A program made the position numbers and the translations under genes. 64,000 nucleotides of DNA, from NCBI RefSeq assembly GCF_024699965.1, contig NZ_JAJOMZ010000004.1, positions 2,168,001-2,232,000 on the forward strand, written 5' to 3'. Origin of the DNA: Flavobacterium sp. J372 (GTDB lineage: Bacteria > Bacteroidota > Bacteroidia > Flavobacteriales > Flavobacteriaceae). The first letter of the stretch is position 1. Each line of letters opens with the position of its first letter. The notes under the pieces are model-generated. The model was not told the origin of the DNA. It saw only the letters and a program-made list of their open reading frames with translations, and did no database searches. Positions 1 through 64,000 of the stretch are shown here, one piece after another.

Positions 1-1113
1 GCAGCAACTGCTCCACCAAAGCGCGGGGCAGTTCCTGCTCGGGCTAAACCGCAGGCGGGATGCCGCCGAGGTGCAGCGCGACAGGATGCAGGCAGCCCCT
101 GCGGGGCTGCTGCCTATGGTTTTCTGAAATGCCGCTTCCTGCCCCACTATACGGGCGAGGGCAAAGCAGCAGCACCGCAGCAGGAAACGGATTTCTTTGG
201 GTCGCTTGCGCTGCTGTGCGACCACTATGGCATCCGCCCGATGGACACCCGACACCTTGGCTACCCCTACAGCCGCGAGGTCGCCCTGTGGGATGCGCAG
301 CGGAAGCTGCGCACTGCCTGCGAGCAGGGCGTGGAGATTGGCACAGTAGAAAACGCGGGGAGGCTATACCTTACGGCAACCGAAAATTACCGTACAGGCA
401 ACACGCTTTACTACATCCCTGTCGTGCCGCTGCACCGCCTTATGCGCTCCCGCACCACCCGAAAGGGCGCACAGCTGCTGCTCGGGGTCTGCGCCTACCT
501 CTACCATGTGGCAGGCGTGCCGTTCTACCGTGATGAGGATAGCTACCTTTCTTGGCAATATGACATGATTGGGCAATGGGTTGAGGATGACCCCGAAGGA
601 TGGGAACAGGAACACTATTGGCAAAACCGTTCACAGCTGCACGAAGCTACCCACATCGGGAATGTGATGCTGCGCAGGCTAAAGCATGGGTTTCATCCTG
701 TGAGGCTCTCCGCAGCTGCTGATGCCTTTCTGCCGCCCGACCTGTTCGGCAGCAGCTGCCTTGACCTTGCGACCGATGCCCTTCAACTGTGGCGGGATTA
801 TCCCGAGGCGCACCTGTGGTGGCATGCCGATACGAGCATATTGCCCGACCCTGACGATTACGATGGTGCGGAATGCATCACGATGGAAAAGTACATCGGC
901 TTCTGCGCCGATACGGCAGGGTGGCTCTACACTACCCTCGCCGAATGCGTGAACAACGAGTTCAACGAATGCAGCGACATACAGGAACCCGTGCTGCACC
1001 GCACCTTTGACGGAAACGCGCAGGACGACAGCCTCGACTTTGAATGCAGGCTATTCCGCCTGATAAATAACCTGTGCGAACTGCTAAACGACACCGACAA
1101 TGGAAACAGCTGA
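1..1113 (+). CDS. PRTRC-associated hypothetical protein, partial, frame broken
   Basis: I do not recognise the family. The gene directly precedes PRTRC protein B and overlaps its start by 14 bases, so it belongs to that cassette. A clean reading frame runs from the ATG at 241 to 1113 (290 aa, rich in Trp, Tyr and Leu, no membrane segment). Coding-like sequence also runs from the left edge in another frame up to a stop at 125-127. One extra T in the T-run near 120-123 would join the two as ...LLPMVFLKCRFLPHYTGEG.... The N terminus therefore lies outside the window. If the upstream part is a separate gene, 241 is the start. Confidence 0.6.
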   Translation, partial: AATAPPKRGAVPARAKPQAGCRRGAARQDAGSPCGAAAYGFLKCRFLPHYTGEGKAAAPQQETDFFGSLALLCDHYGIRPMDTRHLGYPYSREVALWDAQRKLRTACEQGVEIGTVENAGRLYLTATENYRTGNTLYYIPVVPLHRLMRSRTTRKGAQLLLGVCAYLYHVAGVPFYRDEDSYLSWQYDMIGQWVEDDPEGWEQEHYWQNRSQLHEATHIGNVMLRRLKHGFHPVRLSAAADAFLPPDLFGSSCLDLATDALQLWRDYPEAHLWWHADTSILPDPDDYDGAECITMEKYIGFCADTAGWLYTTLAECVNNEFNECSDIQEPVLHRTFDGNAQDDSLDFECRLFRLINNLCELLNDTDNGNS

Positions 1114-1804
1114 CACCCTCTACCACCCCACTGCAGCACTCGTGCTGTTCAAGCCCGAAGGAAGCGATACCGATTTGTATATCGAGTACTATGATATGGA
1201 CGTAAACGGCGTTCCCGTGAACCCCCGTCCCCTGACGGTGCGGCAGGCGCAGGGGCTGTCAAAAGCCCTTGACACCTCCAAAGAAGTGGCAAAGGCATTC
1301 CTCAAGCCAAAGGGCATCGTGCCATCCAAGGTGCTGCACTTTAACCCTGCTGAAAACGGCAGCGCAGTATGGTACACCAAGCCAATGTGCCAAAAGCTGT
1401 ATTTCTCGCAGCACCTTGGGCTGCCGAGCGGAAAGGTCACCCTGCCTGCCTTGGTGTGGGCAGCAAACAGGCAGCAGCTGCATATCTATGCACTTAAAGG
1501 CAAAGGCAAGCCACGGCTCTCCACTCCCCTTTTCCACGCCCCATTCCTAAACCTGTACCATAACGGGAACGTGTGCATGGGCAATGTCGATGTACGGATT
1601 TCAAAGGCGGCTTCGCTTGAGGATTTTATGGCGGGATGGGAAGGGTATTTTTTCGGGAGTTATTTCAGCCACCTTATCAACACGCATAATCCCATCAAGG
1701 GCGACCTTATCGCCCTTTATAGCCAACTTATGAAAACGGAAGAAGCTTTCCCTGTGGAAGAACTTCTGCCTGTCGGTAAAAACCTTCAACAACTATTGCG
1801 ATGA
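1100..1804 (+). CDS. PRTRC system protein B (E2-like)
   Basis: A 234 aa protein matching PRTRC protein B in size and in position just before the ThiF-like gene, whose start overlaps this stop by 4 bases. PRTRC cassettes (ParB-related, ThiF-related) are carried by plasmids and integrative elements; their role is unsettled. Residues 145-161 (FHAPFLNLYHNGNVCMG) resemble the active-site segment of ubiquitin-conjugating E2 folds, with Cys159 in the catalytic position and Asn151 where the HPN Asn would lie. With the adjacent E1-like protein this suggests a thioester relay. That catalytic reading is inference; the family call is firm. Confidence 0.85.
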   Translation: METADTLYHPTAALVLFKPEGSDTDLYIEYYDMDVNGVPVNPRPLTVRQAQGLSKALDTSKEVAKAFLKPKGIVPSKVLHFNPAENGSAVWYTKPMCQKLYFSQHLGLPSGKVTLPALVWAANRQQLHIYALKGKGKPRLSTPLFHAPFLNLYHNGNVCMGNVDVRISKAASLEDFMAGWEGYFFGSYFSHLINTHNPIKGDLIALYSQLMKTEEAFPVEELLPVGKNLQQLLR

Positions 1805-2574
1805 AAACGAAAGCGCACTTCATAGCCCCCGAACTTTTGAACCCAACCAACCCCATAGAGGTATGCCTTATCGGGGCAGGCGGCACAGGTTCGCAGGTGC
1901 TGACGGGCTTGGCACGGATGAGCCACAGCCTTATTGCCCTCGGGCATGCAGGCTTTCAGGTAAGCCTTTGGGACGATGATGTAGTAACCGAAGCCAATCT
2001 CGGCAGGCAGCTGTTCGCCGCAAGCGAATTGGGGCTGCCCAAGGCTTCCGCACTGGCAACGCGCTGCAACCGTTTCTTCGGCACGGGATGGAAAGCGGTC
2101 TGTAAGCCGTTCGGGAAGGCTGACAACCAACGGGCAACGATTTATATCTCCTGCGTGGACAGCGCGACAGCGCGGTTCGGGATTGCGGACGTTTTGAAAG
2201 GAATGGGCAGCGAACGCCGCTACAGTGATGTGCCAAGGTACTGGATGGATTTTGGGAATGGCAGGGAAAACGGTCAGGTCATACTCTCGACCATCGGGGA
2301 TATAGAACAGCCTACTTCGGGAAAGTTTGAAACGGTGGGCAGCCTGCCATTCGTGACGGATGAATTTACGGAAATGCTATTACAGGCTGACATCGATGAC
2401 CTGCCGAGTTGCTCGCTTGCCGAGGCTCTTGAAAAGCAGGATTTGTTTGTCAATTCTACATTGGCGCAGATGGGCTGCTCCCTGCTGTGGCAACTGTTCC
2501 GCAACTGCATCACCACGCAACGGGGGCTGTTTTTGAATGTTGCAGGCTTCAGGGCAGCACCGCTGCCCGTTTGA
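1801..2574 (+). CDS. PRTRC system ThiF family protein (E1-like)
   Basis: A 257 aa ThiF/MoeB/E1-fold protein. The nucleotide-binding loop GAGGTGSQV lies near residues 25-33, and the acidic strand with NLGRQLF (residues 60-75) is the usual E1-family ATP/Mg site. A Cys within LPSCSLAEAL (about residue 203) is a candidate acceptor. E1-like enzymes adenylate the C terminus of a ubiquitin-like partner; in PRTRC cassettes that partner is not proven. It is the last gene of the cassette here, translationally coupled to protein B, and followed by a GC-rich palindrome and a hairpin. Confidence 0.88.
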   Translation: MKTKAHFIAPELLNPTNPIEVCLIGAGGTGSQVLTGLARMSHSLIALGHAGFQVSLWDDDVVTEANLGRQLFAASELGLPKASALATRCNRFFGTGWKAVCKPFGKADNQRATIYISCVDSATARFGIADVLKGMGSERRYSDVPRYWMDFGNGRENGQVILSTIGDIEQPTSGKFETVGSLPFVTDEFTEMLLQADIDDLPSCSLAEALEKQDLFVNSTLAQMGCSLLWQLFRNCITTQRGLFLNVAGFRAAPLPV

Positions 2575-2577
2575 GGC

Positions 2578-2593
2578 GCGCGGCGCGCCGCGC
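2578..2593. repeat. Perfect GC palindrome after ThiF gene
   Basis: A 16-base perfect palindrome, GCGCGGCGCGCCGCGC, starts 4 bases after the ThiF stop. It has no T-run, so it is not a classical terminator. Function unknown. Confidence 0.5.
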
Positions 2594-2661
2594 AAAACCT
2601 TCACGGGGTATTGTGCGGCGCTGACTGCCCCAACCTCAGGAATGCTTTGGGTAATATTTAT

Positions 2662-2688
2662 AGGGGGCAGCAACTATAGCTGCCCCCT
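2662..2688. terminator. Hairpin at end of PRTRC cassette
   Basis: Ten-base perfect stem AGGGGGCAGC / GCTGCCCCCT with a 7-base loop lies between the PRTRC genes and the convergent hypothetical gene at 2740. No U-tract follows, so termination is only likely, not certain. Confidence 0.4.
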
Positions 2689-2739
2689 TGCTGTGCTGTG
2701 ATGCTCCCATGCTCACAACGCAACATTTCTGTTAAGTTC

Positions 2740-3117
2740 CTACCATGTAAGAGTGAGTTCACAGTTGCCTGTATTGTCCAGGGAAGTTGCTGCGTAGTGC
2801 GATGCCTGGGTGCTGCTGAGCAGGAGGCAGGCATCGGCAGGCAGCTTTTCCGAACCGGGGTGAATAATCCTGATCGTAACGGGACGTCTTGCAAGCAATG
2901 CAGCACCCAGGCTCCACGAAAAAATGGTACGGGCATGCTCACTGATATCGCGGAGGTATTCGAGATGGCCTACCGCGAGCTCGAAATTTTCAGACAAGTA
3001 AGCAATCGGGTCAGTCGCGAAAGCGCTAACCTCCAGCGTAAGCTTTGCATCGTCCAAAGCATAAAGCTTTGCGGTGTAGGACATCACACCCTCGGCTGTA
3101 AACATAAACTTTTCCAT
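2740..3117 (-). CDS. Hypothetical protein
   Basis: An unrecognised 125 aa soluble protein beginning MEKFMFTAEGVMSY. It is convergent with the PRTRC cassette. The frame is open a further 34 codons upstream, but that extension reads like noncoding sequence (Phe/Asn-rich), so I prefer the Met at 3117. No signal peptide or membrane segment is seen. Even spacing of charged and hydrophobic residues suggests a folded domain. Part of the island backbone by position. Confidence 0.55.
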   Translation of the reverse strand: MEKFMFTAEGVMSYTAKLYALDDAKLTLEVSAFATDPIAYLSENFELAVGHLEYLRDISEHARTIFSWSLGAALLARRPVTIRIIHPGSEKLPADACLLLSSTQASHYAATSLDNTGNCELTLTW

Positions 3118-3265
3118 TGGCTTAAAAAAAGGAGCTGTAAAGTTAACCGCACCTTTGAAGTGAACATTGATAAAAACAGTCAAAAAATTGCAAGAACCAC
3201 GCAAGTTTAATGGCAACATAAAAATTTAAAAACCAACCAATTGAAAATTACGATATATTTGACAC

Positions 3266-3601
3266 ATGAAATTGTTGGCCTGCATCATCAGCATCTACAT
3301 CCTCAGCCTGGCATTTGCTCCCGCAGCAAAGCTCGTCATGTCGGTGCATGCTGAAAAGTGCGGAGGCAGTTGCTCATCCAAGCCCGAAACGCAAAAAGAT
3401 GCGGACGGCTGTGCCGAGCAAACCTGCTCGCCGTTTTCATGCTGCCTGAAAACCCTTGTTTTTATAGAAACCTCTTTTTTCTACAGCCAAAAACCATCTC
3501 CCGGTTACGACACCGACGACAACTACGTATTGAAATCCCTTTTCGACTCGGGAAGGGTTAAAGGTGTATGGCATCCGCCCAAATTTGCCCGGATAGGATA
3601 G
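3266..3601 (+). CDS. Small secreted Cys-rich protein, WxPP C terminus
   Basis: A 111 aa protein with an N-terminal hydrophobic signal (residues 1-25), then a Cys-rich core (CGGSC, CAEQTC, FSCC) and a C terminus containing VWHPPKF. Two more island proteins (12203-12574 and 27116-27454) share this layout and end in IWQPP, as in the Bacteroidetes DUF6660-type proteins next to metal-efflux genes. A periplasmic metal-binding role is inferred. A TANNTTTG element (TATATTTG, 3254-3261) ends only 4 bases before the ATG, which would imply a nearly leaderless transcript. Confidence 0.65.
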   Translation: MKLLACIISIYILSLAFAPAAKLVMSVHAEKCGGSCSSKPETQKDADGCAEQTCSPFSCCLKTLVFIETSFFYSQKPSPGYDTDDNYVLKSLFDSGRVKGVWHPPKFARIG

Positions 3602-3670
3602 CTTTATTGGTACCGGAAGGCTTCCGGCTGCCTTATTACACACTTTTTTTAAATTTAAATACGTATATCT

Positions 3671-3993
3671 ATGAAAAATATCTTCATGGCTGCCCTGATG
3701 CTTATAGCCTTCAGTGCTGCAGCCCAGTCACAGGAAAATAAAAAGCAGCCGGAAAAAGGCTCGTGCTGCGCATCGGAAAAAAATCAGAGGCTGTAGCTAC
3801 TGCCTCCGGGTGTACTGCCTCTACAGTGCACGCCGATGACAGCACGGCAATACCTGCACCGCAGGATAAACCCAAGCCGTCATGTGCTGCGACAGCCACG
3901 GTTTCGGGAAATCCTCCGGCAGAAGGCGCGGTTAAGGGATCGTGCAAGGCTGACGCCTCCTGCTGTGGGGCCAAGCCACAGACCAAAGCTTAA
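3671..3993 (+). CDS. Secreted Cys-rich small protein, frame broken
   Basis: The ATG at 3671 opens a typical signal peptide (MKNIFMAALMLIAFSAAAQS). Coding then continues in another frame to the TAA at 3993. Adding one A to the A7 run at 3777-3783 joins both parts into a protein of about 107 aa with repeated SCC-type motifs (GSCCASEK near the start, ADASCCGAKPQ at the end). Paired Cys in a secreted protein inside a metal-resistance island suggest metal or oxyanion binding. I do not recognise a named family. The break looks like a sequence error. Confidence 0.55.
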
Positions 3994-4001
3994 TTATTCA
4001 C

Positions 4002-4023
4002 GGGAGCGCCGGCCGGCGCTCCC
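4002..4023. repeat. Perfect 22-base palindrome
   Basis: GGGAGCGCCGG followed by its exact reverse complement lies between two small secreted-protein genes. It can fold as a hairpin but has no following T-run. It could limit read-through or stabilise mRNA. Confidence 0.5.
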
Positions 4024-4037
4024 AATATCCTTATACA

Positions 4038-4457
4038 ATGAAAGCATTATATATTATACTGCTCGCAGGTACATTCTCCTGCTATTCCCAAAATAAGACA
4101 GTTATGGCCACAGATAACCATTCTTCATGCTCACCGGGTTGTGAGGCGAAAAGCAGGGATACCCAGTTGTCCTGCAAATTAACGAGTCCCGAACTGCAAA
4201 CGCGCAAGGCAACAATCATCGCATCACTGAAAAGCAAGATAAAAGAGCGGAAAGAGCTCAGCAATGGTTTTGCTTACCGGTTTGATGGCAGTGATGCCGT
4301 TGTTGATGAGTTGGCGGACTTTATCAAGACAGAGAGGGAATGCTGCGGCTTCTTCACTTTTACGGTTTCAGTCAGTGGCGATAAAAGTGAAGCCTGGATG
4401 GAGCTCAAAGGCCCGGACGGCGCTAAGGAGTTTATAAAGGCTGAGCTTGACCTGTAA
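4038..4457 (+). CDS. Hypothetical secreted protein with Cys pairs
   Basis: A 139 aa protein with an N-terminal hydrophobic segment ending near a Cys (LLAGTFSC, possible lipoprotein), then a Cys-containing spacer (SSCSPGCEA). A compact alpha/beta domain follows with TERECCGFFTF near residue 100. The CC within a mostly acidic domain is a plausible soft-metal or metalloid site. I believe close relatives occur in mercury and arsenic gene clusters of Bacteroidetes, but no named function is known to me. It ends just before a terminator and is convergent with the ACR3-like operon. Confidence 0.7.
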   Translation: MKALYIILLAGTFSCYSQNKTVMATDNHSSCSPGCEAKSRDTQLSCKLTSPELQTRKATIIASLKSKIKERKELSNGFAYRFDGSDAVVDELADFIKTERECCGFFTFTVSVSGDKSEAWMELKGPDGAKEFIKAELDL

Positions 4458-4480
4458 AAAGACGCACAGTTTTTATAGTT

Positions 4481-4511
4481 ATGGCTGTCCTTCGGGGCAG
4501 CCATATTTTTT
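4481..4511. terminator. Bidirectional terminator
   Basis: Stem ATGGCTGTCC / GGGGCAGCCAT with loop TTC, followed on the plus strand by T-rich sequence. It separates the plus-strand gene ending at 4457 from the minus-strand operon ending at 4525. Confidence 0.7.
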
Positions 4512-4524
4512 TCTGTATATCGGT

Positions 4525-5491
4525 TTATTTCTCCTTTTGCCTTGTCAATATGGGAATGGCTTTGATGTATACCAGTTCTGAAAGTATTTCGATAATGGTC
4601 TGTGTCACAATTACCGCAGCCACAATCCTGTTTTCAGGTGCCGGAAGCGAAAGGGCTAACGGAAGCACTACAAGGGAATTCCTCGTTGCGGTGCTGAACG
4701 ATACCGCGCGGGAACCGTAATAGCCTACCCTGAAAATCATGGATGAAACCTTTCCCAGCAAAGGCGATAGAACGGCATAGGCCAGGTACACCGGCACGGC
4801 ATCCACAACGGGTGCAGTGTTTTCCTTTAAGGAAGGTACCTGTGACCCGACCACCACGAAAAAGGTCATTGCCATCGCCGGGACGGGTATCCAGCCTGAA
4901 TAATCAAGAAGCCTTTCCCCCCACCCTGTTCCTTGATTTCGCAGCCAGCTGTGTCAGCACGGATAACGAAAATGGAATCACTATAAGATACAGGAATGAT
5001 TTAACGAAAGGGGCCAATTCAATGATCTCTATTGTTTCCCTCCCAAGAAAAACAAGCATATAGATGGGCAGCAAGGCCATCTGCAGGGCAAAAAGAAGGG
5101 GTGTTGAGGCCAGCACGGATTTGTAGTCCCCTTTGCCCATGTGCGTAAATACTATCACATAATCGATACAGGGGGTTACCAATACCAAAACAATACCTAT
5201 CGCCACGGTGCTGTCAGGGGAAAATACCGTGACGAGCCCCCATACCAGGAGCGGTACAAGTATAAAGTTGCCAAAAAGCAGGGCTTTAAAGAAGGACCGG
5301 TTTTTCAGCGCACCCTTCAGCTCAAGGAAAGGGATCTGGCAGAACATACTGTAAAGCAGGATTCCGATTACCGGCTCAATCCAAGATTCCAGGCCGTGGC
5401 TGCCGGGCCAGTATATCCCAACAATGCCGCTTAGGATAAGTACAACAATATATATATAGATCTGTTGCTCTTCAAGCCACTGTTTTGTCAT
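4525..5491 (-). CDS. ACR3-like arsenite/bile-acid symporter family transporter, frame broken
   Basis: A polytopic membrane protein of about 330 aa with roughly ten hydrophobic segments. The segment VTPCIDYVIVF carries the Cys and acidic residue typical of ACR3 arsenite permeases (BASS superfamily). The N-terminal two thirds (from MTKQWLEEQQ) and the C-terminal third lie in different frames. Removing one base from the C6 run at 4917-4922 (plus strand) restores NRVGERLLDYSGWIP.... A Met at 5521 is a possible earlier start. It is the last gene of the operon starting at 9556. Arsenite efflux is the likely role, but the sulfur-handling neighbours leave other anionic substrates open. Confidence 0.75.
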
Positions 5492-5533
5492 GTTATTTTG
5501 AGTTAATGGTTCGAGGCACATGTCCCGGCTGCG

Positions 5534-7294
5534 TTAGTGCTTCCTGAAAACGCAGAAGGTAAAATTCTGCACTGTATCAAATGGGGTGCGATGGTCTGAT
5601 GCAAAGCATTCAATTGGCTCGAAACCGTCTTGGAACATCGCTTTCATTGACTTTTCGGAATATTGCCTGATATCTATACCACTACACTTTTTTGGCCCAT
5701 TCTCTGAAAATGTGCCAAGAATCAACATGCCATCAGGTGCGATTCCTGATAAAGCTGACCTTGTGTAGTTGCTGATGTCGCCCCCGGCTGTCAAAAAATG
5801 GAATGCGGCGCGGTCATGCCATATGTCGTATTTCCTTTCAGGGAGAAAATTAGCAGCATCTGATACAATCCATTTTACCTTATCGGCTTTTTCTCCAAGC
5901 CTTTCTTTTGCCCTTGCTATGGCTGCCTCAGAAATATCCAGTACCGTAATATCGGTATAGCCAAGGTTTAGCAGGTGGTCGGATAAGAAGCTGTCTCCCC
6001 CGCCCATATCAATGATGGCCGCATCTTTTGATGCAGCATACTTGGTGATCATTTCAAGTGAGGTTTCCGGTACAGGCTGGTACCAGCTTACCGATTCAAG
6101 TGATTTTGTAGTATATATATTTTCCCAATGTTCTTTTGTACTGGCTTTTTCTTCCATGTTTTTGTTGTTTTGTAGTGCACCAAGACACGTTTTTATATGA
6201 TCAATAGCTTCTTCTATTTCCTTTTCGGAGGTATAAAGTCCCAAACTGAAACGGATGGCTGTAGAGGCAACTTCTGTTGATTTACCCATTTGCAGCAATA
6301 CCGAAGATGGTGTCGCATCCCCGCTATGGCAGGCAGCTCCCGTAGAACAGGCGATCTTGGATTGCAATCCTTCAATAAGCCTGCCCATATCTAATCCCGG
6401 AAAACTGATGTTAAGCGTATTGCAAAGCTTTTCTGTAACATGCCCATTGTAGACCGCATCAGGATAGGCATCCTTAATGGCATTATGTAATTTTTCTGTA
6501 AGGGCGGTAATACCCCCAGCCTTGGCCAAGGCTGTATCAGCTGCCAGCTCACAGGCTTTGCCTAAAGCCACGATGTAAGGAACATTCTCAGTTCCTGCCC
6601 TTAATCCGTATTCGTGGCTCGCACCATGTATTAAAGACTCCAAGTTTACACCCTCTTTCACGATGAGCGCTCCAATGCCTTTAGGTGCGTATATTTTATG
6701 TCCCACAATCGTCATCAGGTCAACGCCTAACTCCTGAAAAGAAACCCTCATCTTACCTATCGCCTGCGCTGCATCAGTATGCATCAAAATTCCATTTTGG
6801 TGGGCTATCGTAGCGATTCCCTTTACAGGCTGTACTGTTCCGGTTTCATTATTAGCCAGCATTACGCTGATTAATATGGTATCATCCCGAAGGGCAGCGG
6901 TTACATCAGCCGGGTTGATCCTACCCTGCCCGTCAACCGGAATAACTGAGATGTCGTAGCCTTCTTTTTCAAGGTATGCGGCAGGTAATGAGATTGCCGG
7001 GTGCTCTACTGCAGATATTATGATGTGTTTTCCTTTATAGCGAAGGGCATGGGCGATTCCTTTAAGGGCCAGATTATTGCCCTCGCTACCGGTAGCTGTA
7101 AATATGATCTTGGCTCCCTCGGCATCCAATGACTGCGCAACAGCACGCCTTGCAGCAGCAATTGCAGATTTGGTCTTTTCTCCCAGTGCATGGACACTCG
7201 ATGGATTTCCATAATGCTGCGAAAGATAAGGCAGCATGGCTTTCAGCACTTCAGGTGCAACGGGTGTCGTGGCATTGTAATCGAGATATATCAT
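5534..7294 (-). CDS. Cysteine desulfurase / SAM methyltransferase fusion
   Basis: A 586 aa protein with two enzymes in one frame. Residues 1-375 are a class V PLP aminotransferase of the NifS/IscS type: the PLP lysine is K200 in VGHKIYAPKG and the active-site loop CSTGAACHSG holds C322. Such enzymes move sulfur from cysteine as a persulfide. Residues 380-586 are a class I SAM-dependent methyltransferase (motif I DMGGGDS, residues 429-435, then WYQPVPETSLEMI-type N-terminal signature at 404-416). The linker is QNNKN followed by a Met that would start a stand-alone methyltransferase. I see no nearby stop in other frames that would suggest an artificial join. It sits between an ArsR-rhodanese regulator and an ACR3-like transporter. 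Confidence 0.85.
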   Translation of the reverse strand: MIYLDYNATTPVAPEVLKAMLPYLSQHYGNPSSVHALGEKTKSAIAAARRAVAQSLDAEGAKIIFTATGSEGNNLALKGIAHALRYKGKHIIISAVEHPAISLPAAYLEKEGYDISVIPVDGQGRINPADVTAALRDDTILISVMLANNETGTVQPVKGIATIAHQNGILMHTDAAQAIGKMRVSFQELGVDLMTIVGHKIYAPKGIGALIVKEGVNLESLIHGASHEYGLRAGTENVPYIVALGKACELAADTALAKAGGITALTEKLHNAIKDAYPDAVYNGHVTEKLCNTLNISFPGLDMGRLIEGLQSKIACSTGAACHSGDATPSSVLLQMGKSTEVASTAIRFSLGLYTSEKEIEEAIDHIKTCLGALQNNKNMEEKASTKEHWENIYTTKSLESVSWYQPVPETSLEMITKYAASKDAAIIDMGGGDSFLSDHLLNLGYTDITVLDISEAAIARAKERLGEKADKVKWIVSDAANFLPERKYDIWHDRAAFHFLTAGGDISNYTRSALSGIAPDGMLILGTFSENGPKKCSGIDIRQYSEKSMKAMFQDGFEPIECFASDHRTPFDTVQNFTFCVFRKH

Positions 7295-7357
7295 GTGTAG
7301 GTCTATAATTTTTAAGATAAAATATAAGCGTGTGGAATAAAAAAATCCTCTCTATTA

Positions 7358-8050
7358 CTAAACAGCCTTCTCCACGGGATAACCTTTAGACATCCAGTCA
7401 GGAAAGCCCTCAGAAAGCCTGTTGGCCTTATATCCATACTCCGTAAGTATTTTAACAGCCTGATCGGCATATATGCAAAACGGTCCACGGCAATAGGCTA
7501 TAATTTCACTTTCTTTAGACAACTCCCTGATACGCTTAATTATTTTATCGTAAGGCATCGAAAGCGCGGAATGGATATGCCCACGATTAAATTCAGCTTC
7601 CGGGCGTACATCCAGCACCAAAACTTGATTTTTACCAATTTTTTCAAGCAAATCTTCGGCAGATATTGGTGCAAGATTGTGAAAGTTCGACCTGAAATCT
7701 TTTACCAATCCTTCAATTTCCGTGTTGTTTTCCATACCTAACTCCCTAAGCGAGCGCCAGGCTGCAAAGACCTTTTCATTACGCAGGTGGTAAAAGATAA
7801 AATTTCCGTCCTTGCTGGTTTCGACCAGCTGTGCCTTTTTAAGCACCTGCAGATGCTGCGAGGCATTGGCAACGCTCATGCCGGTATAGTCTGCAATGAC
7901 CTCAACGGAAAATGGGCCCTGAGCCAAAAGATCGACTATCTCCAAACGATGCGGGTTGGCAAGGGCTTTGGAAATCTTAGCTAACTCCTGATATACTGCA
8001 TCCTTAAATTCTCTCTTATTCATTTCTGATTTCAAACTATTGTAATCCAA
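7358..8050 (-). CDS. ArsR-family regulator fused to rhodanese domain
   Basis: A 230 aa protein. Residues 20-95 form an ArsR/SmtB winged helix (ISKALANPHRLEIVDLLAQGP, then SVANASQHLQVLKKAQLV as recognition region). Residues 125-225 are a rhodanese domain with Cys187 in YCRGPFC and a second Cys192. ArsR repressors in sulfur-stress operons sense persulfides through a cysteine pair; here the rhodanese could be the sensor or deliver sulfur. A second Met at residue 10 (8023) is a plausible start. It lies 24 bases after the CstB-like gene in one operon. The likely target is the palindrome at 9595-9634. Confidence 0.87.
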   Translation of the reverse strand: MDYNSLKSEMNKREFKDAVYQELAKISKALANPHRLEIVDLLAQGPFSVEVIADYTGMSVANASQHLQVLKKAQLVETSKDGNFIFYHLRNEKVFAAWRSLRELGMENNTEIEGLVKDFRSNFHNLAPISAEDLLEKIGKNQVLVLDVRPEAEFNRGHIHSALSMPYDKIIKRIRELSKESEIIAYCRGPFCIYADQAVKILTEYGYKANRLSEGFPDWMSKGYPVEKAV

Positions 8051-8074
8051 TCCTAAAAACTTAACCTAAAAGGA

Positions 8075-9556
8075 TTAGTGTTTCTGCGGGCTTTCCGTTA
8101 TATCTTTAATGTCACCCAGATAAACCCTAACATCTTTATAACCATATTTTTTCAGTATGGAATAAGCCATTGCTGCGCGCGTACCACTTTTACAGTGCAC
8201 AATTATCGCCTTATCTGTTTTAATCTGTGCAAGATTGTCCTCAAGTGAGGCAAGGGCTATATTTTCTGCTCCTTTTACATGCCCTGTGTTGAACTCCGAG
8301 GATGTCCTGACATCAATGACTTTGGTTTTGGTCCCAACTGCCTTCAGCAAATCGTCACGCCCGGCGATTGAAAATTTTTCTAATTTTTGACCTTGCGCAT
8401 TTACATCGGTTATGTAACCATACATATTGTCCATTCCGATTCGCATTAGTTTACGTGTCAGGTCTTCAATTTCATCTTTATCAGCGATAAGAACATATTG
8501 CTGCTCATAATCCAATAGCCAGCCCATAAATGTCGAAAAAGATTTGCTTCCCTCGATATGAAGGCTTCCCGGTATATACCCGTTAGCCACAACTTCTTTT
8601 TTTCGCGTATCAATAATGATTAAGCCGTTTCTTTGCGCCTCACTGAATTCTTCTTTCGAAAGTTCATAGTACTTAGGAACTTCCACCAGAAGGCTGCGTG
8701 GCTCTCTGTTCCATTGCTTCATGACTGCAAAATACTTAGGTGGCTCTGGCTGGCCATCCAGTATATATTTTACAAAACCTTTTTCATCGTTGTGGAATTG
8801 GAAAGCTTTGTTAGTCGCTTTCTCAATTTTTAATGTGGATTGCGGAACACTGCTTAAAGACTTTCCGCAAAATGACCCTGCTCCATGTCCCGGCCAAATC
8901 TCCAACTCATCCGGCAATTTAGAAAAGCGCTGTAAAGACGCATACAAGGATTTAGCGCCTTTATCCTGAGACCCGATCTGGCCCGCTACTTTCTCAAGAA
9001 GATCAGGACGGCCTACATCACCCACAAAAACGAAATCCCCTGTAAAGGCTTTTTGCGGTTTATCAGAAACCGACTGGTCCATTAGGAGAAACGTAAGGCT
9101 CTCGGGAGTATGCCCGGGAGTATGCATAACGGTAAGAACTATTTCTCCCATTGATATCTTGTCTCCATCTTTAAGCGGTGAATGCGGAAATTCATAGGCC
9201 CAATTGCTGTCCGTTTCTCCGGATAACAATAATTCAGCTCCGGTTGCAGATACAAGTTCACGTGTGCCGCTAAGGAAATCCGCATGAATATGGGTTTCAG
9301 TGACTTTAGTAATTCTAAAATTATGCTTTCTGGCTATTTCTAAATAGGTATCAATATCACGCTTAGGATCAATTACAATAGCTTCCTTAGTCTGCAGATT
9401 AGCTATCAGATAACTTGTTTGTGCAAGGCTTTCGTCAAAAACACGTTCAACAAAAGCAGTCTGTGCCATGGACTTGGGGGTTGTGCCGAAAAAGGTAAAA
9501 AACAGGATAACTGCTGAAAATCTTATGGAACTCACGATATTTTTATTTGGATTCAT
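8075..9556 (-). CDS. CstB-like MBL-fold persulfide dioxygenase with two rhodanese domains
   Basis: A 493 aa protein with an N-terminal signal-like segment (residues 10-31, ending SMAQ), suggesting periplasmic export. Residues 35-260 are an ETHE1-type metallo-beta-lactamase domain: THIHAD (H89, H91, D93), HTPGH (H149), GDFVFVGD and PGHGAG (H224). Two rhodanese domains follow. The first has no Cys in its loop (IADKDE), and the second has an active Cys in VHCKSGTRAA (about residue 455). This MBL, dead rhodanese, live rhodanese order matches CstB of staphylococci, which oxidises persulfides to thiosulfate. It is first gene of its operon. The exported form is unusual. Confidence 0.87.
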   Translation of the reverse strand: MNPNKNIVSSIRFSAVILFFTFFGTTPKSMAQTAFVERVFDESLAQTSYLIANLQTKEAIVIDPKRDIDTYLEIARKHNFRITKVTETHIHADFLSGTRELVSATGAELLLSGETDSNWAYEFPHSPLKDGDKISMGEIVLTVMHTPGHTPESLTFLLMDQSVSDKPQKAFTGDFVFVGDVGRPDLLEKVAGQIGSQDKGAKSLYASLQRFSKLPDELEIWPGHGAGSFCGKSLSSVPQSTLKIEKATNKAFQFHNDEKGFVKYILDGQPEPPKYFAVMKQWNREPRSLLVEVPKYYELSKEEFSEAQRNGLIIIDTRKKEVVANGYIPGSLHIEGSKSFSTFMGWLLDYEQQYVLIADKDEIEDLTRKLMRIGMDNMYGYITDVNAQGQKLEKFSIAGRDDLLKAVGTKTKVIDVRTSSEFNTGHVKGAENIALASLEDNLAQIKTDKAIIVHCKSGTRAAMAYSILKKYGYKDVRVYLGDIKDITESPQKH

Positions 9557-9594
9557 AACTATGTTATATTATCAAGTTGCTAATATAAATAAAA

Positions 9595-9634
9595 ACCGTA
9601 ATCTATTCAATGTTTTTATTGAATAGATTACGGT
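9595..9634 (-). promoter_or_regulatory. 17-bp perfect inverted repeat, candidate ArsR operator
   Basis: Arms ACCGTAATCTATTCAAT and ATTGAATAGATTACGGT flank a 6-base loop, 39 bases before the start of the CstB-like gene. ATTCAAT/ATTGAAT half-sites are like those bound by ArsR/SmtB repressors. On the minus strand a T-rich tract follows, so a terminator or attenuator is the alternative. Confidence 0.5.
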
Positions 9635-9683
9635 CAAAATTTAAAAAAACTTTGGCTGGCTGATCCGAAATAGTTCTAAATAA

Positions 9684-9710
9684 AAAACTCTCATCAGTGA
9701 TGAGAGTTTT
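9684..9710 (-). terminator. Rho-independent terminator
   Basis: Perfect stem AAAACTCTCATC / GATGAGAGTTTT with a 3-base loop, followed on the minus strand by a T-rich tract. It lies 5 bases after the HMA protein gene and closes the operon that begins near 14129. Confidence 0.8.
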
Positions 9711-9714
9711 AAGA

Positions 9715-10071
9715 TTACTTTTTGCAGCAACCGTCGAGGTTTTTGTAGCCTGCCGGGTCTGCTTTCACGTCATCGGCATCATAGCCTAACTTGCTGATTG
9801 CAGTCTTTACTTTGCCAAGGTCCGTCTTCTTTGTATTGTAGGTAACCTTTATGGTCATCTTTTCCTCATCCAGGACTACCATCTGTACTCCCGGCTCTTT
9901 CAAAAGCTTTTGGTTGAAAAGCTGGCCGCAGGTCTCGCACACTTTACAGTGGTCGCAATAGATTGTCGTCTTAATTGTGGCGGTCTGGATTTTTTTCTCC
10001 TGTGCAGAAACATTTGTTGAGAAAAGCATTACCGTAAAGGCAATAAGGAATGTTTTAAAAATTGTTTTCAT
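9715..10071 (-). CDS. Secreted HMA-domain metal-binding protein
   Basis: A 118 aa protein with a clear signal peptide (MKTIFKTFLIAFTVMLFSTNVSA, cleavage after SA). A ferredoxin-fold HMA domain follows with metal-site cysteines in IYCDHCKVCETCGQLF and a C-terminal KNLDGCCKK. HMA proteins bind Cu(I), Zn(II) or Cd(II). The extra Cys pair and terminal CC are beyond the usual CxxC. I chose the Met at 10071 because longer frames run into the intergenic region. It is the last gene of the P-type ATPase operon, so delivery of metal to or from that pump is likely. Confidence 0.82.
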   Translation of the reverse strand: MKTIFKTFLIAFTVMLFSTNVSAQEKKIQTATIKTTIYCDHCKVCETCGQLFNQKLLKEPGVQMVVLDEEKMTIKVTYNTKKTDLGKVKTAISKLGYDADDVKADPAGYKNLDGCCKK

Positions 10072-10135
10072 AATTAGATAATTGTTAAGCAAACATAATG
10101 ATTTTTTATAATAATTTAAATAAACAGGGATGTCA

Positions 10136-12087
10136 CTATTGCCGAGCCAGGCGTGTGCCCTGTATACGGACGGCATTGAGTATGGCCAGCAGCGCAACAC
10201 CCACATCGGCTATTACAGCCTCCCAAAGGTTTGCCATTCCGGCTGTACCCAAAATCAGCACCAGGGCCTTTATGCCGATTGCAAGGCAGATATTCTGCCA
10301 GACGATCCTTTTGGTCAGCCTCCCGATCCTGATGGCGGAGTCTATTTTCGTAAGCCGGTCATTCTGTATCACGATATCGGCGGTCTCGATTGCTGCATCG
10401 CTGCCAAGCCCTCCCATGGCGATGCCGGTATCAGCAAGGGCGAGTACAGGGGCATCGTTTATGCCGTCTCCCACGAACGCCAGTTTCCTGCCTGAGGATT
10501 TCAGCTGTTCCAGCTTACTGACCTTGTCTTCCGGCAGCAGGTCACCGTAGGCATTGTCAATGCCCAGTTGCCGGGCTACCCTGTCTACGACAGCCTGTTT
10601 GTCTCCTGATAATATGGCTGTCGCAATGCCTTTTTATGCAGGGCTTTTATAACCGCTGCAGCGTCATCCCGGATTACGTCAGCTATCGTGATGTGCCCCG
10701 CGAATTCGCCGTCAATGGCGACCAGTACCGTTGTTTCTGTAACCTCGTCCAGCGCTGGCGGGTAAGGCACTGAATGGCTCCTGAGCAGCTTCGCATTTCC
10801 TGCCAAAACCTCTTTGCCCCCAATAGTACCTTTGAGTCCCAATCCTGGCAGCTCCCCGACATCGGCAGGCCCAGGAAAGGGAGCAATCCCATTACCGGAA
10901 GCGTACTCTACGATGGCTTTCGCCACGGGGTGGGCTGAATGCTGCTCAAGGGCACAAACGGCCCGGAGCAACGTATTTTCGTCCAACGTATAGGCATGGA
11001 TCTCACGCACTTCGAAAACACCTTTGGTAAGTGTGCCGGTCTTGTCGAAGACCACGGCCTGCACCTCGCTTATCGCATCAAGGAAGCCAGCGCCCTTAAA
11101 TAAGATGCCGTTGCGTGATGCAAGCCCTATGCCCCCGAAATAGCCCAATGGTATGGAAACCACCAGTGCGCAGGGGCAGCTGATCACTAAAAAGACCAGC
11201 GACCTGTAGGCCCATTCCCGGAAAACGTAGCCCTCGACAAACAGCGCGGGAACAAGGCAGACCAGCACTGCAAGCGCGAAGATAACCGGGGTGTACACCC
11301 TGGCGAAGCGGCTGATGAAAAGCTGTGTCCTTGATTTCCGCACCGTGGCCTCCTCCACCATCTTCAGTATGGCACTCAGCTTGCTGTCGTTATACATAGC
11401 GGTTACGGTTATAGCACAGACTTTATGCATATTGATCATCCCGGCCAGCACTGTTTCGCCCTCATACTTGGTATCAGGCTTGCTTTCTCCTGTAAGCGCT
11501 GCAGTATTAAATGCAGCACCTGAGGATGACAGGGTACCGTCGAGGCCCACCTTCTCGCCTGCTTTCACTATGATGGTTTCACCTATCCGGACCTCAGAAG
11601 GATGTACTTGCATGGTAGTGTCTGCCCGTAAGACCGTGACTACATCCGGCCGTGCGTCCAAAAGGGCGGCGATGCTCCGCTTTGCACGCCCTACAGCGGC
11701 ATCCTGGAACCATTCTCCAATGGAATAAAAGACCATCACGGCAACCCCTTCACTGTAAGAGCCCAGAACGAACGCGCCGATAGTGGCAATGCTCATAAGG
11801 AAAAACTCATTGAAGAAATCCAGCCTCAATGCCTTACGCCAGGCGAGAAGAAGCACATTGTTTCCTGACAGCAGGTAGGCTGTTAGGTACAGGAACAGGT
11901 CCAGCGGGAATTGGACTGCCCGGGAGAAGACAGACTCTAGGACAATCAGTGCCAAAAGGATTGCCAGACCCGCCAGCAGCGGCCATCGTCTTTGCAGGGC
12001 ACCGGGTACAGCTGTACCCTGTGCCTGCGGATTTGGGGCAGCGGCGGAACATCCGCCACCGTTGCCCTGGCAACATGTATCGCTCAT
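10136..12087 (-). CDS. P1B-type heavy-metal ATPase (CadA/ZntA-like), frame broken
   Basis: About 650 aa after repair. The Cys-rich N terminus (MSDTCCQGNGGGCS) replaces a full HMA domain. Landmarks in order: actuator LTGES, transmembrane metal motif SCPCALVVS, phosphorylation motif DKTGTLTKG, SAHPVA nucleotide-binding motif, then VGDGINDAPVL. The CPC motif points to Zn/Cd/Pb or Cu/Ag export. The frame breaks after residue 489; one more T in the T5 run at 10631-10635 restores HKKGIATAIL and joins the last third. The HMA protein gene lies 64 bases downstream in the same direction. The break is probably a sequence error. Confidence 0.83.
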
Positions 12088-12202
12088 AATAATAAACTGG
12101 TATTAATAAAGATATCCCCCGGAAGGTTTACCGGGTGGGGTTACTGCACCAGCATCAGGGCACAGGGAAAGATTCCTGCGGCCACGGCTGACCATACTTA
12201 AA

Positions 12203-12574
12203 TCAGCTAACGCGGGGAGGCTGCCAGATAGACGATTGTGCGTTCCGCACAATCTGGCACTGGAGCGGATACGAATTCACCTGTTCCTCATGGCTGGGAG
12301 GCGGGAATTCAAAAGTTTGCGGTGCGGTGGCAAAAAAACCGCCGCAGCCGTTGCAGAAAGAATACTGAAGGCAGTCACTGCATCCATCATCTGCCTGGCT
12401 GCTGCAGCCGTGGTCATCGCTATGGTGCTCCGTATGCGAAAGGGCATCGGAAATGGCACAGCAAGGCAGCGCCGTGGCAGCCAGCATGGAAAATGAAAGT
12501 ATGAACAGCAGTATCCTCAAGCGCAATGAATCTTTAATGCAAGCAAATATACGACTATTTGCAGGCCATTTCAA
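12203..12574 (-). CDS. Small secreted Cys/His protein, IWQPP C terminus
   Basis: A 123 aa protein with a hydrophobic signal (RILLFILSFSMLAATALPCC), a His/Cys-rich stretch (SHTEHHSDDHGCSS, DGCSDC, FCNGCGGFF) and a C terminus containing SSIWQPPRVS. It shares its layout with the proteins at 3266-3601 and 27116-27454 (DUF6660-like). The first Met at 12574 gives a longer leader than usual; an internal start is possible. It sits between the hypothetical protein at 12627 and the P1B ATPase in one operon. A periplasmic metal-binding role is inferred. Confidence 0.68.
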   Translation of the reverse strand: MKWPANSRIFACIKDSLRLRILLFILSFSMLAATALPCCAISDALSHTEHHSDDHGCSSQADDGCSDCLQYSFCNGCGGFFATAPQTFEFPPPSHEEQVNSYPLQCQIVRNAQSSIWQPPRVS

Positions 12575-12626
12575 TTCTTTTGCAACTATTGTGCCGAACC
12601 CTCCGCGCCCAAACCTTCCGTTGTTT

Positions 12627-13034
12627 TTAATGGCTATGCCCGCGCTTTTTCTTCCTGCTGTGGGACGAGTTGGGGAACGTCACCGAAAGCCGCTCCCCTT
12701 CTACATCCAGTATGATCATGCAGTGCTCGAAAGAGGCTGCAGAGGCCGGTATGGTCGTAACGAAATAGCCTTTGTCGCTTTTTACCAAGAAGGCCTTCTC
12801 GGATGGTTTCTTTCCAAAAATGAACTCCGCCTCGATGCCCGTATACTGAAGCGATGGTTTCCCCTCTGCTTCAAGCACATAGATAGTCAGCTGGCTGCCC
12901 GACTGTACCATCTCAAAGTGATAGCCATTCGACTCTTCCACTATCCCGCCGTGACGGGGTTCATCTTTATGTGCCTGCGCATTTGCTAAACCTGTGGCAA
13001 GGCACCATAATGCGAGGGTAATCAATAATCTCAT
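12627..13034 (-). CDS. Exported hypothetical protein with His-rich tail
   Basis: A 135 aa protein starting MRLLITLALWCLATGLANA, a good signal peptide. The body includes KDEPRHGGIVEESNGYHFEMV and ends SRKKKRGHSH. The HGG and His/Lys tail suggest metal contact. Related sequences seem to occur in Bacteroidetes metal-efflux clusters, but I cannot name the family. The start at 13034 was chosen because it gives the signal peptide. It follows the glycosyltransferase gene by 16 bases. Confidence 0.68.
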   Translation of the reverse strand: MRLLITLALWCLATGLANAQAHKDEPRHGGIVEESNGYHFEMVQSGSQLTIYVLEAEGKPSLQYTGIEAEFIFGKKPSEKAFLVKSDKGYFVTTIPASAASFEHCMIILDVEGERLSVTFPNSSHSRKKKRGHSH

Positions 13035-13050
13035 ATATCCCGGATTTAAG

Positions 13051-14129
13051 TTATTTATGGCGATAGTCCTGTACATCCTTTGTCAACAGGTCTGAAATAG
13101 CCTGAAATAAGACGTCTTCATCGTTCTTATTTGTATCGAAAGCAAGGCTGCCATTGCCGTAGGGCGCATATTTCTTCGGGTTCGTAACATTGAACAGCCC
13201 GATGACAGGGATTCCTGATGCCGATGCCAGGTGCATGATCCCACTGTCGGCACCTATGAAAAGGTGGCAGTTGGCGATTACCGAGGCTAATTCCCGCACC
13301 TGGGCGGTATAATAGCAGGGTGCTTTGAAGCCGAGCTGCGAAACATTCTCTACAGGCAGGGCCTCAATTACCGCATGCTCGGGGAATTCAGTCTGGATGC
13401 GCCTGTAGATGCGCTCCCAGAATGTGGCGCTGAGTTTCTTTGTGTCTGTGGCGTGCGTGAACAGCGCAATGACCTTTGCATTGCCCCTGGCCAGTTTTCT
13501 CACGGTTTCACTGGCCTGATTTAATTCTGTTCCGGTTAGCAGGATATCAGGCATCGGTACCGGATACCGGGTTACCGCTTGATGTTGCGTTGTAGACAGG
13601 AAATACCTTAGATTATATACCGGCTTTTTCGCCAGATGCCCATAATCCGGGAGATGGGCAGCCTCTTGCTCCGGCAGGTTGCCGTTGATCCGGAAACGCC
13701 CCCTTGCAAATGCTGTCGCCATCCTGCCCGATGAAGAGCCGGGATCGATGTTGATGACCAGATCGTAGGGTTTCAATCGCAACTGCAGCCAGCGATACGT
13801 ATACAGGTACAATCGGCTGAAATGCTTTTTGGGGAGTGCGATAACCTTGCCGACATTCTCATAATTCCGGAAAACCGCTCCGGCGGTATTCCCTTTACGA
13901 AAAGGTCTACCGTAGCGCCGGGCAGCAGGTGGTTTATTTCCCGTACAAGAGGGGTAAGCATCAGTGTATTGCCCAGCCTGTGGTTGGGGCGCACCACCAA
14001 TATCCGCTCAATTGTGGCAGCATCGAGGCCGGGCGGTGCCGCCTCTACTTCCGAACCCAGGCTTTTGGTGAGCGCACCCAGCAGGGAGCGCTTGTGGCTG
14101 TTGGCTTTCCTTAAGAAGTTTTTCATCAT
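13051..14129 (-). CDS. Glycosyltransferase family 9 (heptosyltransferase-like), frame broken
   Basis: About 360 aa after repair. The N-terminal part has RPNHRLGNTLMLTPLV, the donor-side signature of family 9 (ADP-heptose:LPS transferase type). The C-terminal part has FIGADSGIMHLASASGIPVIGLFN, the matching GT-B C-domain motif. The two parts lie in different frames; adding a base at the CCC at 13891-13893 (plus strand) restores KGNTAGAVFRNYENVGKVIALPKK. It heads the operon leading to the P1B ATPase. Surface glycan change as part of metal resistance is an inference. Divergent from the gene at 14299, with a shared regulatory box between. Confidence 0.75.
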
Positions 14130-14188
14130 AACGCAGCGAATTATTGGATTGGCGGTGTGGTCATGCTCAAGCGGCTAAAGTAACAGCC

Positions 14189-14211
14189 AAATCTGAAGGA
14201 ATTCTGTAGCG
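14189..14211 (+). promoter_or_regulatory. Conserved 23-bp box, site 1
   Basis: Contains GAAGGAATTCTGTAGCG. The same box occurs at 27562-27584, as an inverted near-copy at 27616-27637, and inverted at 29601-29624. It lies between the divergent glycosyltransferase and copper-receptor operons. Likely operator of the two-component regulator at 27656. Confidence 0.6.
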
Positions 14212-14298
14212 GGACTATGCGATATCCTTACAAATAATGCTTCTCGAGGCTTGCTGAAAAACCTTTTCTACCGTACCTTTGGCGGGCTAAGATTTGTA

Positions 14299-14673
14299 AT
14301 GAGGATACTGCATTGGATACCTGGTTTTATTGTTGCCGTGATGTTCGTGACCATCGCGCAGAATTCAGTGCTCAGCATTTTATATGATGTGGATCCCTCA
14401 CTTTTCATCGCGACGTTCTGCCGCAATACTGACAGGCCGGAACTCCATTGCAACGGAAAGTGCAGGCTGGCAGAAATGCAGCGCGAAGAGAGCCGGCAGC
14501 AGGCCAAAGACCTGCTGAAGCAACTCTCCGAGATACCGCTTTTCATTGCAGCCGGGTTTACAAAATTGCCTGAGCTTCCCCTTATAGTTGCAGTTGACCG
14601 CAGGCCGGTTAGCTTCAATCCCCAGGATTATAACTTCCTCTACGCAGACAAATCGATCCGCCCGCCCTGCTAG
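14299..14673 (+). CDS. Small membrane-anchored CxGxC protein
   Basis: A 124 aa protein beginning MRILHWIPGFIVAVMFVTIA, a membrane anchor or signal. Downstream are TFCRNTDRPELHCNGKCRLAEM (about residues 48-69), an amphipathic Gln/Glu-rich helix, and a C terminus SIRPPC. HCNGKC resembles soft-metal sites. Similar proteins, as I recall, precede copper-type TonB receptors in Bacteroidetes. It leads the uptake operon with the YtkA-like lipoprotein and receptor. I chose the Met at 14299 because upstream in-frame sequence lacks a plausible start region. Confidence 0.66.
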   Translation: MRILHWIPGFIVAVMFVTIAQNSVLSILYDVDPSLFIATFCRNTDRPELHCNGKCRLAEMQREESRQQAKDLLKQLSEIPLFIAAGFTKLPELPLIVAVDRRPVSFNPQDYNFLYADKSIRPPC

Positions 14674-14802
14674 GAGGGCAACATTCCCAAAACTATACTA
14701 TTAAATACAGCCTGTACAAACCATACAGCGGCTGCGCAGCATTGTGTTGCGCTTTGGGGCATGGTATGCCCACGGACGATTTATAAACCTCAATATTCTT
14801 TA

Positions 14803-15654
14803 ATGAAAACAATACAAAAATTCAGATATATCCTGGCTGTTGTTGCAGCCCTTGCTTTTGGCTCATGTTCTTCGGACGATGGGCAAAGTGCCACCGATCC
14901 CCTTCAGGGACTCCGCCTTGCTACTACCCTGTCAAACCAGGCGCATAGCCTCGAACTCTACACCTCCAGCGGTACTTTCGAAACCGGCTACAATGCCGTA
15001 TACGTTAAGGTTAAGGATAATGATAATGGGACTTATGTAGGCAATGTTCCGCTAAGCTGGAATCCCGTGATGCAGATGTCCGGCATGAGCCATTCCTGCC
15101 CCGCCTCAGCAGTTAGCCCGGTAGAAGGCCAATCGGCTGTTTATTCAGGCTACATCGTATTCCAGATGGCCGGGAACGCTATGGAATACTGGACACTTAG
15201 CCTTGACTATGAGATTGACGGGACTGCCTACCAGGCATCAGCAGCGATAGATGTAAATCCTTCTGCCAGGAGGCGCGTTGAATCGTTCCAGGGTACAGAC
15301 GGGAAAAATTATGTCTTAGCCCTGGTGGAACCCTCACAGCCCAGGGTTGCCATAAATGATATGTCAGCAGTGCTGTATACCATGGAAAGCATAATGGATT
15401 TTATGCCTGCAGCAGGTTATGCCATCCATATCGACCCAAGGATGCCGGGCATGGGCAACCACACATCTCCCAATAATGAAAGCCTGGTGCCGTCCGTGGG
15501 CAGCGATGCTTACAAAGGCAGGCTGAGCCTTACCATGACCGGCTACTGGAAGATAAACCTCCGCCTGGCTGACTCGGCGGGTACGGTAGTTAAGGGAGAG
15601 CCGGTTACCGAATCCAACCCCTCAAGCAGCATCTTTTTTGAAATAGAGTTTTAA
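14803..15654 (+). CDS. Lipoprotein with YtkA/FixH-like domain
   Basis: A 283 aa lipoprotein (lipobox AFGSC, Cys near residue 21, followed by SSDD). It appears to hold two immunoglobulin-like domains; both carry methionine-rich stretches (VMQMSGMSHSC and DPRMPGMGNHTSP), and the end DAYKGRLSLTMTGYWKINL is typical of YtkA/FixH-like domains. Met/His clusters fit Cu(I) binding. The next gene, a TonB receptor, starts 2 bases after the stop, so the pair is tightly coupled. The start at 14803 gives the signal peptide; an upstream ATG at 14761 does not. Confidence 0.78.
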   Translation: MKTIQKFRYILAVVAALAFGSCSSDDGQSATDPLQGLRLATTLSNQAHSLELYTSSGTFETGYNAVYVKVKDNDNGTYVGNVPLSWNPVMQMSGMSHSCPASAVSPVEGQSAVYSGYIVFQMAGNAMEYWTLSLDYEIDGTAYQASAAIDVNPSARRRVESFQGTDGKNYVLALVEPSQPRVAINDMSAVLYTMESIMDFMPAAGYAIHIDPRMPGMGNHTSPNNESLVPSVGSDAYKGRLSLTMTGYWKINLRLADSAGTVVKGEPVTESNPSSSIFFEIEF

Positions 15655-15655
15655 G

Positions 15656-17719
15656 ATGGAAAATATCCTGAATGCATTTCCCCGCAACGCGTGGGGATTG
15701 CTGTGCTGCCTCCAAAAGGGCTGTTTGTTCCTATACCCTTTGGCCATTGGTTTGTGGGCTTCGGGAACTGCCGCACAGGAAAGGGCCGGTTTTCCTGCCG
15801 ATACCGTCCAGCCTGTCCAACTGCAGGAAGTGATGGTGGTCTCCGGCCGCAGCCCGTCCCAAAAGGCAGATAAGCCCCTGGCAACCATCGACCATTACCT
15901 TGCGCAAAGCCTTTCCCTCGATATGGTCCGGCGCGGTACCTATGCGTGGGAGCCGTACCTTAACGGCATGGCTTCCGAGAGAAGCGTGACCACCATAGAC
16001 GGGATGCGCATCTATGCTGCATGCACCGACAGGATGGACCCGGTTACTTCCTACATTGAGGTGACCAACCTTGAGGAGGCGGTGATCACATCAGGACAGC
16101 ATGGGGCCACGGGTGGCGCGACGATTGCAGGAGGCCTGGACCTACGGCGGAAAAAAAGCTATTTCGGCGAAAAGGAATTCCGGGGGACTGTCCTGGGTGG
16201 GTTTGAATCGAACAACCGGCAAAAGATTGCCGGGGCGGATTTTTCATATCGCAGCCAGAAGCTATATGCCGACATTGACCTGATGTACAGGGATGCGGGC
16301 AATTACACTTCTGGAAGCGGCAGAGAGCTGTTGTATTCTCAGTTTACGAAATATAATGTTTCGGCAATTACAGGATATAAGATAAGTGAACACCAGCAGC
16401 TGGAGGCTTCGGTGATTTATGACCATGCGGTAGATGTAGGCTACCCGGCGCTTCCCATGGACGTATCCTCGGCAAAGGCTGTGATAGGCTCCATGGTCTA
16501 TATCCGGCACCATCTTTCGGACGTGGTCCAGCGCTGGGAATCTAAAGTGTACTACAACAGCATCGCGCACATGATGGATGACACCAAACGGCCGGATGTC
16601 CCGGTCAGGATGGACATGCCCGGCTGGAGCAGGACGGCAGGGCTGTACTCCGTTATTAATGGAATTTCAGGCAATCATCGCTGGAAAGCCAATGTCAGCG
16701 CCCACCACAACAAATCAAGGGCAGAGATGACAATGTTCTCTAATACACCCGCTGAAAACGATATGTTTATGCTGACCTGGCCGGGGGTACAGACCAATTA
16801 TAGCGATATATCCCTTGAGGATGCCATAATCACGGGCCGGAATACGGATGTGACACTTACCGCCGGTGCCGCCGTACACAACAATATCGTGGCGGAGCGC
16901 TTCGGGCTGCAAAGCCTTCAGATATTTTATCCCAGGATGGAAAAAAGCAGAACCAGGATGCTCCCGCGCCTGGCGGCCTCAATCCGGCACAGCCGGGAGG
17001 CTTTCAGTTATGTAGCCGGCCTTTCCTACGGAGAGCGGGCACCGGGCGTATCCGAAGGCTATGGCTTTTACCTGTTCAACAGTTTTGACCGCTTCGACTA
17101 CATTGGCAATCCCCTGATGAAAAATGAGAAATCGGCTGCCATAGATGCCGCTGTGTCGTACGATGCGCCGGGGTTCCGGCTGAAGCTCTCGGGCAACTAT
17201 TTCCACCTGTTCGATTACATTATCGGCAGGCCGGATGCCAGCCTGAGTGCCATGACAATCGGTGCAGCAGGGGTCAAGGTCTACGGTCAGCTGCCCCAAG
17301 CCGGGATAGCGAACCTCTCCGCTGAGATGGGCTATGATTTCAGCGAGCGCTGGAAATCATCTGCATCGGTATCTTACCGCAGGGGCTCAGGAGATGGTGT
17401 TGGCGACCTTCCGCTCATGCAGCCATTTGCTTACCGGGCGGGACTGGGATACCTCCTTTCGTCCTTCACAGCCAAACTTGACATCTCAGGGGCGGCAAGC
17501 CAGCACCGGTTCAACCCCGCGTTCGGGGAAACCGCACTGCCTGCCTATTGCATCCTGAATGTTGGGGTTACGAAAGCATTCAGTTGGGACAACGGATCGC
17601 TTTTGCTCAAAGGAGGCATCGAAAACCTGTTTGATACCGAGTATACCACCTTCGCGGACTGGAACAGGCTGCCAAGGATGGGCAGGAATTTCTTTATCAA
17701 TATCTCGTATAATTTTTAA
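15656..17719 (+). CDS. TonB-dependent receptor, copper type
   Basis: A 687 aa outer-membrane receptor. It has a signal region (to about residue 42), a TonB-box-like QLQEVMVVSG, a plug domain (to about residue 165, ATGGATIAGGLDLRR), and a beta-barrel ending in the terminal aromatic FFINISYNF. The plug motif IYAACTDRMDPVTSYIEV resembles the AC..HMDPPTSY signature of copper receptors OprC/NosA. Import of Cu or a Cu chelate is inferred. A strong terminator follows. It is co-transcribed with the YtkA-like lipoprotein. Confidence 0.83.
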   Translation: MENILNAFPRNAWGLLCCLQKGCLFLYPLAIGLWASGTAAQERAGFPADTVQPVQLQEVMVVSGRSPSQKADKPLATIDHYLAQSLSLDMVRRGTYAWEPYLNGMASERSVTTIDGMRIYAACTDRMDPVTSYIEVTNLEEAVITSGQHGATGGATIAGGLDLRRKKSYFGEKEFRGTVLGGFESNNRQKIAGADFSYRSQKLYADIDLMYRDAGNYTSGSGRELLYSQFTKYNVSAITGYKISEHQQLEASVIYDHAVDVGYPALPMDVSSAKAVIGSMVYIRHHLSDVVQRWESKVYYNSIAHMMDDTKRPDVPVRMDMPGWSRTAGLYSVINGISGNHRWKANVSAHHNKSRAEMTMFSNTPAENDMFMLTWPGVQTNYSDISLEDAIITGRNTDVTLTAGAAVHNNIVAERFGLQSLQIFYPRMEKSRTRMLPRLAASIRHSREAFSYVAGLSYGERAPGVSEGYGFYLFNSFDRFDYIGNPLMKNEKSAAIDAAVSYDAPGFRLKLSGNYFHLFDYIIGRPDASLSAMTIGAAGVKVYGQLPQAGIANLSAEMGYDFSERWKSSASVSYRRGSGDGVGDLPLMQPFAYRAGLGYLLSSFTAKLDISGAASQHRFNPAFGETALPAYCILNVGVTKAFSWDNGSLLLKGGIENLFDTEYTTFADWNRLPRMGRNFFINISYNF

Positions 17720-17725
17720 AACCTA

Positions 17726-17764
17726 AAATAAACGGTGAACCTGTGAAAGGTTCACCGTTTATTT
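17726..17764 (+). terminator. Strong terminator after receptor
   Basis: Sixteen-base stem AAATAAACGGTGAACC / GGTTCACCGTTTATTT with a 7-base loop, 7 bases after the receptor stop. Confidence 0.85.
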
Positions 17765-17803
17765 GTAATTTACTGCTGCATTTCCCGTAAATAATTATTA
17801 CTC

Positions 17804-18677
17804 ATGCTACTGAACAAAAAAATTTCAATACTGTATTTCATACGACAGATCAAGTTCCAGATACTCTTCATAGTACTTTTTGCCATTGCCATAGGCTTTG
17901 TGGACATGCACCCGTGGCTGAAAGGGGTGACTGTGCCAGTCGGCATCCCTGCGCTTTTGGGTACGGCAGTATCGCTACTGCTGGCCTTCAGGACATCACA
18001 GTCCTACGAGCGTTGGTGGGAAGCGAGGATCATTTGGGGTGCCATCGTCAATGACTCACGTACACTGGTGCGACTCTCGCTGCAATTCCTTCCGAAAGAG
18101 GAGGCAGGCCAAATGGCACTGCGCCAGGTCATTTGGGTGTATTCCCTTTCGGAATCACTCCGGAGGCAGCCGTTTTCAGGTTTTGTGGTTAGCTATCTGG
18201 AAAGAGAAGGGATTAAGGCGACAAACATACCCAATGCGCTGCTCGACAGGCATTCCGAACAGATAAAAGCTGCTACCGGCAAGGGGCAGGTATCGGATTT
18301 CGGGCAGATACAGCTCAATGAGATCATAACGCGGTTGTGTGACAGCATGGGACGGTGCGAACGCATCAAGAACACCGTTTTCCCCCGCTCCTATAGTGTA
18401 TTGCTGCATACGCTGATTTACGTGTTTGCTGCGATGCTACCCTTCGGGCTGGATGATGAGCAGCTTGTGGTGGAGATCATACTGACCATACTTATCCCGA
18501 TAATCTTCCTATCGATTGAGAAAACGGCCATCATCATGCAGGATCCTTTTGAGAATTCACCGGCGGATACCCCCCATGACCAAATTGTGCCAGACCATAG
18601 AGACCAACCTGACAGAAATGTGTGGTATGGAAAAAGTCACCAATACGGTGGAAACTACAGGCTACTACCAGATGTAA
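17804..18677 (+). CDS. Bestrophin family channel, 3' frame broken
   Basis: About 290 aa with hydrophobic segments near residues 18-35, 44-64, 200-220 and 225-245. The family motif FRTSQSYERWWEARIIWGAI (about residues 64-83) identifies bestrophin (formerly UPF0187). Bacterial members form pentameric ion channels. Near the end, dropping one C from the C6 run at 18570-18575 restores DTPMTKLCQTIETNLTEM and a stop at 18675-18677, matching the family tail; the unrepaired frame runs to 18685. A second bestrophin lies at 46114-46980. Confidence 0.83.
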
Positions 18678-18698
18678 GCTGTTAAAAGCTCCGCTATG

Positions 18699-18875
18699 CT
18701 AATGTTCTACGTGCTGACGCAGGTGGGTTATGGCAATAGCAACCTGTAGTACAAGGAAAACGATAAGGAGTATGACCGCAAGCCAGATCAGGCCCATCTT
18801 GACCTTCCTCACGAGTTTTGCCTTTCTCCAAAAACTGGTTTTGGGGATGGCTTTTTTATGGTTGCGCTGTGCCAT
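18699..18875 (-). CDS. Small basic single-pass membrane protein
   Basis: A 58 aa protein, MAQRNHKKAIPKTSFWRKAK... then a hydrophobic helix (LIWLAVILLIVFLVLQVAIAI) and a His-containing tail. Strongly basic N terminus, then one membrane pass. No family recognised. It pairs with a similar small gene at 18929-19075 in the same orientation. Confidence 0.5.
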   Translation of the reverse strand: MAQRNHKKAIPKTSFWRKAKLVRKVKMGLIWLAVILLIVFLVLQVAIAITHLRQHVEH

Positions 18876-18928
18876 GGGAAGGCATTTTTAGTTAGGTCAA
18901 AAAGTAATGCCTACGCTGTGGCAGGGCA

Positions 18929-19075
18929 TTACAGCAGTATATAGATAAAAAAAAGGGATACGAGTACAAGGATAAATATAACAATCCTGTCCCGTGCATC
19001 TTTGTATTCACGGACTTTCGCTCCGTAGCGCGATTTGTTGTGGTGGGGCCTCGCGCCTTTTCTGTTACGCTTCAT
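18929..19075 (-). CDS. Small basic single-pass membrane protein
   Basis: A 48 aa protein beginning MKRNRKGARPHHNKSRYG and ending in a hydrophobic helix (IVIFILVLVSLFFIYILL). Same plan as the downstream gene at 18699-18875: basic cytoplasmic N terminus plus a C-terminal anchor. The upstream stretch to 19341 holds only intergenic sequence as far as I can see. Confidence 0.45.
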   Translation of the reverse strand: MKRNRKGARPHHNKSRYGAKVREYKDARDRIVIFILVLVSLFFIYILL

Positions 19076-19341
19076 CGGATTTAAGAGGATGGGTTTACGA
19101 AAACCGATAGTAAGCTCCCAAGCCTAAGGCCAACACCCAGGTCAACTATTACCTAAACCCTGGCATCTGGTCCTGTTCCGGCAAGGGAGCAGTACTACGG
19201 AGTAACAACTAAACTTAAAACATGATTAGGGTCATGGTTTTCTATGGGCAGGCTGCCAACTGCTTTGCCTCCCTGCTACACTATGAAAAACACCTTACTA
19301 ATTAACCAATCTGCAAGGAGGCAGCAGCCGGACCAACCAAC

Positions 19342-21327
19342 CTACTTATTTTTATACACCAGCAATCGCAGGGCATTGAATACGACAATTAATGTGGAGC
19401 CCTCGTGCGCCATTACCGCAGGCCCGATAGAGGCTACCCCTGCAATGGTAAGGGGTATCAGTACGGCCACGACGCCAAGGCTGATCCAGAGGTTCTGCTT
19501 TATTATGGCACGCGATTTTCTGCTCAGGCCGATGGCGAAAGGCAGCCCTTCCAGCTTATCGCCCATCAGGGCGATATCCGCGGTCTCCAAAGCGACATCG
19601 CTCCCAGCGGCTCCCATGGCGATGCCAACAGTGCTTTTGGCCATAGCCGGGGCATCGTTAACCCCATCGCCTACCATAGCTACCTTGCCATACTGCTTGT
19701 CCAGCTTTTCTACGGCAGCGACCTTGTCCTCCGGCATGAGGTTGCCCATGACTTCGGTCACCCCTATCTCTTTGGCTACGGCTTCCCCAACCTGCTGGTT
19801 GTCCCCGGTGAGCATGATCATCTGCTTTATGCCGATAGATTTCAGTTTTTCCAGTACGCCTTTGGCTTCCGGCCTGGCCACATCCATCAACGACAATATG
19901 CCGATGAATTTACCGTCATACTGTACGATCATCGTAGTGTTCCCTTCCTTTTCCAGTGCCGTCACCTTATCTTCAAGGTCTTTGCCAAGGCCTTTGTCCT
20001 TGAAGAGTGCCTTGTTGCCGATGAAGACTTCCTTGCCATCGAACTCGGCGCTAACCCCTTTGCCCACGATTCCCTTCACTTTGGACGCATCGCCCGTGGA
20101 GAGGTCGGGATATTTTTCCTGTACCCCTTTTACGATAGCGGCTGCAAGGGGGTGGTCGCTCTGCTTTTCCACCGCCACGGCAATCTGCAGGAAGTGCTGC
20201 TCATCGGCATCTTCCCAGGGAATGATATTGGTCAGCTTCGGCTTGCCTTCGGTAAGCGTACCGGTCTTATCAAATGCCACGGCTTCTAGATTGCCCAGGT
20301 CTTCAAGGGGCTTGCCCCCTTTTATGAGTACGCCGCCCCTTGCTGCGCGGGCTACCCCGCTGAGTACAGCGCTAGGTGTGGATATGGCTAGGGCACAAGG
20401 GCTTGCAGCCACCAGTACCGACATCGCCCTGTAAAAGCTTTTGCTGAACGGCTCATCGATTACCAGGAAAGCAAAGCACAGCACCACTACCAACACAAGT
20501 ACTGAGGGTACGAATATCTTTTCGAAACGGTCGGTGAAGAGCTGCGTCGGGGACTTCTGCTGCTCCACCTCATTGACCATTTTTATCAGCCTGGATATGG
20601 TAGAGTCCTGCGCTTTGCGTATGACCTTTACCTCTAGGGCGGAAGAGCCATTGATGGTACCGGCGAACACGCGGTTCTCCGGCTTGATGCTTTTTTCTTT
20701 GCTATAATCTTTCTGCAGGTCGTCAACCGGCTTTTTATCGACCGGAACGCTTTCCCCGGTAATGGGTGCCTGGTTGACGCTTCCCTCGCCTTTTACCACC
20801 ACACCGTCGGCAGGCACCTTGCTGTTGGGCTTTATGACGATGGTATCGCCAAGTTCAAGCTTTTCGATGGGCAGCTCCTCTTCCCTGCCGTCCCGTTTTA
20901 CGAGGGCTACAGGAGGTGCCAGGCTCGCAAGGGCCTCAATCGATTTCCGCGCTTTTGCCATGGCGTAATGCTCCAGGGCATGCCCGAGGCTGAACAGGAA
21001 GAGCAGGAGTGCGCCTTCGGCCCACTCGCCCAAAATCCCTGCACCCGCGGCTGCCACAAGCATAAGGGAATCGATCTCAAAAACACCTTTCTTTATATTT
21101 TCGATTGCTTCCTTAAGGGTAAAGAAGCCACCGAAGAAATAGGCGCCCCAATAAAAGGCATTGCTTACCCAGGAAGGCAGGCCTTCCGAAAAGGAAAGCC
21201 CATAGCCTGTACCCAGTAATAGTCCGGAAATAATGGCAAAGTATAATTCTGTATTCGCCCCGAAAATACCTCCGTGCTCATCGTTGTGGCCTTTTTCAGC
21301 CTCCAGTTTTTCTTTGTTGCTTTCCAT
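19342..21327 (-). CDS. P1B-type heavy-metal ATPase
   Basis: A complete 661 aa pump without an N-terminal HMA domain. Motifs in order: ITGES, AASPCALAIS (transmembrane Ser-Pro-Cys in place of CPC), DKTGTLTEGKP, QSDHPLA, MLTGDNQQ and VGDGVNDAPAMA. SPC-type P1B ATPases are a separate specificity group (often Co/Ni or Zn exporters); the substrate cannot be fixed here. It starts 18 bases after the CusB-like gene, as last gene of the efflux operon from 27454, so export from cytoplasm to periplasm would feed the RND system. Confidence 0.88.
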   Translation of the reverse strand: MESNKEKLEAEKGHNDEHGGIFGANTELYFAIISGLLLGTGYGLSFSEGLPSWVSNAFYWGAYFFGGFFTLKEAIENIKKGVFEIDSLMLVAAAGAGILGEWAEGALLLFLFSLGHALEHYAMAKARKSIEALASLAPPVALVKRDGREEELPIEKLELGDTIVIKPNSKVPADGVVVKGEGSVNQAPITGESVPVDKKPVDDLQKDYSKEKSIKPENRVFAGTINGSSALEVKVIRKAQDSTISRLIKMVNEVEQQKSPTQLFTDRFEKIFVPSVLVLVVVLCFAFLVIDEPFSKSFYRAMSVLVAASPCALAISTPSAVLSGVARAARGGVLIKGGKPLEDLGNLEAVAFDKTGTLTEGKPKLTNIIPWEDADEQHFLQIAVAVEKQSDHPLAAAIVKGVQEKYPDLSTGDASKVKGIVGKGVSAEFDGKEVFIGNKALFKDKGLGKDLEDKVTALEKEGNTTMIVQYDGKFIGILSLMDVARPEAKGVLEKLKSIGIKQMIMLTGDNQQVGEAVAKEIGVTEVMGNLMPEDKVAAVEKLDKQYGKVAMVGDGVNDAPAMAKSTVGIAMGAAGSDVALETADIALMGDKLEGLPFAIGLSRKSRAIIKQNLWISLGVVAVLIPLTIAGVASIGPAVMAHEGSTLIVVFNALRLLVYKNK

Positions 21328-21344
21328 ATCTTTATCTTTAAGTT

Positions 21345-22679
21345 TTAATGCGCGTGTCCTCCGCCGCCCGCGCTCTTGATCAGGTGGCTCTGGATATAAT
21401 AGGCTCCTTTAAGGACTATTTTTGCATCTTTCGGGATTTCCTGTAGTGGCGTTACCTGCACAAAACCAAGTTGTGAGGTACCTGTCTTCACCTCAATACG
21501 CTGGAAATGGAACATATTCCCCTCATCCTCATGTGCGTGCCCGTCGTCATGGGCATGTCCTTCTTTCTCATCGTGAGCATCTTCATGCCCATGCCCGTCA
21601 CCATGGTCGTGTCCCTCTTTCTCATCATGGCTTTCCTCTTTATGCCCTTCTTCAAGGATGAAGATGTATTCCCTTCCTTCTGCCCTCACAACCGCATCGG
21701 CAGGCAGCGCATTTACAGGCTTAGCGCCCACATCGATAAGCGCGTTCACGTACATTCCGGGGATCAGGGACGTTCCTGGGTTCAGGATTTCAGCATGTAC
21801 GGCTACCGATTTGGTATCGTTCTCGAAAGACTGGCTGATGTTGAATACCCTGCCTTTGATTTCCGTATTATCCTGGTTGGTCAGTACAAAGCGTACGGTC
21901 TGTCCCGGCTTTACCTTCCCAAGGTCTTTTTCGTATACCAAAAGGTCCACATGGAGCTTGGAATTGTCAACGATGCTCAATAGCGGCTTGCCCACCTCGG
22001 CATTACTGCCAATCTTGATATTGATATTCGTAACACTTCCTGAAATTGGGGCTACAAGCGGCATAGAGCCGGTTGCCGAAGAGCTGCTCAGGTTCATCAG
22101 CGAAAGCTGTTTACCTAGAGAGGCAAACCTTGCTTTTTCAGTCTCGTAGTCCGCTTTGGTACGCTGGAAGACCTTTTTGGAATTCACGTTCTCCTCACTA
22201 AGGGTCTTCTGCCTCTCGAATTCAAGCTTCAGGAACTCCAGGTTGCTCTTGGAGGTAATATAGGACTCTTGCAGCCTGGCAAATTCCGGGCTCTCTACCG
22301 TGGCAAGGACCTGCCCTTTGCGCACCTGCTGCCCTTCGATGACATTGATCCTGCTTACCACACCGGTAACATGCACCGATACATCGGCCTGGTTTTGAGG
22401 GGGCAGTTCCGTATAGCCGTTGGCATTTACCACCTCGCTGAGATTCTTTTGGGCGAAGGTTCCCAGCTCAATATTGGCAGCCTTGAACTGCGCTTCATTC
22501 AATTCCACTTCTTTTGCAGCCGAGCTGCTTTCTTCTTTTTCCTTTTCCCCCCCGGCATGCTCTTCATGGTTGTGCTCATCTTCGGCTACCGTGTTGCGCA
22601 AAAGGAAATAATCAAGGGCAAAAACCGCGGCAAGGCCCAGGATGATATAGATAACGATTTTAAAATTTATTTTTTTCAT
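21345..22679 (-). CDS. RND efflux periplasmic adaptor (CusB/CzcB-like), His-rich
   Basis: A 444 aa membrane-fusion protein: N-terminal anchor (residues 5-25), a His/Glu-rich segment (EDEHNHEEHAGG), barrel-sandwich and alpha-hairpin regions (VEGQQVRKGQVLATVESPEF, residues about 115-135), a beta-barrel, a long His/Asp repeat region near residues 345-395, and the tail GGGGHAH. The His-rich loops are typical of zinc/cobalt or copper/silver adaptors and may capture metal. It follows the CusA-type pump gene by 9 bases. Confidence 0.88.
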   Translation of the reverse strand: MKKINFKIVIYIILGLAAVFALDYFLLRNTVAEDEHNHEEHAGGEKEKEESSSAAKEVELNEAQFKAANIELGTFAQKNLSEVVNANGYTELPPQNQADVSVHVTGVVSRINVIEGQQVRKGQVLATVESPEFARLQESYITSKSNLEFLKLEFERQKTLSEENVNSKKVFQRTKADYETEKARFASLGKQLSLMNLSSSSATGSMPLVAPISGSVTNINIKIGSNAEVGKPLLSIVDNSKLHVDLLVYEKDLGKVKPGQTVRFVLTNQDNTEIKGRVFNISQSFENDTKSVAVHAEILNPGTSLIPGMYVNALIDVGAKPVNALPADAVVRAEGREYIFILEEGHKEESHDEKEGHDHGDGHGHEDAHDEKEGHAHDDGHAHEDEGNMFHFQRIEVKTGTSQLGFVQVTPLQEIPKDAKIVLKGAYYIQSHLIKSAGGGGHAH

Positions 22680-22688
22680 GGGATGATA

Positions 22689-25600
22689 TTATAGGTTAAG
22701 CAGGTACTGAAGGTTGATAACAGCCTGGTTGTAATTATTGATGGCGTCAATGTAATTGATCCTGATGGCAAGGGCCGTCTCCAGTCCCTGCACGTACTCC
22801 ACGTAGCTGATATCGCCGTTCTGGTACGCTTTGGTGGCATTGCCGGATATGGTATTGGCATTAGGGAGCGCTGTTCCTGTGTAATACTCCAGCATTGAGC
22901 GGAAGGTTTCCAGCTGCTTTTTCTCTTGTTCAAAACTGCTTACGAGCTGTGTCCTTGTATAGGCGGCATTGGCCTGTTGGACTTCGATATTGGTTTTGGC
23001 TGCCTTAACGCGGGCTGATGAAGCGCCCCAGAAAAGCGGTACGCTGATACCTACCGAGAATCCCTGGAAACGCAATGTGTTATCATAATATGTGCTTACG
23101 CCATTAAAATCCTGGTTGCCTGTGAGTGACTGTATGAAGTAACCCGCAGTAAGGTCAGGCATCAACAGGGAACCTTCAGCCCTTCTCTCGGCTTTCGCTA
23201 CATTCACCTGCTGCTCCGCAAGCAACAGGGTGCTGTTCTGCCTGAGTGCCGTAGAATCCTGCAATGTGGCAAAAACGCTGGCAGTATATTGTTCCGTACC
23301 GGAAACTATAACATCGCCATCCAGCTGCAACAGGGCTTTAAGCCGTAGTTTTTCCGCTTCGATAAGCGCATTGTTACGCTTGATCTGCTGCTGTAGTTCC
23401 TGCTGCTTGGCCTTGGCTGTCGTATTCTCGAGTGATCCGGTCTCCCCAGTCTGGAACTTCAGTTCGGCCGAGCGGACGAATTGCTGCATAAGCTTGTTCT
23501 GCTCCTCCAGCACTTTGTTGAGTTCCATATAGTAGAGCATGGTATTCCAGCTTTGGCGTATCGAATAAGTTACTTCCTGGCGGGTCTGGCTCAGCCTGAG
23601 CTCGCCTGCCTTAACGTTCTCCATAAGGACTTTCCGGCGTGCGCCTATCTGGAAAGGGCTGATGGTCTGCGAAACGCTGAGGTTCTTATCCTGTGCACGG
23701 GTATTGATCTGCCCGAAGGTACCGTTGAGTTCGGTCTTGGGAAGGTCGAAAGCTGTACCGCGCAACTGCTGTTGGCGCGTTACATCCAGCGTGGATGCCT
23801 GTATGGCACCATTATTTTTTACACCTGTGGCGATTGCCTGGTCCAGGGTCATCGGCTGTTGCGCCTGCGATAGGAAGGGTAGCAGCAATAAGGCCACAAC
23901 AGCTAGTTTTCCTGCGCCTTTCGGAGCACCGCCCTTGATTCCCCTTTCGAAATAATAGTACAATATAGGAAGTACCACAAGCGTAAGGAGCGTGGCAGTG
24001 ATAAGCCCCCCTATAACCACTGTTGCCAAAGGCTTTTGCACCTCCGCACCTGCTCCGGTGCTGAGTGCCATCGGCAGGAAGCCCAGGGATGCCACTGCTG
24101 CTGTAAGCAGTACCGGCCTTAGCCTTACCTTTGTACCTTCCTTGATGCGTTCATAAATATCGTTCATGCCTTCGAGTTTTAGCTGGTTGAAATAAGCTAT
24201 CAGTACGATGCCGTTTAGCACTGCCACACCAAAGAGGGCAATGAAGCCGACACCGGCCGAAATACTGAACGGCATGCCGCGCAGCCATAGGGCGAATACG
24301 CCCCCGATAGCCGAGAGTGGTATCGCGGTGAATATCAGTATGGATTGCTTAACCGACTTGAATGTGAAGTAAAGCAATACGAATATCAGTCCAAGCGCTA
24401 CAGGCACTGCCACCATCAGGCGCTTGTTGGCCTGCTGAAGGTTTTCGAACTGTCCGCCATAGGTCGTGTAATACCCTGCCGGCAGTTTCAGGCTCTTGTC
24501 CAGTTTCGCCTGTATATCCTTGACAACGCTCTGCACGTCACGCCCGCGGACATTGAAGCCTACCACGATGCGGCGGCGGCCTTCCTCACGGCTGATCTGC
24601 ATCGGGCCGTCCTCAAACTGGATGTCGGCTACCTGCTCCAATGGTATCTGGCTGCCCGAAGGTAATGTGACATAGAGTGATTTGAGGTTGTTTATGTCTT
24701 GCCTCTTATCTTCTGCAAGCCTTACCACTAGGTCGAACCGCTTTTCGCCTTCATAGACGGTACCGGCAGCCTCGCCTGCAAAGCCCATCCTGACTACCCT
24801 GTTCATATCGCCAACGTTTAATCCATATAACGCCAGCTTGTCTTTGTTGTATTTAACGGTGATTTGCGGAAGCCCGGCCACCCTTTCTGCCCTGGCATCC
24901 GTAACGCCCGGTACGCCTTGTATAAGGCCCATCACCTCATCGCCTGCGCTCACAAGGCGGTCAATATCCTCCCCGAATATCTTGATGGCGACATCGCTTC
25001 GCACGCCCGTCATAAGCTCGTTCATACGCATCTGTACCGGCTGGGAGAATTCGGTGGTTGCACCCGGGATCTCTTCAAGGGCTTCTTCCATCTTAGCCAT
25101 AAGCTCTTCTTTAGTTTCAGCCGAAGTCCATTCGTCCTTATCTTTCATGATGATGATCATATCGCCTGCTTCCATCGGCATTGGGTCCGTCGGTATCTCG
25201 GCGCTACCTATTTTGGTAACGATCATTTTTATCTCAGGGAATTTCGCGCGCAATATCTGCTCGGCTTTGGTTGTGGCCTCAATCTCCTGCGACAGCGAAC
25301 TGCCCGAAGAGATGATAAGGTGGGTAGCGATATCGCCCTCGTCAAGTGTAGGGATGAACTCCCCACCCATAGTACTGAATATGTAGAGTGCAATGGCAAA
25401 TAGCCCTATTGAGGCTGCGATCACTATCTTTTTAGCGTTGAGCGCTGCGTTCAAAAGCGGCCTGTACACCCTGTACGCCGCAGCGATGATCTTATCGCTG
25501 ATGTTCGGCGTATGCCCTGTGGCTTTTTTAAGCACCAGCGAGCTCATCATTGGTACGTAGGTCAATGACAGTATGAAAGCGCCAAGGATGGCAAACGATA

Positions 25601-27035
25601 CTGTAAGCGCCATAGGGCCGAACATCTTGCCTTCGGTCCCGGTAAGGGCAAGGATCGGTAAATAAACGATAAGGATGATGATCTCACCAAAGGCAGCGCT
25701 GCTCCTTATCTTGGATGCTGCGCCATACACCTCTTCGTTCATCTGGTCCTGGGTGAGCTTTGCTTTCTTCTTGACCTCCAGCCTATGGATGATGGCCTCG
25801 ACAATGATCACGGCACCATCGACAATAATACCGAAGTCAATCGCGCCAAGGCTCATAAGGTTGCCCGATACCCCAAAGAATTTCATCATGCTGATGGCAA
25901 ACAGGAGCGCGAGCGGGATCACTGAAGCCACGACAAGGCCGGCCCTCCAGTTTCCAAGCAGCAATACCAGTATGAAAATTACGATAAGGGCGCCCTCTAT
26001 AAGGTTGGTCTGTACTGTACCGATGGCATTGTCAACAAGCTTGGTACGGTCAAGGAAAGGTTCTATGGCAACGCCTTCCGGCAGTGATTTCTTGATCTGC
26101 TCGATTTTTTCCTTTACGCGGTCCACCACCTGGCCGCTGTTCTCGCCCTTGAGCATCATAACCATACCGGTTACTTCCTCTCCTTTTCCATCCTTGGTGG
26201 TAGCACCGTAACGGATACCACCGCCAATCTGTACTTTGGCAACATCACGTACCAATACCGGTACATTGCCCTTGTTTTTGATGACGATCTTATTGATATC
26301 GTCCATACCGCTTACCATACCAATCCCCCTGATGAAGTAGGCATACGGTTTCTTATCGATATAGGCGCCTCCTGTGTTCTCGTTATTGGACTCTAGTGCC
26401 GCAAATATCTCAGCGATGGTGACATCCATGGCTTTAAGCCTGTCCGGGTCCACCGCGATTTCGTATTGCTTAAGCGAGCCGCCCAGGGTATTCACCTCAG
26501 CTACACCTGGCGTACCAATGAGCTGCGGCTTGATGATCCAGTCCTGTATGGTACGCAGCTGTGTCGCGTCAAATTTCTTCTCGTACCCTTTTTTCGGGAA
26601 AACTACATATTGGTAAATTTCCCCTAATCCAGTACTGATTGGGGCCATCTCGGGCGTACCGAGGTTTTTAGGAATAACATTCTCGGCTTCTTTGAGGCGT
26701 TCCGATATTTGTGCCCTGGCCCAGTACAGGTCGGTATCCTCTTCGAATACGACCGTTACCACGCTGAGGCCGAAACGGCTCACCGAACGCAGCTCCACAA
26801 TTTCAGGGATCGGCTTAACGGATTGCTCAATGGGATAGGTTATGAATTGCTCAACATCCTGGGTGGCCAGCGATGGCGATGTTGTAATGATTTGCACCTG
26901 ATTGTTCGTGATATCAGGCAGGGCATCAATAGGCAGGTTCGAAAGCGAATACGCGCCTGTAATTATTAATGCTATGGTGAAAAGACCAATAATGAATTTA
27001 TTATTGATACTAAAATGAATGACTTTATCTAACAT
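22689..27035 (-). CDS. CusA/CzcA-type RND pump fused to TolC-like outer-membrane factor
   Basis: A 1448 aa fusion. Residues 1 to about 1035 are a heavy-metal RND pump (NLPIDALPDITNNQVQI near the N terminus, DFGIIVDGAVIIVEAI in TM4 region, twelve membrane segments, LTLVVLPILYYYFERG near the end). Residues from about 1065 are a TolC/CusC-like outer-membrane factor (MTLDQAIATGVKNNGAI and repeated coiled-coil helices). Between them lies a hydrophobic stretch LAVVALLLLPFLSQAQQ that looks like a retained signal peptide. Such fusions are known in Bacteroidetes. Export of Cu/Ag or Co/Zn/Cd across both membranes is the likely role; CusB-like and P1B genes follow. Confidence 0.9.
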   Translation of the reverse strand: MLDKVIHFSINNKFIIGLFTIALIITGAYSLSNLPIDALPDITNNQVQIITTSPSLATQDVEQFITYPIEQSVKPIPEIVELRSVSRFGLSVVTVVFEEDTDLYWARAQISERLKEAENVIPKNLGTPEMAPISTGLGEIYQYVVFPKKGYEKKFDATQLRTIQDWIIKPQLIGTPGVAEVNTLGGSLKQYEIAVDPDRLKAMDVTIAEIFAALESNNENTGGAYIDKKPYAYFIRGIGMVSGMDDINKIVIKNKGNVPVLVRDVAKVQIGGGIRYGATTKDGKGEEVTGMVMMLKGENSGQVVDRVKEKIEQIKKSLPEGVAIEPFLDRTKLVDNAIGTVQTNLIEGALIVIFILVLLLGNWRAGLVVASVIPLALLFAISMMKFFGVSGNLMSLGAIDFGIIVDGAVIIVEAIIHRLEVKKKAKLTQDQMNEEVYGAASKIRSSAAFGEIIILIVYLPILALTGTEGKMFGPMALTVSFAILGAFILSLTYVPMMSSLVLKKATGHTPNISDKIIAAAYRVYRPLLNAALNAKKIVIAASIGLFAIALYIFSTMGGEFIPTLDEGDIATHLIISSGSSLSQEIEATTKAEQILRAKFPEIKMIVTKIGSAEIPTDPMPMEAGDMIIIMKDKDEWTSAETKEELMAKMEEALEEIPGATTEFSQPVQMRMNELMTGVRSDVAIKIFGEDIDRLVSAGDEVMGLIQGVPGVTDARAERVAGLPQITVKYNKDKLALYGLNVGDMNRVVRMGFAGEAAGTVYEGEKRFDLVVRLAEDKRQDINNLKSLYVTLPSGSQIPLEQVADIQFEDGPMQISREEGRRRIVVGFNVRGRDVQSVVKDIQAKLDKSLKLPAGYYTTYGGQFENLQQANKRLMVAVPVALGLIFVLLYFTFKSVKQSILIFTAIPLSAIGGVFALWLRGMPFSISAGVGFIALFGVAVLNGIVLIAYFNQLKLEGMNDIYERIKEGTKVRLRPVLLTAAVASLGFLPMALSTGAGAEVQKPLATVVIGGLITATLLTLVVLPILYYYFERGIKGGAPKGAGKLAVVALLLLPFLSQAQQPMTLDQAIATGVKNNGAIQASTLDVTRQQQLRGTAFDLPKTELNGTFGQINTRAQDKNLSVSQTISPFQIGARRKVLMENVKAGELRLSQTRQEVTYSIRQSWNTMLYYMELNKVLEEQNKLMQQFVRSAELKFQTGETGSLENTTAKAKQQELQQQIKRNNALIEAEKLRLKALLQLDGDVIVSGTEQYTASVFATLQDSTALRQNSTLLLAEQQVNVAKAERRAEGSLLMPDLTAGYFIQSLTGNQDFNGVSTYYDNTLRFQGFSVGISVPLFWGASSARVKAAKTNIEVQQANAAYTRTQLVSSFEQEKKQLETFRSMLEYYTGTALPNANTISGNATKAYQNGDISYVEYVQGLETALAIRINYIDAINNYNQAVINLQYLLNL

Positions 27036-27115
27036 TTGATGTCAATTAATATAATGTATGAGTGACAGGCATGGCTTATGGCCATGCAATTCCTACCGGC
27101 TCATCGCCGGCAACA

Positions 27116-27454
27116 TTATACTAACTGGGGCGGTTGCCAGATGGCACCGTAAAAGTCGGATTTGAAGGAGGTATAGAAATTTGATATTTCTGTAGTCGTG
27201 TTTTCAGTATCGAAGAACTGGATGTCAAGTGCAGGATGCACTACTATTGCTATTACGCAGCTGCTGCAAATGCAGAACGGCGTACAGATTTCCATCTGGT
27301 GATGGTCATCGTCATTGTCCTTCTCTTTACCATGGCCGGATTGCTCAATAGCGATGCTGCCGTTGCTTGCATGCGCTTCGCTGCAAGGCAACGCCATCAG
27401 CACTATAAGATAGACTGAAAAGCTGTATAATAGTATTTGCTTAATCCTGTTCAC
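27116..27454 (-). CDS. DUF6660-like small secreted Cys/His protein
   Basis: A 112 aa protein with a signal region (residues 5-27), a His/Asp-rich part (HGKEKDNDDDHHQMEI), a Cys cluster (CTPFCICSSC) and the C terminus AIWQPPQLV. This matches the DUF6660-type proteins found upstream of metal-efflux operons in Flavobacteria. It is first gene of the efflux operon and divergent from the response regulator, with two copies of the shared box between. A periplasmic metal-binding role is inferred. Confidence 0.75.
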   Translation of the reverse strand: MNRIKQILLYSFSVYLIVLMALPCSEAHASNGSIAIEQSGHGKEKDNDDDHHQMEICTPFCICSSCVIAIVVHPALDIQFFDTENTTTEISNFYTSFKSDFYGAIWQPPQLV

Positions 27455-27561
27455 TTTAACAAATATACATTTTTTTCGATTACGGGATAAAATTTAATGG
27501 CCATTTGAAAATAATCCATCACGGCAGGCGTATCTTTTTTTTGCAGACAAAGTAAGGGAGC

Positions 27562-27584
27562 AAATTTGAAGGAATTCTGTAGCG
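27562..27584 (+). promoter_or_regulatory. Conserved 23-bp box, site 2
   Basis: Differs from site 1 at a single base over 23; contains GAAGGAATTCTGTAGCG. It lies in the divergent region between the efflux operon and the response regulator gene. Confidence 0.62.
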
Positions 27585-27615
27585 ATAGGCAGAATTCGAA
27601 AAAAATATAATCGTG

Positions 27616-27637
27616 GCACAGATTTCCTTCAAAATTT
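27616..27637 (-). promoter_or_regulatory. Conserved box, inverted near-copy (site 2b)
   Basis: The minus strand reads TTTTGAAGGAAATCTGTGC, close to sites 1 and 2 and facing site 2 across about 31 bases. The paired arrangement 19 bases before the response regulator ATG fits autoregulation. Confidence 0.5.
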
Positions 27638-27655
27638 AAACCTAACTTGGTTGTC

Positions 27656-28333
27656 ATGAAAATACTGATCATCGAAGACGAACCCGAAATTGCGGAAGGC
27701 ATCAGGCAATACCTGCTGGCGCATGATGTCCAGTGCGAGACCGCCAGGGCTTTTGCTGAGGCTACCGAAAAGATAAGCCTATACAGCTACGACTGCATAC
27801 TCCTTGACCTGAACCTCCCGGGCGGCAGCGGTTTCGACATCTTGAAAGAGATCAAGGACATGGAGAAGGACGACGGGGTGATCATCGTCTCGGCGCAGGA
27901 AACGCTTGATAGCAGGATAACGGGCTTTGACCTTGGGGCGGATGACTACGTGACCAAGCCTTTCCATCTCTCTGAACTCTATGCCCGCATCCTGGCGCTC
28001 ATCCGCCGTAAGAATTTTGGTGGGAGCAACACCGTTACCTATAATGAGATAACCATCGACTTACGCCAAAAGACGGTTAGGGTAAACCAAACAATGCTGG
28101 ATATGACCAAGAAGGAGATAGATCTCCTGCTGTACCTTATTGGCAATGGGAACCGAATACTTTCAAAAAGCGCCATAGCCGAGCACCTCTCGGGCGATAT
28201 GGCCGATATGCTGGAAAGCCATGACTTTGTCTATACGCATATAAAAAACCTGAAAAAGAAGATTTCGCAGGCCGGCGGCGGGGAATATATAAAGACCATA
28301 TACGGTATGGGCTATAAATGGGAAAATGAGTAA
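27656..28333 (+). CDS. OmpR/PhoB-family response regulator
   Basis: A 225 aa protein: receiver domain (residues 1-115; acidic pair in IIEDEPEI, phospho-acceptor D51 in LLDLNLPGG, conserved K in YVTKPFH) and a winged-helix DNA-binding domain (residues 130-225, ending YIKTIYGMGYKWENE). The start at 27656 gives the usual MKILIIEDE. It overlaps the kinase gene by 8 bases. Its position between four copies of one box and next to efflux genes suggests a CusR-like metal response regulator; the actual signal is not shown by sequence. Confidence 0.88.
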   Translation: MKILIIEDEPEIAEGIRQYLLAHDVQCETARAFAEATEKISLYSYDCILLDLNLPGGSGFDILKEIKDMEKDDGVIIVSAQETLDSRITGFDLGADDYVTKPFHLSELYARILALIRRKNFGGSNTVTYNEITIDLRQKTVRVNQTMLDMTKKEIDLLLYLIGNGNRILSKSAIAEHLSGDMADMLESHDFVYTHIKNLKKKISQAGGGEYIKTIYGMGYKWENE

Positions 28334-29592
28334 AAAACTATTGATAAAAACCAGGCAGGGCTACCTCGCCTTCTCTGTTGTTGTGCTGCTGCTCGCAGCA
28401 CCGGCTTTCTATTACCTGAGCCAGTGGCTGCACCTCTACCAGACCGACAGGGTATTGCAACTCCATAAGGATGCCTTTTCCAGGCTCGACCTCGACACGT
28501 TCTCAGATGAAGACCTCGTAGTATGGAACAAATACAATCATGACGTAAAGATCCTGAGGGGCGGGGGCCTGTCAAAAGATACTGTCTTTACCACGACAAT
28601 TTTTGACTCCTTATCCGGGCATCATGAATTGTATAGGGAGATGCGCGCACCCCTTACCATCAATAATAAGCCCTATACCTATATTGAGCGGAACCACCTT
28701 GCCGAAATGCAGGATATGGTCTATGGGGTAGCCTTTATTTTTATAGTGGTTATAGGGATATTGCTTATCGGCATTACCCTGTTTTCCAACAGGTGGGCCA
28801 AAAAGCTTTGGACCCCTTTCTATGATACGCTGAAGCAGATACAAAGCTTTGACATCGACAAGAGCAGGGAACCGAGGTTCATACCCACGGGCACTGAAGA
28901 ATTTGATTACCTCAACAACAGTATCGGGAAGCTGATCGAGAAAAACACCGCAATTTACAGGAACCAGAAAGAGTTCATTGAGAATGCCGCGCACGAACTC
29001 CAGACCCCCCCTCACGGTTATCCAGACCAAGCTGGAATCCTTATTCCAGTCGGCCGAGCAATCCGAACACCAGGCGGTATTGATCGAATCCATTAATGGC
29101 GACCTTTCGCGCCTGCACCGGCTGAGCAAAAACCTGATGCTGCTCTCCAGCATGGAGAATGAGGCGTATGCTAACAAACAGGCTTTCCCGGTTTCACAAT
29201 ACCTAACTAAAAATATAGAATTCTTTACTACACAGGCAGAATCAAAGGATATTGAGATAACGCTGGAAATCAGGGAAGACCATATCGTCCATGCCAACCC
29301 TGCTCTGCTGGAAATCCTGGTGAACAACCTTTTTGCCAATGCCATACGGCACACAGCTGCAGGAGGTATTATCATTACAGAACTGTCGGGTGTTGAGCTT
29401 AAATTCTCAAACACCGGCACTGCAAGCCTTGACCAGTCGCGGCTTTACAACCGCTTTTCGAAGTCGGAAAGTGCAGGCAAAGGCAACGGCCTTGGATTGT
29501 CCATCGTAAAAAAGATCATTGAGATAAATAATTGGGAAATCGAATATGGATTTTTAGGCGAAATGCATCATTTTACCGTAAAATTCAGGTAA
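28326..29592 (+). CDS. Sensor histidine kinase, frame broken
   Basis: About 420 aa after repair. TM1 near residues 12-36, a short periplasmic domain of about 95 residues, TM2 (VAFIFIVVIGILLIGITLF), then HAMP-like linker and H-box NAAHELQTP. N-box LVNNLFANAIRHT and G-box GNGLGLSIVKKI lie in another frame. Removing one base from the C7 run at 29005-29011 restores HELQTPLTVIQTKLE and joins the parts. It partners the overlapping response regulator. The small sensor domain has no obvious Cys or Met cluster, so the ligand is unclear. Confidence 0.82.
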
Positions 29593-29600
29593 ATATACAT

Positions 29601-29624
29601 CGCTACAGAATTTCTCCAAAATCG
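29601..29624 (-). promoter_or_regulatory. Conserved box, site 3
   Basis: The minus strand reads GGAGAAATTCTGTAGCG, matching sites 1 and 2 over the right half exactly. It sits between the kinase stop and the LTA-synthase-like gene, 35 bases before that ATG. Confidence 0.55.
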
Positions 29625-29658
29625 TTTAAGAACCTTGTGCTTTTAAACTCCCGGAGTC

Positions 29659-31617
29659 ATGATGTATTATGTAATTCCCTCCCGCCGCTATTCGGCTATA
29701 GGCCACTTTGCCCTTTTTTACCTGTCGGTGTCATTCCTGCTCCGGCTCGCCTTCATGGTTTGGCAATATGATGAAGTTGACTGGCATCCCGTTGATTTTC
29801 TTCGGACGATCATTAGCGGTACATTTTTCGACCTTGGGGCACTGGCATACCTGGTTGCGCCCTGCATCCTGTACATTACCGTATGGCCTTCAAGATGGAT
29901 CGGCACCTTAGCGGATAAAGCGATCATTTGGTTCTTCACGTCGCTGGGCGTAGTGATCCTGGCATTCACTTTTTTCGCAGAGGTAACCTTTTGGGAAGAG
30001 TTCAGGTCACGCTTCAATTTTGTTGCGGTCGACTACCTCATTTATACGCATGAAGTGATTGCCAATATCAATGAATCCTATCCCCTGCCGCTGCTCATAG
30101 GCGGTGTGCTTGCGGTAAGCCTTCTGGTGCTATGGCTTTTCTTTAAAGGGAAGGTATTCAAAAATACATTTGCAGGAAAGCCGGGGATTGGCGAACGGGT
30201 ACTGTTTCTTATGATTACAGCCGCCTTCATCGGCTTTTACAGCCTCGCAATCCGGAACTTCCATGCCGAATGGTCGCCGAACCGCTATAACTCCGAAATC
30301 TCAAAGAATGGGATTTACAGCTTTTTCGCCGCCTTCCGTAACAACCAGATGAAATACCCTGAATTCTACACGGCTATTCCCGACACGGAAGCTTTTGCCC
30401 TTGTACGGGAAAAACTCGGGGCATCAGGTACGAAGTTTAATGCCGTGGGGCTTTCCATCAGGCGCGATGTGGAAAATACTGCCGGGCCGGAGAAAAAATA
30501 TAATGTGGTGTTCGTATTAGTGGAAAGCCTTAGCGCCTCCTTCATGTCTGAATTCGGCAACACCGAAAACATCACCCCGTTCCTGGACAGCCTGGCACAA
30601 CAGAGCACCTTTTTTGAGAACATGTATGCTACAGGCAACAGGACAGTGCGCGGAATGGAAGCGGTAACGCTGTGCATACCACCCACACCAGGCCAAAGCA
30701 TCGTGAAAAGGCCGGAAAACCAGGGGCTGTACACAATCAATTCCGTCTTTGAGGCGAAAGGTTATACGACTTCATTCCTTTATGGCGGGGATGGGTATTT
30801 TGATAACATGAATGCCTATTTCGGTGGCAACGGGTTCGATATCTACGACCGTGGGCGTGGCAGTATATTGAGCGACAAGATCAGGGCAACGCGGACGCTT
30901 ATCCGTGACAATGAAGTCCGCTTTGAGAATGCCTGGGGAATTTGCGATGAGGATATCTATTCGAAGATGCTGTCGGTTGCCGATGAGAACTACCGGGCGG
31001 GAAAACCGTTTTTTAATTTTGTGATGACCACATCTAATCACCGCCCTTACACCTATCCCGCAGACAGGATAGACATTCCTTCAGGTACCGGGCGCAAGGG
31101 GGCTGTAAAATATACCGACTATGCCCTAAAAAAAATGCTGCAGGCAGCGCGCAGCAAGCCATGGTTCAGCAATACGGTGTTTGTAATTGTTGCCGACCAT
31201 TGCGCGAGCAGCGCCGGACGTAATGAAATTGATGTGGCAAATTACCGTATCCCAGCATTCATATTCAATATACCGCAAGCCGCTACGCAAAAGGTAGGCA
31301 AGCAGTGCTCACAAATTGACCTCTTCCCTACCCTTTTTGGGATGATGGACTGGAACTATACCTCAAACTTTTTTGGAAAGGATGTTTTTGGGCCGGATTT
31401 CGAAGAGAGGGCATTGATTGCAACCTACCGGAAACTGGCATTGCTGAAAAAAGACCGGGTCATGATACTGTCTGACCAGAAAAAGCAAAACTTTTACCGT
31501 TGGGACAGCAAAAGCAATAACCTAAGCTTGTTGCCAACCGACAAATCTTTCCTGGATGAAACCATAGCATGGTACCAAACCGCTGACTACCTGTTCAACC
31601 ATAAACTCCTGAAATAA
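29659..31617 (+). CDS. LTA synthase family phosphoglycerol/phosphoethanolamine transferase-like protein
   Basis: A 652 aa protein with five N-terminal membrane segments (residues 15-205) and a C-terminal sulfatase-fold domain facing the periplasm. Visible catalytic parts: E in VLVESLSASF, the nucleophile Thr in ATGNRTVRGMEA, and metal ligands in VIVADHCASS. In Gram-negative bacteria these enzymes put phosphoglycerol or phosphoethanolamine on envelope glycans or lipids. It starts 67 bases after the kinase gene and overlaps the lipid kinase start (TAATG), so diacylglycerol left after transfer may be recycled by that kinase. Site 3 suggests metal control. Confidence 0.85.
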   Translation: MMYYVIPSRRYSAIGHFALFYLSVSFLLRLAFMVWQYDEVDWHPVDFLRTIISGTFFDLGALAYLVAPCILYITVWPSRWIGTLADKAIIWFFTSLGVVILAFTFFAEVTFWEEFRSRFNFVAVDYLIYTHEVIANINESYPLPLLIGGVLAVSLLVLWLFFKGKVFKNTFAGKPGIGERVLFLMITAAFIGFYSLAIRNFHAEWSPNRYNSEISKNGIYSFFAAFRNNQMKYPEFYTAIPDTEAFALVREKLGASGTKFNAVGLSIRRDVENTAGPEKKYNVVFVLVESLSASFMSEFGNTENITPFLDSLAQQSTFFENMYATGNRTVRGMEAVTLCIPPTPGQSIVKRPENQGLYTINSVFEAKGYTTSFLYGGDGYFDNMNAYFGGNGFDIYDRGRGSILSDKIRATRTLIRDNEVRFENAWGICDEDIYSKMLSVADENYRAGKPFFNFVMTTSNHRPYTYPADRIDIPSGTGRKGAVKYTDYALKKMLQAARSKPWFSNTVFVIVADHCASSAGRNEIDVANYRIPAFIFNIPQAATQKVGKQCSQIDLFPTLFGMMDWNYTSNFFGKDVFGPDFEERALIATYRKLALLKKDRVMILSDQKKQNFYRWDSKSNNLSLLPTDKSFLDETIAWYQTADYLFNHKLLK

Positions 31618-32501
31618 TGGCCTTAATACACTTTATCATAAATCCCGTTGCAGGCGGGGGAAACAGCCTCGAAAAACTTGTAGAGGCTATCAATACAGCC
31701 TTCAACAGGGAAACCTATACAGCGCAGCTCCACTTTAGCGAATATCAGGGTCATGCTAAGGAAATCGCTGAATTATTAGTAAAGAAAAGCCCCTCATTTA
31801 TCGTAGCCTGCGGCGGGGATGGCACTATCAACGAAATAGCATCCGTAATAGTGGGATCGGATATCAAGCTGGGTATTGTGCCGATTGGTTCGGGAAACGG
31901 GCTGGCCGCTAATCTCAGGCTTCCAAAGAACATTTCGATAGCATTGCAGCTTATCAAACAGGGAAATACTAAGAAGATCGATGCAGGCCTTATTAACGGG
32001 AAATACTTCTTCAGCAATACAGGCGTGAGCTTTGATGCGGAAGTGATAAAAATTTACGAACAGCAAAAGGCCAAAGGCTTTGCGGGTTACCTAAAGGCCT
32101 GCTTTTTTGCGACACTTTCCTTTAAGCCGGTTAATGCGCACATAACCTTCGGTAAACATACTGTCGAAGGGCCGCAGTTCCTGCTGTTCGTATCCAATTC
32201 GAACCAGTTGGGTTATGGTAAATCCCTAACTCCTAATGCCCTTCCCGACGATGGCCTTCTTGACATTGCCACGGTTGAAAAGATTGGATTTTGGGAAAAA
32301 ATACGCCTCGGCTACCTGTTGCTCAGGGGAAAAACGCTAAATTTCGAAAAAATTAAAATTGAACGGACACCGCAAGCGGCGATAGAGCTTCCTGAAAAAA
32401 TATTTACAACAGCTCAGATTGACGGCGAATTCATTTATTTTAAAACCAACAAATTTACAATAACCGTACAGCCTGCCTGCCTTACGGTAATAGTACCCTG
32501 A
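31617..32501 (+). CDS. Diacylglycerol/lipid kinase family protein
   Basis: A 294 aa DAGK-catalytic-domain protein (YegS/DgkB type). Motifs: FIINPVAGGGNS at the N terminus, CGGDGTINEIAS (about residues 63-74) and PIGSGNGLAANL (about 86-97); SNSNQLGYGKSLTPNALPDDGLLDI is the usual C-domain ligand segment. It phosphorylates diacylglycerol or a related lipid to phosphatidic acid. It overlaps the LTA-synthase gene by one base, an arrangement that fits recycling of the lipid by-product. Complete, no oddities. Confidence 0.87.
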   Translation: MALIHFIINPVAGGGNSLEKLVEAINTAFNRETYTAQLHFSEYQGHAKEIAELLVKKSPSFIVACGGDGTINEIASVIVGSDIKLGIVPIGSGNGLAANLRLPKNISIALQLIKQGNTKKIDAGLINGKYFFSNTGVSFDAEVIKIYEQQKAKGFAGYLKACFFATLSFKPVNAHITFGKHTVEGPQFLLFVSNSNQLGYGKSLTPNALPDDGLLDIATVEKIGFWEKIRLGYLLLRGKTLNFEKIKIERTPQAAIELPEKIFTTAQIDGEFIYFKTNKFTITVQPACLTVIVP

Positions 32502-32524
32502 TAAAGTAACCAAATATCCATAAT

Positions 32525-32842
32525 ATGAAACGAATCATTATCATTTTTGCGTTAGCGATCGCTACCACCGGATTTGTTGCCTGCAATGGCAAAGAAGAAA
32601 AGAAAGACGCTACTGAACATGCGGGACATGACCATAGCGAAGGCGACGGGCATGACCACGCTAAGGGAGACAGCCACGACCACGAGTTGGCGTACCAATG
32701 CCCTATGGACTGCGAAAAAGGGAAAACTTATGATGCCAAAGGAAAATGCCCTGTATGTGAGATGGAACTGAAAGAAGTACACACGGACAGCCATGAGGGG
32801 CATGACCATGAAGGCGAGGACCATGGCGACCACAAGCACTAA
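32525..32842 (+). CDS. Lipoprotein with heavy-metal-binding domain, His-rich
   Basis: A 105 aa lipoprotein (GFVAC, Cys20). It has a His/Asp repeat (HAGHDHSEGDGHDHAKGD), then the HMBD motif YQCPMDCEKGKTYDAKGKCP and CPVCEMELKEV, then a second His-rich tail. This CPM...CPVC.M.L domain occurs in CusB-like adaptors and copper proteins and binds Cu/Ag or Zn. Stand-alone lipoprotein here, probably a periplasmic metal buffer for the efflux system. It lies 24 bases after the lipid kinase gene. Confidence 0.83.
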   Translation: MKRIIIIFALAIATTGFVACNGKEEKKDATEHAGHDHSEGDGHDHAKGDSHDHELAYQCPMDCEKGKTYDAKGKCPVCEMELKEVHTDSHEGHDHEGEDHGDHKH

Positions 32843-32862
32843 TCTACTTATCCTATAGAATT

Positions 32863-33330
32863 ATGCAGATAGATATCGCTTCCGAACTTATCATACTCAT
32901 CAAACTGGTCGTATCCTTCCTTCTCGGAGCCTTCATTGGCCTGGACAGGGAACGCCATGGCAGGGACGCGGGCATCCGTACCTATGGGGCGGTATGTGTC
33001 GGGGCTACATTATTTACTGCCGTGACAATGCATTTGGCGGATGACCCTACGGCAGCATCGAGGGTCATCGCCAATATCATAACGGGCATAGGTTTCCTCG
33101 GGGCCGGCATCATTTACAGGAATGGGGCTTCCGGAACATCGCAGGGGCTTACCACAGCGGCAACGGTATGGTGCACTTCAGCCGTAGGGGTGGCGGTAGC
33201 GCTGAATATGTTCATTATTGCCGGGGCAAGCGCAACTTTCCTCTACTTCCTTTTATCACTCCACCACCAAAAATGGTACATGCGATGGAAAGAAAAGCTA
33301 AAACAAAAGGAATACGAAGACCACGATTAA
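32863..33330 (+). CDS. MgtC/SapB family membrane protein
   Basis: A 155 aa membrane protein with four or five hydrophobic segments and the family signature FLLGAFIGLDRERHGRDAGI (residues 20-39), then GIGFLGAGIIYRNG. MgtC relatives act in magnesium adaptation and intracellular survival; in metal islands the role is unclear. It lacks the long C-terminal ACT-like domain of true MgtC, ending in a Lys-rich tail. It is the last gene of the run starting at 27656. Confidence 0.85.
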   Translation: MQIDIASELIILIKLVVSFLLGAFIGLDRERHGRDAGIRTYGAVCVGATLFTAVTMHLADDPTAASRVIANIITGIGFLGAGIIYRNGASGTSQGLTTAATVWCTSAVGVAVALNMFIIAGASATFLYFLLSLHHQKWYMRWKEKLKQKEYEDHD

Positions 33331-33742
33331 TTCTTTTTACACTGATAAGCTTCCCGGCCTTTTACATACTACACATACTAACCATGCCAGGGATGCCAAA
33401 AGAACCACTCTCAGATTCCCGGAAAATATCCAGATCATTTATGTGCCATAAATGCCAATTCGATATTGCCAATTAAGTCAGGAAGTGCCAATGTTGAATA
33501 ATACTAAGACGAATGGGCTCGCTTAACTAAAAACAGAGCATATCGGAAGGACGACCATCCCTAATTTTATCCCTACATTCACAGCGCGTGCGGTGCAGCC
33601 CGAAACTTTCGTGGGTGTCGACTTCAAAAAATTTCATCCGGTTATCTTCAACCTTATAGAATAAAAGACACATTGCTTTAGCATTAAGAATCTTGATGCC
33701 AACATCGTATTGGTCTTACCGAAGCTCCATATTTTATAAAAA
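33331..33742. other. Gene-poor stretch with possible remnant frame
   Basis: No convincing gene. A 48-codon minus-strand frame at 33527-33673 (MCLLFYKVEDNRMKFFEVDT...) has protein-like composition, and its open frame extends a further 14 codons upstream. It may be a decayed gene remnant. I see no family and no start signal. Confidence 0.3.
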
Positions 33743-33773
33743 TTTGTTTTGTTGAAATATATTTTTAGTTTTG
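33743..33773 (+). promoter_or_regulatory. Flavobacterial promoter
   Basis: TTTG (33743-33746), a 19-base spacer, then TAGTTTTG (33766-33773), matching the Bacteroidetes -33/-7 consensus TTTG-N19-TANNTTTG. It lies 25 bases before the ATG at 33799. Confidence 0.6.
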
Positions 33774-33798
33774 TCTAAAAATAAAACAGCACAAAACA

Positions 33799-35019
33799 AT
33801 GAAGTATATTTCGTCTTATTTAAAAAAAGATCTTTCCAGAAGCTCGGTATTGTATGTATTGGATTATTATCATTTTCCTGTTCAAATTTTGAAACAGAGG
33901 CTCCCGATGACGACCATATCCTCGATGGGCCGTTGGAAGGGCTTACACATGAGCAAAACAGGCGTTTCCTTGCCGGTGATGTGGCTTTTAACGATGAGAT
34001 ATTTTTCTCGCAAACCGGCCTTGGCCCAACATTCGTGGCCAACAGTTGCGTAGCGTGCCACGCAGGAGATGGCAGGGGTACGCCATCAACTACACTGACC
34101 CGCTTTGGACAGGTCGATGAAACAGGGAACCAATTCCTGCATTTGGGAGGTCCCCAGCTTCAAAATCGTTCGCTACCGGGCTACATGCCTGAACAGATTC
34201 CTTTTGGGGCGACGTTCTCTAAGTTCACCCCCCCGGCGAATACCGGTCTGGGTTTTATTGAGCTGGTATCTGATACCGATATCCTGGCTATAGCTGATCC
34301 GGATGACCTCGATGGCGATGGCATATCAGGCGTACCCAACTGGAACCATGTCCCCGGCTATGTAAACATCCCGCAAGGGGCAGCGGAACAGAATGGCAAG
34401 TACATTTGCCGCTTTGGAAAGAAGGGTGCTGCATTTGACCTTTTACAGCAAACAGCCACCGCCTACAACCAGGATATCGGGGTAACCTCCACTTTTGAGC
34501 CCCTCGATCCTTATTCGGGGCTGACAGGCGACCCGGAGGTTAGCGATGCGACTATCCGTAACGTGGTGTTTTACCTCCAAACCCTCAAGGCACCGATACC
34601 CCGCAACCAAAATGACCCGAAGGTTTTGCAGGGGAAGGCTTTATTCAGCCAGATACAGTGCGCTGCCTGCCACAAGCCACAATTGCAGACGGGGTATTCC
34701 CCTGTACAGGCTCTATCCTATAAGGCGTTTTACCCGTATACCGACCTCCTGCTCCACGATATGGGGCCGGGACTCGACGATGGTTACACCGAAGGTTCCG
34801 CTAAAACATACGAATGGCGGACACCCCCGCTATGGGGGCTGGGATTGTCGCCCAATTCACAAGGCGGGAATTTCTTCCTGATGCACGATGGCAGGGCCAG
34901 GGTCCATTGAAGAAGCTATACAGCTGCATGGCGGTGAGGCTGCCGGAAGCCGCAGCCGTTACAACCAGCTTACCCAGGATGAGAAACAAGCCCTGATCAA
35001 ATTTTTAAATTCCCTTTAA
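33799..35019 (+). CDS. Di-haem oxidoreductase-like c-type cytochrome lipoprotein, frame broken twice
   Basis: About 405 aa after repair. Two frame breaks: one more A in the A7 run at 33822-33828 restores MKYISSYLKKRSFQKLG and a lipobox (LLSFSC); one fewer G at 34900-34902 restores DGRARSIEEAIQLHGGEA to the stop at 35017-35019. Two haem motifs are visible: CVACHAGDGRG (N-terminal half) and CAACHKPQLQTG (C-terminal half). The family (DUF1111, often called di-haem or thiol oxidoreductase) carries two c-type haems in the periplasm. It heads a cassette with a Rieske protein and a beta-barrel protein. Confidence 0.8.
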
Positions 35020-35021
35020 CC

Positions 35022-35459
35022 ATGGACAGAAAACAATTCCTTAAAACCTGTGGGCTGGCATGCTTCGGCGGACTCGCAGCTATGGCAGTACCTGCCGGTT
35101 GTGCTCCCGCCAAAACAGTGAATAGTGCTATTGACGGCGATAACCTGGTAATCCCGGTATCCGATTTTGGCGATGAGGCCACAGGATACCGAAAATACAT
35201 AGTAGTTAGTAATGAACTGCTCCGTTTCCCAATTTGCGTATTTAGGCACAGCAATGATGAATATGCCGCCCTTTGGATGGAGTGCAGCCACATGGGTGCA
35301 GAATTGCAGGTCTTTGGAGATACGCTGCAATGCCCTGCCCATGGCAGTGAGTTCAGCAATATCGGTGCGGTGCGAAATGGCCCAGCTGACCGGGCGCTAA
35401 GAAAATTCCCTACGGCTGTTGAAAACGGTTTCATCAAAATATCCCTGAAAAAGCAATGA
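35022..35459 (+). CDS. Rieske [2Fe-2S] protein, exported
   Basis: A 145 aa protein with N-terminal MDRKQFLKTCG and a hydrophobic segment ending AGCAP, a possible lipoprotein site. The cluster ligands are C-H in MECSHMGAEL (about residues 87-93) and C-H in CPAHGSEFS (about 107-115), the classic CxH...CxxH pattern. It probably shuttles electrons for the di-haem protein. It starts 2 bases after that gene and overlaps the beta-barrel gene by 4 bases. Confidence 0.87.
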   Translation: MDRKQFLKTCGLACFGGLAAMAVPAGCAPAKTVNSAIDGDNLVIPVSDFGDEATGYRKYIVVSNELLRFPICVFRHSNDEYAALWMECSHMGAELQVFGDTLQCPAHGSEFSNIGAVRNGPADRALRKFPTAVENGFIKISLKKQ

Positions 35460-36679
35460 AGAAAATAACTACTATACTCTCGCTTCTGTTCACTACTACC
35501 CTGCTGGCTCAAATCGACCCTGTGCTTCTTCGCCGCATACCCAAGGATACCGTCAAGAATGCCCTGAATATGGATGCAGTGTATGACCGTCCTTTCCTTG
35601 GCATCGGTAAATTACCGGTTTCTGTCGGAGGCTACGCAGAAGTAAACTGGCAGCGCCTGAGTACTGATGGGGTCTCGGAAGGGCACCAATTCGAATTCAG
35701 GAGGATGACTTTGTTCGTTTCATCAACGATATCCACACGTATCAAGTTCCTCAGTGAACTGGAATTTGAAGAAGGTGGCAAAGAAATCGCAATAGAATTT
35801 GCGGCCATTGATATGGAACTTATACCACTCGCCAACCTAAGGGCGGGTATAATACTTAACCCGATAGGCTCTTTCAACCAGAACCACGACGGCCCAAAAT
35901 GGGAATTCACCGACAGGCCTATCTCTTCCACCGAGATGCTGCCTTCAACATGGAGCAATGCGGGATTCGGGATTTACGGCAAGGAATACTCTAAGGATTG
36001 GATGTACGGATACGAACTTTACCTTTCGGGCAGCTTTGACGACCGCATCATTGATAACAATTTAGGAAGGACATCGCTCCCTGCGTCAAAACTTAATCCT
36101 GAACGGTTTGAAGCCATCAACAGCGGGATTCCTTTATTTACCGGAAAGGTTTCAGTCAGGAATTCCAAATATGGTGAGCTTGGGGTATCCTACATGGGCG
36201 GTGTATTTAATAAATTTGAGGAAGATGGGCTCGCCTTGGACAAAAAGCGCAGGGTTGATGTCTACGCCCTTGATTACAATAACACCCTGCCATGGATTGA
36301 TACGTTCATTACCGCTGAATGGGCATGGGTGTGGGTGGATGTTCCCGAGACGTTCGGCCAACAATACGGCAGCAGGCAAATGGGTGGCTTTGCTGATATT
36401 GTCCAGCCCATTATCAGGCGTAAGATTCTTGATTGGGAAAACGCATCTGTAAACCTGGCCTGCAGGTTTGAATATGTGGACTATAATGTTGGGAAATTTA
36501 ATGAGACTGGCCACAATATCGGTGACCAGATATGGAGCATCATGCCGGCAATAAGCTTCCGTCCCTCAGCGCGGACAGTGCTCCGCCTGAATTACAGGAT
36601 ACTTGAGGCAACAGACCTAATTGGCAATCCACCCAGCCTGACAAAAGGTTTCAGCTTTGGATTGAGTACGTATTTTTAA
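35456..36679 (+). CDS. Outer-membrane porin-like beta-barrel protein
   Basis: A 407 aa protein with a signal peptide (MKKITTILSLLFTTTLLAQ), alternating beta strands and a C-terminal Phe (SFGLSTYF), as in outer-membrane barrels. Blocks such as GYAEVNWQRL, FRRMTLFVSSTIS and LRAGIILNPIGSFNQNHDGP resemble phosphate-selective-porin-like families. It is last of the di-haem/Rieske cassette and probably lets a substrate or ion through the outer membrane. The exact substrate is unknown. Confidence 0.75.
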   Translation: MKKITTILSLLFTTTLLAQIDPVLLRRIPKDTVKNALNMDAVYDRPFLGIGKLPVSVGGYAEVNWQRLSTDGVSEGHQFEFRRMTLFVSSTISTRIKFLSELEFEEGGKEIAIEFAAIDMELIPLANLRAGIILNPIGSFNQNHDGPKWEFTDRPISSTEMLPSTWSNAGFGIYGKEYSKDWMYGYELYLSGSFDDRIIDNNLGRTSLPASKLNPERFEAINSGIPLFTGKVSVRNSKYGELGVSYMGGVFNKFEEDGLALDKKRRVDVYALDYNNTLPWIDTFITAEWAWVWVDVPETFGQQYGSRQMGGFADIVQPIIRRKILDWENASVNLACRFEYVDYNVGKFNETGHNIGDQIWSIMPAISFRPSARTVLRLNYRILEATDLIGNPPSLTKGFSFGLSTYF

Positions 36680-36840
36680 TGCTTAGGCAGAATGGTAGCC
36701 ATTTGAAAGTCAAGTCCATCATATTATATTATAGTAGGCACATTAATTTTTTAAACTTTAAAATTTTATCACTAAATTTGCAAAAGAAGCGGCGTTCTTT
36801 AATAGTCAAATAGTTAGCTCTAGCTACCACTTTATAAATC

Positions 36841-36859
36841 TGTGGCAAAATCGTGGCAA
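36841..36859 (+). repeat. Tandem GTGGCAA repeat near island end
   Basis: TGTGGCAAAATCGTGGCAA carries GTGGCAA twice in direct order, 53 bases before the tRNA-like fragment. A relative, GTGGCAAAATCCCGGCAA, lies at 37081-37098 on the other side, with inverted TTTTGCCAC at 37116-37124. These look like integrase arm-type sites. Confidence 0.45.
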
Positions 36860-36911
36860 TCACTTTTTACGATTTTGCTTTTTGCAGCACTGATGCGGGT
36901 TTCAGCCGAAA

Positions 36912-36933
36912 GGTTCAAATCCTGCTCTCCCCA
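36912..36933 (+). other. tRNA 3'-end fragment, putative attachment site of the island
   Basis: The sequence contains TTCAAATCCTGCTCTCCCC, which reads as tRNA T-loop, T-stem 3' arm and acceptor 3' arm. The 5' T-stem arm (expected GCAGG) survives only as GG, and no D-arm, anticodon arm or acceptor 5' arm precedes it. This is what an att site looks like after integration into a tRNA 3' end. GC content falls visibly just to its right. Confidence 0.6.
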
Positions 36934-37000
36934 CGAAAAGGGTTAAATACGGAAAATCAAGCTTTTCCAAATTTTACAAAAACCCACAAAAAAATGTATA

Positions 37001-37034
37001 AAACCTGCAAAATCAATGATTTGCAGGTTTTTTT
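37001..37034 (+). terminator. Terminator, probably of the original tRNA
   Basis: Stem AAACCTGCAAA / TTTGCAGGTTT with an 8-base loop and a T-run. It lies downstream of the tRNA fragment with no gene before it, as expected if the island separated a tRNA from its terminator. Confidence 0.7.
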
Positions 37035-37222
37035 ATTTCCCTGCACTTCACCAGAATTTATAAAACGGCACAAAAGTTCTGTGGCAAAATCCCGGCAAAA
37101 TACAGCGCAGAAAAATTTTGCCACAAGATGGTAATTTTAGGTTGTTGCTTTTTTTAAAAGTATTTCCATACATTAGCTGTAGTATACGGTATTTTATATG
37201 AATTTCATTAAAATTTAGGAAA

Positions 37223-37798
37223 GTGTACAATACAGGATTAGCAGATTTTTTGAGCAGCCGTATAGAGGTTAATGATACAGAAATTCAGGATTTCCTGAAA
37301 ATGTTTGTATCCAGATCTGTGAGAAAGAAACAATTAATTGTACAACCCGGCTTTACCGCATCTAAGAGATTTTATATTGTAGACGGGGCACTACGCTCAT
37401 TTGTAATCAATGAATCTGGGCAGGAAATTACCATTGCTCTTGCTGTCAAAGACTGGTGGATTACAGATTATAACTCCTATATTTATCAACAACCAGCCAC
37501 TTTATTTGTTGAAGCACTCTCCCATTCTGTGATTATGGAACTCTCCTTTGATGACGAAAAATATTTAAAGCAACTCAACCCTAAATATGAGTCCTTTTTC
37601 CGGATCATAGCAGAAAGGGGCTTAGCGGCACAACAGAGGCGTATGATAGCCCTTCATACTCAAACTGCTGTGCAGCGTTATGAAAATTTTGCCAGGCAGT
37701 ATCCGCAGTTTATACAAGAGATTCCACAATATATTATTGCTTCTTTTTTAGGCATGTCTACAGAGTTTTTGTCAAAAATCAGGAATAATAAACTCTGA
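37223..37798 (+). CDS. Crp/Fnr family transcriptional regulator
   Basis: A 191 aa protein starting at GTG. A cyclic-nucleotide-binding fold (residues 20-120; RKKQLIVQPGFTASKRFYIVDGALRSF) is followed by a short helix-turn-helix (IIASFLGMSTEFLSKIRNNKL). The ligand-binding arginine-glutamate cassette of true CRP is absent, as in most Bacteroidetes members. The old yellow enzyme and DMT transporter genes follow in the same direction; it probably controls them. Confidence 0.83.
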   Translation: MYNTGLADFLSSRIEVNDTEIQDFLKMFVSRSVRKKQLIVQPGFTASKRFYIVDGALRSFVINESGQEITIALAVKDWWITDYNSYIYQQPATLFVEALSHSVIMELSFDDEKYLKQLNPKYESFFRIIAERGLAAQQRRMIALHTQTAVQRYENFARQYPQFIQEIPQYIIASFLGMSTEFLSKIRNNKL

Positions 37799-37893
37799 AT
37801 GTTGAACTACTTCAACCTTATTTTTTAAAATACTTCATTTTCCCTGTCAGCATCCAAGGTGAACTTTGTACTGTAATCAAAATACAATGCAAA

Positions 37894-38955
37894 ATGAAAG
37901 CACTTTTCAGCCCGTTAAGCCTGCGGGGCTTAACTTTAAAAAACAGGATTGTACTGTCGCCAATGCAGCAGTACAGTGCACAAAACGGAAAGCCCGGCCA
38001 ATGGCATCTGGTTCATCTCGGTAGCCGCGCTGTAGGGGGATCGGGATTGATTTTAACCGAATGCACCGCTGTGTCTCCGGAGGGTATGTGTACCTTATCA
38101 GATGTTGGAATCTGGAACCAGGAACAGGTACAAGCATGGAAAGAAATTACAGACTTTGTACATGCGCAAAATTGTAAAATAGGTATCCAGCTATGGCATG
38201 CAGGAGGTAAAGCCAGTACAAGCCATCCTGAGCAGGGCTTTAAACCATTAAAAGCTAAAGACGGAGGATGGAGTCCTAAAAGCTCTTCAGCAACTTCAAT
38301 TAATGAACACCAACCACAGGAAATGACTTTGGAAGAAATTGAAAAAGTAATAAATGATTTTCAGCAAGCTGCAAAAAATGCTTTAGACGCCGGATTTGAC
38401 GTTATTGAGCTTCATGCTGCCCACGGTTATCTGCTGCACCAGTTTTATTCGGCTTTAATCAATAAAAGAAAAGACATGTATGGCGGCGGTTTTGAAAACA
38501 GGATCCGGTTGTTGCGGGAGGTAGTAACCTCAGTACGTGAAGTAATACCTGATACTATGCCATTATTTGTACGGCTCTCAGCAGTTGATTACAGCAATAG
38601 TATAGATGCGTGGACTATAGAAGAAAGTGTAAGGCTAAGTGAAATCCTGAAGGAATTGGGTGTAGATTTTATAACAGCTTCCGGAGGCGGCTTTGTACAG
38701 GTTGATCAAAACATTGTGAAGCCTGGATACCAACTGCCACTGGCAACATCTATTCGTAACCAGGTAAATATTCCTGTAGGGGCCGTGGGAATGATTGTGG
38801 ATGCGTTTCAGTCTAATGAGATCATCGAGAACAAACAGGCAGATCTCGTGGTAATAGCCCGTGAGCATTTACGTGATCCTTATTTCGGCATTCATGCAGC
38901 TATTGAACTTGAGGAGCCTGCAGATGTACCATGGCAATACAAAAGGGCATTTTAA
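37894..38955 (+). CDS. NADH:flavin oxidoreductase, old yellow enzyme family (YqjM type)
   Basis: A 353 aa FMN-binding TIM barrel. Landmarks: LKNRIVLSPMQQYSAQNG at the N terminus, QLWHAGGKAS (about residues 101-110), and ELHAAHGYLLHQFYSALINK (about residues 172-191) with the active His pair. The C-terminal phosphate-binding region is IPVGAVG. These enzymes reduce activated alkenes with NAD(P)H. It follows the Crp-like regulator and precedes the DMT transporter by 19 bases. Complete. Confidence 0.88.
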   Translation: MKALFSPLSLRGLTLKNRIVLSPMQQYSAQNGKPGQWHLVHLGSRAVGGSGLILTECTAVSPEGMCTLSDVGIWNQEQVQAWKEITDFVHAQNCKIGIQLWHAGGKASTSHPEQGFKPLKAKDGGWSPKSSSATSINEHQPQEMTLEEIEKVINDFQQAAKNALDAGFDVIELHAAHGYLLHQFYSALINKRKDMYGGGFENRIRLLREVVTSVREVIPDTMPLFVRLSAVDYSNSIDAWTIEESVRLSEILKELGVDFITASGGGFVQVDQNIVKPGYQLPLATSIRNQVNIPVGAVGMIVDAFQSNEIIENKQADLVVIAREHLRDPYFGIHAAIELEEPADVPWQYKRAF

Positions 38956-38974
38956 AATTAAAAATTATCTAATA

Positions 38975-39418
38975 ATGGAAAAAATAATATGGATTATTCT
39001 TGCCTTCCTGGCAGGAGCGTTTCTGCCGTTTCAGGCAGGGATGAATAGTAAATTAGCGAAAACCGGAGGTAGTCCTGTGCATGCCTCAATGATCTCTTTT
39101 GCTATTGGGGTAATAGCTTTGGTCATGTATATCGTTTTAACGTCTCAAAATGTATCGTGGAAAGGTTTAAAAGATGCTCCTGCATATGCCTGGCTTGGAG
39201 GAGTTTTAGGTGCATTTTATGTCACGGTAATAGTGCTGGCTTTTCCTAGAATTGGTCCGGGAATGACTTTCGGACTTGTAGTAGCAGGCCAGCTGATTAT
39301 CTCTGTGCTCATGGAGAACTTTAATATTATGGGTGCTCAGGAACACAGTATCAGCTTTGGCAGAATTATTGGTATGGCCCTGATTGTAGGCGGCGTTATT
39401 ATAATGAAAAAATATTAA
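38975..39418 (+). CDS. DMT family transporter (YdcZ/DUF606 type)
   Basis: A 147 aa membrane protein with five hydrophobic helices. The N terminus MEKIIWIILAFLAGAFLPFQ and RIGPGMTFGLVVAGQLIISV are typical of the half-size DMT YdcZ family. Start at 38975 excludes an in-frame upstream extension that overlaps the preceding gene. Substrate unknown. Confidence 0.8.
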   Translation: MEKIIWIILAFLAGAFLPFQAGMNSKLAKTGGSPVHASMISFAIGVIALVMYIVLTSQNVSWKGLKDAPAYAWLGGVLGAFYVTVIVLAFPRIGPGMTFGLVVAGQLIISVLMENFNIMGAQEHSISFGRIIGMALIVGGVIIMKKY

Positions 39419-39467
39419 GTCTTAAATCTCGTGAAGCAAACTAATTATAATCATTAGGTTTATATAA

Positions 39468-39496
39468 AAAGCCCCTCATTTATCACGAGGGGCTTT
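39468..39496. terminator. Bidirectional terminator
   Basis: Stem AAAGCCCCTC / GAGGGGCTTT with a 9-base loop, between convergent DMT and ychF genes. Confidence 0.82.
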
Positions 39497-39520
39497 GTTA
39501 TAAGAACTTATACTATAATA

Positions 39521-40615
39521 TTATACGTTAAAACGGAAGTGCATAACATCACCGTCTTTTACAATATATTCTTTACCTTCAACGCGTAGTTTCCCGGCTT
39601 CTTTTACTTTTGCTTCAGAACCGAATGCTACATAGTCATCGTACGCTATTACTTCCGCACGGATAAAGCCCTTTTCAAAATCGGTATGGATAACTCCTGC
39701 TGCCTGCGGCGCTGTATCACCTACCTGTATTGTCCAGGCCCTTACCTCTTTTACCCCGGCTGTGAAGTAAGTTTGCAGTTTTAAAAGTTTATAAGCAGCC
39801 CTGATTAAAGCTGAAGCTCCGGGCTCTTTAAGGCCAAGGTCTTCTAGAAACATCTGGCGCTCTTCGTAAGTTTCCAGTTCAGTAATATCGGCCTCTGTAC
39901 CAACAGCCAATACAATAACCTCTGCATCTTCTTCTTTCACAAGTTCACGAACCTGCTCTACATATTTATTACCGGTAGCGGCAGAGCCTTCATCAACATT
40001 ACAAACATAAAGCACAGGCTTTGTAGTAATCAGCTGGAAGCTTTCCATCAGGTCGGTTTCATCCTGGTTCTTTGGCTGTACTACCCTGGCAGATTTACCC
40101 TGAAGCAGCACTGCTTTTATATTTTCAAGCAAAGCATCTTCAACAACTGCTTCTTTAATACCGGCTTTTGCAGTGCGCTTTACTTTTTCAAGACGTTTTT
40201 CTACAGTTTCAAGGTCTTTTAGCTGAAGCTCAATATCAATAGTTTCTTTATCACGTATCGGGTTTACACTGCCGTCAACGTGCACAATATTGTCATTGTC
40301 AAAGCAACGCAGTACATGGATGATGGCATTACACTCACGGATGTTCCCCAGAAACTGGTTACCAAGCCCTTCGCCCTTACTGGCACCCTTTACAAGCCCG
40401 GCGATGTCTACAATTTCAACAGTTGCAGGTACCACACGCTCAGGGTTTACCAGCTCTTCAAGCTTTTGCAGCCTGGGGTCGGGTACATTCACCACACCCA
40501 CGTTTGGCTCAATAGTACAAAACGGAAAGTTGGCGCTTTGTGCCTTAGCGTTTGACAAACAATTAAAAAGTGTTGATTTACCCACGTTTGGTAATCCTAC
40601 AATACCTGCTTTCAT
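39521..40615 (-). CDS. ychF: Redox-regulated ATPase YchF
   Basis: A 364 aa Obg-like P-loop protein with G1 motif GLPNVGKSTLFNCLSN, G2/G3 region (DIAGLVKGASKGEGLGNQFL) and a C-terminal TGS domain (VRAWTIQVGDTAPQAAGVIHTDFEKGF onward). YchF binds ATP rather than GTP and contacts ribosomes. Full length, alone between two terminators. Its presence marks ordinary chromosome. Confidence 0.96.
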   Translation of the reverse strand: MKAGIVGLPNVGKSTLFNCLSNAKAQSANFPFCTIEPNVGVVNVPDPRLQKLEELVNPERVVPATVEIVDIAGLVKGASKGEGLGNQFLGNIRECNAIIHVLRCFDNDNIVHVDGSVNPIRDKETIDIELQLKDLETVEKRLEKVKRTAKAGIKEAVVEDALLENIKAVLLQGKSARVVQPKNQDETDLMESFQLITTKPVLYVCNVDEGSAATGNKYVEQVRELVKEEDAEVIVLAVGTEADITELETYEERQMFLEDLGLKEPGASALIRAAYKLLKLQTYFTAGVKEVRAWTIQVGDTAPQAAGVIHTDFEKGFIRAEVIAYDDYVAFGSEAKVKEAGKLRVEGKEYIVKDGDVMHFRFNV

Positions 40616-40777
40616 GTAAAGTTGTTATTTTAAGGGTGCAAAGATAATCATTTAGGTTGTTGAATTAATAAGATAATTAGACCTTTCGGCTTTTGACTAA
40701 TGGCGTGTTGCTTATGGCTAAGCAGACTTTATGACTACTTTATCTTTTCTTTATCAACCATTTTAACAATACGCAGG

Positions 40778-40785
40778 TACTTTTG
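40778..40785 (+). promoter_or_regulatory. Candidate -7 element
   Basis: TACTTTTG matches TANNTTTG, 29 bases before the ATG at 40815. No good -33 element seen. Confidence 0.4.
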
Positions 40786-40814
40786 TAAGTGTAAACCCAT
40801 TAAAACGGAAAATC

Positions 40815-41351
40815 ATGAAAAATATAGCTTTAGCATTGGCACTGGCTTTGGGGCTTTCTGTAAATGCACAGGTAAACAGGAATGTTACACAGGAAACTAC
40901 AACTAAGCGTACCACAGTAAACAATGGTGTACAGGGAGTAAAAAGTACCGAAGTAAACCAAACACGCACAGCGCAGCAAGAACTTGATTTTAAAGATGCT
41001 GAATCAAATAAATTAAATAAAGACTTGAGGACCACTCCGGTAGCGGTAACAACCTCTACAACGGTGTCGGGTGATGGTATCCCTACACAGGAAATTGACC
41101 GCTCAAGCTACTACACCCTGAATGGCCAACGCTATCAGTTTGTTACAGACAAAACCGGTTACCGTGTGATTTCTGGTGATAACCAGAACTTTGGTACAAT
41201 GAGGAGAACATCAAATAACAACTATATTTACCGAAGCGGCACTACAACATCAATTGGTTACTTTGATAAAGACGGAAACTTTGTAGTTGAAAGTTATGAT
41301 GATAAAACCGATGGTGTTACAGTGCAGACATACAGCCGTGTAAGGCCGTAA
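40815..41351 (+). CDS. Exported hypothetical protein
   Basis: A 178 aa protein with signal peptide MKNIALALALALGLSVNAQ, then a Thr/Asn/Gln-rich disordered part (about residues 20-95) and a small beta domain (YYTLNGQRYQFVTDKTGYRV, then GYFDKDGNFVVESYDDKTDG). I recognise no named family; similar exported proteins are common in Flavobacterium. Alone in its transcription unit. Confidence 0.72.
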   Translation: MKNIALALALALGLSVNAQVNRNVTQETTTKRTTVNNGVQGVKSTEVNQTRTAQQELDFKDAESNKLNKDLRTTPVAVTTSTTVSGDGIPTQEIDRSSYYTLNGQRYQFVTDKTGYRVISGDNQNFGTMRRTSNNNYIYRSGTTTSIGYFDKDGNFVVESYDDKTDGVTVQTYSRVRP

Positions 41352-41390
41352 AAATTCTGAAAGATCACAATATATACTCTATGAAAAAGA

Positions 41391-41422
41391 AAAAATCCTG
41401 AAGTTATGCTTCAGGATTTTTT
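41391..41422. terminator. Bidirectional terminator
   Basis: Stem AAAATCCTGAAG / CTTCAGGATTTT with loop TTATG and a T-run, between convergent genes. Confidence 0.82.
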
Positions 41423-41438
41423 ATTACACTAATGTTAA

Positions 41439-41792
41439 TTACTCATCGCCATGTAAAAACGCCTGGCGATTAAGCAGCGTTTCTTCGCTTTCCACGTGAT
41501 TTTCGTCAGGCACACAGCAGTCTACCGGGCATACTGCAGCACACTGCGGCTCATCATGGAAACCCTTACATTCAGTACATTTATCAGGTACGATGTAGTA
41601 TATATCGTCTGATATCGGCGTATGAGGCTCTTCAGCATCAATCTCCTCGCCTGTCGGTAAAACAATCCTTCCGCGAAGTTTGGTTCCGTCTTTGTAGCGC
41701 CAGTCATCAGCGCCCTCATATATCGCAGTATTAGGACATTCAGGTTCGCATGCCCCGCAGTTTATACATTCATCTGTTATAACGATAGCCAT
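41439..41792 (-). CDS. 4Fe-4S dicluster ferredoxin
   Basis: A 117 aa protein starting [20 protein letters not shown], giving the first CxxCxxCxxxCP set. A second set follows in [21 protein letters not shown], with the characteristic insertion. It carries low-potential electrons between cytosolic redox enzymes. The Met at 41792 was chosen over 26 upstream codons because it gives the family N terminus. It is divergent from the acyl-CoA reductase gene, as is usual in Flavobacteriaceae. Confidence 0.92.
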
Positions 41793-41816
41793 AGCTTGTC
41801 TTAAGTATTTTAGTAG

Positions 41817-41824
41817 TAAATTTG
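41817..41824 (+). promoter_or_regulatory. Candidate -7 element for acyl-CoA reductase
   Basis: TAAATTTG matches TANNTTTG; CTTG lies 18 bases upstream as a weak -33. It is 45 bases before the ATG at 41869. Confidence 0.45.
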
Positions 41825-41868
41825 CACCAAAATTACGCCCAAAACTATTCATACGCAAATACATTAGC

Positions 41869-42927
41869 ATGACTTTAGCAGCACGTAAAGCAGCATTCGC
41901 AGAACTTGGCAGGTTTTTATCGCAGTTTCATGAAAATGGAAGTGTGGAAGATGCAATTGTAAAAAATAATTCACCCTTTTTTGAAGACTTTTTACAACTT
42001 ATACAATTGTCGCAGTCACACAATCGCTGGTTTACGCCTGAACAGGTTTATTTTGCGATTGAATCATGGGCTGAAGCGCTCACTCCTCAAAATCTTGATA
42101 AATGGCTATCAGCCTATGATACAGAGAATGTTCATCCTAAAAAAGTAGGCCTTATACTGGCAGGGAATATCCCGCTTGTAGGGTTTCATGATTTTTTGAG
42201 TGTATTGATCACAGGCCATAAAGTTTTGGTGAAAACATCATCAAACGACCAGCACCTCTTGCCATTCCTGGCAAAATACCTCATCACAATTGAACCGAAA
42301 TTTGCTGACTATATTACATTTATTGAAGGAAAGCTTGAAGGCTTTGATGCCGTTATTGCAACAGGCAGCAACAATACCGCCCGCTATTTTGAATACTATT
42401 TTAAAGACAAGCCGGCTATCATCCGTAAGAACCGTAACTCGGTAGCAGTGCTCACAGGCGATGAAACCAAAGAAGAGCTTGAAGCGCTGGGCGAAGACAT
42501 TTTCAGGTATTTTGGCTTAGGCTGCCGTAATGTATCAAAGCTGTTTGTGCCTGAAGGCTATGACTTTACAAAGTTTTTTGAAGCGATGTATAAATACAAA
42601 GATGTTATTGCTTATGAGAAATATGCTAATAACTATGATTATAACAAAGCGGTTTTCCTGATGAGTAATTTCAAAATTCTCGACAATGGCTTTTTGACGA
42701 TTAAGGAAGATACCGGCTATGGATCACCCATATCGAGTGTTTTTTACGAGTACTACAACGATAAAGTTGCTTTAAAAAACAGGCTTGAAGCGGACACTAA
42801 TCAATTGCAATGTGTTGTAAGTCAACTTAATATACCTAATAAAATAGCTTTTGGCGAAGCTCAGCATCCACGGCTTTGGGACTATGCCGATAATGTGGAT
42901 ACAATTTCATTTTTGCTAAAAATATAG
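41869..42927 (+). CDS. Acyl-CoA reductase (LuxC family)
   Basis: A 352 aa protein of the LuxC/acyl-CoA reductase family, related to aldehyde dehydrogenases. [32 protein letters not shown] and [13 protein letters not shown] give the nucleotide-binding core; the catalytic Cys is probably in [12 protein letters not shown]. Its physiological substrate in this group is not settled. It is followed by serC and a serA-like gene in the same direction, a conserved order in Flavobacteriaceae. Confidence 0.85.
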
Positions 42928-43008
42928 CCGAATTATTGCGGATTTTTTCTGCGATATTTCTCCTGCATTTCAGAAATTTGCATACACAATTTAACGGTTC
43001 ATTAACAG

Positions 43009-44077
43009 ATGAAAATACATAATTTCAGTGCGGGTCCTTCAATCCTTCCGCAGGAGGTTTTTAAAAAGCTGCAGAAGCTGTAATCGATTTTAACGGCAGT
43101 GGTCTCTCACTTCTTGAAATATCGCACCGCAGTAAAGATTTTGTAAAAGTAATGGACGAAGCCCGTGCTCTTGTTCTGGAACTTATGGGGCTTGAGGGTA
43201 AAGGCTATCAGGCATTATTTCTGTCTGGCGGTGCGAGCCTTGAATTTGTGCGGGTACCTTACAACCTAATGAAAAAACTGGGCAAAGCGGCCTATCTTGA
43301 TACTGGTACCTGGGCTGCAGGGGCAATTAAGGAAGCCCGTAATTTTGGCAATACAGAGATTGTAGCATCTTCAAAAGCAGACAATTACACCTATATCCCG
43401 AAAGACTATAACATTCCGGCTGATGCAGATTATTTCCATTGTACCAGCAATAATACCATTTTCGGCACGCAGATGTTCAGTTTTCCTGAAACAAATGTGC
43501 CAATTGTGTGCGATATGAGTTCTGACATTTTTTCGCGTGAGCTTGATTTTTCTAAGTTCAGCCTGATATACGCAGGTGCTCAGAAAAATATGGGTCGGCC
43601 GGTACAACACTTGTCGTGATAAAAGAAGATTTACTTGGTAAAACAGGACGCACTATTCCCGGAATACTTGACTATAAGCAGCATATCGACAAAGAAAGCA
43701 TGTACAACACACCATCTGTTTTTGCAGTGTATACATCTTATCTCACCCTTCAATGGTTAAAGGCTAATGGCGGTATTTCAGCTATGGAAAAACAGAACAA
43801 TCTGAAAGCAGAACTGATATACAAAGAAATTGACCGTAATCCGCTATTTGTTGGTACAGCAAAAGCAGAAGACCGCTCAAAAATGAACGTAACCTTTCTA
43901 CTAAAAGATGAGGCACATACCGAAACGTTTGATAAATTGTGGAAGTCTGCCAATATAAGCGGCCTCAACGGTCACAGAAGTGTTGGCGGATACAGGGCGT
44001 CTATCTATAATGCTATGCCATTAGAAAGCGTGCAGGTGCTTGTAGATGTAATGAAAAAGCTGGAAGAAATTGTTTAA
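43009..44077 (+). CDS. serC: Phosphoserine aminotransferase, frame broken twice
   Basis: About 355 aa after repair. It converts 3-phosphohydroxypyruvate to phosphoserine with glutamate (PLP enzyme, class V fold). The N terminus [20 protein letters not shown] is diagnostic. One more A in the A5 run at 43063-43067 restores [19 protein letters not shown]. One more C at 43596 restores [17 protein letters not shown], which includes the PLP lysine of GAQKN. The final part [18 protein letters not shown] is typical of SerC. Two breaks in a biosynthetic gene next to intact serA argue for sequence error. Confidence 0.9.
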
Positions 44078-44164
44078 AGTTTTAGGTTTGCCAATCTCAC
44101 ACGAGACAATAGCCGAGCACGTGCAGCAAATCTTAATTCATAAATCTTAAATCTTAAATCGAGA

Positions 44165-45127
44165 ATGAAAATATTAGCAAATGACGGTATTTCAAAAAGT
44201 GGTATAGCTGCACTTGAAACAGCCGGTTTTGAAGTCATAACAACAAAAGTAGCGCAGGAACAGGTGGCTAATTACATCAACGCCAATAACATCAGCGTGA
44301 TACTGGTGCGCAGTGCTACAAAAGTCCGCAAAGATATTATAGATGCATGTCCGGGACTGAAAATTATTGGCCGCGGTGGTGTAGGCATGGATAATATTGA
44401 TGTTGACTATGCCCGCGAAAAAGGCATCCACGTGATAAACACTCCGGCTTCATCATCAGATTCTGTTGCGGAGCTTGTGTTTGCGCATTTATTTACCGGA
44501 GTACGTTTTCTATATGATGCTAACAGGAATATGCCGCTTGAAGGCGATACTAATTTTGAAGGCTTAAAGAAGGCTTATGCTAATGGTATTGAGCTTCGTG
44601 GCAAAACTCTTGGCATTATTGGTTTTGGTAAAATAGGCCGCTCGGTAGCAAGAATTGCTTTAGGCCTTGGCATGCGTGTTATAGCGAGCGACAAGTTTGT
44701 AGGCAATGCCGATATACGGGTTGATTTCTACAATGGCCAGTTCATTAATGTTGAGATAATCACTGAGCCTATTGAAGATATATTTAGGCATGCTGATTTT
44801 ATAACACTGCATGTACCGGCACAGGACGGCTATGTGATTGGTGAAGCAGAACTTATGGCAATGAAAGACGGTGTGGGCATAATCAATGCATCACGCGGTG
44901 GCATTATTAATGAAGTTGCCCTGATTGATGCACTTGAAGGCGGTAAAGTTGCATTTGCAGGGCTTGATGTTTTTGAAGATGAGCCAAAACCGGCAGTGCA
45001 GGTGTTGATGCACCCAAAAATTTCTCTTACACCACACATTGGCGCTGCTACGCTTGAAGCGCAGGACAGGATAGGTACAGAACTTGCCGAGCAGATAATA
45101 AGCCTGCTAAAAACTGAGAATACTTAA
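44165..45127 (+). CDS. serA: D-3-phosphoglycerate dehydrogenase-like D-2-hydroxyacid dehydrogenase
   Basis: A 320 aa protein with the NAD-binding motif GFGKIGRSVARIALGLGMRV (about residues 151-170) and catalytic pieces RGGVGMDNID, ASRGGIINEVALIDAL and HIGAATLEAQ. It lacks a C-terminal ACT domain, as in the short form of serine-pathway dehydrogenases. Adjacent to serC, it most likely performs the first step of serine synthesis. It ends before a terminator. Confidence 0.87.
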   Translation: MKILANDGISKSGIAALETAGFEVITTKVAQEQVANYINANNISVILVRSATKVRKDIIDACPGLKIIGRGGVGMDNIDVDYAREKGIHVINTPASSSDSVAELVFAHLFTGVRFLYDANRNMPLEGDTNFEGLKKAYANGIELRGKTLGIIGFGKIGRSVARIALGLGMRVIASDKFVGNADIRVDFYNGQFINVEIITEPIEDIFRHADFITLHVPAQDGYVIGEAELMAMKDGVGIINASRGGIINEVALIDALEGGKVAFAGLDVFEDEPKPAVQVLMHPKISLTPHIGAATLEAQDRIGTELAEQIISLLKTENT

Positions 45128-45150
45128 TCATGTTTTATTAAATTATTATG

Positions 45151-45175
45151 AAGCGCCTATTGAGGCGCTTTTTTG
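45151..45175 (+). terminator. Terminator of ser operon
   Basis: Stem AAGCGCCT / AGGCGCTT with loop ATTG and T6. Confidence 0.82.
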
Positions 45176-45202
45176 TTTGTATATTAGAAATAAAAATACA
45201 AT

Positions 45203-45553
45203 ATGACGGAAAGTAATAAGCAAATACTGCAACGGGCAAATGAAGCTATTGCACGTGGTGATTATGAAGGTTTCCTGGCAGAATGTACCGAAGATACAAA
45301 ATGGGAATTTTTAGGAGACCGCACATTGCAGGGTAAAGAAGCGGTAAGGCAATATATGGCAGAAGTTTACAATGAGCCACCGAAATTTAAAGTTAATCAA
45401 TTAATTGCTGAAGGTAACTATGTAACTGCCATTGGCCAGATAACATTAAAAAATGAAAACGGCCAGATAGTTGACTACGATTATTGTGATGTCTGGCGAT
45501 TCACGAACGGTAAAATGGCCGAGTTAAAGGCTTTTGTAATTGAAAGAAAATAG
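45203..45553 (+). CDS. SnoaL-like / ketosteroid-isomerase-like protein
   Basis: A 116 aa NTF2-fold protein: N-terminal helix (ILQRANEAIARGDYEGFLAECTEDTKWEF), then a curved sheet with GKEAVRQYM and DYCDVWRFTNGKMAELKAFV. These are small cone-shaped enzymes or binding proteins of wide function. Substrate unknown. It has its own terminator at 45579. Confidence 0.82.
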   Translation: MTESNKQILQRANEAIARGDYEGFLAECTEDTKWEFLGDRTLQGKEAVRQYMAEVYNEPPKFKVNQLIAEGNYVTAIGQITLKNENGQIVDYDYCDVWRFTNGKMAELKAFVIERK

Positions 45554-45578
45554 ATACTGACGTTAAATTACTTAAAAT

Positions 45579-45599
45579 GCGCCCATTGCGGCGCTTTTT
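45579..45599 (+). terminator. Short terminator
   Basis: Stem GCGCC / GGCGC with a 6-base loop and T5 after the SnoaL-like gene. Confidence 0.6.
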
Positions 45600-45629
45600 G
45601 TTTTGTACTTTTATGGTAAATCTATCCGT

Positions 45630-46053
45630 ATGAAATCATATCTTGTAACATTTGCGCTTGCCATAATATTTGTTGTAAGCTGCAACTCAACTTCAAAACT
45701 GCCTACAGGGCAAAATGGTGAAGTGGCTGCCAAACGGGGGTGATACTGTACGCATAGCCAATGATGAGCTTGAATACGAAATACTTATTATAGATCCGGG
45801 TTTTGACGGATGGCTTGCCCGGGCAAAACCAAGAGGATTTTATGAACAGCATTATCTTGAAAATAAGAACATACGATGGGTGACAGAGTGGAATAACCGC
45901 TTCAACCAGAATAACCGTTTTTATGATATGCGTATAGAATACAGCCCAAATATAAATTATGGTTATGAAGTGAATTACATGCTCTACAATTACCTTGTTT
46001 ACTTTCAACAGAAAACCGGGCAGAGGCTTGGCGGAAATGTCCCAGAATTTTAA
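45630..46053 (+). CDS. DUF6146 family lipoprotein, frame broken
   Basis: About 140 aa after repair. The N terminus MKSYLVTFALAIIFVVSC is a lipoprotein signal. Removing one A from the A4 run at 45712-45715 joins it to VKWLPNGGDTVRIANDELEY, WVTEWNNRF and YGYEVNYMLYNYLVYFQ. The latter is the family core in Bacteroidetes. No known function. The downstream neighbour is a bestrophin. Confidence 0.75.
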
Positions 46054-46113
46054 GCTAACAATGATAATTGTGCTGAAATACATTATTTTTGAGGCTAATT
46101 CTTACATTACATA

Positions 46114-46980
46114 ATGATTTCATATAATCCGAAAGAGTGGTTTTCTTTCATATTCAGGTTTCACCGCGGTGATACATTTAAAAAACTTATACCTGTAATG
46201 TTCGGAATTGGACTATATTCAGCAGGCATAGCTTATCTTGAGCTTGAGTACTGGCAGCTATCTGAAACCAGCCATGTAAAAAACATTACAATCATGCATA
46301 CAATGCTGGGGTTTGTAATATCATTGCTGCTTGTTTTCCGTACAAATACAGCTTATGACCGCTGGTGGGAAGGCCGCAAAATGTGGGGCGCATTGGTAAA
46401 TAACAGCCGCAATTTTGCATTAAAGCTGGCAGTAATGCTTACTGAAAGCAGTGATAAAGAGATTATGCGCAGGCTTATTCCTGCTTATGCTGAAATACTT
46501 GACAAGCATTTGAAAAACGAAGATATAAACCATGAACTTTTCGATGATGCCACACTTTCAAAAGACCATTATAGCCATAAGCCGAATCAGCTCGCTAAGA
46601 GTATTATCGGAAAAATCAATGAGTTTTATTTAGCAGGTAAAATAACAGGTGACCAGCTTATCGTACTTAATGCGGAAGTACAATCATTTACCGACATCTG
46701 TGGTGCTTGTGAACGAATTAAGAACACGCCCATACCCTACTCTTACAGTGCATTCATCAAGAAATTTATTTTCTTTTATGTGATGACGCTGCCTTTTGGG
46801 TATGTTTTCCAGTTAGGGTATTATGTAGTACCGGTAGTGGTCTTTATATTTTATGTGCTGGCAAGCCTGGAATTAATTGCCGAAGAAATTGAAGAACCAT
46901 TTGGCAATGACCCTAATGACCTGCCAACGGCAAAGATTGCATCCAATATAAAAAAGAATGTAGAGGAACTTCTGTATTAA
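46114..46980 (+). CDS. Bestrophin family ion channel
   Basis: A 288 aa protein with hydrophobic segments near residues 25-45, 58-78, 205-225 and 228-248. The family motif FRTNTAYDRWWEGRKMWGAL (about residues 74-93) and ACERIKNTPIPYSYS identify bestrophin, a pentameric anion or cation channel in bacteria. Complete, unlike its homologue at 17804. The small gene at 46985 starts 4 bases after its stop. Confidence 0.9.
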   Translation: MISYNPKEWFSFIFRFHRGDTFKKLIPVMFGIGLYSAGIAYLELEYWQLSETSHVKNITIMHTMLGFVISLLLVFRTNTAYDRWWEGRKMWGALVNNSRNFALKLAVMLTESSDKEIMRRLIPAYAEILDKHLKNEDINHELFDDATLSKDHYSHKPNQLAKSIIGKINEFYLAGKITGDQLIVLNAEVQSFTDICGACERIKNTPIPYSYSAFIKKFIFFYVMTLPFGYVFQLGYYVVPVVVFIFYVLASLELIAEEIEEPFGNDPNDLPTAKIASNIKKNVEELLY

Positions 46981-46984
46981 AGTT

Positions 46985-47155
46985 ATGAAAGACAACAAAA
47001 ACAACAACCCTGGCACAAGAAGCGCTGACGATAAAGTTGACAACAATGCGCACTATGATGATAAAGGTAAAATAACCCGTGATGATGAGCGTGACCGTAA
47101 AAACAGCTCTGATGACTGGAACGCTGAAGACAGCCGCACAGGCAGAAATAAATAG
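46985..47155 (+). CDS. Small hydrophilic disordered protein
   Basis: A 56 aa protein, almost entirely Asp, Asn, Lys and Arg (for example KDNKNNNPGTRSADDKVDNN). No hydrophobic core, so probably disordered. It follows bestrophin by 4 bases. No family recognised. Confidence 0.5.
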   Translation: MKDNKNNNPGTRSADDKVDNNAHYDDKGKITRDDERDRKNSSDDWNAEDSRTGRNK

Positions 47156-47215
47156 TGGCGTTATTTTTGCTGAGAACTTTATAAAATATCAGCGCTGTAA
47201 AGCCGTTACATATTT

Positions 47216-47861
47216 ATGAGGAATTTTTTACTTATTTTCTTTGTTCTTTTTATGGCCCAGGTTGCATCAGCGCAGTTTGACAGCCCTATTAAAGGCACTG
47301 CTATACCAAAAGCAAAAAAGAAACCTAAAAAGAAAGACCCTCCCAAGCCTGAAGCGCCGAGAGTATTCTCGATAACTCCGCCTAAAGAAAGCAGTCCTGT
47401 TTACCAGATTGGCAGCAATAAAGAGGAGTTCAGTATGATGCAGCAGGATAAATTTGTTAACCGCAGCCGCGAATACCAGGGACCGTGTTACTATAAAACC
47501 GCGTGGAGAGTCTAACGAGCCATATAAGGGCAACCAGTTTTTTGGTGAGTTTAAGACAAAATCGCTATATATTAAAGTACTTGCACGTGATTTTGGCGCT
47601 GAAGATGGCGACAGGATCAAAGTACTGGTAAATGATGTAACGCAGGTTGAAAATATTACGCTGCTAAATCAGTTTCAGTCAATACAGGTAACATTGCAGC
47701 CCGGTTTCAACAAGGTAGATTTTGAGGCGCTTAATCAGGGCTACTCCGGCCCTAACACAGCAGAATTTCAGGTGTATGATGACCAGGGTAAACTACTCTC
47801 AGCCAATGAATGGAACCTGGCCACAGGATTTAAAGCTACATTTATATTTGTGAAGGAGTAA
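47216..47861 (+). CDS. Exported hypothetical protein, frame broken
   Basis: About 215 aa after repair. Signal peptide MRNFLLIFFVLFMAQVASAQ, a Lys/Pro-rich spacer (AKKKPKKKDPPKPEAPR), then a beta-sandwich domain. Removing one G from GGG at 47479-47481 restores REYQDRVTIKPRGESNEPYK and joins the C-terminal part (VLVNDVTQVENITLLNQFQ). The domain is of the secreted, carbohydrate-binding-like type seen in Flavobacterium, but I cannot name it. Confidence 0.7.
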
Positions 47862-47915
47862 AAAATTATCTGAGCACCTAAGTCTCTTTAATAGCCAAGC
47901 AACTACGTATCAAAT

Positions 47916-48488
47916 TTACTCAGGTATTAAATCAACTAAAAAAGGAATTACCATAAAAAATGAGAAATTCCATAACATATGGTATAATATTCCGTAGTAA
48001 AAATTGAGTCGGACTCTTAAAAAAGTTATTACCAAACCGGTAATAAACTGAGGGACTACCAATGCCGGTAATAGCAACCATGAATTTGACGAAAAAGAAA
48101 AATTAAATAAGTGGATTGCACCAAACGTAATAGCTGAGAAATAAACAAGCCATGGAAAGACAGCATTCCATTTTTTTAAGCTAATCAATTTCGGATTAAT
48201 TCTGTCGTATCTAAGAAAATATCTGAATATAAATTCTTCAACAACAGGCATCACTAAGATCGCACCTATAGCCACTATTGCTTCGGTATAATCTGTGTTA
48301 CGTTTAAATTCGCTTTCAGTTTCTTCTGCAACTAATACCAAAAGGGGTAAAAACGCTAAAAAAATCACAGCGTTAAAAACGAACAATCTCAGCAAAAAGT
48401 ATATCTTTTCTTTCGGCGTTAGCTGTATCCTGCTATCGTCTGGCTTTTTTAGAAACTTTACCAGCTCATAAATTACTTTTAACACCAT
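47916..48488 (-). CDS. CPBP family intramembrane metalloprotease
   Basis: A 190 aa multi-pass membrane protein. The CPBP (CAAX/Abi) motifs are seen: EEFIFRYFLRYD (EExxxR, about residues 84-95), FGAIHLFN (second His) and YHMLWNFSF (third motif). Such proteases cleave membrane-bound or prenylated substrates, or act in self-immunity. It lies downstream of rho, separated by a terminator. Confidence 0.88.
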   Translation of the reverse strand: MVLKVIYELVKFLKKPDDSRIQLTPKEKIYFLLRLFVFNAVIFLAFLPLLVLVAEETESEFKRNTDYTEAIVAIGAILVMPVVEEFIFRYFLRYDRINPKLISLKKWNAVFPWLVYFSAITFGAIHLFNFSFSSNSWLLLPALVVPQFITGLVITFLRVRLNFYYGILYHMLWNFSFFMVIPFLVDLIPE

Positions 48489-48526
48489 ACATTCATAAAA
48501 TATAACACTCCGAAAACTAAGCTAAA

Positions 48527-48555
48527 AATCCCCTGCTATTGCAGAGGATTTTTTA
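48527..48555 (-). terminator. Terminator after rho
   Basis: Stem AATCCCCTGC / GCAGAGGATT (one mismatch) with loop TATT; T-rich on both sides. It lies between the rho stop and the CPBP gene start. Confidence 0.65.
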
Positions 48556-48596
48556 TTGCTAAGCAGCTTAGAACCTCAGTAGCTAAGCAGCTTCTC

Positions 48597-50402
48597 TTAA
48601 TCATTCATCGATATAAGGAACTCCTCATTATTCCTCGTCTTTTTAAAGCGGTCGTTAATGAAGTCCATGGCTTCAACTGGGTTCATATCAGCAAGGTATT
48701 TCCTCATGATCCACATACGCTGTATTGTCTTTTCATCAAGAAGAAGGTCATCCCTCCTGGTGCTTGATGATGTAAGGTCAATAGCAGGGAAAATACGCTT
48801 GTTGGCAATCTTCCTGTCAAGCTGAAGCTCCATGTTGCCGGTACCTTTAAATTCTTCAAAGATAACCTCATCCATCTTAGAGCCGGTATCGGTAAGCGCA
48901 GTAGCAATGATACTAAGCGAGCCACCGTTCTCGATATTACGAGCCGCACCAAAGAAACGCTTAGGTTTTTGTAGCGCATTGGCATCAACACCACCGCTCA
49001 ATACCTTACCCGATGCCGGCTGAACTGTGTTGTATGCACGTGCAAGACGGGTTATCGAGTCAAGAAGTATCACTACATCATGCCCGCATTCTACAAGGCG
49101 CTTGGCTTTTTCAAGCACGATGTTGGCAACCTTTACATGTCGGTCGGCAGGCTCATCAAAAGTTGAAGCAATAACCTCTCCCCTTACGCTGCGCTGCATA
49201 TCGGTAACCTCTTCCGGCCGTTCATCAATTAGTAAAACGATAAGATATACTTCAGGATGGTTGGCAGCTATTGAATTTGCTATATCTTTTAGTAGCATTG
49301 TCTTACCAGTTTTAGGCTGGGCTACAATCATACCGCGCTGGCCCTTACCTATAGGCGAAAACAAGTCAATGATACGTGTTGATACAGAGCTCTGCCTGCC
49401 TGCAAGGTTAAATTTCTCTTCAGGGAAAAGCGGCGTAAGGTGTTCAAATGAAACCCTGTCGCGCACTACCTGCGGGTCATGGCCATTTATTTTAAGCACT
49501 TTTACAAGCGGGAAATATTTCTCTCCTTCTTTTGGCGGGCGTACCACACCTTTTACAGTATCACCGGTTTTAAGTCCGAAAAGGCGTATCTGTGAAGTTG
49601 AAAGATAAATATCATCAGGAGAGGCAAGATAGTTGTAATCACTTGAGCGCAGGAAGCCATAACCGTCTGGCATCATTTCCAGTACGCCTTCGCTTTCTAT
49701 TATACCGTCAAACTCATAGTCTGGCTCGCGGTAATTTTGTTTTTTAGGTTGATTTTCAGCGTTGCGCTGCGGCTGGTTTTCACGTGCCGGCTGATTTTCC
49801 CTTGCAGACTGGCTGTCTTTTGCCTGGTTTGGCTGCCCTTCATTATTTAGCTTATCACGATGCTTATAGCTCGGGTGGTTAGGGTTGTTGGCATTAGCAC
49901 GCTCAATCATAGCCTGCCTTTCCTCTTCCGTCAGTACACGTTTCTTTGGCCTGTTATCGTTATTATCAGCTTTTTGCTCTTGCCTGTTGTCACGATTTTT
50001 TTTGCTCTCAGGCAGTACTTTGTTTTCGTGCGGCTCTTCGTTTTGCGCTTGTTCAGCTACAGGAACAACATTTTCAGCCTCAGCCGGTTTTTTGATGATA
50101 ATCCTTTCCTTTTTTGGCGTACGCTCTGTATTTTTAATTTCTGCAGGCGCTTCAGGAGCAATCACTTCAGTCGCAGGAGCATCTTTACTTATCCTTGCAC
50201 GCTTAGGCTTATCGGCAACAACTTTTTCTTCTGCTTTTTCTTTTAGCGGTACAACCTTATCAGGGTTTGCAGCCTGGTGGTCAAGTATCTGGTAAACCAG
50301 TTCTTCTTTTTTTAAACCCCTGTACTTACTGATATTGGCTTTCTTGGCAATTTCCTGAAGTTCAGGCAGCTTCATTTCTTTTAATTCAGAAATTTCGAAC
50401 AT
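48597..50402 (-). CDS. rho: Transcription termination factor Rho
   Basis: A 601 aa hexameric RNA helicase. N-terminal Rho domain ([20 protein letters not shown]), then a long charged Lys/Glu/Asn/Gln-rich insert of about 170 residues typical of Bacteroidetes Rho, an RNA-binding CSD ([20 protein letters not shown]) and the ATPase core with Walker [12 protein letters not shown]. The end [19 protein letters not shown] is conserved. The insert is probably disordered and may aid RNA binding or phase separation. Confidence 0.96.
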
Positions 50403-50559
50403 GTATAATTAAATGGTTAAATTAAGGGTAATTTCAAAATGTGTGGGGAAGTAATTTTTTTGAAAAGGCAATGCTTCGCAGAATGAAGCACTTATGATTT
50501 TGTATGGCAATATTACGAATTAATTTTTACTATCCAATAGCAATTATAAAAAGAAAACA

Positions 50560-50567
50560 TATTTTTG
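50560..50567 (+). promoter_or_regulatory. Candidate -7 element
   Basis: TATTTTTG matches TANNTTTG, 18 bases before the ATG at 50586. Confidence 0.42.
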
Positions 50568-50585
50568 TACAGCAAAACAGCAGGT

Positions 50586-51008
50586 ATGATACAAAGAATA
50601 CAGAGCGTTTACATGTTTGCGGCACTTATTGCCTCGGGTGTATTGCCTTTTGTATTTCCATTATGGGTAACCAAAAGCGGCATGGAGTACTACTTTATGC
50701 TCAACCTTGCGTTTGTAGTTTTGTTCAGCTTCAGCACCACGTTGTGCATCATCAGCATCTTTACTTATAAAAAGAGGCAAAAGCAGTTTGTAATGAACCG
50801 GCTGAACATATTGCTTAACTTGATTTTACTAGGCTTATTTATATACCAGTCACTAAATTTATCCGGAGAGACCGATCCTGAAAAGGTGGTTTCAGAGAAG
50901 GGTATTGGGATGTTTCTTCCTATCATTTCTATCGTTTTCCTCAGCCTTGCCAACAGGGCTGTAAAAAAGGACGAAGATCTCGTAAAATCTGTTGACAGGC
51001 TTAGATAA
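50586..51008 (+). CDS. DUF4293 family membrane protein
   Basis: A 140 aa protein with four membrane helices. Start MIQRIQSVYMFAALIASGVLP and the loop YKKRQKQFVMNRLNILLN are typical of DUF4293, a Bacteroidetes family encoded beside rho. Function unknown. It is divergent from rho and ends before a terminator. Confidence 0.87.
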   Translation: MIQRIQSVYMFAALIASGVLPFVFPLWVTKSGMEYYFMLNLAFVVLFSFSTTLCIISIFTYKKRQKQFVMNRLNILLNLILLGLFIYQSLNLSGETDPEKVVSEKGIGMFLPIISIVFLSLANRAVKKDEDLVKSVDRLR

Positions 51009-51040
51009 CTCTATTAACTTAGTTTTATTAGTGCGTAAAG

Positions 51041-51073
51041 AATCCGGAACCTGCCAGTTCCGGATTTTTTTAT
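51041..51073. terminator. Bidirectional terminator
   Basis: Stem AATCCGGAAC / GTTCCGGATT with loop CTGCCA and T7, between DUF4293 and the phosphoesterase gene. Confidence 0.85.
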
Positions 51074-51074
51074 T

Positions 51075-51572
51075 TTAACCCCTTTTCCCCAGCTCTATCA
51101 CTTCAAGGTTTTGCACTTTGCCTTTCTCTACTTCAAATCGCAGCATAGTACGCACCTGGTGAAATCCTGATATGCCTGCCGCGCCGGGATTCATGTGCAG
51201 CAGATTCAGCTTCTGGTCAAACTGCACTTTGAGTATATGTGAGTGTCCGCAGATAAACAGCCCCGGCGGGTTTGCTGTAATCTCGCTGCGTATAGCGGGA
51301 CTGTACTTGCCCGGGTAGCCGCCAATGTGGGTAATCCATACATCAAGACCTTCACAATCAAAACGGTTATGCAACGGGAACTCAAGCCTTGCTTCACCAT
51401 TATCTATATTCCCGTAAACTGCCCTTAATGGCTTCTCTTTTTTGATGGCATCGGTAACTTTCAGGTCACCGATATCACCTGCATGCCAAACCTCATCAGC
51501 CAGCTTTACATATTTTAATATAGTACCATCCATGTAACTGTGGGTATCGCTAAGCAGAAGGATTTTTTTCAT
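51075..51572 (-). CDS. YfcE/MJ0936-type metallophosphoesterase
   Basis: A 165 aa calcineurin-fold phosphoesterase. Metal ligands: LLSDTHSY (D8, H10), HAGDIGD, YGNIDNGE, ITHIGGYPG and CGHSHI. Such enzymes hydrolyse phosphodiesters with two metals; substrate unknown. Complete. It is divergent from truA. Confidence 0.88.
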   Translation of the reverse strand: MKKILLLSDTHSYMDGTILKYVKLADEVWHAGDIGDLKVTDAIKKEKPLRAVYGNIDNGEARLEFPLHNRFDCEGLDVWITHIGGYPGKYSPAIRSEITANPPGLFICGHSHILKVQFDQKLNLLHMNPGAAGISGFHQVRTMLRFEVEKGKVQNLEVIELGKRG

Positions 51573-51689
51573 TTTCTTGGTTAAAGAGTAGCAAAGTTAC
51601 ATAGTTACAAAGTCATTTACACCACTTTTTTAAAAACTGAAACTTTATTTCTCTGAAGCTTTGCAACTTTAACTTTGCGACTTATTGAG

Positions 51690-51697
51690 TATCTTTG
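51690..51697 (+). promoter_or_regulatory. Candidate -7 element for truA
   Basis: TATCTTTG matches TANNTTTG. It lies 19 bases before the TTG start at 51717 and overlaps the only earlier in-frame starts, which supports the later start. Confidence 0.5.
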
Positions 51698-51716
51698 CAG
51701 TGCAACAAACACAGCC

Positions 51717-52460
51717 TTGAGATACTTCATAGAATTTGCTTATAACGGGAAAAATTACTGCGGATGGCAATACCAGCCTCATAGCCCGTCGGTACAGGAA
51801 ACACTGAACAAAGCCCTATCTACCCTACTTCGGACGCAGATTGAAGTAGTTGGGGCGGGCCGTACCGATACAGGTGTTCATGCCCGCCAGATGTTTGCAC
51901 ATTTTGATTATGGTGAGGTTATAGACTCTGATTCGCTGACGCAAAAACTGAACTCTTTTTTGCCGAAGGATATCGTCGTGTACCGGTTTATCCCGTTACA
52001 TGATGATGCCCATGCAAGGTTTGATGCTGTGAGCCGTACATATGAGTACCACATACATACTTTTAAAGATGCTTTTGACCACGAGGGCAGCTGGTATTTC
52101 TTTCATAAGCTGGATGTTGATGCCATGAACGAAGCCGCTAAAATACTTTTTGAATATAGTGATTTCCAGTGTTTTTCTAAAACACATACCGATGTAAAAA
52201 CGTACATTTGCGACATAAAAAAAGCGTACTGGGCACAGAATGGCAGCAAGCTGGTGTTTACAATAACTGCCGACCGTTTCCTGCGGAATATGGTGCGCGC
52301 AATTGTAGGGACATTGGTAAACATCGGGCTGGGAAAAACATCTGTTGAAGACCTGAGAAAAATCATCGAAAGCGGAGACCGCAGCAATGCCGGCGCATCG
52401 GTCCCTGCACATGGGTTATATCTTACCAAAGTTGAATACCCTTACATTAAAAGCCGTTAG
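51717..52460 (+). CDS. truA: tRNA pseudouridine(38-40) synthase TruA
   Basis: A 247 aa protein starting at TTG (reads RYFIEFAYNGKNYCGWQYQ). The catalytic Asp lies in VGAGRTDTGVHARQM (about residues 43-57), and RFLRNMVRAIVGTLVNIGLG is the conserved C-terminal segment. It isomerises U38-40 in tRNA anticodon arms. A longer frame from 51675 would overlap the promoter element and is not favoured. The ABC exporter starts 7 bases after its stop. Confidence 0.92.
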   Translation: MRYFIEFAYNGKNYCGWQYQPHSPSVQETLNKALSTLLRTQIEVVGAGRTDTGVHARQMFAHFDYGEVIDSDSLTQKLNSFLPKDIVVYRFIPLHDDAHARFDAVSRTYEYHIHTFKDAFDHEGSWYFFHKLDVDAMNEAAKILFEYSDFQCFSKTHTDVKTYICDIKKAYWAQNGSKLVFTITADRFLRNMVRAIVGTLVNIGLGKTSVEDLRKIIESGDRSNAGASVPAHGLYLTKVEYPYIKSR

Positions 52461-52467
52461 ATTAATA

Positions 52468-54222
52468 ATGAAAGCCAAAACATCATCATCATTAAAAAAA
52501 GTAATGCACTATGCTGCCCCTTACCGCTCGCGGTTTGCCTGGGTTATAGTATTTGCCATCACACTCTCTATATTCGCTGCTGTACGTCCTTATTTACTTA
52601 AGCAAACAGTTGACAGCTATATTGTACAAAAAGACAGTACAGGACTGTTATTTTACATTATGCTCATGGCCGGGGTGCTTCTGCTTGAAGTGGCTTCGCA
52701 ATACTATTTTACATATTGGGCCAATTGGCTCGGGCAGGATATCGTGAAAGATATCCGTGAAAAACTGTTTCGCCACATCGGCGCTTTCCGTATGAAGTTT
52801 TATGACAATGAGCCTGTGGGTAAGCTGGTTACGCGTACTGTTTTCGATATTGAGTCGATAGCACGCATCTTCAGCCAGGGATTGTTTATGATCATCAGCG
52901 ATTTGTTAAAAATGGTGGTTATCCTCGGTGTCATGTTCTACATGAACTGGAAGCTTACCATCATCGTGTTGCTTGCCATGCCGATATTGGTTTATGCCAC
53001 ACGCATCTTCCAGAAGAAAATGAAAGGTGCTTTTGAGGAAGTCCGTACACAGGTAGCCAACCTAAATACCTTTGTGCAAGAGCGGGTTACAGGGATGAAG
53101 ATTGTGCAGCTTTTTAACCGTGAAGATATTGAGTACGAAAAATTTAAGCAGATAAATAAAAAGCATAATGATGCCTGGCTGAAGAATATTCTTTACAACT
53201 CTATCTTCTTCCCTATTGCTGATATCATCTCGTCGCTAACCCTTGGTTTCGTAATATGGTACGGGGGTATTAGTATCATCAACGGCGATAACATTACCAC
53301 ACCAGGTGACCTGTTTGCCTATACCATGTTCATCCCGATGCTGTTTAACCCACTGCGCCAGATTGCAGATAAGTTCAATGAATTGCAGATGGGTATCATC
53401 GCATCTGACCGTGTGTTTGAATTGTTGGAATCTGAAGGCCAGGTACAGAAAAACGGGACAATTGAGGCAACCCACTTTAAAGGTAACCTTGAGTTTAAAG
53501 ATATTCGCTTCAGCTATATTGACGGTGAGGAAGTAATCAAAGGGATTAACCTTGCTGTACCTGCCGGGCAAACCGTGGCCATCGTAGGCTCAACCGGTGC
53601 GGGTAAATCTACCATCATTAACCTGCTGAACCGTTTCTACGAGATCAACAGCGGAACTATTACTATCGATGGGACCAACATAGACGATTTTACCCTCGAC
53701 AGCCTTAGAAAGCAAATAGGCATTGTGTTACAGGATGTATTCCTTTTTGCCGATACCATCCTCAACAATATCACCCTTTATGACCCCAACATAACCCGCG
53801 AACAGGTGGTTGCCGCGGCGAGGGCTATTGGTGTACATGACTTCATTAACAGCCTGCCGGGCGGTTATGAGTACAATGTAAAAGAACGCGGCGTGATGCT
53901 GTCGTCAGGCCAAAGGCAGCTTATAGCGTTCCTTAGGGCTTACGTGAGTAATCCGAGTATATTGATTCTGGATGAGGCGACATCTTCTGTTGATACCTAC
54001 AGCGAAGAACTGATCCGCAACGCCACGGAGAAAATCACCCAGGGGCGGACTTCAATCGTCATAGCCCACAGGCTTGCAACGGTAGTAAACGCTGATAAGA
54101 TAATCGTAATGGACAAAGGCCGGATTGTTGAAGAAGGCCGCCATTATGAGCTTATCAACCGTGAGCAGGGCTATTACAAGAATTTGTATTATTCACAATT
54201 TGCGGTGGAAAGTGAAGGATAA
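52468..54222 (+). CDS. ABC exporter, fused permease and ATPase
   Basis: A 584 aa half-transporter of the MsbA/LmrA type. Six membrane helices (to about residue 310), then a nucleotide-binding domain: Walker A VGSTGAGKSTIINLLNRF, signature LSSGQRQLIAFLRA, Walker B SILILDEATSSVD and H-loop IVIAHRLATV. It works as a dimer exporting lipids or drugs. Placement after truA is common in Flavobacterium; the substrate is unknown. The Met at 52468 was chosen, as the earlier frame overlaps truA. Confidence 0.92.
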   Translation: MKAKTSSSLKKVMHYAAPYRSRFAWVIVFAITLSIFAAVRPYLLKQTVDSYIVQKDSTGLLFYIMLMAGVLLLEVASQYYFTYWANWLGQDIVKDIREKLFRHIGAFRMKFYDNEPVGKLVTRTVFDIESIARIFSQGLFMIISDLLKMVVILGVMFYMNWKLTIIVLLAMPILVYATRIFQKKMKGAFEEVRTQVANLNTFVQERVTGMKIVQLFNREDIEYEKFKQINKKHNDAWLKNILYNSIFFPIADIISSLTLGFVIWYGGISIINGDNITTPGDLFAYTMFIPMLFNPLRQIADKFNELQMGIIASDRVFELLESEGQVQKNGTIEATHFKGNLEFKDIRFSYIDGEEVIKGINLAVPAGQTVAIVGSTGAGKSTIINLLNRFYEINSGTITIDGTNIDDFTLDSLRKQIGIVLQDVFLFADTILNNITLYDPNITREQVVAAARAIGVHDFINSLPGGYEYNVKERGVMLSSGQRQLIAFLRAYVSNPSILILDEATSSVDTYSEELIRNATEKITQGRTSIVIAHRLATVVNADKIIVMDKGRIVEEGRHYELINREQGYYKNLYYSQFAVESEG

Positions 54223-54240
54223 TCATCAAAAGTATAATTC

Positions 54241-54916
54241 ATGGACAACCAGATCAAATCACTGCAAAATCAGATTCGACAACTTCGCCTTGCTTTATTA
54301 AGCCTGTCGGGAATATTAATTATTGCCATGTTAGCATCCTTTACATTTGAAAAAAATGATATTATACGAACGAAAGGAATAATCATAGAAGACGTAAATG
54401 GCAAGCCTTTTATAATGATGGGCAACCCAATACCAACGCATAAGCTTCGCGACAGGAAAGATACAATGGCAGGCCTTGTGTTTCTGGACGAAAAAGGCAC
54501 TGACCGACTTTATATGGGAAAAGACGGAAAATTACAAATGGGCGGAAAACTTGAGGGACCGAAATTCTGCAGGATGGTCTTATATCATTAATGACACTAC
54601 AGGAGATGAAAGGGGTGGTTTTGGTTTCGCAGATGATGAAGACCGCATTGGCTTAGGGCTTGATTATGGCGGAAAGGACGGTGGCGAGGCAATTTATCTA
54701 TATGCTTCAAACGATATAGCGTACCTGCTTATGAATACTAATACTAATGACAGGGTAAGGCAGCGCGCAGTTTTATGGCATGAAACTAAAAATGATCTGA
54801 CACAAATAAAAATAGGTGATAAAACAACTGATGAAAGGCTTGTATTGCGTACGGTAGGAGAAAAAGCTGTTATTTCTTATAAAGCTGACGGTAAAAACAA
54901 GAACATCCTGGAATAG
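54241..54916 (+). CDS. Membrane-anchored hypothetical protein, frame broken
   Basis: About 225 aa after repair. A coiled N terminus (QIKSLQNQIRQLRLALL), one membrane helix (residues 20-37), then a beta-rich domain with repeated GFGFADDEDRIGLGLDYGG-type strands. Removing one G from GGG at 54555-54557 restores GGKLEDRNSAGWSYIIND. I recognise no family. It starts 18 bases after the ABC exporter, so they may be co-expressed. Confidence 0.68.
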
Positions 54917-55012
54917 TGAGGTGAAACTATCAAATTCACTTTTAACATTTTACCATAATCAAATAAATACCTATTTTCGTACGCATAAATTAAACCTGCA
55001 AATTACATTACC

Positions 55013-56397
55013 ATGAAATACGATATTATAGTTTTAGGCAGCGGCCCCGGCGGATATGTTACAGCCATTAGGGCTTCACAGTTAGGCTTTAAAACAGCAG
55101 TTATAGAGAAAGAAAGCCTTGGCGGAATCTGCCTTAACTGGGGATGTATCCCTACCAAAGCGCTACTTAAAAGTGCACAGGTTTTTGATTACCTGAAGCA
55201 TGCAAGTGATTACGGACTTACCGTTAAAGAATTTGACAAAGACTTTGGCGCCGTGATACAACGCAGCCGCGGCGTAGCTGACGGCATGAGCAAGGGTATA
55301 CAGTTCCTTATGAAGAAAAACAAGATCGACGTTATCGAAGGCTTTGGCAAAGTGATGCCTGGTAAAAAAGTAAGCGTTGAGAAAGACGGCAAGAAAGAAG
55401 AATATTCAGCTGACCATATCATCATTGCGACAGGCGCACGCTCACGCGAATTGCCTAACCTGCCGCAGGATGGTAAAAAGTAATTGGTTACCGCCAGGCA
55501 ATGACGCTTCCTGAGCAGCCAAAATCAATGATAGTTGTTGGTTCAGGAGCTATTGGTGTTGAGTTTGCACATTTCTACAATTCAATGGGCACGCAGGTTA
55601 CTATTGTTGAATTTATGCCAAACATCGTTCCGGTTGAAGATGAAGACATTTCAAAACAATTTGAGCGTTCGCTTAAAAAATCGGGCATAAACATTATGAC
55701 CAATGCATCTGTTGAGAAGGTTGATACATCAGGCAACGGCGTGAAAGCTACCGTAAAGACAGCAAAAGGTGAAGAAATCCTTGAGGCTGATATATTGCTT
55801 TCTGCAGTAGGCATTAAGTCGAACATCGAGAACATAGGCCTTGAAGAAGTTGGCATCGCGACAGATAAAGATAAAGTTCTTGTAAATAAATATTACCAGA
55901 CAAACATACCGGGTTACTACGCTATTGGCGACATCGTTCCGGGCCAGGCGCTTGCACACGTAGCTTCTGCTGAAGGTATTCTTTGTGTGGAGAAGATTGC
56001 CGGGCTGCACGTAGAGCCGCTTGATTATGGCAACATACCTGGCTGTACCTATGCAACACCAGAAATCGCTTCTGTCGGCCTTACAGAGAAACAAGCTAAA
56101 GAAAAAGGCTATGAGCTGAAGATTGGTAAATTCCCATTCACAGCTTCAGGTAAGGCAAAAGCTGCAGGAACACCAGATGGTTTCGTAAAGGTTATCTTTG
56201 ACGCCAAGTACGGTGAGTGGCTTGGCTGCCATATGATTGGCGCCGGCGTAACCGATATGATTGCCGAAGCTGTTGTGGCGCGCAAGCTTGAAACTACAGG
56301 ACATGAGATAATCAAGTCGGTTCACCCTCACCCTACCATGAGTGAAGCTATCATGGAAGCCGCTGCGGCTGCTTATGACGAGGTGATACATATATAG
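55013..56397 (+). CDS. lpdA: Dihydrolipoyl dehydrogenase, frame broken
   Basis: About 461 aa after repair. FAD motif VLGSGPGGYVTAIRASQLG, redox disulfide in GGICLNWGCIPTKALL (C-x4-C), NAD motif VVGSGAIGVEFAHFYNSMG and C-terminal active site HPHPTMSEAIMEAA. It reoxidises lipoamide in the 2-oxoacid dehydrogenase complexes. Adding one A to the A5 run at 55475-55479 restores QDGKKVIGYRQAMTLPEQP. A break in this essential-type enzyme supports sequence error. Confidence 0.93.
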
Positions 56398-56422
56398 ATT
56401 TAATATCTAAGATTTCAGAATT

Positions 56423-56452
56423 AAATCCGTTCTCATTGAGGGCGGATTTTTT
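56423..56452 (+). terminator. Terminator after lpd
   Basis: Stem AAATCCGTTCTC / GAGGGCGGATTT with mismatches, then T7. Confidence 0.65.
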
Positions 56453-56518
56453 TATGCAGTACTTAGAAAATAATTTGGTACTCTTTTCTAAATGCCTATT
56501 TTTGGAAAAACTTAACGT

Positions 56519-57794
56519 ATGGCTCCAGCAAAATCAATTCAGCCCGCTGCAACAAAGCGTAACAAATATATAGCCTCGCTGCTGGCGTTAACCGTCGGAA
56601 TTTTTGGGATACATCAATTTTACCTCGGCAACAAGAAAGTTGGGAAAGAATTTCTGTTCACTTGTATTTTCATAATCCCTATAATTCTTGCTTTTTTTCA
56701 GGGTATTGGGTTATTATTCATGAGTCAGCAAAAGTTTGATGAAAAATACAATATGAAACATTGTATTGACTGCGATGAAGATTTGGGAATCATGTCAACT
56801 GAGACATACTGCTCAGACTGTGCACCGTCTTCTTCATCAGAAAAATTGTCTTTCAGATCAGATGATAGTGATAGTGAGATTTATATCGATTCAAAAGGAA
56901 ATTTAGTGAGCCGGACCCGACATAAAAAAGAAAAACCAAAAATCGCTTAAAGTTTCACCAGCATCAACCAAAGAAACCCTTGATGACATTATGAAGGAGA
57001 TGGATGAGCTTGTAGGCCTTGAAGGCGTGAAAGAAGAGATCAGTACACTTGTAAATTTCATAAAGGTTCAGAAACAAAGGGAAAAAGCAGGCCTGCAGTC
57101 TTCAACGTTATCTTACCATATGGTGTTTACAGGTAATCCGGGAACAGGTAAAACAACTGTAGCAAGAATAATTTCAAGAATATACAAGCAATTGGGAATA
57201 TTAGACGGCGGGCATCTTACCGAAACAGACCGTTCTGGGCTTATTGCGGAATATGAAGGGCAAACCGCTGTAAAAGTGAATGATGTGGTTGATGCCGCTC
57301 TTGACGGTATTCTCTTTATTGATGAGGCTTATGCATTGAATCTTGGCCATAATGAAACTTACGGTAAAGAAGCAGTAGCAACGATTATTAAAAGAATGGA
57401 GGATGACCGCGAGAAACTTGTTGTGATACTTGCCGGCTACACTGGCGAGATGAAAACATTTATTGAAACAAATCCCGGATTTGAATCTAGGATAAACCGC
57501 TATATAAATTTCCCTGATTACAAACCTGAAGACTTAGTTGAAATTTTTAAACGTCAGTGTGCGAAAGCCGATTATACACTGACATCTGATGCAGAAAACA
57601 AAGTTAAGGACGTTTTTGCGGCAGCTTATGCAGAGCGTGACCAATCATTTGGTAATGCCCGTTTTGCACGAAATGTGTTTGAAAATGCAATGGAACTTCA
57701 GTCAAACAGGCTGGCATCAGGCAGGAACCTCTCTAAAAGCGAACTTTGCACTCTTATACCCGAAGATATTGAGGCACCAATGAGCCTGGCATAA
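56519..57794 (+). CDS. TM2 / zinc-ribbon / AAA+ ATPase protein, frame broken
   Basis: About 424 aa after repair. Residues 10-75 are a TM2 domain (two helices; GIFGIHQFYLGNKKVGKEF). Residues 80-105 carry CIDCDEDLGIM and ETYCSDC, a likely zinc ribbon. After a short acidic linker comes an AAA+ domain of the CbbX/CfxQ type: ELVGLEGVKEEI, Walker A TGNPGTGKTTVAR, Walker B ILFIDEAYAL and NARFARNVFENA. Removing one A from the A5 run at 56938-56942 restores KPKSLKVSPASTKETLDDIM and joins the parts. If the frame is genuinely separate, the second gene starts at 56991. The combination is unusual. Confidence 0.7.
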
Positions 57795-57819
57795 TCACGA
57801 AAAAGTATAAACAAATCTT

Positions 57820-57851
57820 AGCAGGATGTTATATTGCATCCTGCTTTTTTA
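57820..57851 (+). terminator. Terminator
   Basis: Stem AGCAGGATG / CATCCTGCT with an 8-base loop and T6, after the AAA+ gene. Confidence 0.8.
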
Positions 57852-57883
57852 TTTTAACCATAACTTTATTAAAAAATGAAGCT

Positions 57884-58125
57884 ATGGCGACAAAGACAAA
57901 AAACAAAAAGAAAAAAGGCAGCACCAAAAAAAATAAACTTGGTGTAAAAAATTCATTAGTCAACAATATCAACGCGAGGAAAAAGAAAAACAAATCACGT
58001 TCAAAAAGAAGTCTACCGTTTCTAAGAAGTCTTATAAGAACCTGAAAAACAATTGGGGCAAGCGCAAAACAAAAAAGAAAAAGCAACAAGACGAAATCAC
58101 GCAACAGGAAAACACGCAGCACTAA
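57884..58125 (+). CDS. Lys-rich small basic protein, frame broken
   Basis: About 80 aa. The ATG at 57884 gives MATKTKNKKKKGSTKKNKLG and NSLVNNINARKKK. Adding one A to the A5 run at 58003-58007 continues to KKKSTVSKKSYKNLKNNWGK and a stop at 58123-58125. Extremely basic with SKK repeats, so it may bind nucleic acid. I recall similar short Lys-rich proteins in Flavobacterium but no named family. It is convergent with the cysteine desulfurase gene. Confidence 0.5.
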
Positions 58126-58139
58126 ATCGCGTAAGAAAG

Positions 58140-59282
58140 CTAAATAGTTTTCAGGGCCTCAATCAGCAGGTCGATATCTTCTTTAGTATTATAATGACTA
58201 AAGGAAATCCGCAATGAAGGTTTTTTAAGGTCATCATCACAAAGTATTTCCTGTAATACATGAGACGGTTTTATGCTGCCCGACTGGCAAGCACTGCCAC
58301 GGCTTACGGCTACACCTTTCATATCAAGCTGGAAGAGTATCATTGAGGTCTTTTCTTCCGGCAAAGGCAGCATGACATTGGCTATGTTATAAAACAACAT
58401 CTCATGCCCCACTCCCTTGTCAGTGCCGTTTACTTTATATCCGGGGAAATGGTTATCCAGCTGCTCAAAAAGATAACCTTTAAGATTACTGATATGCTGT
58501 CTCTCAATGTCCAAATTAATGTAAGATAGCTCCAAAGCTTTGGCCATCCCCGCAATTTGGTGTACAGCTTCTGTACCGGCACGCAGGCCTTTTTCCTGCT
58601 CACCGCCTGCAATTATTGGCTGTATTCCTAAACCTTTCCTGATAAATGCAAAGCCAACACCTTTTGGCCCGTGAAATTTATGTGCACTGGCAGCAGCAAA
58701 ATCTACCGGCAAGTCTTTAAAACTTATTTTTTCTTTGCCAAAAGTTTGAACCGTATCGGTATGAAACAGCGCATTATATTGCCTGCATAAATTACCAACA
58801 GCTTGTAGGTCTAAAACAACGCCAGTTTCATTATTTATATGCATCAAGCTCACCAGCGTAGGAATATTATCTGAAAGTAACGCTTCAAGATGTGAAAGTT
58901 CCGGTTGGCCTTTACTATCAAGCCTAACCATATTGACCTGCGTGCTGAATTCTCCAGCAACAAGTGCCACAGTATTTAGCACGGCATGGTGTTCAGCACG
59001 GCTCGTGATAATTCGTTTTACGCCAAGATTTCGTACCGCACTTTGTATTACCCAACTGTCGGCTTCAGTCCCGCCTGATGTAAAGATTATCTCTCCTGCA
59101 TCTGCACCTACCAATGCGGCAATCTTCTTACGTGAAGCCTCCACAATTGTTTTAGCGCTCCTGCCAAAACTGTGTGTAGATGACGGATTACCATATGCAG
59201 ATGCCATTACTTCGGTCATTTCTGCAATCACTTCAGGCCGTAATGCAGTTGTTGATGCATTATCAAGATAAACTCTTTTCAT
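58140..59282 (-). CDS. Cysteine desulfurase (IscS/NifS family)
   Basis: A 380 aa class V PLP enzyme. N terminus VYLDNASTTALRPEVIAEM; PLP lysine in AASAHKFHGPKGVGF (about residue 201); active-site Cys in VSRGSACQSGS (about residue 330). It supplies sulfur for Fe-S clusters or tRNA thiolation. This is the chromosomal enzyme, separate from the island fusion at 5534-7294. No scaffold gene is nearby. Complete. Confidence 0.9.
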   Translation of the reverse strand: MKRVYLDNASTTALRPEVIAEMTEVMASAYGNPSSTHSFGRSAKTIVEASRKKIAALVGADAGEIIFTSGGTEADSWVIQSAVRNLGVKRIITSRAEHHAVLNTVALVAGEFSTQVNMVRLDSKGQPELSHLEALLSDNIPTLVSLMHINNETGVVLDLQAVGNLCRQYNALFHTDTVQTFGKEKISFKDLPVDFAAASAHKFHGPKGVGFAFIRKGLGIQPIIAGGEQEKGLRAGTEAVHQIAGMAKALELSYINLDIERQHISNLKGYLFEQLDNHFPGYKVNGTDKGVGHEMLFYNIANVMLPLPEEKTSMILFQLDMKGVAVSRGSACQSGSIKPSHVLQEILCDDDLKKPSLRISFSHYNTKEDIDLLIEALKTI

Positions 59283-59369
59283 GCTGCAAAATTACTGAAA
59301 AGAATTTACGTTATATATCGGTAAACAATGCGCTTAAAAACATTATTTTTGCTGAAAACAAAATTGAAA

Positions 59370-60344
59370 ATGAAAAAGATATTTGGGCTTTTTGCCATGC
59401 TGTTTCTGCTTACAGGCTGTGATGATGGCGATATAACTTTTAAATCATTCAACTTTACAAATGCTACGGCACAGGCATGTACAAACAGCGGCATCATATA
59501 TAAAGTTCAGGGTAGCGAAGCGCTATTACTTCAGTTAGCTCCTAACACGCTTATAAATGCTGAAAATAAAAATGAAGTAGGTGATGATATTCCGAGAATG
59601 ATTACCCTTGGAGGCTCAAACACACTAGTCTATCGCACCTACAACGGCCCAGTGAGCTCTACAAGCATTTGCAGCGCTGTGCCACCCGCAAACCCAGCTG
59701 TAGTAGAAGAATATAGTGCACAGGCAGGTGGAATGCTTAGCATTATTACCAAAGCAGTTCGCAACAGTCAAAATGTACTCACAGGTTATAATCATGTCAT
59801 CACAATCATTAATGCTACATTTAGCCGCGAAGAAGAATCAATCATTATTACTGATAATGTTTTTGGATCGTTTATAAGCCCTGTAACATACAGGTTTAGT
59901 TTTAAAGATGAGGCATCAACCGTTAGCCTTCAAAACTGCGATGGAAATCTTATCCCTGCCGGAAATGCCTTTATAGTTAATGGCGATGAGGCATTATTTT
60001 TCGACATTGAACCAGCGACATATCCGACCACTGACGGTGGAATAGCAGTTGTAAATTTTGGAATAGCAGGCGAGACACAGGAAATAATTTTTAATGAATA
60101 TAGCGGCACCGCAGTGGCTACGTTATTTTGTGATGCTGTACCGCCTATAACACCGGTAGTTACAAAACAGTGGGAAGCAATAGCCGGCGAACTTAGAATT
60201 CAGACTAGTATAGTTGCAGGGGTGAGAGAGCACATATTTTTTCTCGATAATGTAACTTTCATGAATAGGGCTCAAAATGCAGAGCAGTTCACTATAAGTG
60301 CGACTGGCGGCTACAGGGTAGGAAAACTCACGGTTGCGAATTAG
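59370..60344 (+). CDS. Lipoprotein with internal duplication
   Basis: A 324 aa lipoprotein (lipobox LLTGC, Cys17 or so, followed by DDGD). The body is two repeats: ICSAVPPANPAVVEEYSAQA in the first matches FCDAVPPITPVVTKQWEAIA in the second, and both follow a beta-rich part with a Cys. No family recognised. Start at 59370 gives the lipoprotein signal; the ATG at 59328 adds an unlikely leader. Confidence 0.72.
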   Translation: MKKIFGLFAMLFLLTGCDDGDITFKSFNFTNATAQACTNSGIIYKVQGSEALLLQLAPNTLINAENKNEVGDDIPRMITLGGSNTLVYRTYNGPVSSTSICSAVPPANPAVVEEYSAQAGGMLSIITKAVRNSQNVLTGYNHVITIINATFSREEESIIITDNVFGSFISPVTYRFSFKDEASTVSLQNCDGNLIPAGNAFIVNGDEALFFDIEPATYPTTDGGIAVVNFGIAGETQEIIFNEYSGTAVATLFCDAVPPITPVVTKQWEAIAGELRIQTSIVAGVREHIFFLDNVTFMNRAQNAEQFTISATGGYRVGKLTVAN

Positions 60345-60346
60345 AA

Positions 60347-60913
60347 TTACCTTTTAGGATTTTGTTTTATGTAGACCTGTAGTGCACCAAGGCCGTATTT
60401 TTGGTAATCAGCTTCGCTTACTATAATATTGTCATATCTGCCGAATAAGAATTCAAGTTCGGCTTTCAGCACACCTTCGCCAACGCCGTGTATAAAAACA
60501 ACTTTGGGTATGCGGTTGGCAATGGCAAAGTCAAGCTGGCGCCTGGCTGTTTCAGACTGTAATGTAAGGATTTCATAATTGCTCATACCGCCTTTTTTCT
60601 TCACAAGCTTTTCAATATGAAGGTCAATCTCAAGGGTAATATCATCCTTACGGGATTTCTTCTCTCTTGTAAAACTGCGTTTTTTGGGTTCTTCTTTTTC
60701 CCGAAGCACAGCACCTAAACTCTTACCTTTAAACAAAGAACCTAAATCATTATCATTGTTTATTTTAATAAGTTCTGAAGCATCAAATTGAAGAAGAAAA
60801 CCTTCACTAGTTTCAAGCGTTACCTTTCCATTGCTGCACGACTTTACTACCCCGCTGAAAGAATCGTCAAGCACTGCCGCTTTATCCCCTATCTTAAACT
60901 TCTGTGTCGTCAT
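60347..60913 (-). CDS. Smr-domain protein with DUF2027-like N terminus
   Basis: A 188 aa protein. An N-terminal SH3-like beta part (KFKIGDKAAVLDDSFSGVVK) is followed by a Lys/Arg linker and a C-terminal Smr domain: EIDLHIEKLV and VFIHGVGEGVLKAEL hold the DLH and HGxG motifs. Smr domains nick or bind DNA or RNA. It overlaps the small upstream gene by 20 bases. Confidence 0.88.
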   Translation of the reverse strand: MTTQKFKIGDKAAVLDDSFSGVVKSCSNGKVTLETSEGFLLQFDASELIKINNDNDLGSLFKGKSLGAVLREKEEPKKRSFTREKKSRKDDITLEIDLHIEKLVKKKGGMSNYEILTLQSETARRQLDFAIANRIPKVVFIHGVGEGVLKAELEFLFGRYDNIIVSEADYQKYGLGALQVYIKQNPKR

Positions 60914-61079
60914 TACGGTTGTTTTTACTTGGCACTTTGTTCATGAGCCTCATTATTCCCAACATAAATATAACTATACCACCAACCATTATGTATTTGT
61001 TGGGGTTTGTTTTGGATTGTTCATAGAGTGCCAGAAATGCACAGGCAAAGGGAATAACTGTCAGAAGAAAATTTTTCAT
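60894..61079 (-). CDS. Small two-helix membrane protein
   Basis: A 61 aa protein with two hydrophobic segments (FLLTVIPFACAFLALYEQ and YIMVGGIVIFMLGIMRLM) and a polar tail. It overlaps the Smr gene by 20 bases and reads in the same direction. Function unknown. Confidence 0.65.
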   Translation of the reverse strand: MKNFLLTVIPFACAFLALYEQSKTNPNKYIMVGGIVIFMLGIMRLMNKVPSKNNRNDDTEV

Positions 61080-61112
61080 ATTTCAAAAATACTACAATTC
61101 AAAACCATAAAA

Positions 61113-61138
61113 AAATCCCGGGCGCAAACCCGGGATTT
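61113..61138 (-). terminator. Terminator after DUF5362
   Basis: Ten-base perfect stem AAATCCCGGG / CCCGGGATTT with loop CGCAAA. Confidence 0.82.
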
Positions 61139-61158
61139 ATATTGATAGAAATCAGAAA

Positions 61159-61626
61159 TTACATATTTGCGCTTACATTGCTTGCAAAAAACACGGCCAT
61201 AGCAATTATACCAACAATGTAACTCGCAATAACAATTATCATTACAATTCCTAAAAATTTGTAGTGCGACTTAAGATTTTCAAAGGCATCAGTAAGACTG
61301 TCGCTGTTGTTAGAGTTAAGAGCTTTTTTGGTGTTCGAAGCAAACTTAAAAAGGTAAAGCACCGGGAAAAAATACAGCAAAGCCAGGATAAAATAAATCC
61401 CGCCTAAAAGGGCCGGTGTAATGAATGACGACGCACCCAATCCGCCGCTCTCACTTAAGGCTCCGCCGGCTGCAAATACAAACAGTCCTGCCAGCACCAT
61501 GAAAGCAATGCCAATAAAACCAATAATTGCTAAAAACATAGCCCACTTTGCGGCCGTCTTAAGGTAATCGCGTGCAGCTGCAGATACCTGTAATTCAAAA
61601 GAATCAAATGGTGAATTGTACTCCAT
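61159..61626 (-). CDS. DUF5362 family membrane protein
   Basis: A 155 aa protein with four hydrophobic helices. The N-terminal cytoplasmic part (FELQVSAAARDYLKTAAKW) and the loop FASNTKKALNSNNSDSLTDA match the Bacteroidetes DUF5362 family. Function unknown. It lies between rocD and its own terminator in the same direction. Confidence 0.8.
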   Translation of the reverse strand: MEYNSPFDSFELQVSAAARDYLKTAAKWAMFLAIIGFIGIAFMVLAGLFVFAAGGALSESGGLGASSFITPALLGGIYFILALLYFFPVLYLFKFASNTKKALNSNNSDSLTDAFENLKSHYKFLGIVMIIVIASYIVGIIAMAVFFASNVSANM

Positions 61627-61661
61627 AATTGGTTGGTTTGGTTATTAATAATTTGGGTTGA

Positions 61662-62906
61662 TTATTTTTCAAATTCGGTAAGCGTCTCTGTAATGATACG
61701 TACACAGTCAAGAAGCTGCTCTTCATTCATTACCAACGGCGGTGCGAAACGGATAATATTACCATGCGTTGGTTTTGCCAACAAACCTTTTTCGCTCATA
61801 GCCATGCAAATATCCCAGGCTGTTGAGCTGTCTTCCGTGTCATTAATCACTATAGCGTTTAAAAGTCCTTTACCGCGTACCAGTTTTACTATATTGCTGT
61901 GGTTGCAGTACTGACTAAGTTTATCTCGGAACAAGCGCCCAAGCTTCTCTGCGTTCTCGGCAAGATTTTCTTTTTCAACAACTTCAAGTGCAGCAATGGC
62001 GACTGCTGCTGCTACAGGGTTACCCCCGAAAGTTGATCCGTGCTGGCCTGGCTTGATTACATTCATAATTTCGTCATTTGCCAGTACGGCCGACACAGGG
62101 TATGCTCCGCCCGACAATGCCTTGCCCAGTATCAGGATATCCGGCTGTACATCTTCATGGTTAACAGCCAATAGTTTACCTGTGCGTGCAATACCGGTTT
62201 GTACTTCATCAGCTATAAATAACACATTATGATTTTCGCATAGCTGTTTTGCTTTTGCAAGGTAACCTTCAGAAGGTACGTAAACACCGGCCTCGCCCTG
62301 TATAGGTTCTACAAGGAATCCTGCGATGTTTTCCTCAGATTTCAACACATTTTCAAGCGCATCAAGGTCATCATACGCAATTTTGATAAATCCGGCAGTA
62401 TATGGCCCGAAGTTTTTTCTTGCGTTTTCATCATTGCTGAACGATATGATTGTGGTTGTACGCCCATGGAAATTATTTTCGCAAACAATGATTTTCGCTT
62501 CCTGTTCAGCAATGCCTTTACGTTCATAAGCCCATTTACGGCAAATCTTTATTGCGGTTTCAACGGCTTCAGCTCCGGTATTCATTGGCAGCACTTTGTC
62601 AAACCCAAAATATTTGGTGATATATTCTTCATAAACCCCAAGCTGGTCATTGTAAAATGCACGGGATGTAAGCGTAAGCTTTTGGGCCTGTGCAATCATT
62701 GCATTAATGATTTTAGGATGGCAATGCCCTTGGTTTACTGCAGAATATGCCGATAAAAAATCGTAATATTTTTTCCCTTCAGCATCCCATACATATACTC
62801 CTTCACCCCTGCTTAGCACCACCGGCAGCGGATGGTAATTATGTGCACCGTACTTGTCTTCTAACGCAATTGCATCTTTTGAACCCAATGTTTCTAAAAC
62901 CGACAT
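61662..62906 (-). CDS. rocD: Ornithine--oxo-acid aminotransferase
   Basis: A 414 aa class III PLP aminotransferase. Near the N terminus [21 protein letters not shown] is diagnostic; PLP-lysine lies in [17 protein letters not shown] (about residue 253), and [14 protein letters not shown] and [11 protein letters not shown] are conserved. It moves the delta-amino group of ornithine to 2-oxoglutarate. Complete, alone except for DUF5362 downstream. Confidence 0.94.
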
Positions 62907-63027
62907 TCTAAAATAATTTTTATTCTTTGTATTAGCAATTCCTGCTTTTGGAGAGAAATCATCCGTATATGGTGCAAATTAATAAAAATTAAATTAAGCA
63001 TTGTTTATTTTATATTAAATGCAATAA

Positions 63028-63048
63028 AAACCCCAACTAATGGGGTTT
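63028..63048 (-). terminator. Short terminator after DinB gene
   Basis: Stem AAACCCCA / TGGGGTTT with a 5-base loop just past the DinB stop. Confidence 0.6.
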
Positions 63049-63053
63049 GCAAA

Positions 63054-63566
63054 TCAAAAGGCAATATCATCGGCACTTGGGCCGTAACTGCCGGGAATAG
63101 GCACATCAAGCAGCCTGAGGTAAACTCCGAGCTGTGCCCTGTGGTGTATCGTTTGTGATATTGACATACGTATCACCTCATATTTAGTCTCCCTGCTATG
63201 GATGATGTCTCCGCTACGCAGTACCCATTCTTTACTAAGAAATTCTTCATCGGCAGTTTCAAGCGCTGCTTTTCCTTCTGCCAGGCAAGTTTCAAAAAAG
63301 TCAAGCAATTCACCCGTGCTGGCAACCTGCCTATGTTCGTATGGATTGTTTTCAAAATCAAGTCCATCTGTAGTCATCGTCATGGCAACCCAACCAGGAA
63401 GTTCTGCAAGGTGTACTGCAAGCCTCATTAGGCTCATGCTTTTCGGGTGCGGCTGCCAGTCAAACTTTTCTGCAGGAACGCGCGCCAGCATTTTACGGGT
63501 TGTTTTGGCTTCCTGCTCCAGTTCATTTAGCAATAATGCAACAATTTCAAAATTGGTAGTTTCCAT
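63054..63566 (-). CDS. DinB family protein
   Basis: A 170 aa four-helix DinB/YfiT-type protein. The metal His triad is visible in AVHLAELPGW (about residue 52) and TIHHRAQLGVYLRLL (about 138-142). Related proteins include bacillithiol transferases and maleylpyruvate isomerase; substrate here unknown. It is last of a pair with the WYL regulator gene, 22 bases upstream. Confidence 0.88.
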   Translation of the reverse strand: METTNFEIVALLLNELEQEAKTTRKMLARVPAEKFDWQPHPKSMSLMRLAVHLAELPGWVAMTMTTDGLDFENNPYEHRQVASTGELLDFFETCLAEGKAALETADEEFLSKEWVLRSGDIIHSRETKYEVIRMSISQTIHHRAQLGVYLRLLDVPIPGSYGPSADDIAF

Positions 63567-63588
63567 AATATCAGTAGTTTATTTGTTA

Positions 63589-64000
63589 TTATGGAACAAA
63601 GTTGCAACCGCGTAGTGACAACCCTATGTCAGCAGTTTTTGAAAGTGCATTTTTTTGCAGCATTTTTTCCAGAAGTTCTGCAACACGAATTTTAAGTGAC
63701 TCAGGTTCAACTATTTCTCCATAATCAGCAAACATCATAAAATAGCGTGCAAGCCCGTCTTCAATGTGTTGGGATAAAAATGTCATCTCAACATAATCAC
63801 CATCAATTCTTTCAGATACAAAACCGTGTCGGTGGCGACTTTCCTGCATGTATAAAGCCACTTTTTTTCAAGGCGTATTACTGCTTTCTGCATGGAAAGT
63901 GTTGATTTTTGTTTACTTTGGAGGTCATAATATGCTGACAGTGAAGTATCCTGGCTATGCGAAATTGAAGTTAACTGCACGCTCACAATCCTGTCGGCGC
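63589..64000 (-). CDS. WYL-domain transcriptional regulator, partial, frame broken
   Basis: The C-terminal 136 codons of a YafY-type regulator; the N-terminal HTH lies past the right edge. Adding one T (plus strand) to the T7 run at 63862-63868 restores RLEKKVALYMQESRHRHGFV. The end MTFLSQHIEDGLARYFMMFADYGEIVEP is typical of the WYL C-terminal (WCX) extension. It probably controls the adjacent DinB gene. Confidence 0.75.

Follow-up and report, generated by a model that had tools for sequence, protein, structure and literature searches.

A recurrent NifS-like desulfurase-methyltransferase fusion in an ArsR-rhodanese operon of Flavobacterium sp. J372, with a possible role in the response to sulfane sulfur

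The window analysed in this study, a 64,000-nucleotide stretch of the genome of Flavobacterium sp. J372 (contig NZ_JAJOMZ010000004.1, positions 2,168,001 to 2,232,000), contains a four-gene operon on the minus strand with a palindrome ahead of it. The features are given below in the order of transcription; the intergenic gaps between the four genes are 24, 63 and 12 bases.

9603..9626, no strand assigned: CTATTCAA-N8-TTGAATAG palindrome, probable operator, 46 bases upstream of the start of MBL-rhodanese
8075..9556, minus strand: MBL-fold and rhodanese protein, 493 aa, persulfide-dioxygenase or CstB-like by its domains (Pfam, NCBIfam)
7358..8050, minus strand: ArsR-rhodanese regulator, 230 aa, TTG start, loop YCRGPFC (ORF, Pfam, NCBIfam, alignment)
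5534..7294, minus strand: NifS-methyltransferase (NifS-MT) fusion gene, 586 aa (ORF, Pfam, NCBIfam, fused relatives, AlphaFold model)
6170..7294, minus strand: NifS-type desulfurase domain of the fusion, residues 1-375, with K200, catalytic C322 and then H323 (Pfam, NCBIfam, homologue alignment)
5540..6139, minus strand: class I SAM methyltransferase (MT) domain of the fusion, residues 386-585 (Pfam, profile, model)
4525..5521, minus strand: SBF/ACR3-like transporter in a split frame, 4904-5521 and 4525-4875 (ORF, Pfam, NCBIfam)

The third gene is a single, uninterrupted and ATG-started open reading frame of 586 codons according to the ORF listing, and the original prediction that it holds an intact NifS-type enzyme (K200, C322) and an intact class I methyltransferase (motif I near residues 429-435) was borne out for both halves. 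Specifically, the N-terminal half matched Aminotran_5 over residues 2-361 (E 7.2e-78, Pfam) and had a complete class V aminotransferase fold with its PLP lysine and catalytic cysteine (Pfam, homologues and model); K200 and C322 were both present in 120/120 homologues, the best 120 of 7973 proteins matched by the whole fusion. The full domain, the PLP lysine and the catalytic cysteine are shared with the group I enzymes NifS and IscS, from which the window protein differs in carrying a methyltransferase, in having SelD-fused proteins among its closest homologues and in scoring below the equivalog cut-offs of NCBIfam (427.6 bits against 530.75 for NifS, TIGR03402; 350.4 bits against 643.2 for IscS, TIGR02006). 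On account of these scores the desulfurase is described here as NifS-like and not as a canonical NifS. In the C-terminal half, a Rossmann-type class I SAM methyltransferase fold and motif I were both present (Pfam, alignment, model and fold comparison). Methyltransferase domains matched within residues 422-536 (Pfam), the SAM motif was found to be D429-x-GGG-x-S435, and the window residue matched at the 30 invariant columns of an alignment of 47 MT proteins. The junction is tight, with the NifS profile match ending at residue 375 and the MT profile match beginning at residue 386, and an in-frame ATG at 6155-6157 (M380) coincides with the start of standalone MT relatives. A stop or frameshift at 6150-6170 was looked for in the assembly DNA and the frame was open there. 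The AlphaFold model of the whole fusion (pLDDT 90.3, pTM 0.68; pLDDT 95 for the MT domain) predicted that both halves are held on one long helix. Fold comparison found the MT fold to be generic, its nearest folds including a heterocyclic toxin methyltransferase of M. tuberculosis and the echinomycin disulfide-to-thioacetal enzyme.

The domains of the two upstream genes agreed with their earlier assignment as a CstB-like enzyme and an ArsR-rhodanese regulator (Pfam, NCBIfam). The MBL-rhodanese protein resembles CstB and the ETHE1-type persulfide dioxygenases in combining an MBL fold with a rhodanese, and differs from them in that 0/23 of its NCBIfam matches reached the cut-off (61.9 against 625 bits for the Blh model). 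The proposed ACR3-like transporter and export function found little backing: the longer piece of the gene scored 36.9 bits against the ACR3 model TIGR00832, below the cut-off of 282.8, the shorter piece matched no NCBIfam family, and no match to the gene was found at the related locus of Flavobacterium cheongpyeongense described below. Its frame is split near a run of C, through either decay or sequencing error, and a heavy-metal P-type ATPase gene at 10136-12087 is also split (frames 10585-12087 and 10136-10474). With two further genes of the window broken across frames, small indels or genuine decay are present in the vicinity of the fusion. Metal pumps are present in the island around the operon, and genes for PRTRC system B (just below its NCBIfam cut-off) and ThiF proteins at 1100-2574, near metal-resistance genes, were seen as pointing to a mobile element. 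A second NifS-like gene lies at 58140-59282. Contigs C5 and C6 of this genome hold near-identical copies of it, which suggests that the assembly contains duplicated or redundant contigs.

The regulator has two cysteines, C187 and C192 (counted from the TTG), both in the rhodanese loop and none in the ArsR part. Both loop cysteines were conserved in 30/30 aligned ArsR-rhodanese sequences. A further cysteine lies ahead of the loop in 21/30 (stop-to-stop frames, which may include leader sequence), and the loop therefore need not be the sole sensor. The persulfide-sensing repressors SqrR, BigR and YgaV are like the window regulator in their ArsR-family type and in the persulfide-dioxygenase-like gene of the operon, whereas the two cysteines of the window regulator lie in an added rhodanese domain; its score against the BigR equivalog NF040642 was 51.1 bits, below the cut-off of 155. 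Relatives were found at E 1e-30 in 24/395 Bacteroidota genomes, the own genome included, and 20 of the 23 loci outside it were examined with their flanks (G047, G116 and G148 being left out). Seven of these 20 had a flavoprotein, apparently of one type, within two genes; the two that were scanned matched Pyr_redox_2, with FCSD_central above its cut-off at L217 and just under it at L226. An RND pump stood at a further seven loci, one of these pumps having been scanned, and two loci had a confirmed DsrE.

The palindrome CTATTCAA-N8-TTGAATAG is probably the operator of the ArsR-rhodanese regulator, as judged from its distribution. It occurs once in the whole 3.53-Mb genome, where a reversed control pattern was not found, and in 10/348 genomes of the genus, where the control was found in two. 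At 6/10 of these sites ArsR-rhodanese is encoded no more than 1.5 kb away; in the window, where it forms the operon's second gene, the distance is 1.55 kb, so that the palindrome stands next to an operon with ArsR-rhodanese in 7/10 genomes, the window included, and at the other three sites there was no ArsR-rhodanese gene within 1.5 kb. On the far side of the palindrome from ArsR-rhodanese there are, among others, genes for a rhodanese-MBL protein and for MFS-like transporters (MFS assigned by eye). An identical palindrome precedes the cassettes of F. cheongpyeongense and of genome G602. Outside the genus, the exact palindrome was present in 0/20 ArsR-rhodanese loci; its core ATTCAA-N8-TTGAAT lies between the ArsR-rhodanese and MBL genes of the Methylocystis plasmid pGW6_1 and, with one mismatch, in Rhizobium sullae, and was found in none of the stretches examined of Streptomyces and Microvirga. 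The SqrR site is reported as ATTC-N8-GAAT (PMC9774250). Its half-sites are identical to those of the window palindrome (ATTC-N12-GAAT), and its gap is shorter. At the level of sequence, the cysteine pair of the regulator (30/30) and an ATTC/GAAT palindrome occur together at the operon, with a spacing unlike that of SqrR.

Protein searches were carried out with the whole fusion (best 120 of 7973 matches) and with the MT part alone in longer proteins (best 120 of 177, and all 27). The refuting condition named earlier, that relatives are always encoded as unlinked genes, was contradicted by fused relatives in F. cheongpyeongense and in ten further database proteins. The F. cheongpyeongense fusion (L036, 5995-7767) is 57% identical, with residues 1-585 matched. 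P0001, P0002 and P0003 match the whole fusion over 99-100% of its length, P0001 being nearly the L036 protein and counted with it. Both domains were confirmed by Pfam in P0158, P0165, P0174, P0191 (which lacks the first ~20 profile positions), P0193, P0195, P0199 and P0244, and P0148 is a further fusion with a partial NifS. This gives 12 distinct fusions, namely the window, L036, P0002, P0003 and the eight confirmed by Pfam, and NifS precedes MT in 12/12. The domain pair recurs, and in Bacteroidota it is rare: the fusion was found in 2/348 genomes of the genus, own included, and a sample of 395 Bacteroidota genomes gave a full-length match in the own genome only, among the matches listed. Genome G599, of the same genus, has a locus identical to that of F. 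cheongpyeongense over 4761 bases.

The history of the fusion was examined in trees of both domains. In a quick search with 117 of 169 MT domains (27/45 PNP-fused rows and 21/29 GNAT-fused rows were left out, as were the near-copy P0001 and three rows with too short a profile match), the NifS label required five changes, at least four of them by the starred branches; the fusion-partner labels are our reading of precomputed Pfam lists. In a NifS tree of 134 rows, also from a quick search, the fusion label required three changes, all forced. NifS-fused MT domains thus fall in at least four places of the MT tree, and the fusions in three of the NifS tree. The NifS domains of the window and F. cheongpyeongense type lie within a clade of 15 rows, 12 of which are unfused, and the unfused F. 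collinsii P0052 is sister to those of F. cheongpyeongense and P0002. In a careful 42-row tree, a single clade for the MT domains of the window, L036 and P0002 was not rejected (p-AU 0.23). From these results there would therefore have been several gains or losses overall, with a single origin of the Flavobacterium type possible. The methionine at which standalone MTs start is kept in frame in both Flavobacterium fusions, which suggests that the fusion arose by read-through of two adjacent genes; internal initiation is possible. We consider it unlikely that the fusion is an artefact. The split genes nearby, the retained ATG and the 12 unfused rows in the NifS clade would all fit a junction at which sequencing or assembly had joined two neighbouring genes, but a second species has the same fusion (57% identity), as do ten other proteins of the database, and a single clade is allowed for the three Flavobacterium-type MTs. 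Such a junction is highly improbable.

Unfused versions of the system were also found, and the gene set proved not to be fixed. The F. cheongpyeongense cassette contains no MBL-rhodanese gene. Genome G602 holds a cassette of the F. cheongpyeongense type without NifS (rhodanese-like gene 75%, ArsR-rhodanese 60% and MT 62%); its first gene was called rhodanese-like by eye, having no Pfam family and scoring 23.4 bits against an NCBIfam rhodanese model with a cut-off of 115. Plasmid modules with an unfused NifS contain ArsR-rhodanese, MBL, MFS and NifS genes and have other methyltransferases. Across eight plasmid NifS loci of the same kind (L116, L298, L299 and L302-L306, with L307 as a wider view of L304), an MBL gene was found in five, ArsR-rhodanese in three and a nucleoside phosphorylase in three. 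The Methylocystis row comprises ArsR-rhodanese, MBL, MFS, SHOCT, DsrE, NifS, a methyltransferase-phosphorylase fusion and another methyltransferase, and on Leptospirillum p49879.2 the NifS and methyltransferase genes overlap by one base. With the window MT profile, the Methylocystis methyltransferase scored 26.6 bits and the Leptospirillum one gave no match; the two are 32% identical to each other. Both are at best distant from the window MT, so that NifS has had at least two kinds of methyltransferase as its partner. In Streptomyces, the methyltransferase closest to the module was again a distant match (21.2 bits).

Standalone MT genes were found in 71/395 Bacteroidota genomes (own included) at E 1e-25. 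In a sample of 60 Bacteroidota loci, made up of 40 phylum and 20 genus matches, rhodanese was the commonest Pfam family among immediate neighbours (8/118), against 0/190 control genes four or five places away (Fisher p 4e-4, uncorrected for shared ancestry). Of the 190 control genes, 118 were scanned with Pfam, rhodanese being absent among 25 of 97 families listed; a rhodanese profile made from seven sequences, including one counted neighbour, was applied to the full 190. The rhodanese-MT pairs of L260, L267, L271 and L273 look like one orthologous pair and those of L169 and L178 like another, which reduces the count to about four independent cases. The two frames overlap by one base in L260 and L271, and the L175 neighbour is on the opposite strand. 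ArsR-type HTH domains showed no excess beside MT (HTH_20 in 2/118 neighbours against 3/118 control genes). MBL-rhodanese directly adjoins MT in G214 and G363, and a Runella plasmid row contains MBL-rhodanese, thioredoxin, a borderline TPMT-like MT, MT, cytochrome c and DsrE. Nine rhodanese-MT fusions were counted from precomputed Pfam results, of which four were checked (P0143, P0205, P0219 and P0236), and rhodaneses seem to offer this MT family an alternative means of sulfur delivery.

As judged from its domain partners, this family is promiscuous. Those confirmed by Pfam in the examples run were rhodanese, Pyr_redox-rhodanese, ArsR, TPMT, OsmC, LMWPc, radical SAM/DUF3641, a second methyltransferase and nucleoside phosphorylase, and near-full MT rows included 45 PNP-fused and 29 GNAT-fused against 13 NifS-fused and nine rhodanese-fused. 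Fusion to a nucleoside phosphorylase that reaches no NCBIfam cut-off is very frequent (P0124-P0127, P0129, P0132-P0139 and others), and a nucleoside phosphorylase also stands near NifS and a methyltransferase in Methylocystis. Ten of 58 plasmid MT records were examined. Sulfur-type names (MBL, DsrE, TauE or YeeE) stood within 4.5 kb at three loci, those of Runella, Nitrobacter and Sphingomonas. Metal-handling names (P-type ATPase, MerT, DmeF, RND/copper or heavy-metal sensors) were commoner, at six loci: Sinorhizobium, Pseudanabaena, Nitrobacter, Ruegeria, Sphingomonas and Paraburkholderia.

Both NifS and rhodanese carry protein persulfide, and for this reason a reading in terms of sulfur was preferred to the others. 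We propose, with a probability of about 0.45, that the operon responds to sulfane sulfur (persulfide or sulfide), with the NifS half supplying sulfur or selenium and the MT half methylating it. Reactive sulfur would modify the C187/C192 pair of the regulator, which would leave the palindrome and allow the operon to be expressed. The NifS half would then use cysteine (or selenocysteine) as the source of the sulfur (or selenium) that it loads onto C322, a residue on a flexible loop, and the MT half would methylate this sulfur after its release or while it is still a persulfide on C322. The product would be methanethiol or dimethyl sulfide, or the selenium analogues, able to exit the cell; by way of the fusion, reactive sulfur may thus end up methylated and possibly volatile. 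This proposal is supported by the FCSD-like flavoproteins and DsrE near the regulator homologues, the recurrent NifS-first fusion and its several places in the MT and NifS trees, the rhodanese neighbours and fusions of MT, the MBL-rhodanese genes beside it, the G602 cassette without NifS, the link between palindrome and regulator and the Methylocystis module. Counting against it are the three palindrome sites without a nearby regulator, the lack of the exact palindrome outside the genus, the distant methyltransferase of the Streptomyces module, the ArsR-type HTH domains without excess beside MT, the preponderance of metal-handling names around the plasmid copies, the small number of independent rhodanese neighbours, the promiscuity of the MT family, its ars-type row in G526, its generic fold, the cysteines ahead of the loop in many regulator homologues and the rarity of the fusion. 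A role in sulfide detoxification is opposed by the fact that a desulfurase produces more sulfide. A fuller version of the proposal, in which the fusion converts cysteine (or selenocysteine) and SAM into a volatile methylated compound by passing the C322 persulfide to the tethered MT, under a mobile ArsR-rhodanese regulon spread over Bacteroidota, Alphaproteobacteria and Streptomyces, and with the MT family providing H2S/methanethiol methylases of Bacteroidota that are yet to be described, is doubtful.

Of the other explanations, the one in which the halves are linked by shared expression alone is rather unlikely. The NifS half would here serve sulfur carriers such as rhodanese and DsrE, and MT would methylate another small molecule, for instance a xenobiotic thiol or a heterocycle. 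The many unrelated fusion partners of MT, with nucleoside phosphorylase in many relatives, would agree with this, as would the heterocyclic toxin methyltransferase and echinomycin enzyme among the nearest folds and the pTM of 0.68, which leaves the predicted domain orientation loose. It sits poorly with the repeated pairing of MT with both NifS and rhodanese, and with the finding that, in Leptospirillum and Methylocystis, a NifS of this kind adjoins distantly related methyltransferases. Selenium detoxification, with the NifS half mainly a selenocysteine lyase and MT methylating selenide to dimethyl selenide, is a near rival because the histidine that follows C322 is found at the corresponding position (H389) of the Sec-specific human selenocysteine lyase, as set out in the part of PMC3266270 on that enzyme, and because some relatives are SelD-fused. 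That histidine is present in 119/120 homologues (best 120 of 7973), five of the same 120 carry SelD domains by precomputed Pfam (P0047, P0058, P0069, P0093 and P0095), and G363 (L177, 3040-6277) has, in direct succession, a rhodanese-like gene, a broken MT and genes of SelD-like and MnmH-like type. The position that we take to be that of the decisive D146 of the human enzyme, placed by eye and unaligned to the human protein, is however proline in 119/120; no SelD above the family cut-off was found in the window's genome, and the neighbouring genes speak more of sulfur. Selenium detoxification was judged quite unlikely.

Methylation of arsenic or another thiolated metalloid, in which sulfur from NifS would form a thio-metalloid that MT methylates, appears improbable, slightly more so than a selenium function. 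One genome (G526) does have MT in an ars gene row (arsR, a 155-aa protein, MT, arsC-like and ACR3-like, named by eye), and MT is fused elsewhere to the arsenic-type domains radical SAM/DUF3641, LMWPc and ArsR, and in P0246 to a second methyltransferase that a source names arsenite methyltransferase. Metal pumps lie in the island and metal genes are common near plasmid MTs. Set against this, the transporter of the operon is weakly ACR3-like and frame-split, neither the F. cheongpyeongense nor the G602 cassette showed an arsenic gene, and the ArsR part of the window regulator has no cysteine, although 21/30 homologues have one ahead of the loop. Overall, the earlier idea of a single path of sulfur transfer, methylation and export stood in part: the fusion is real and lies in an operon, and methylation of sulfur or selenium is the most economical idea, whereas the metalloid and export parts were weak.

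In the passages of PMC12904073 that describe them, MddH, MddM1 and MddM2 are SAM-dependent H2S and methanethiol S-methyltransferases with a proposed role in sulfur-gas detoxification. Compared by description, the window MT is like them in being of class I type and about 200 residues long (MddM1 210, MddM2 204); it differs in its setting, as the words 'rhodanese', 'operon' and 'gene cluster' are absent from the main text of PMC12904073, and its passages on these enzymes name no desulfurase fusion. The original remark that no described system with this gene set was known agreed with the literature searched, chiefly outside subscription journals, which gave no recognised description of a desulfurase-methyltransferase fusion or of this ArsR-rhodanese regulon. 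Sulfide S-methyltransferases as such have already been described (PMC12904073). The MT family, present in 71/395 Bacteroidota genomes and with several ties to sulfur-transfer proteins, is a concrete candidate. The operon supplies a testable sensor, ArsR-rhodanese, with a defined putative operator, and it makes the direct methylation of a protein-bound persulfide accessible to experiment.
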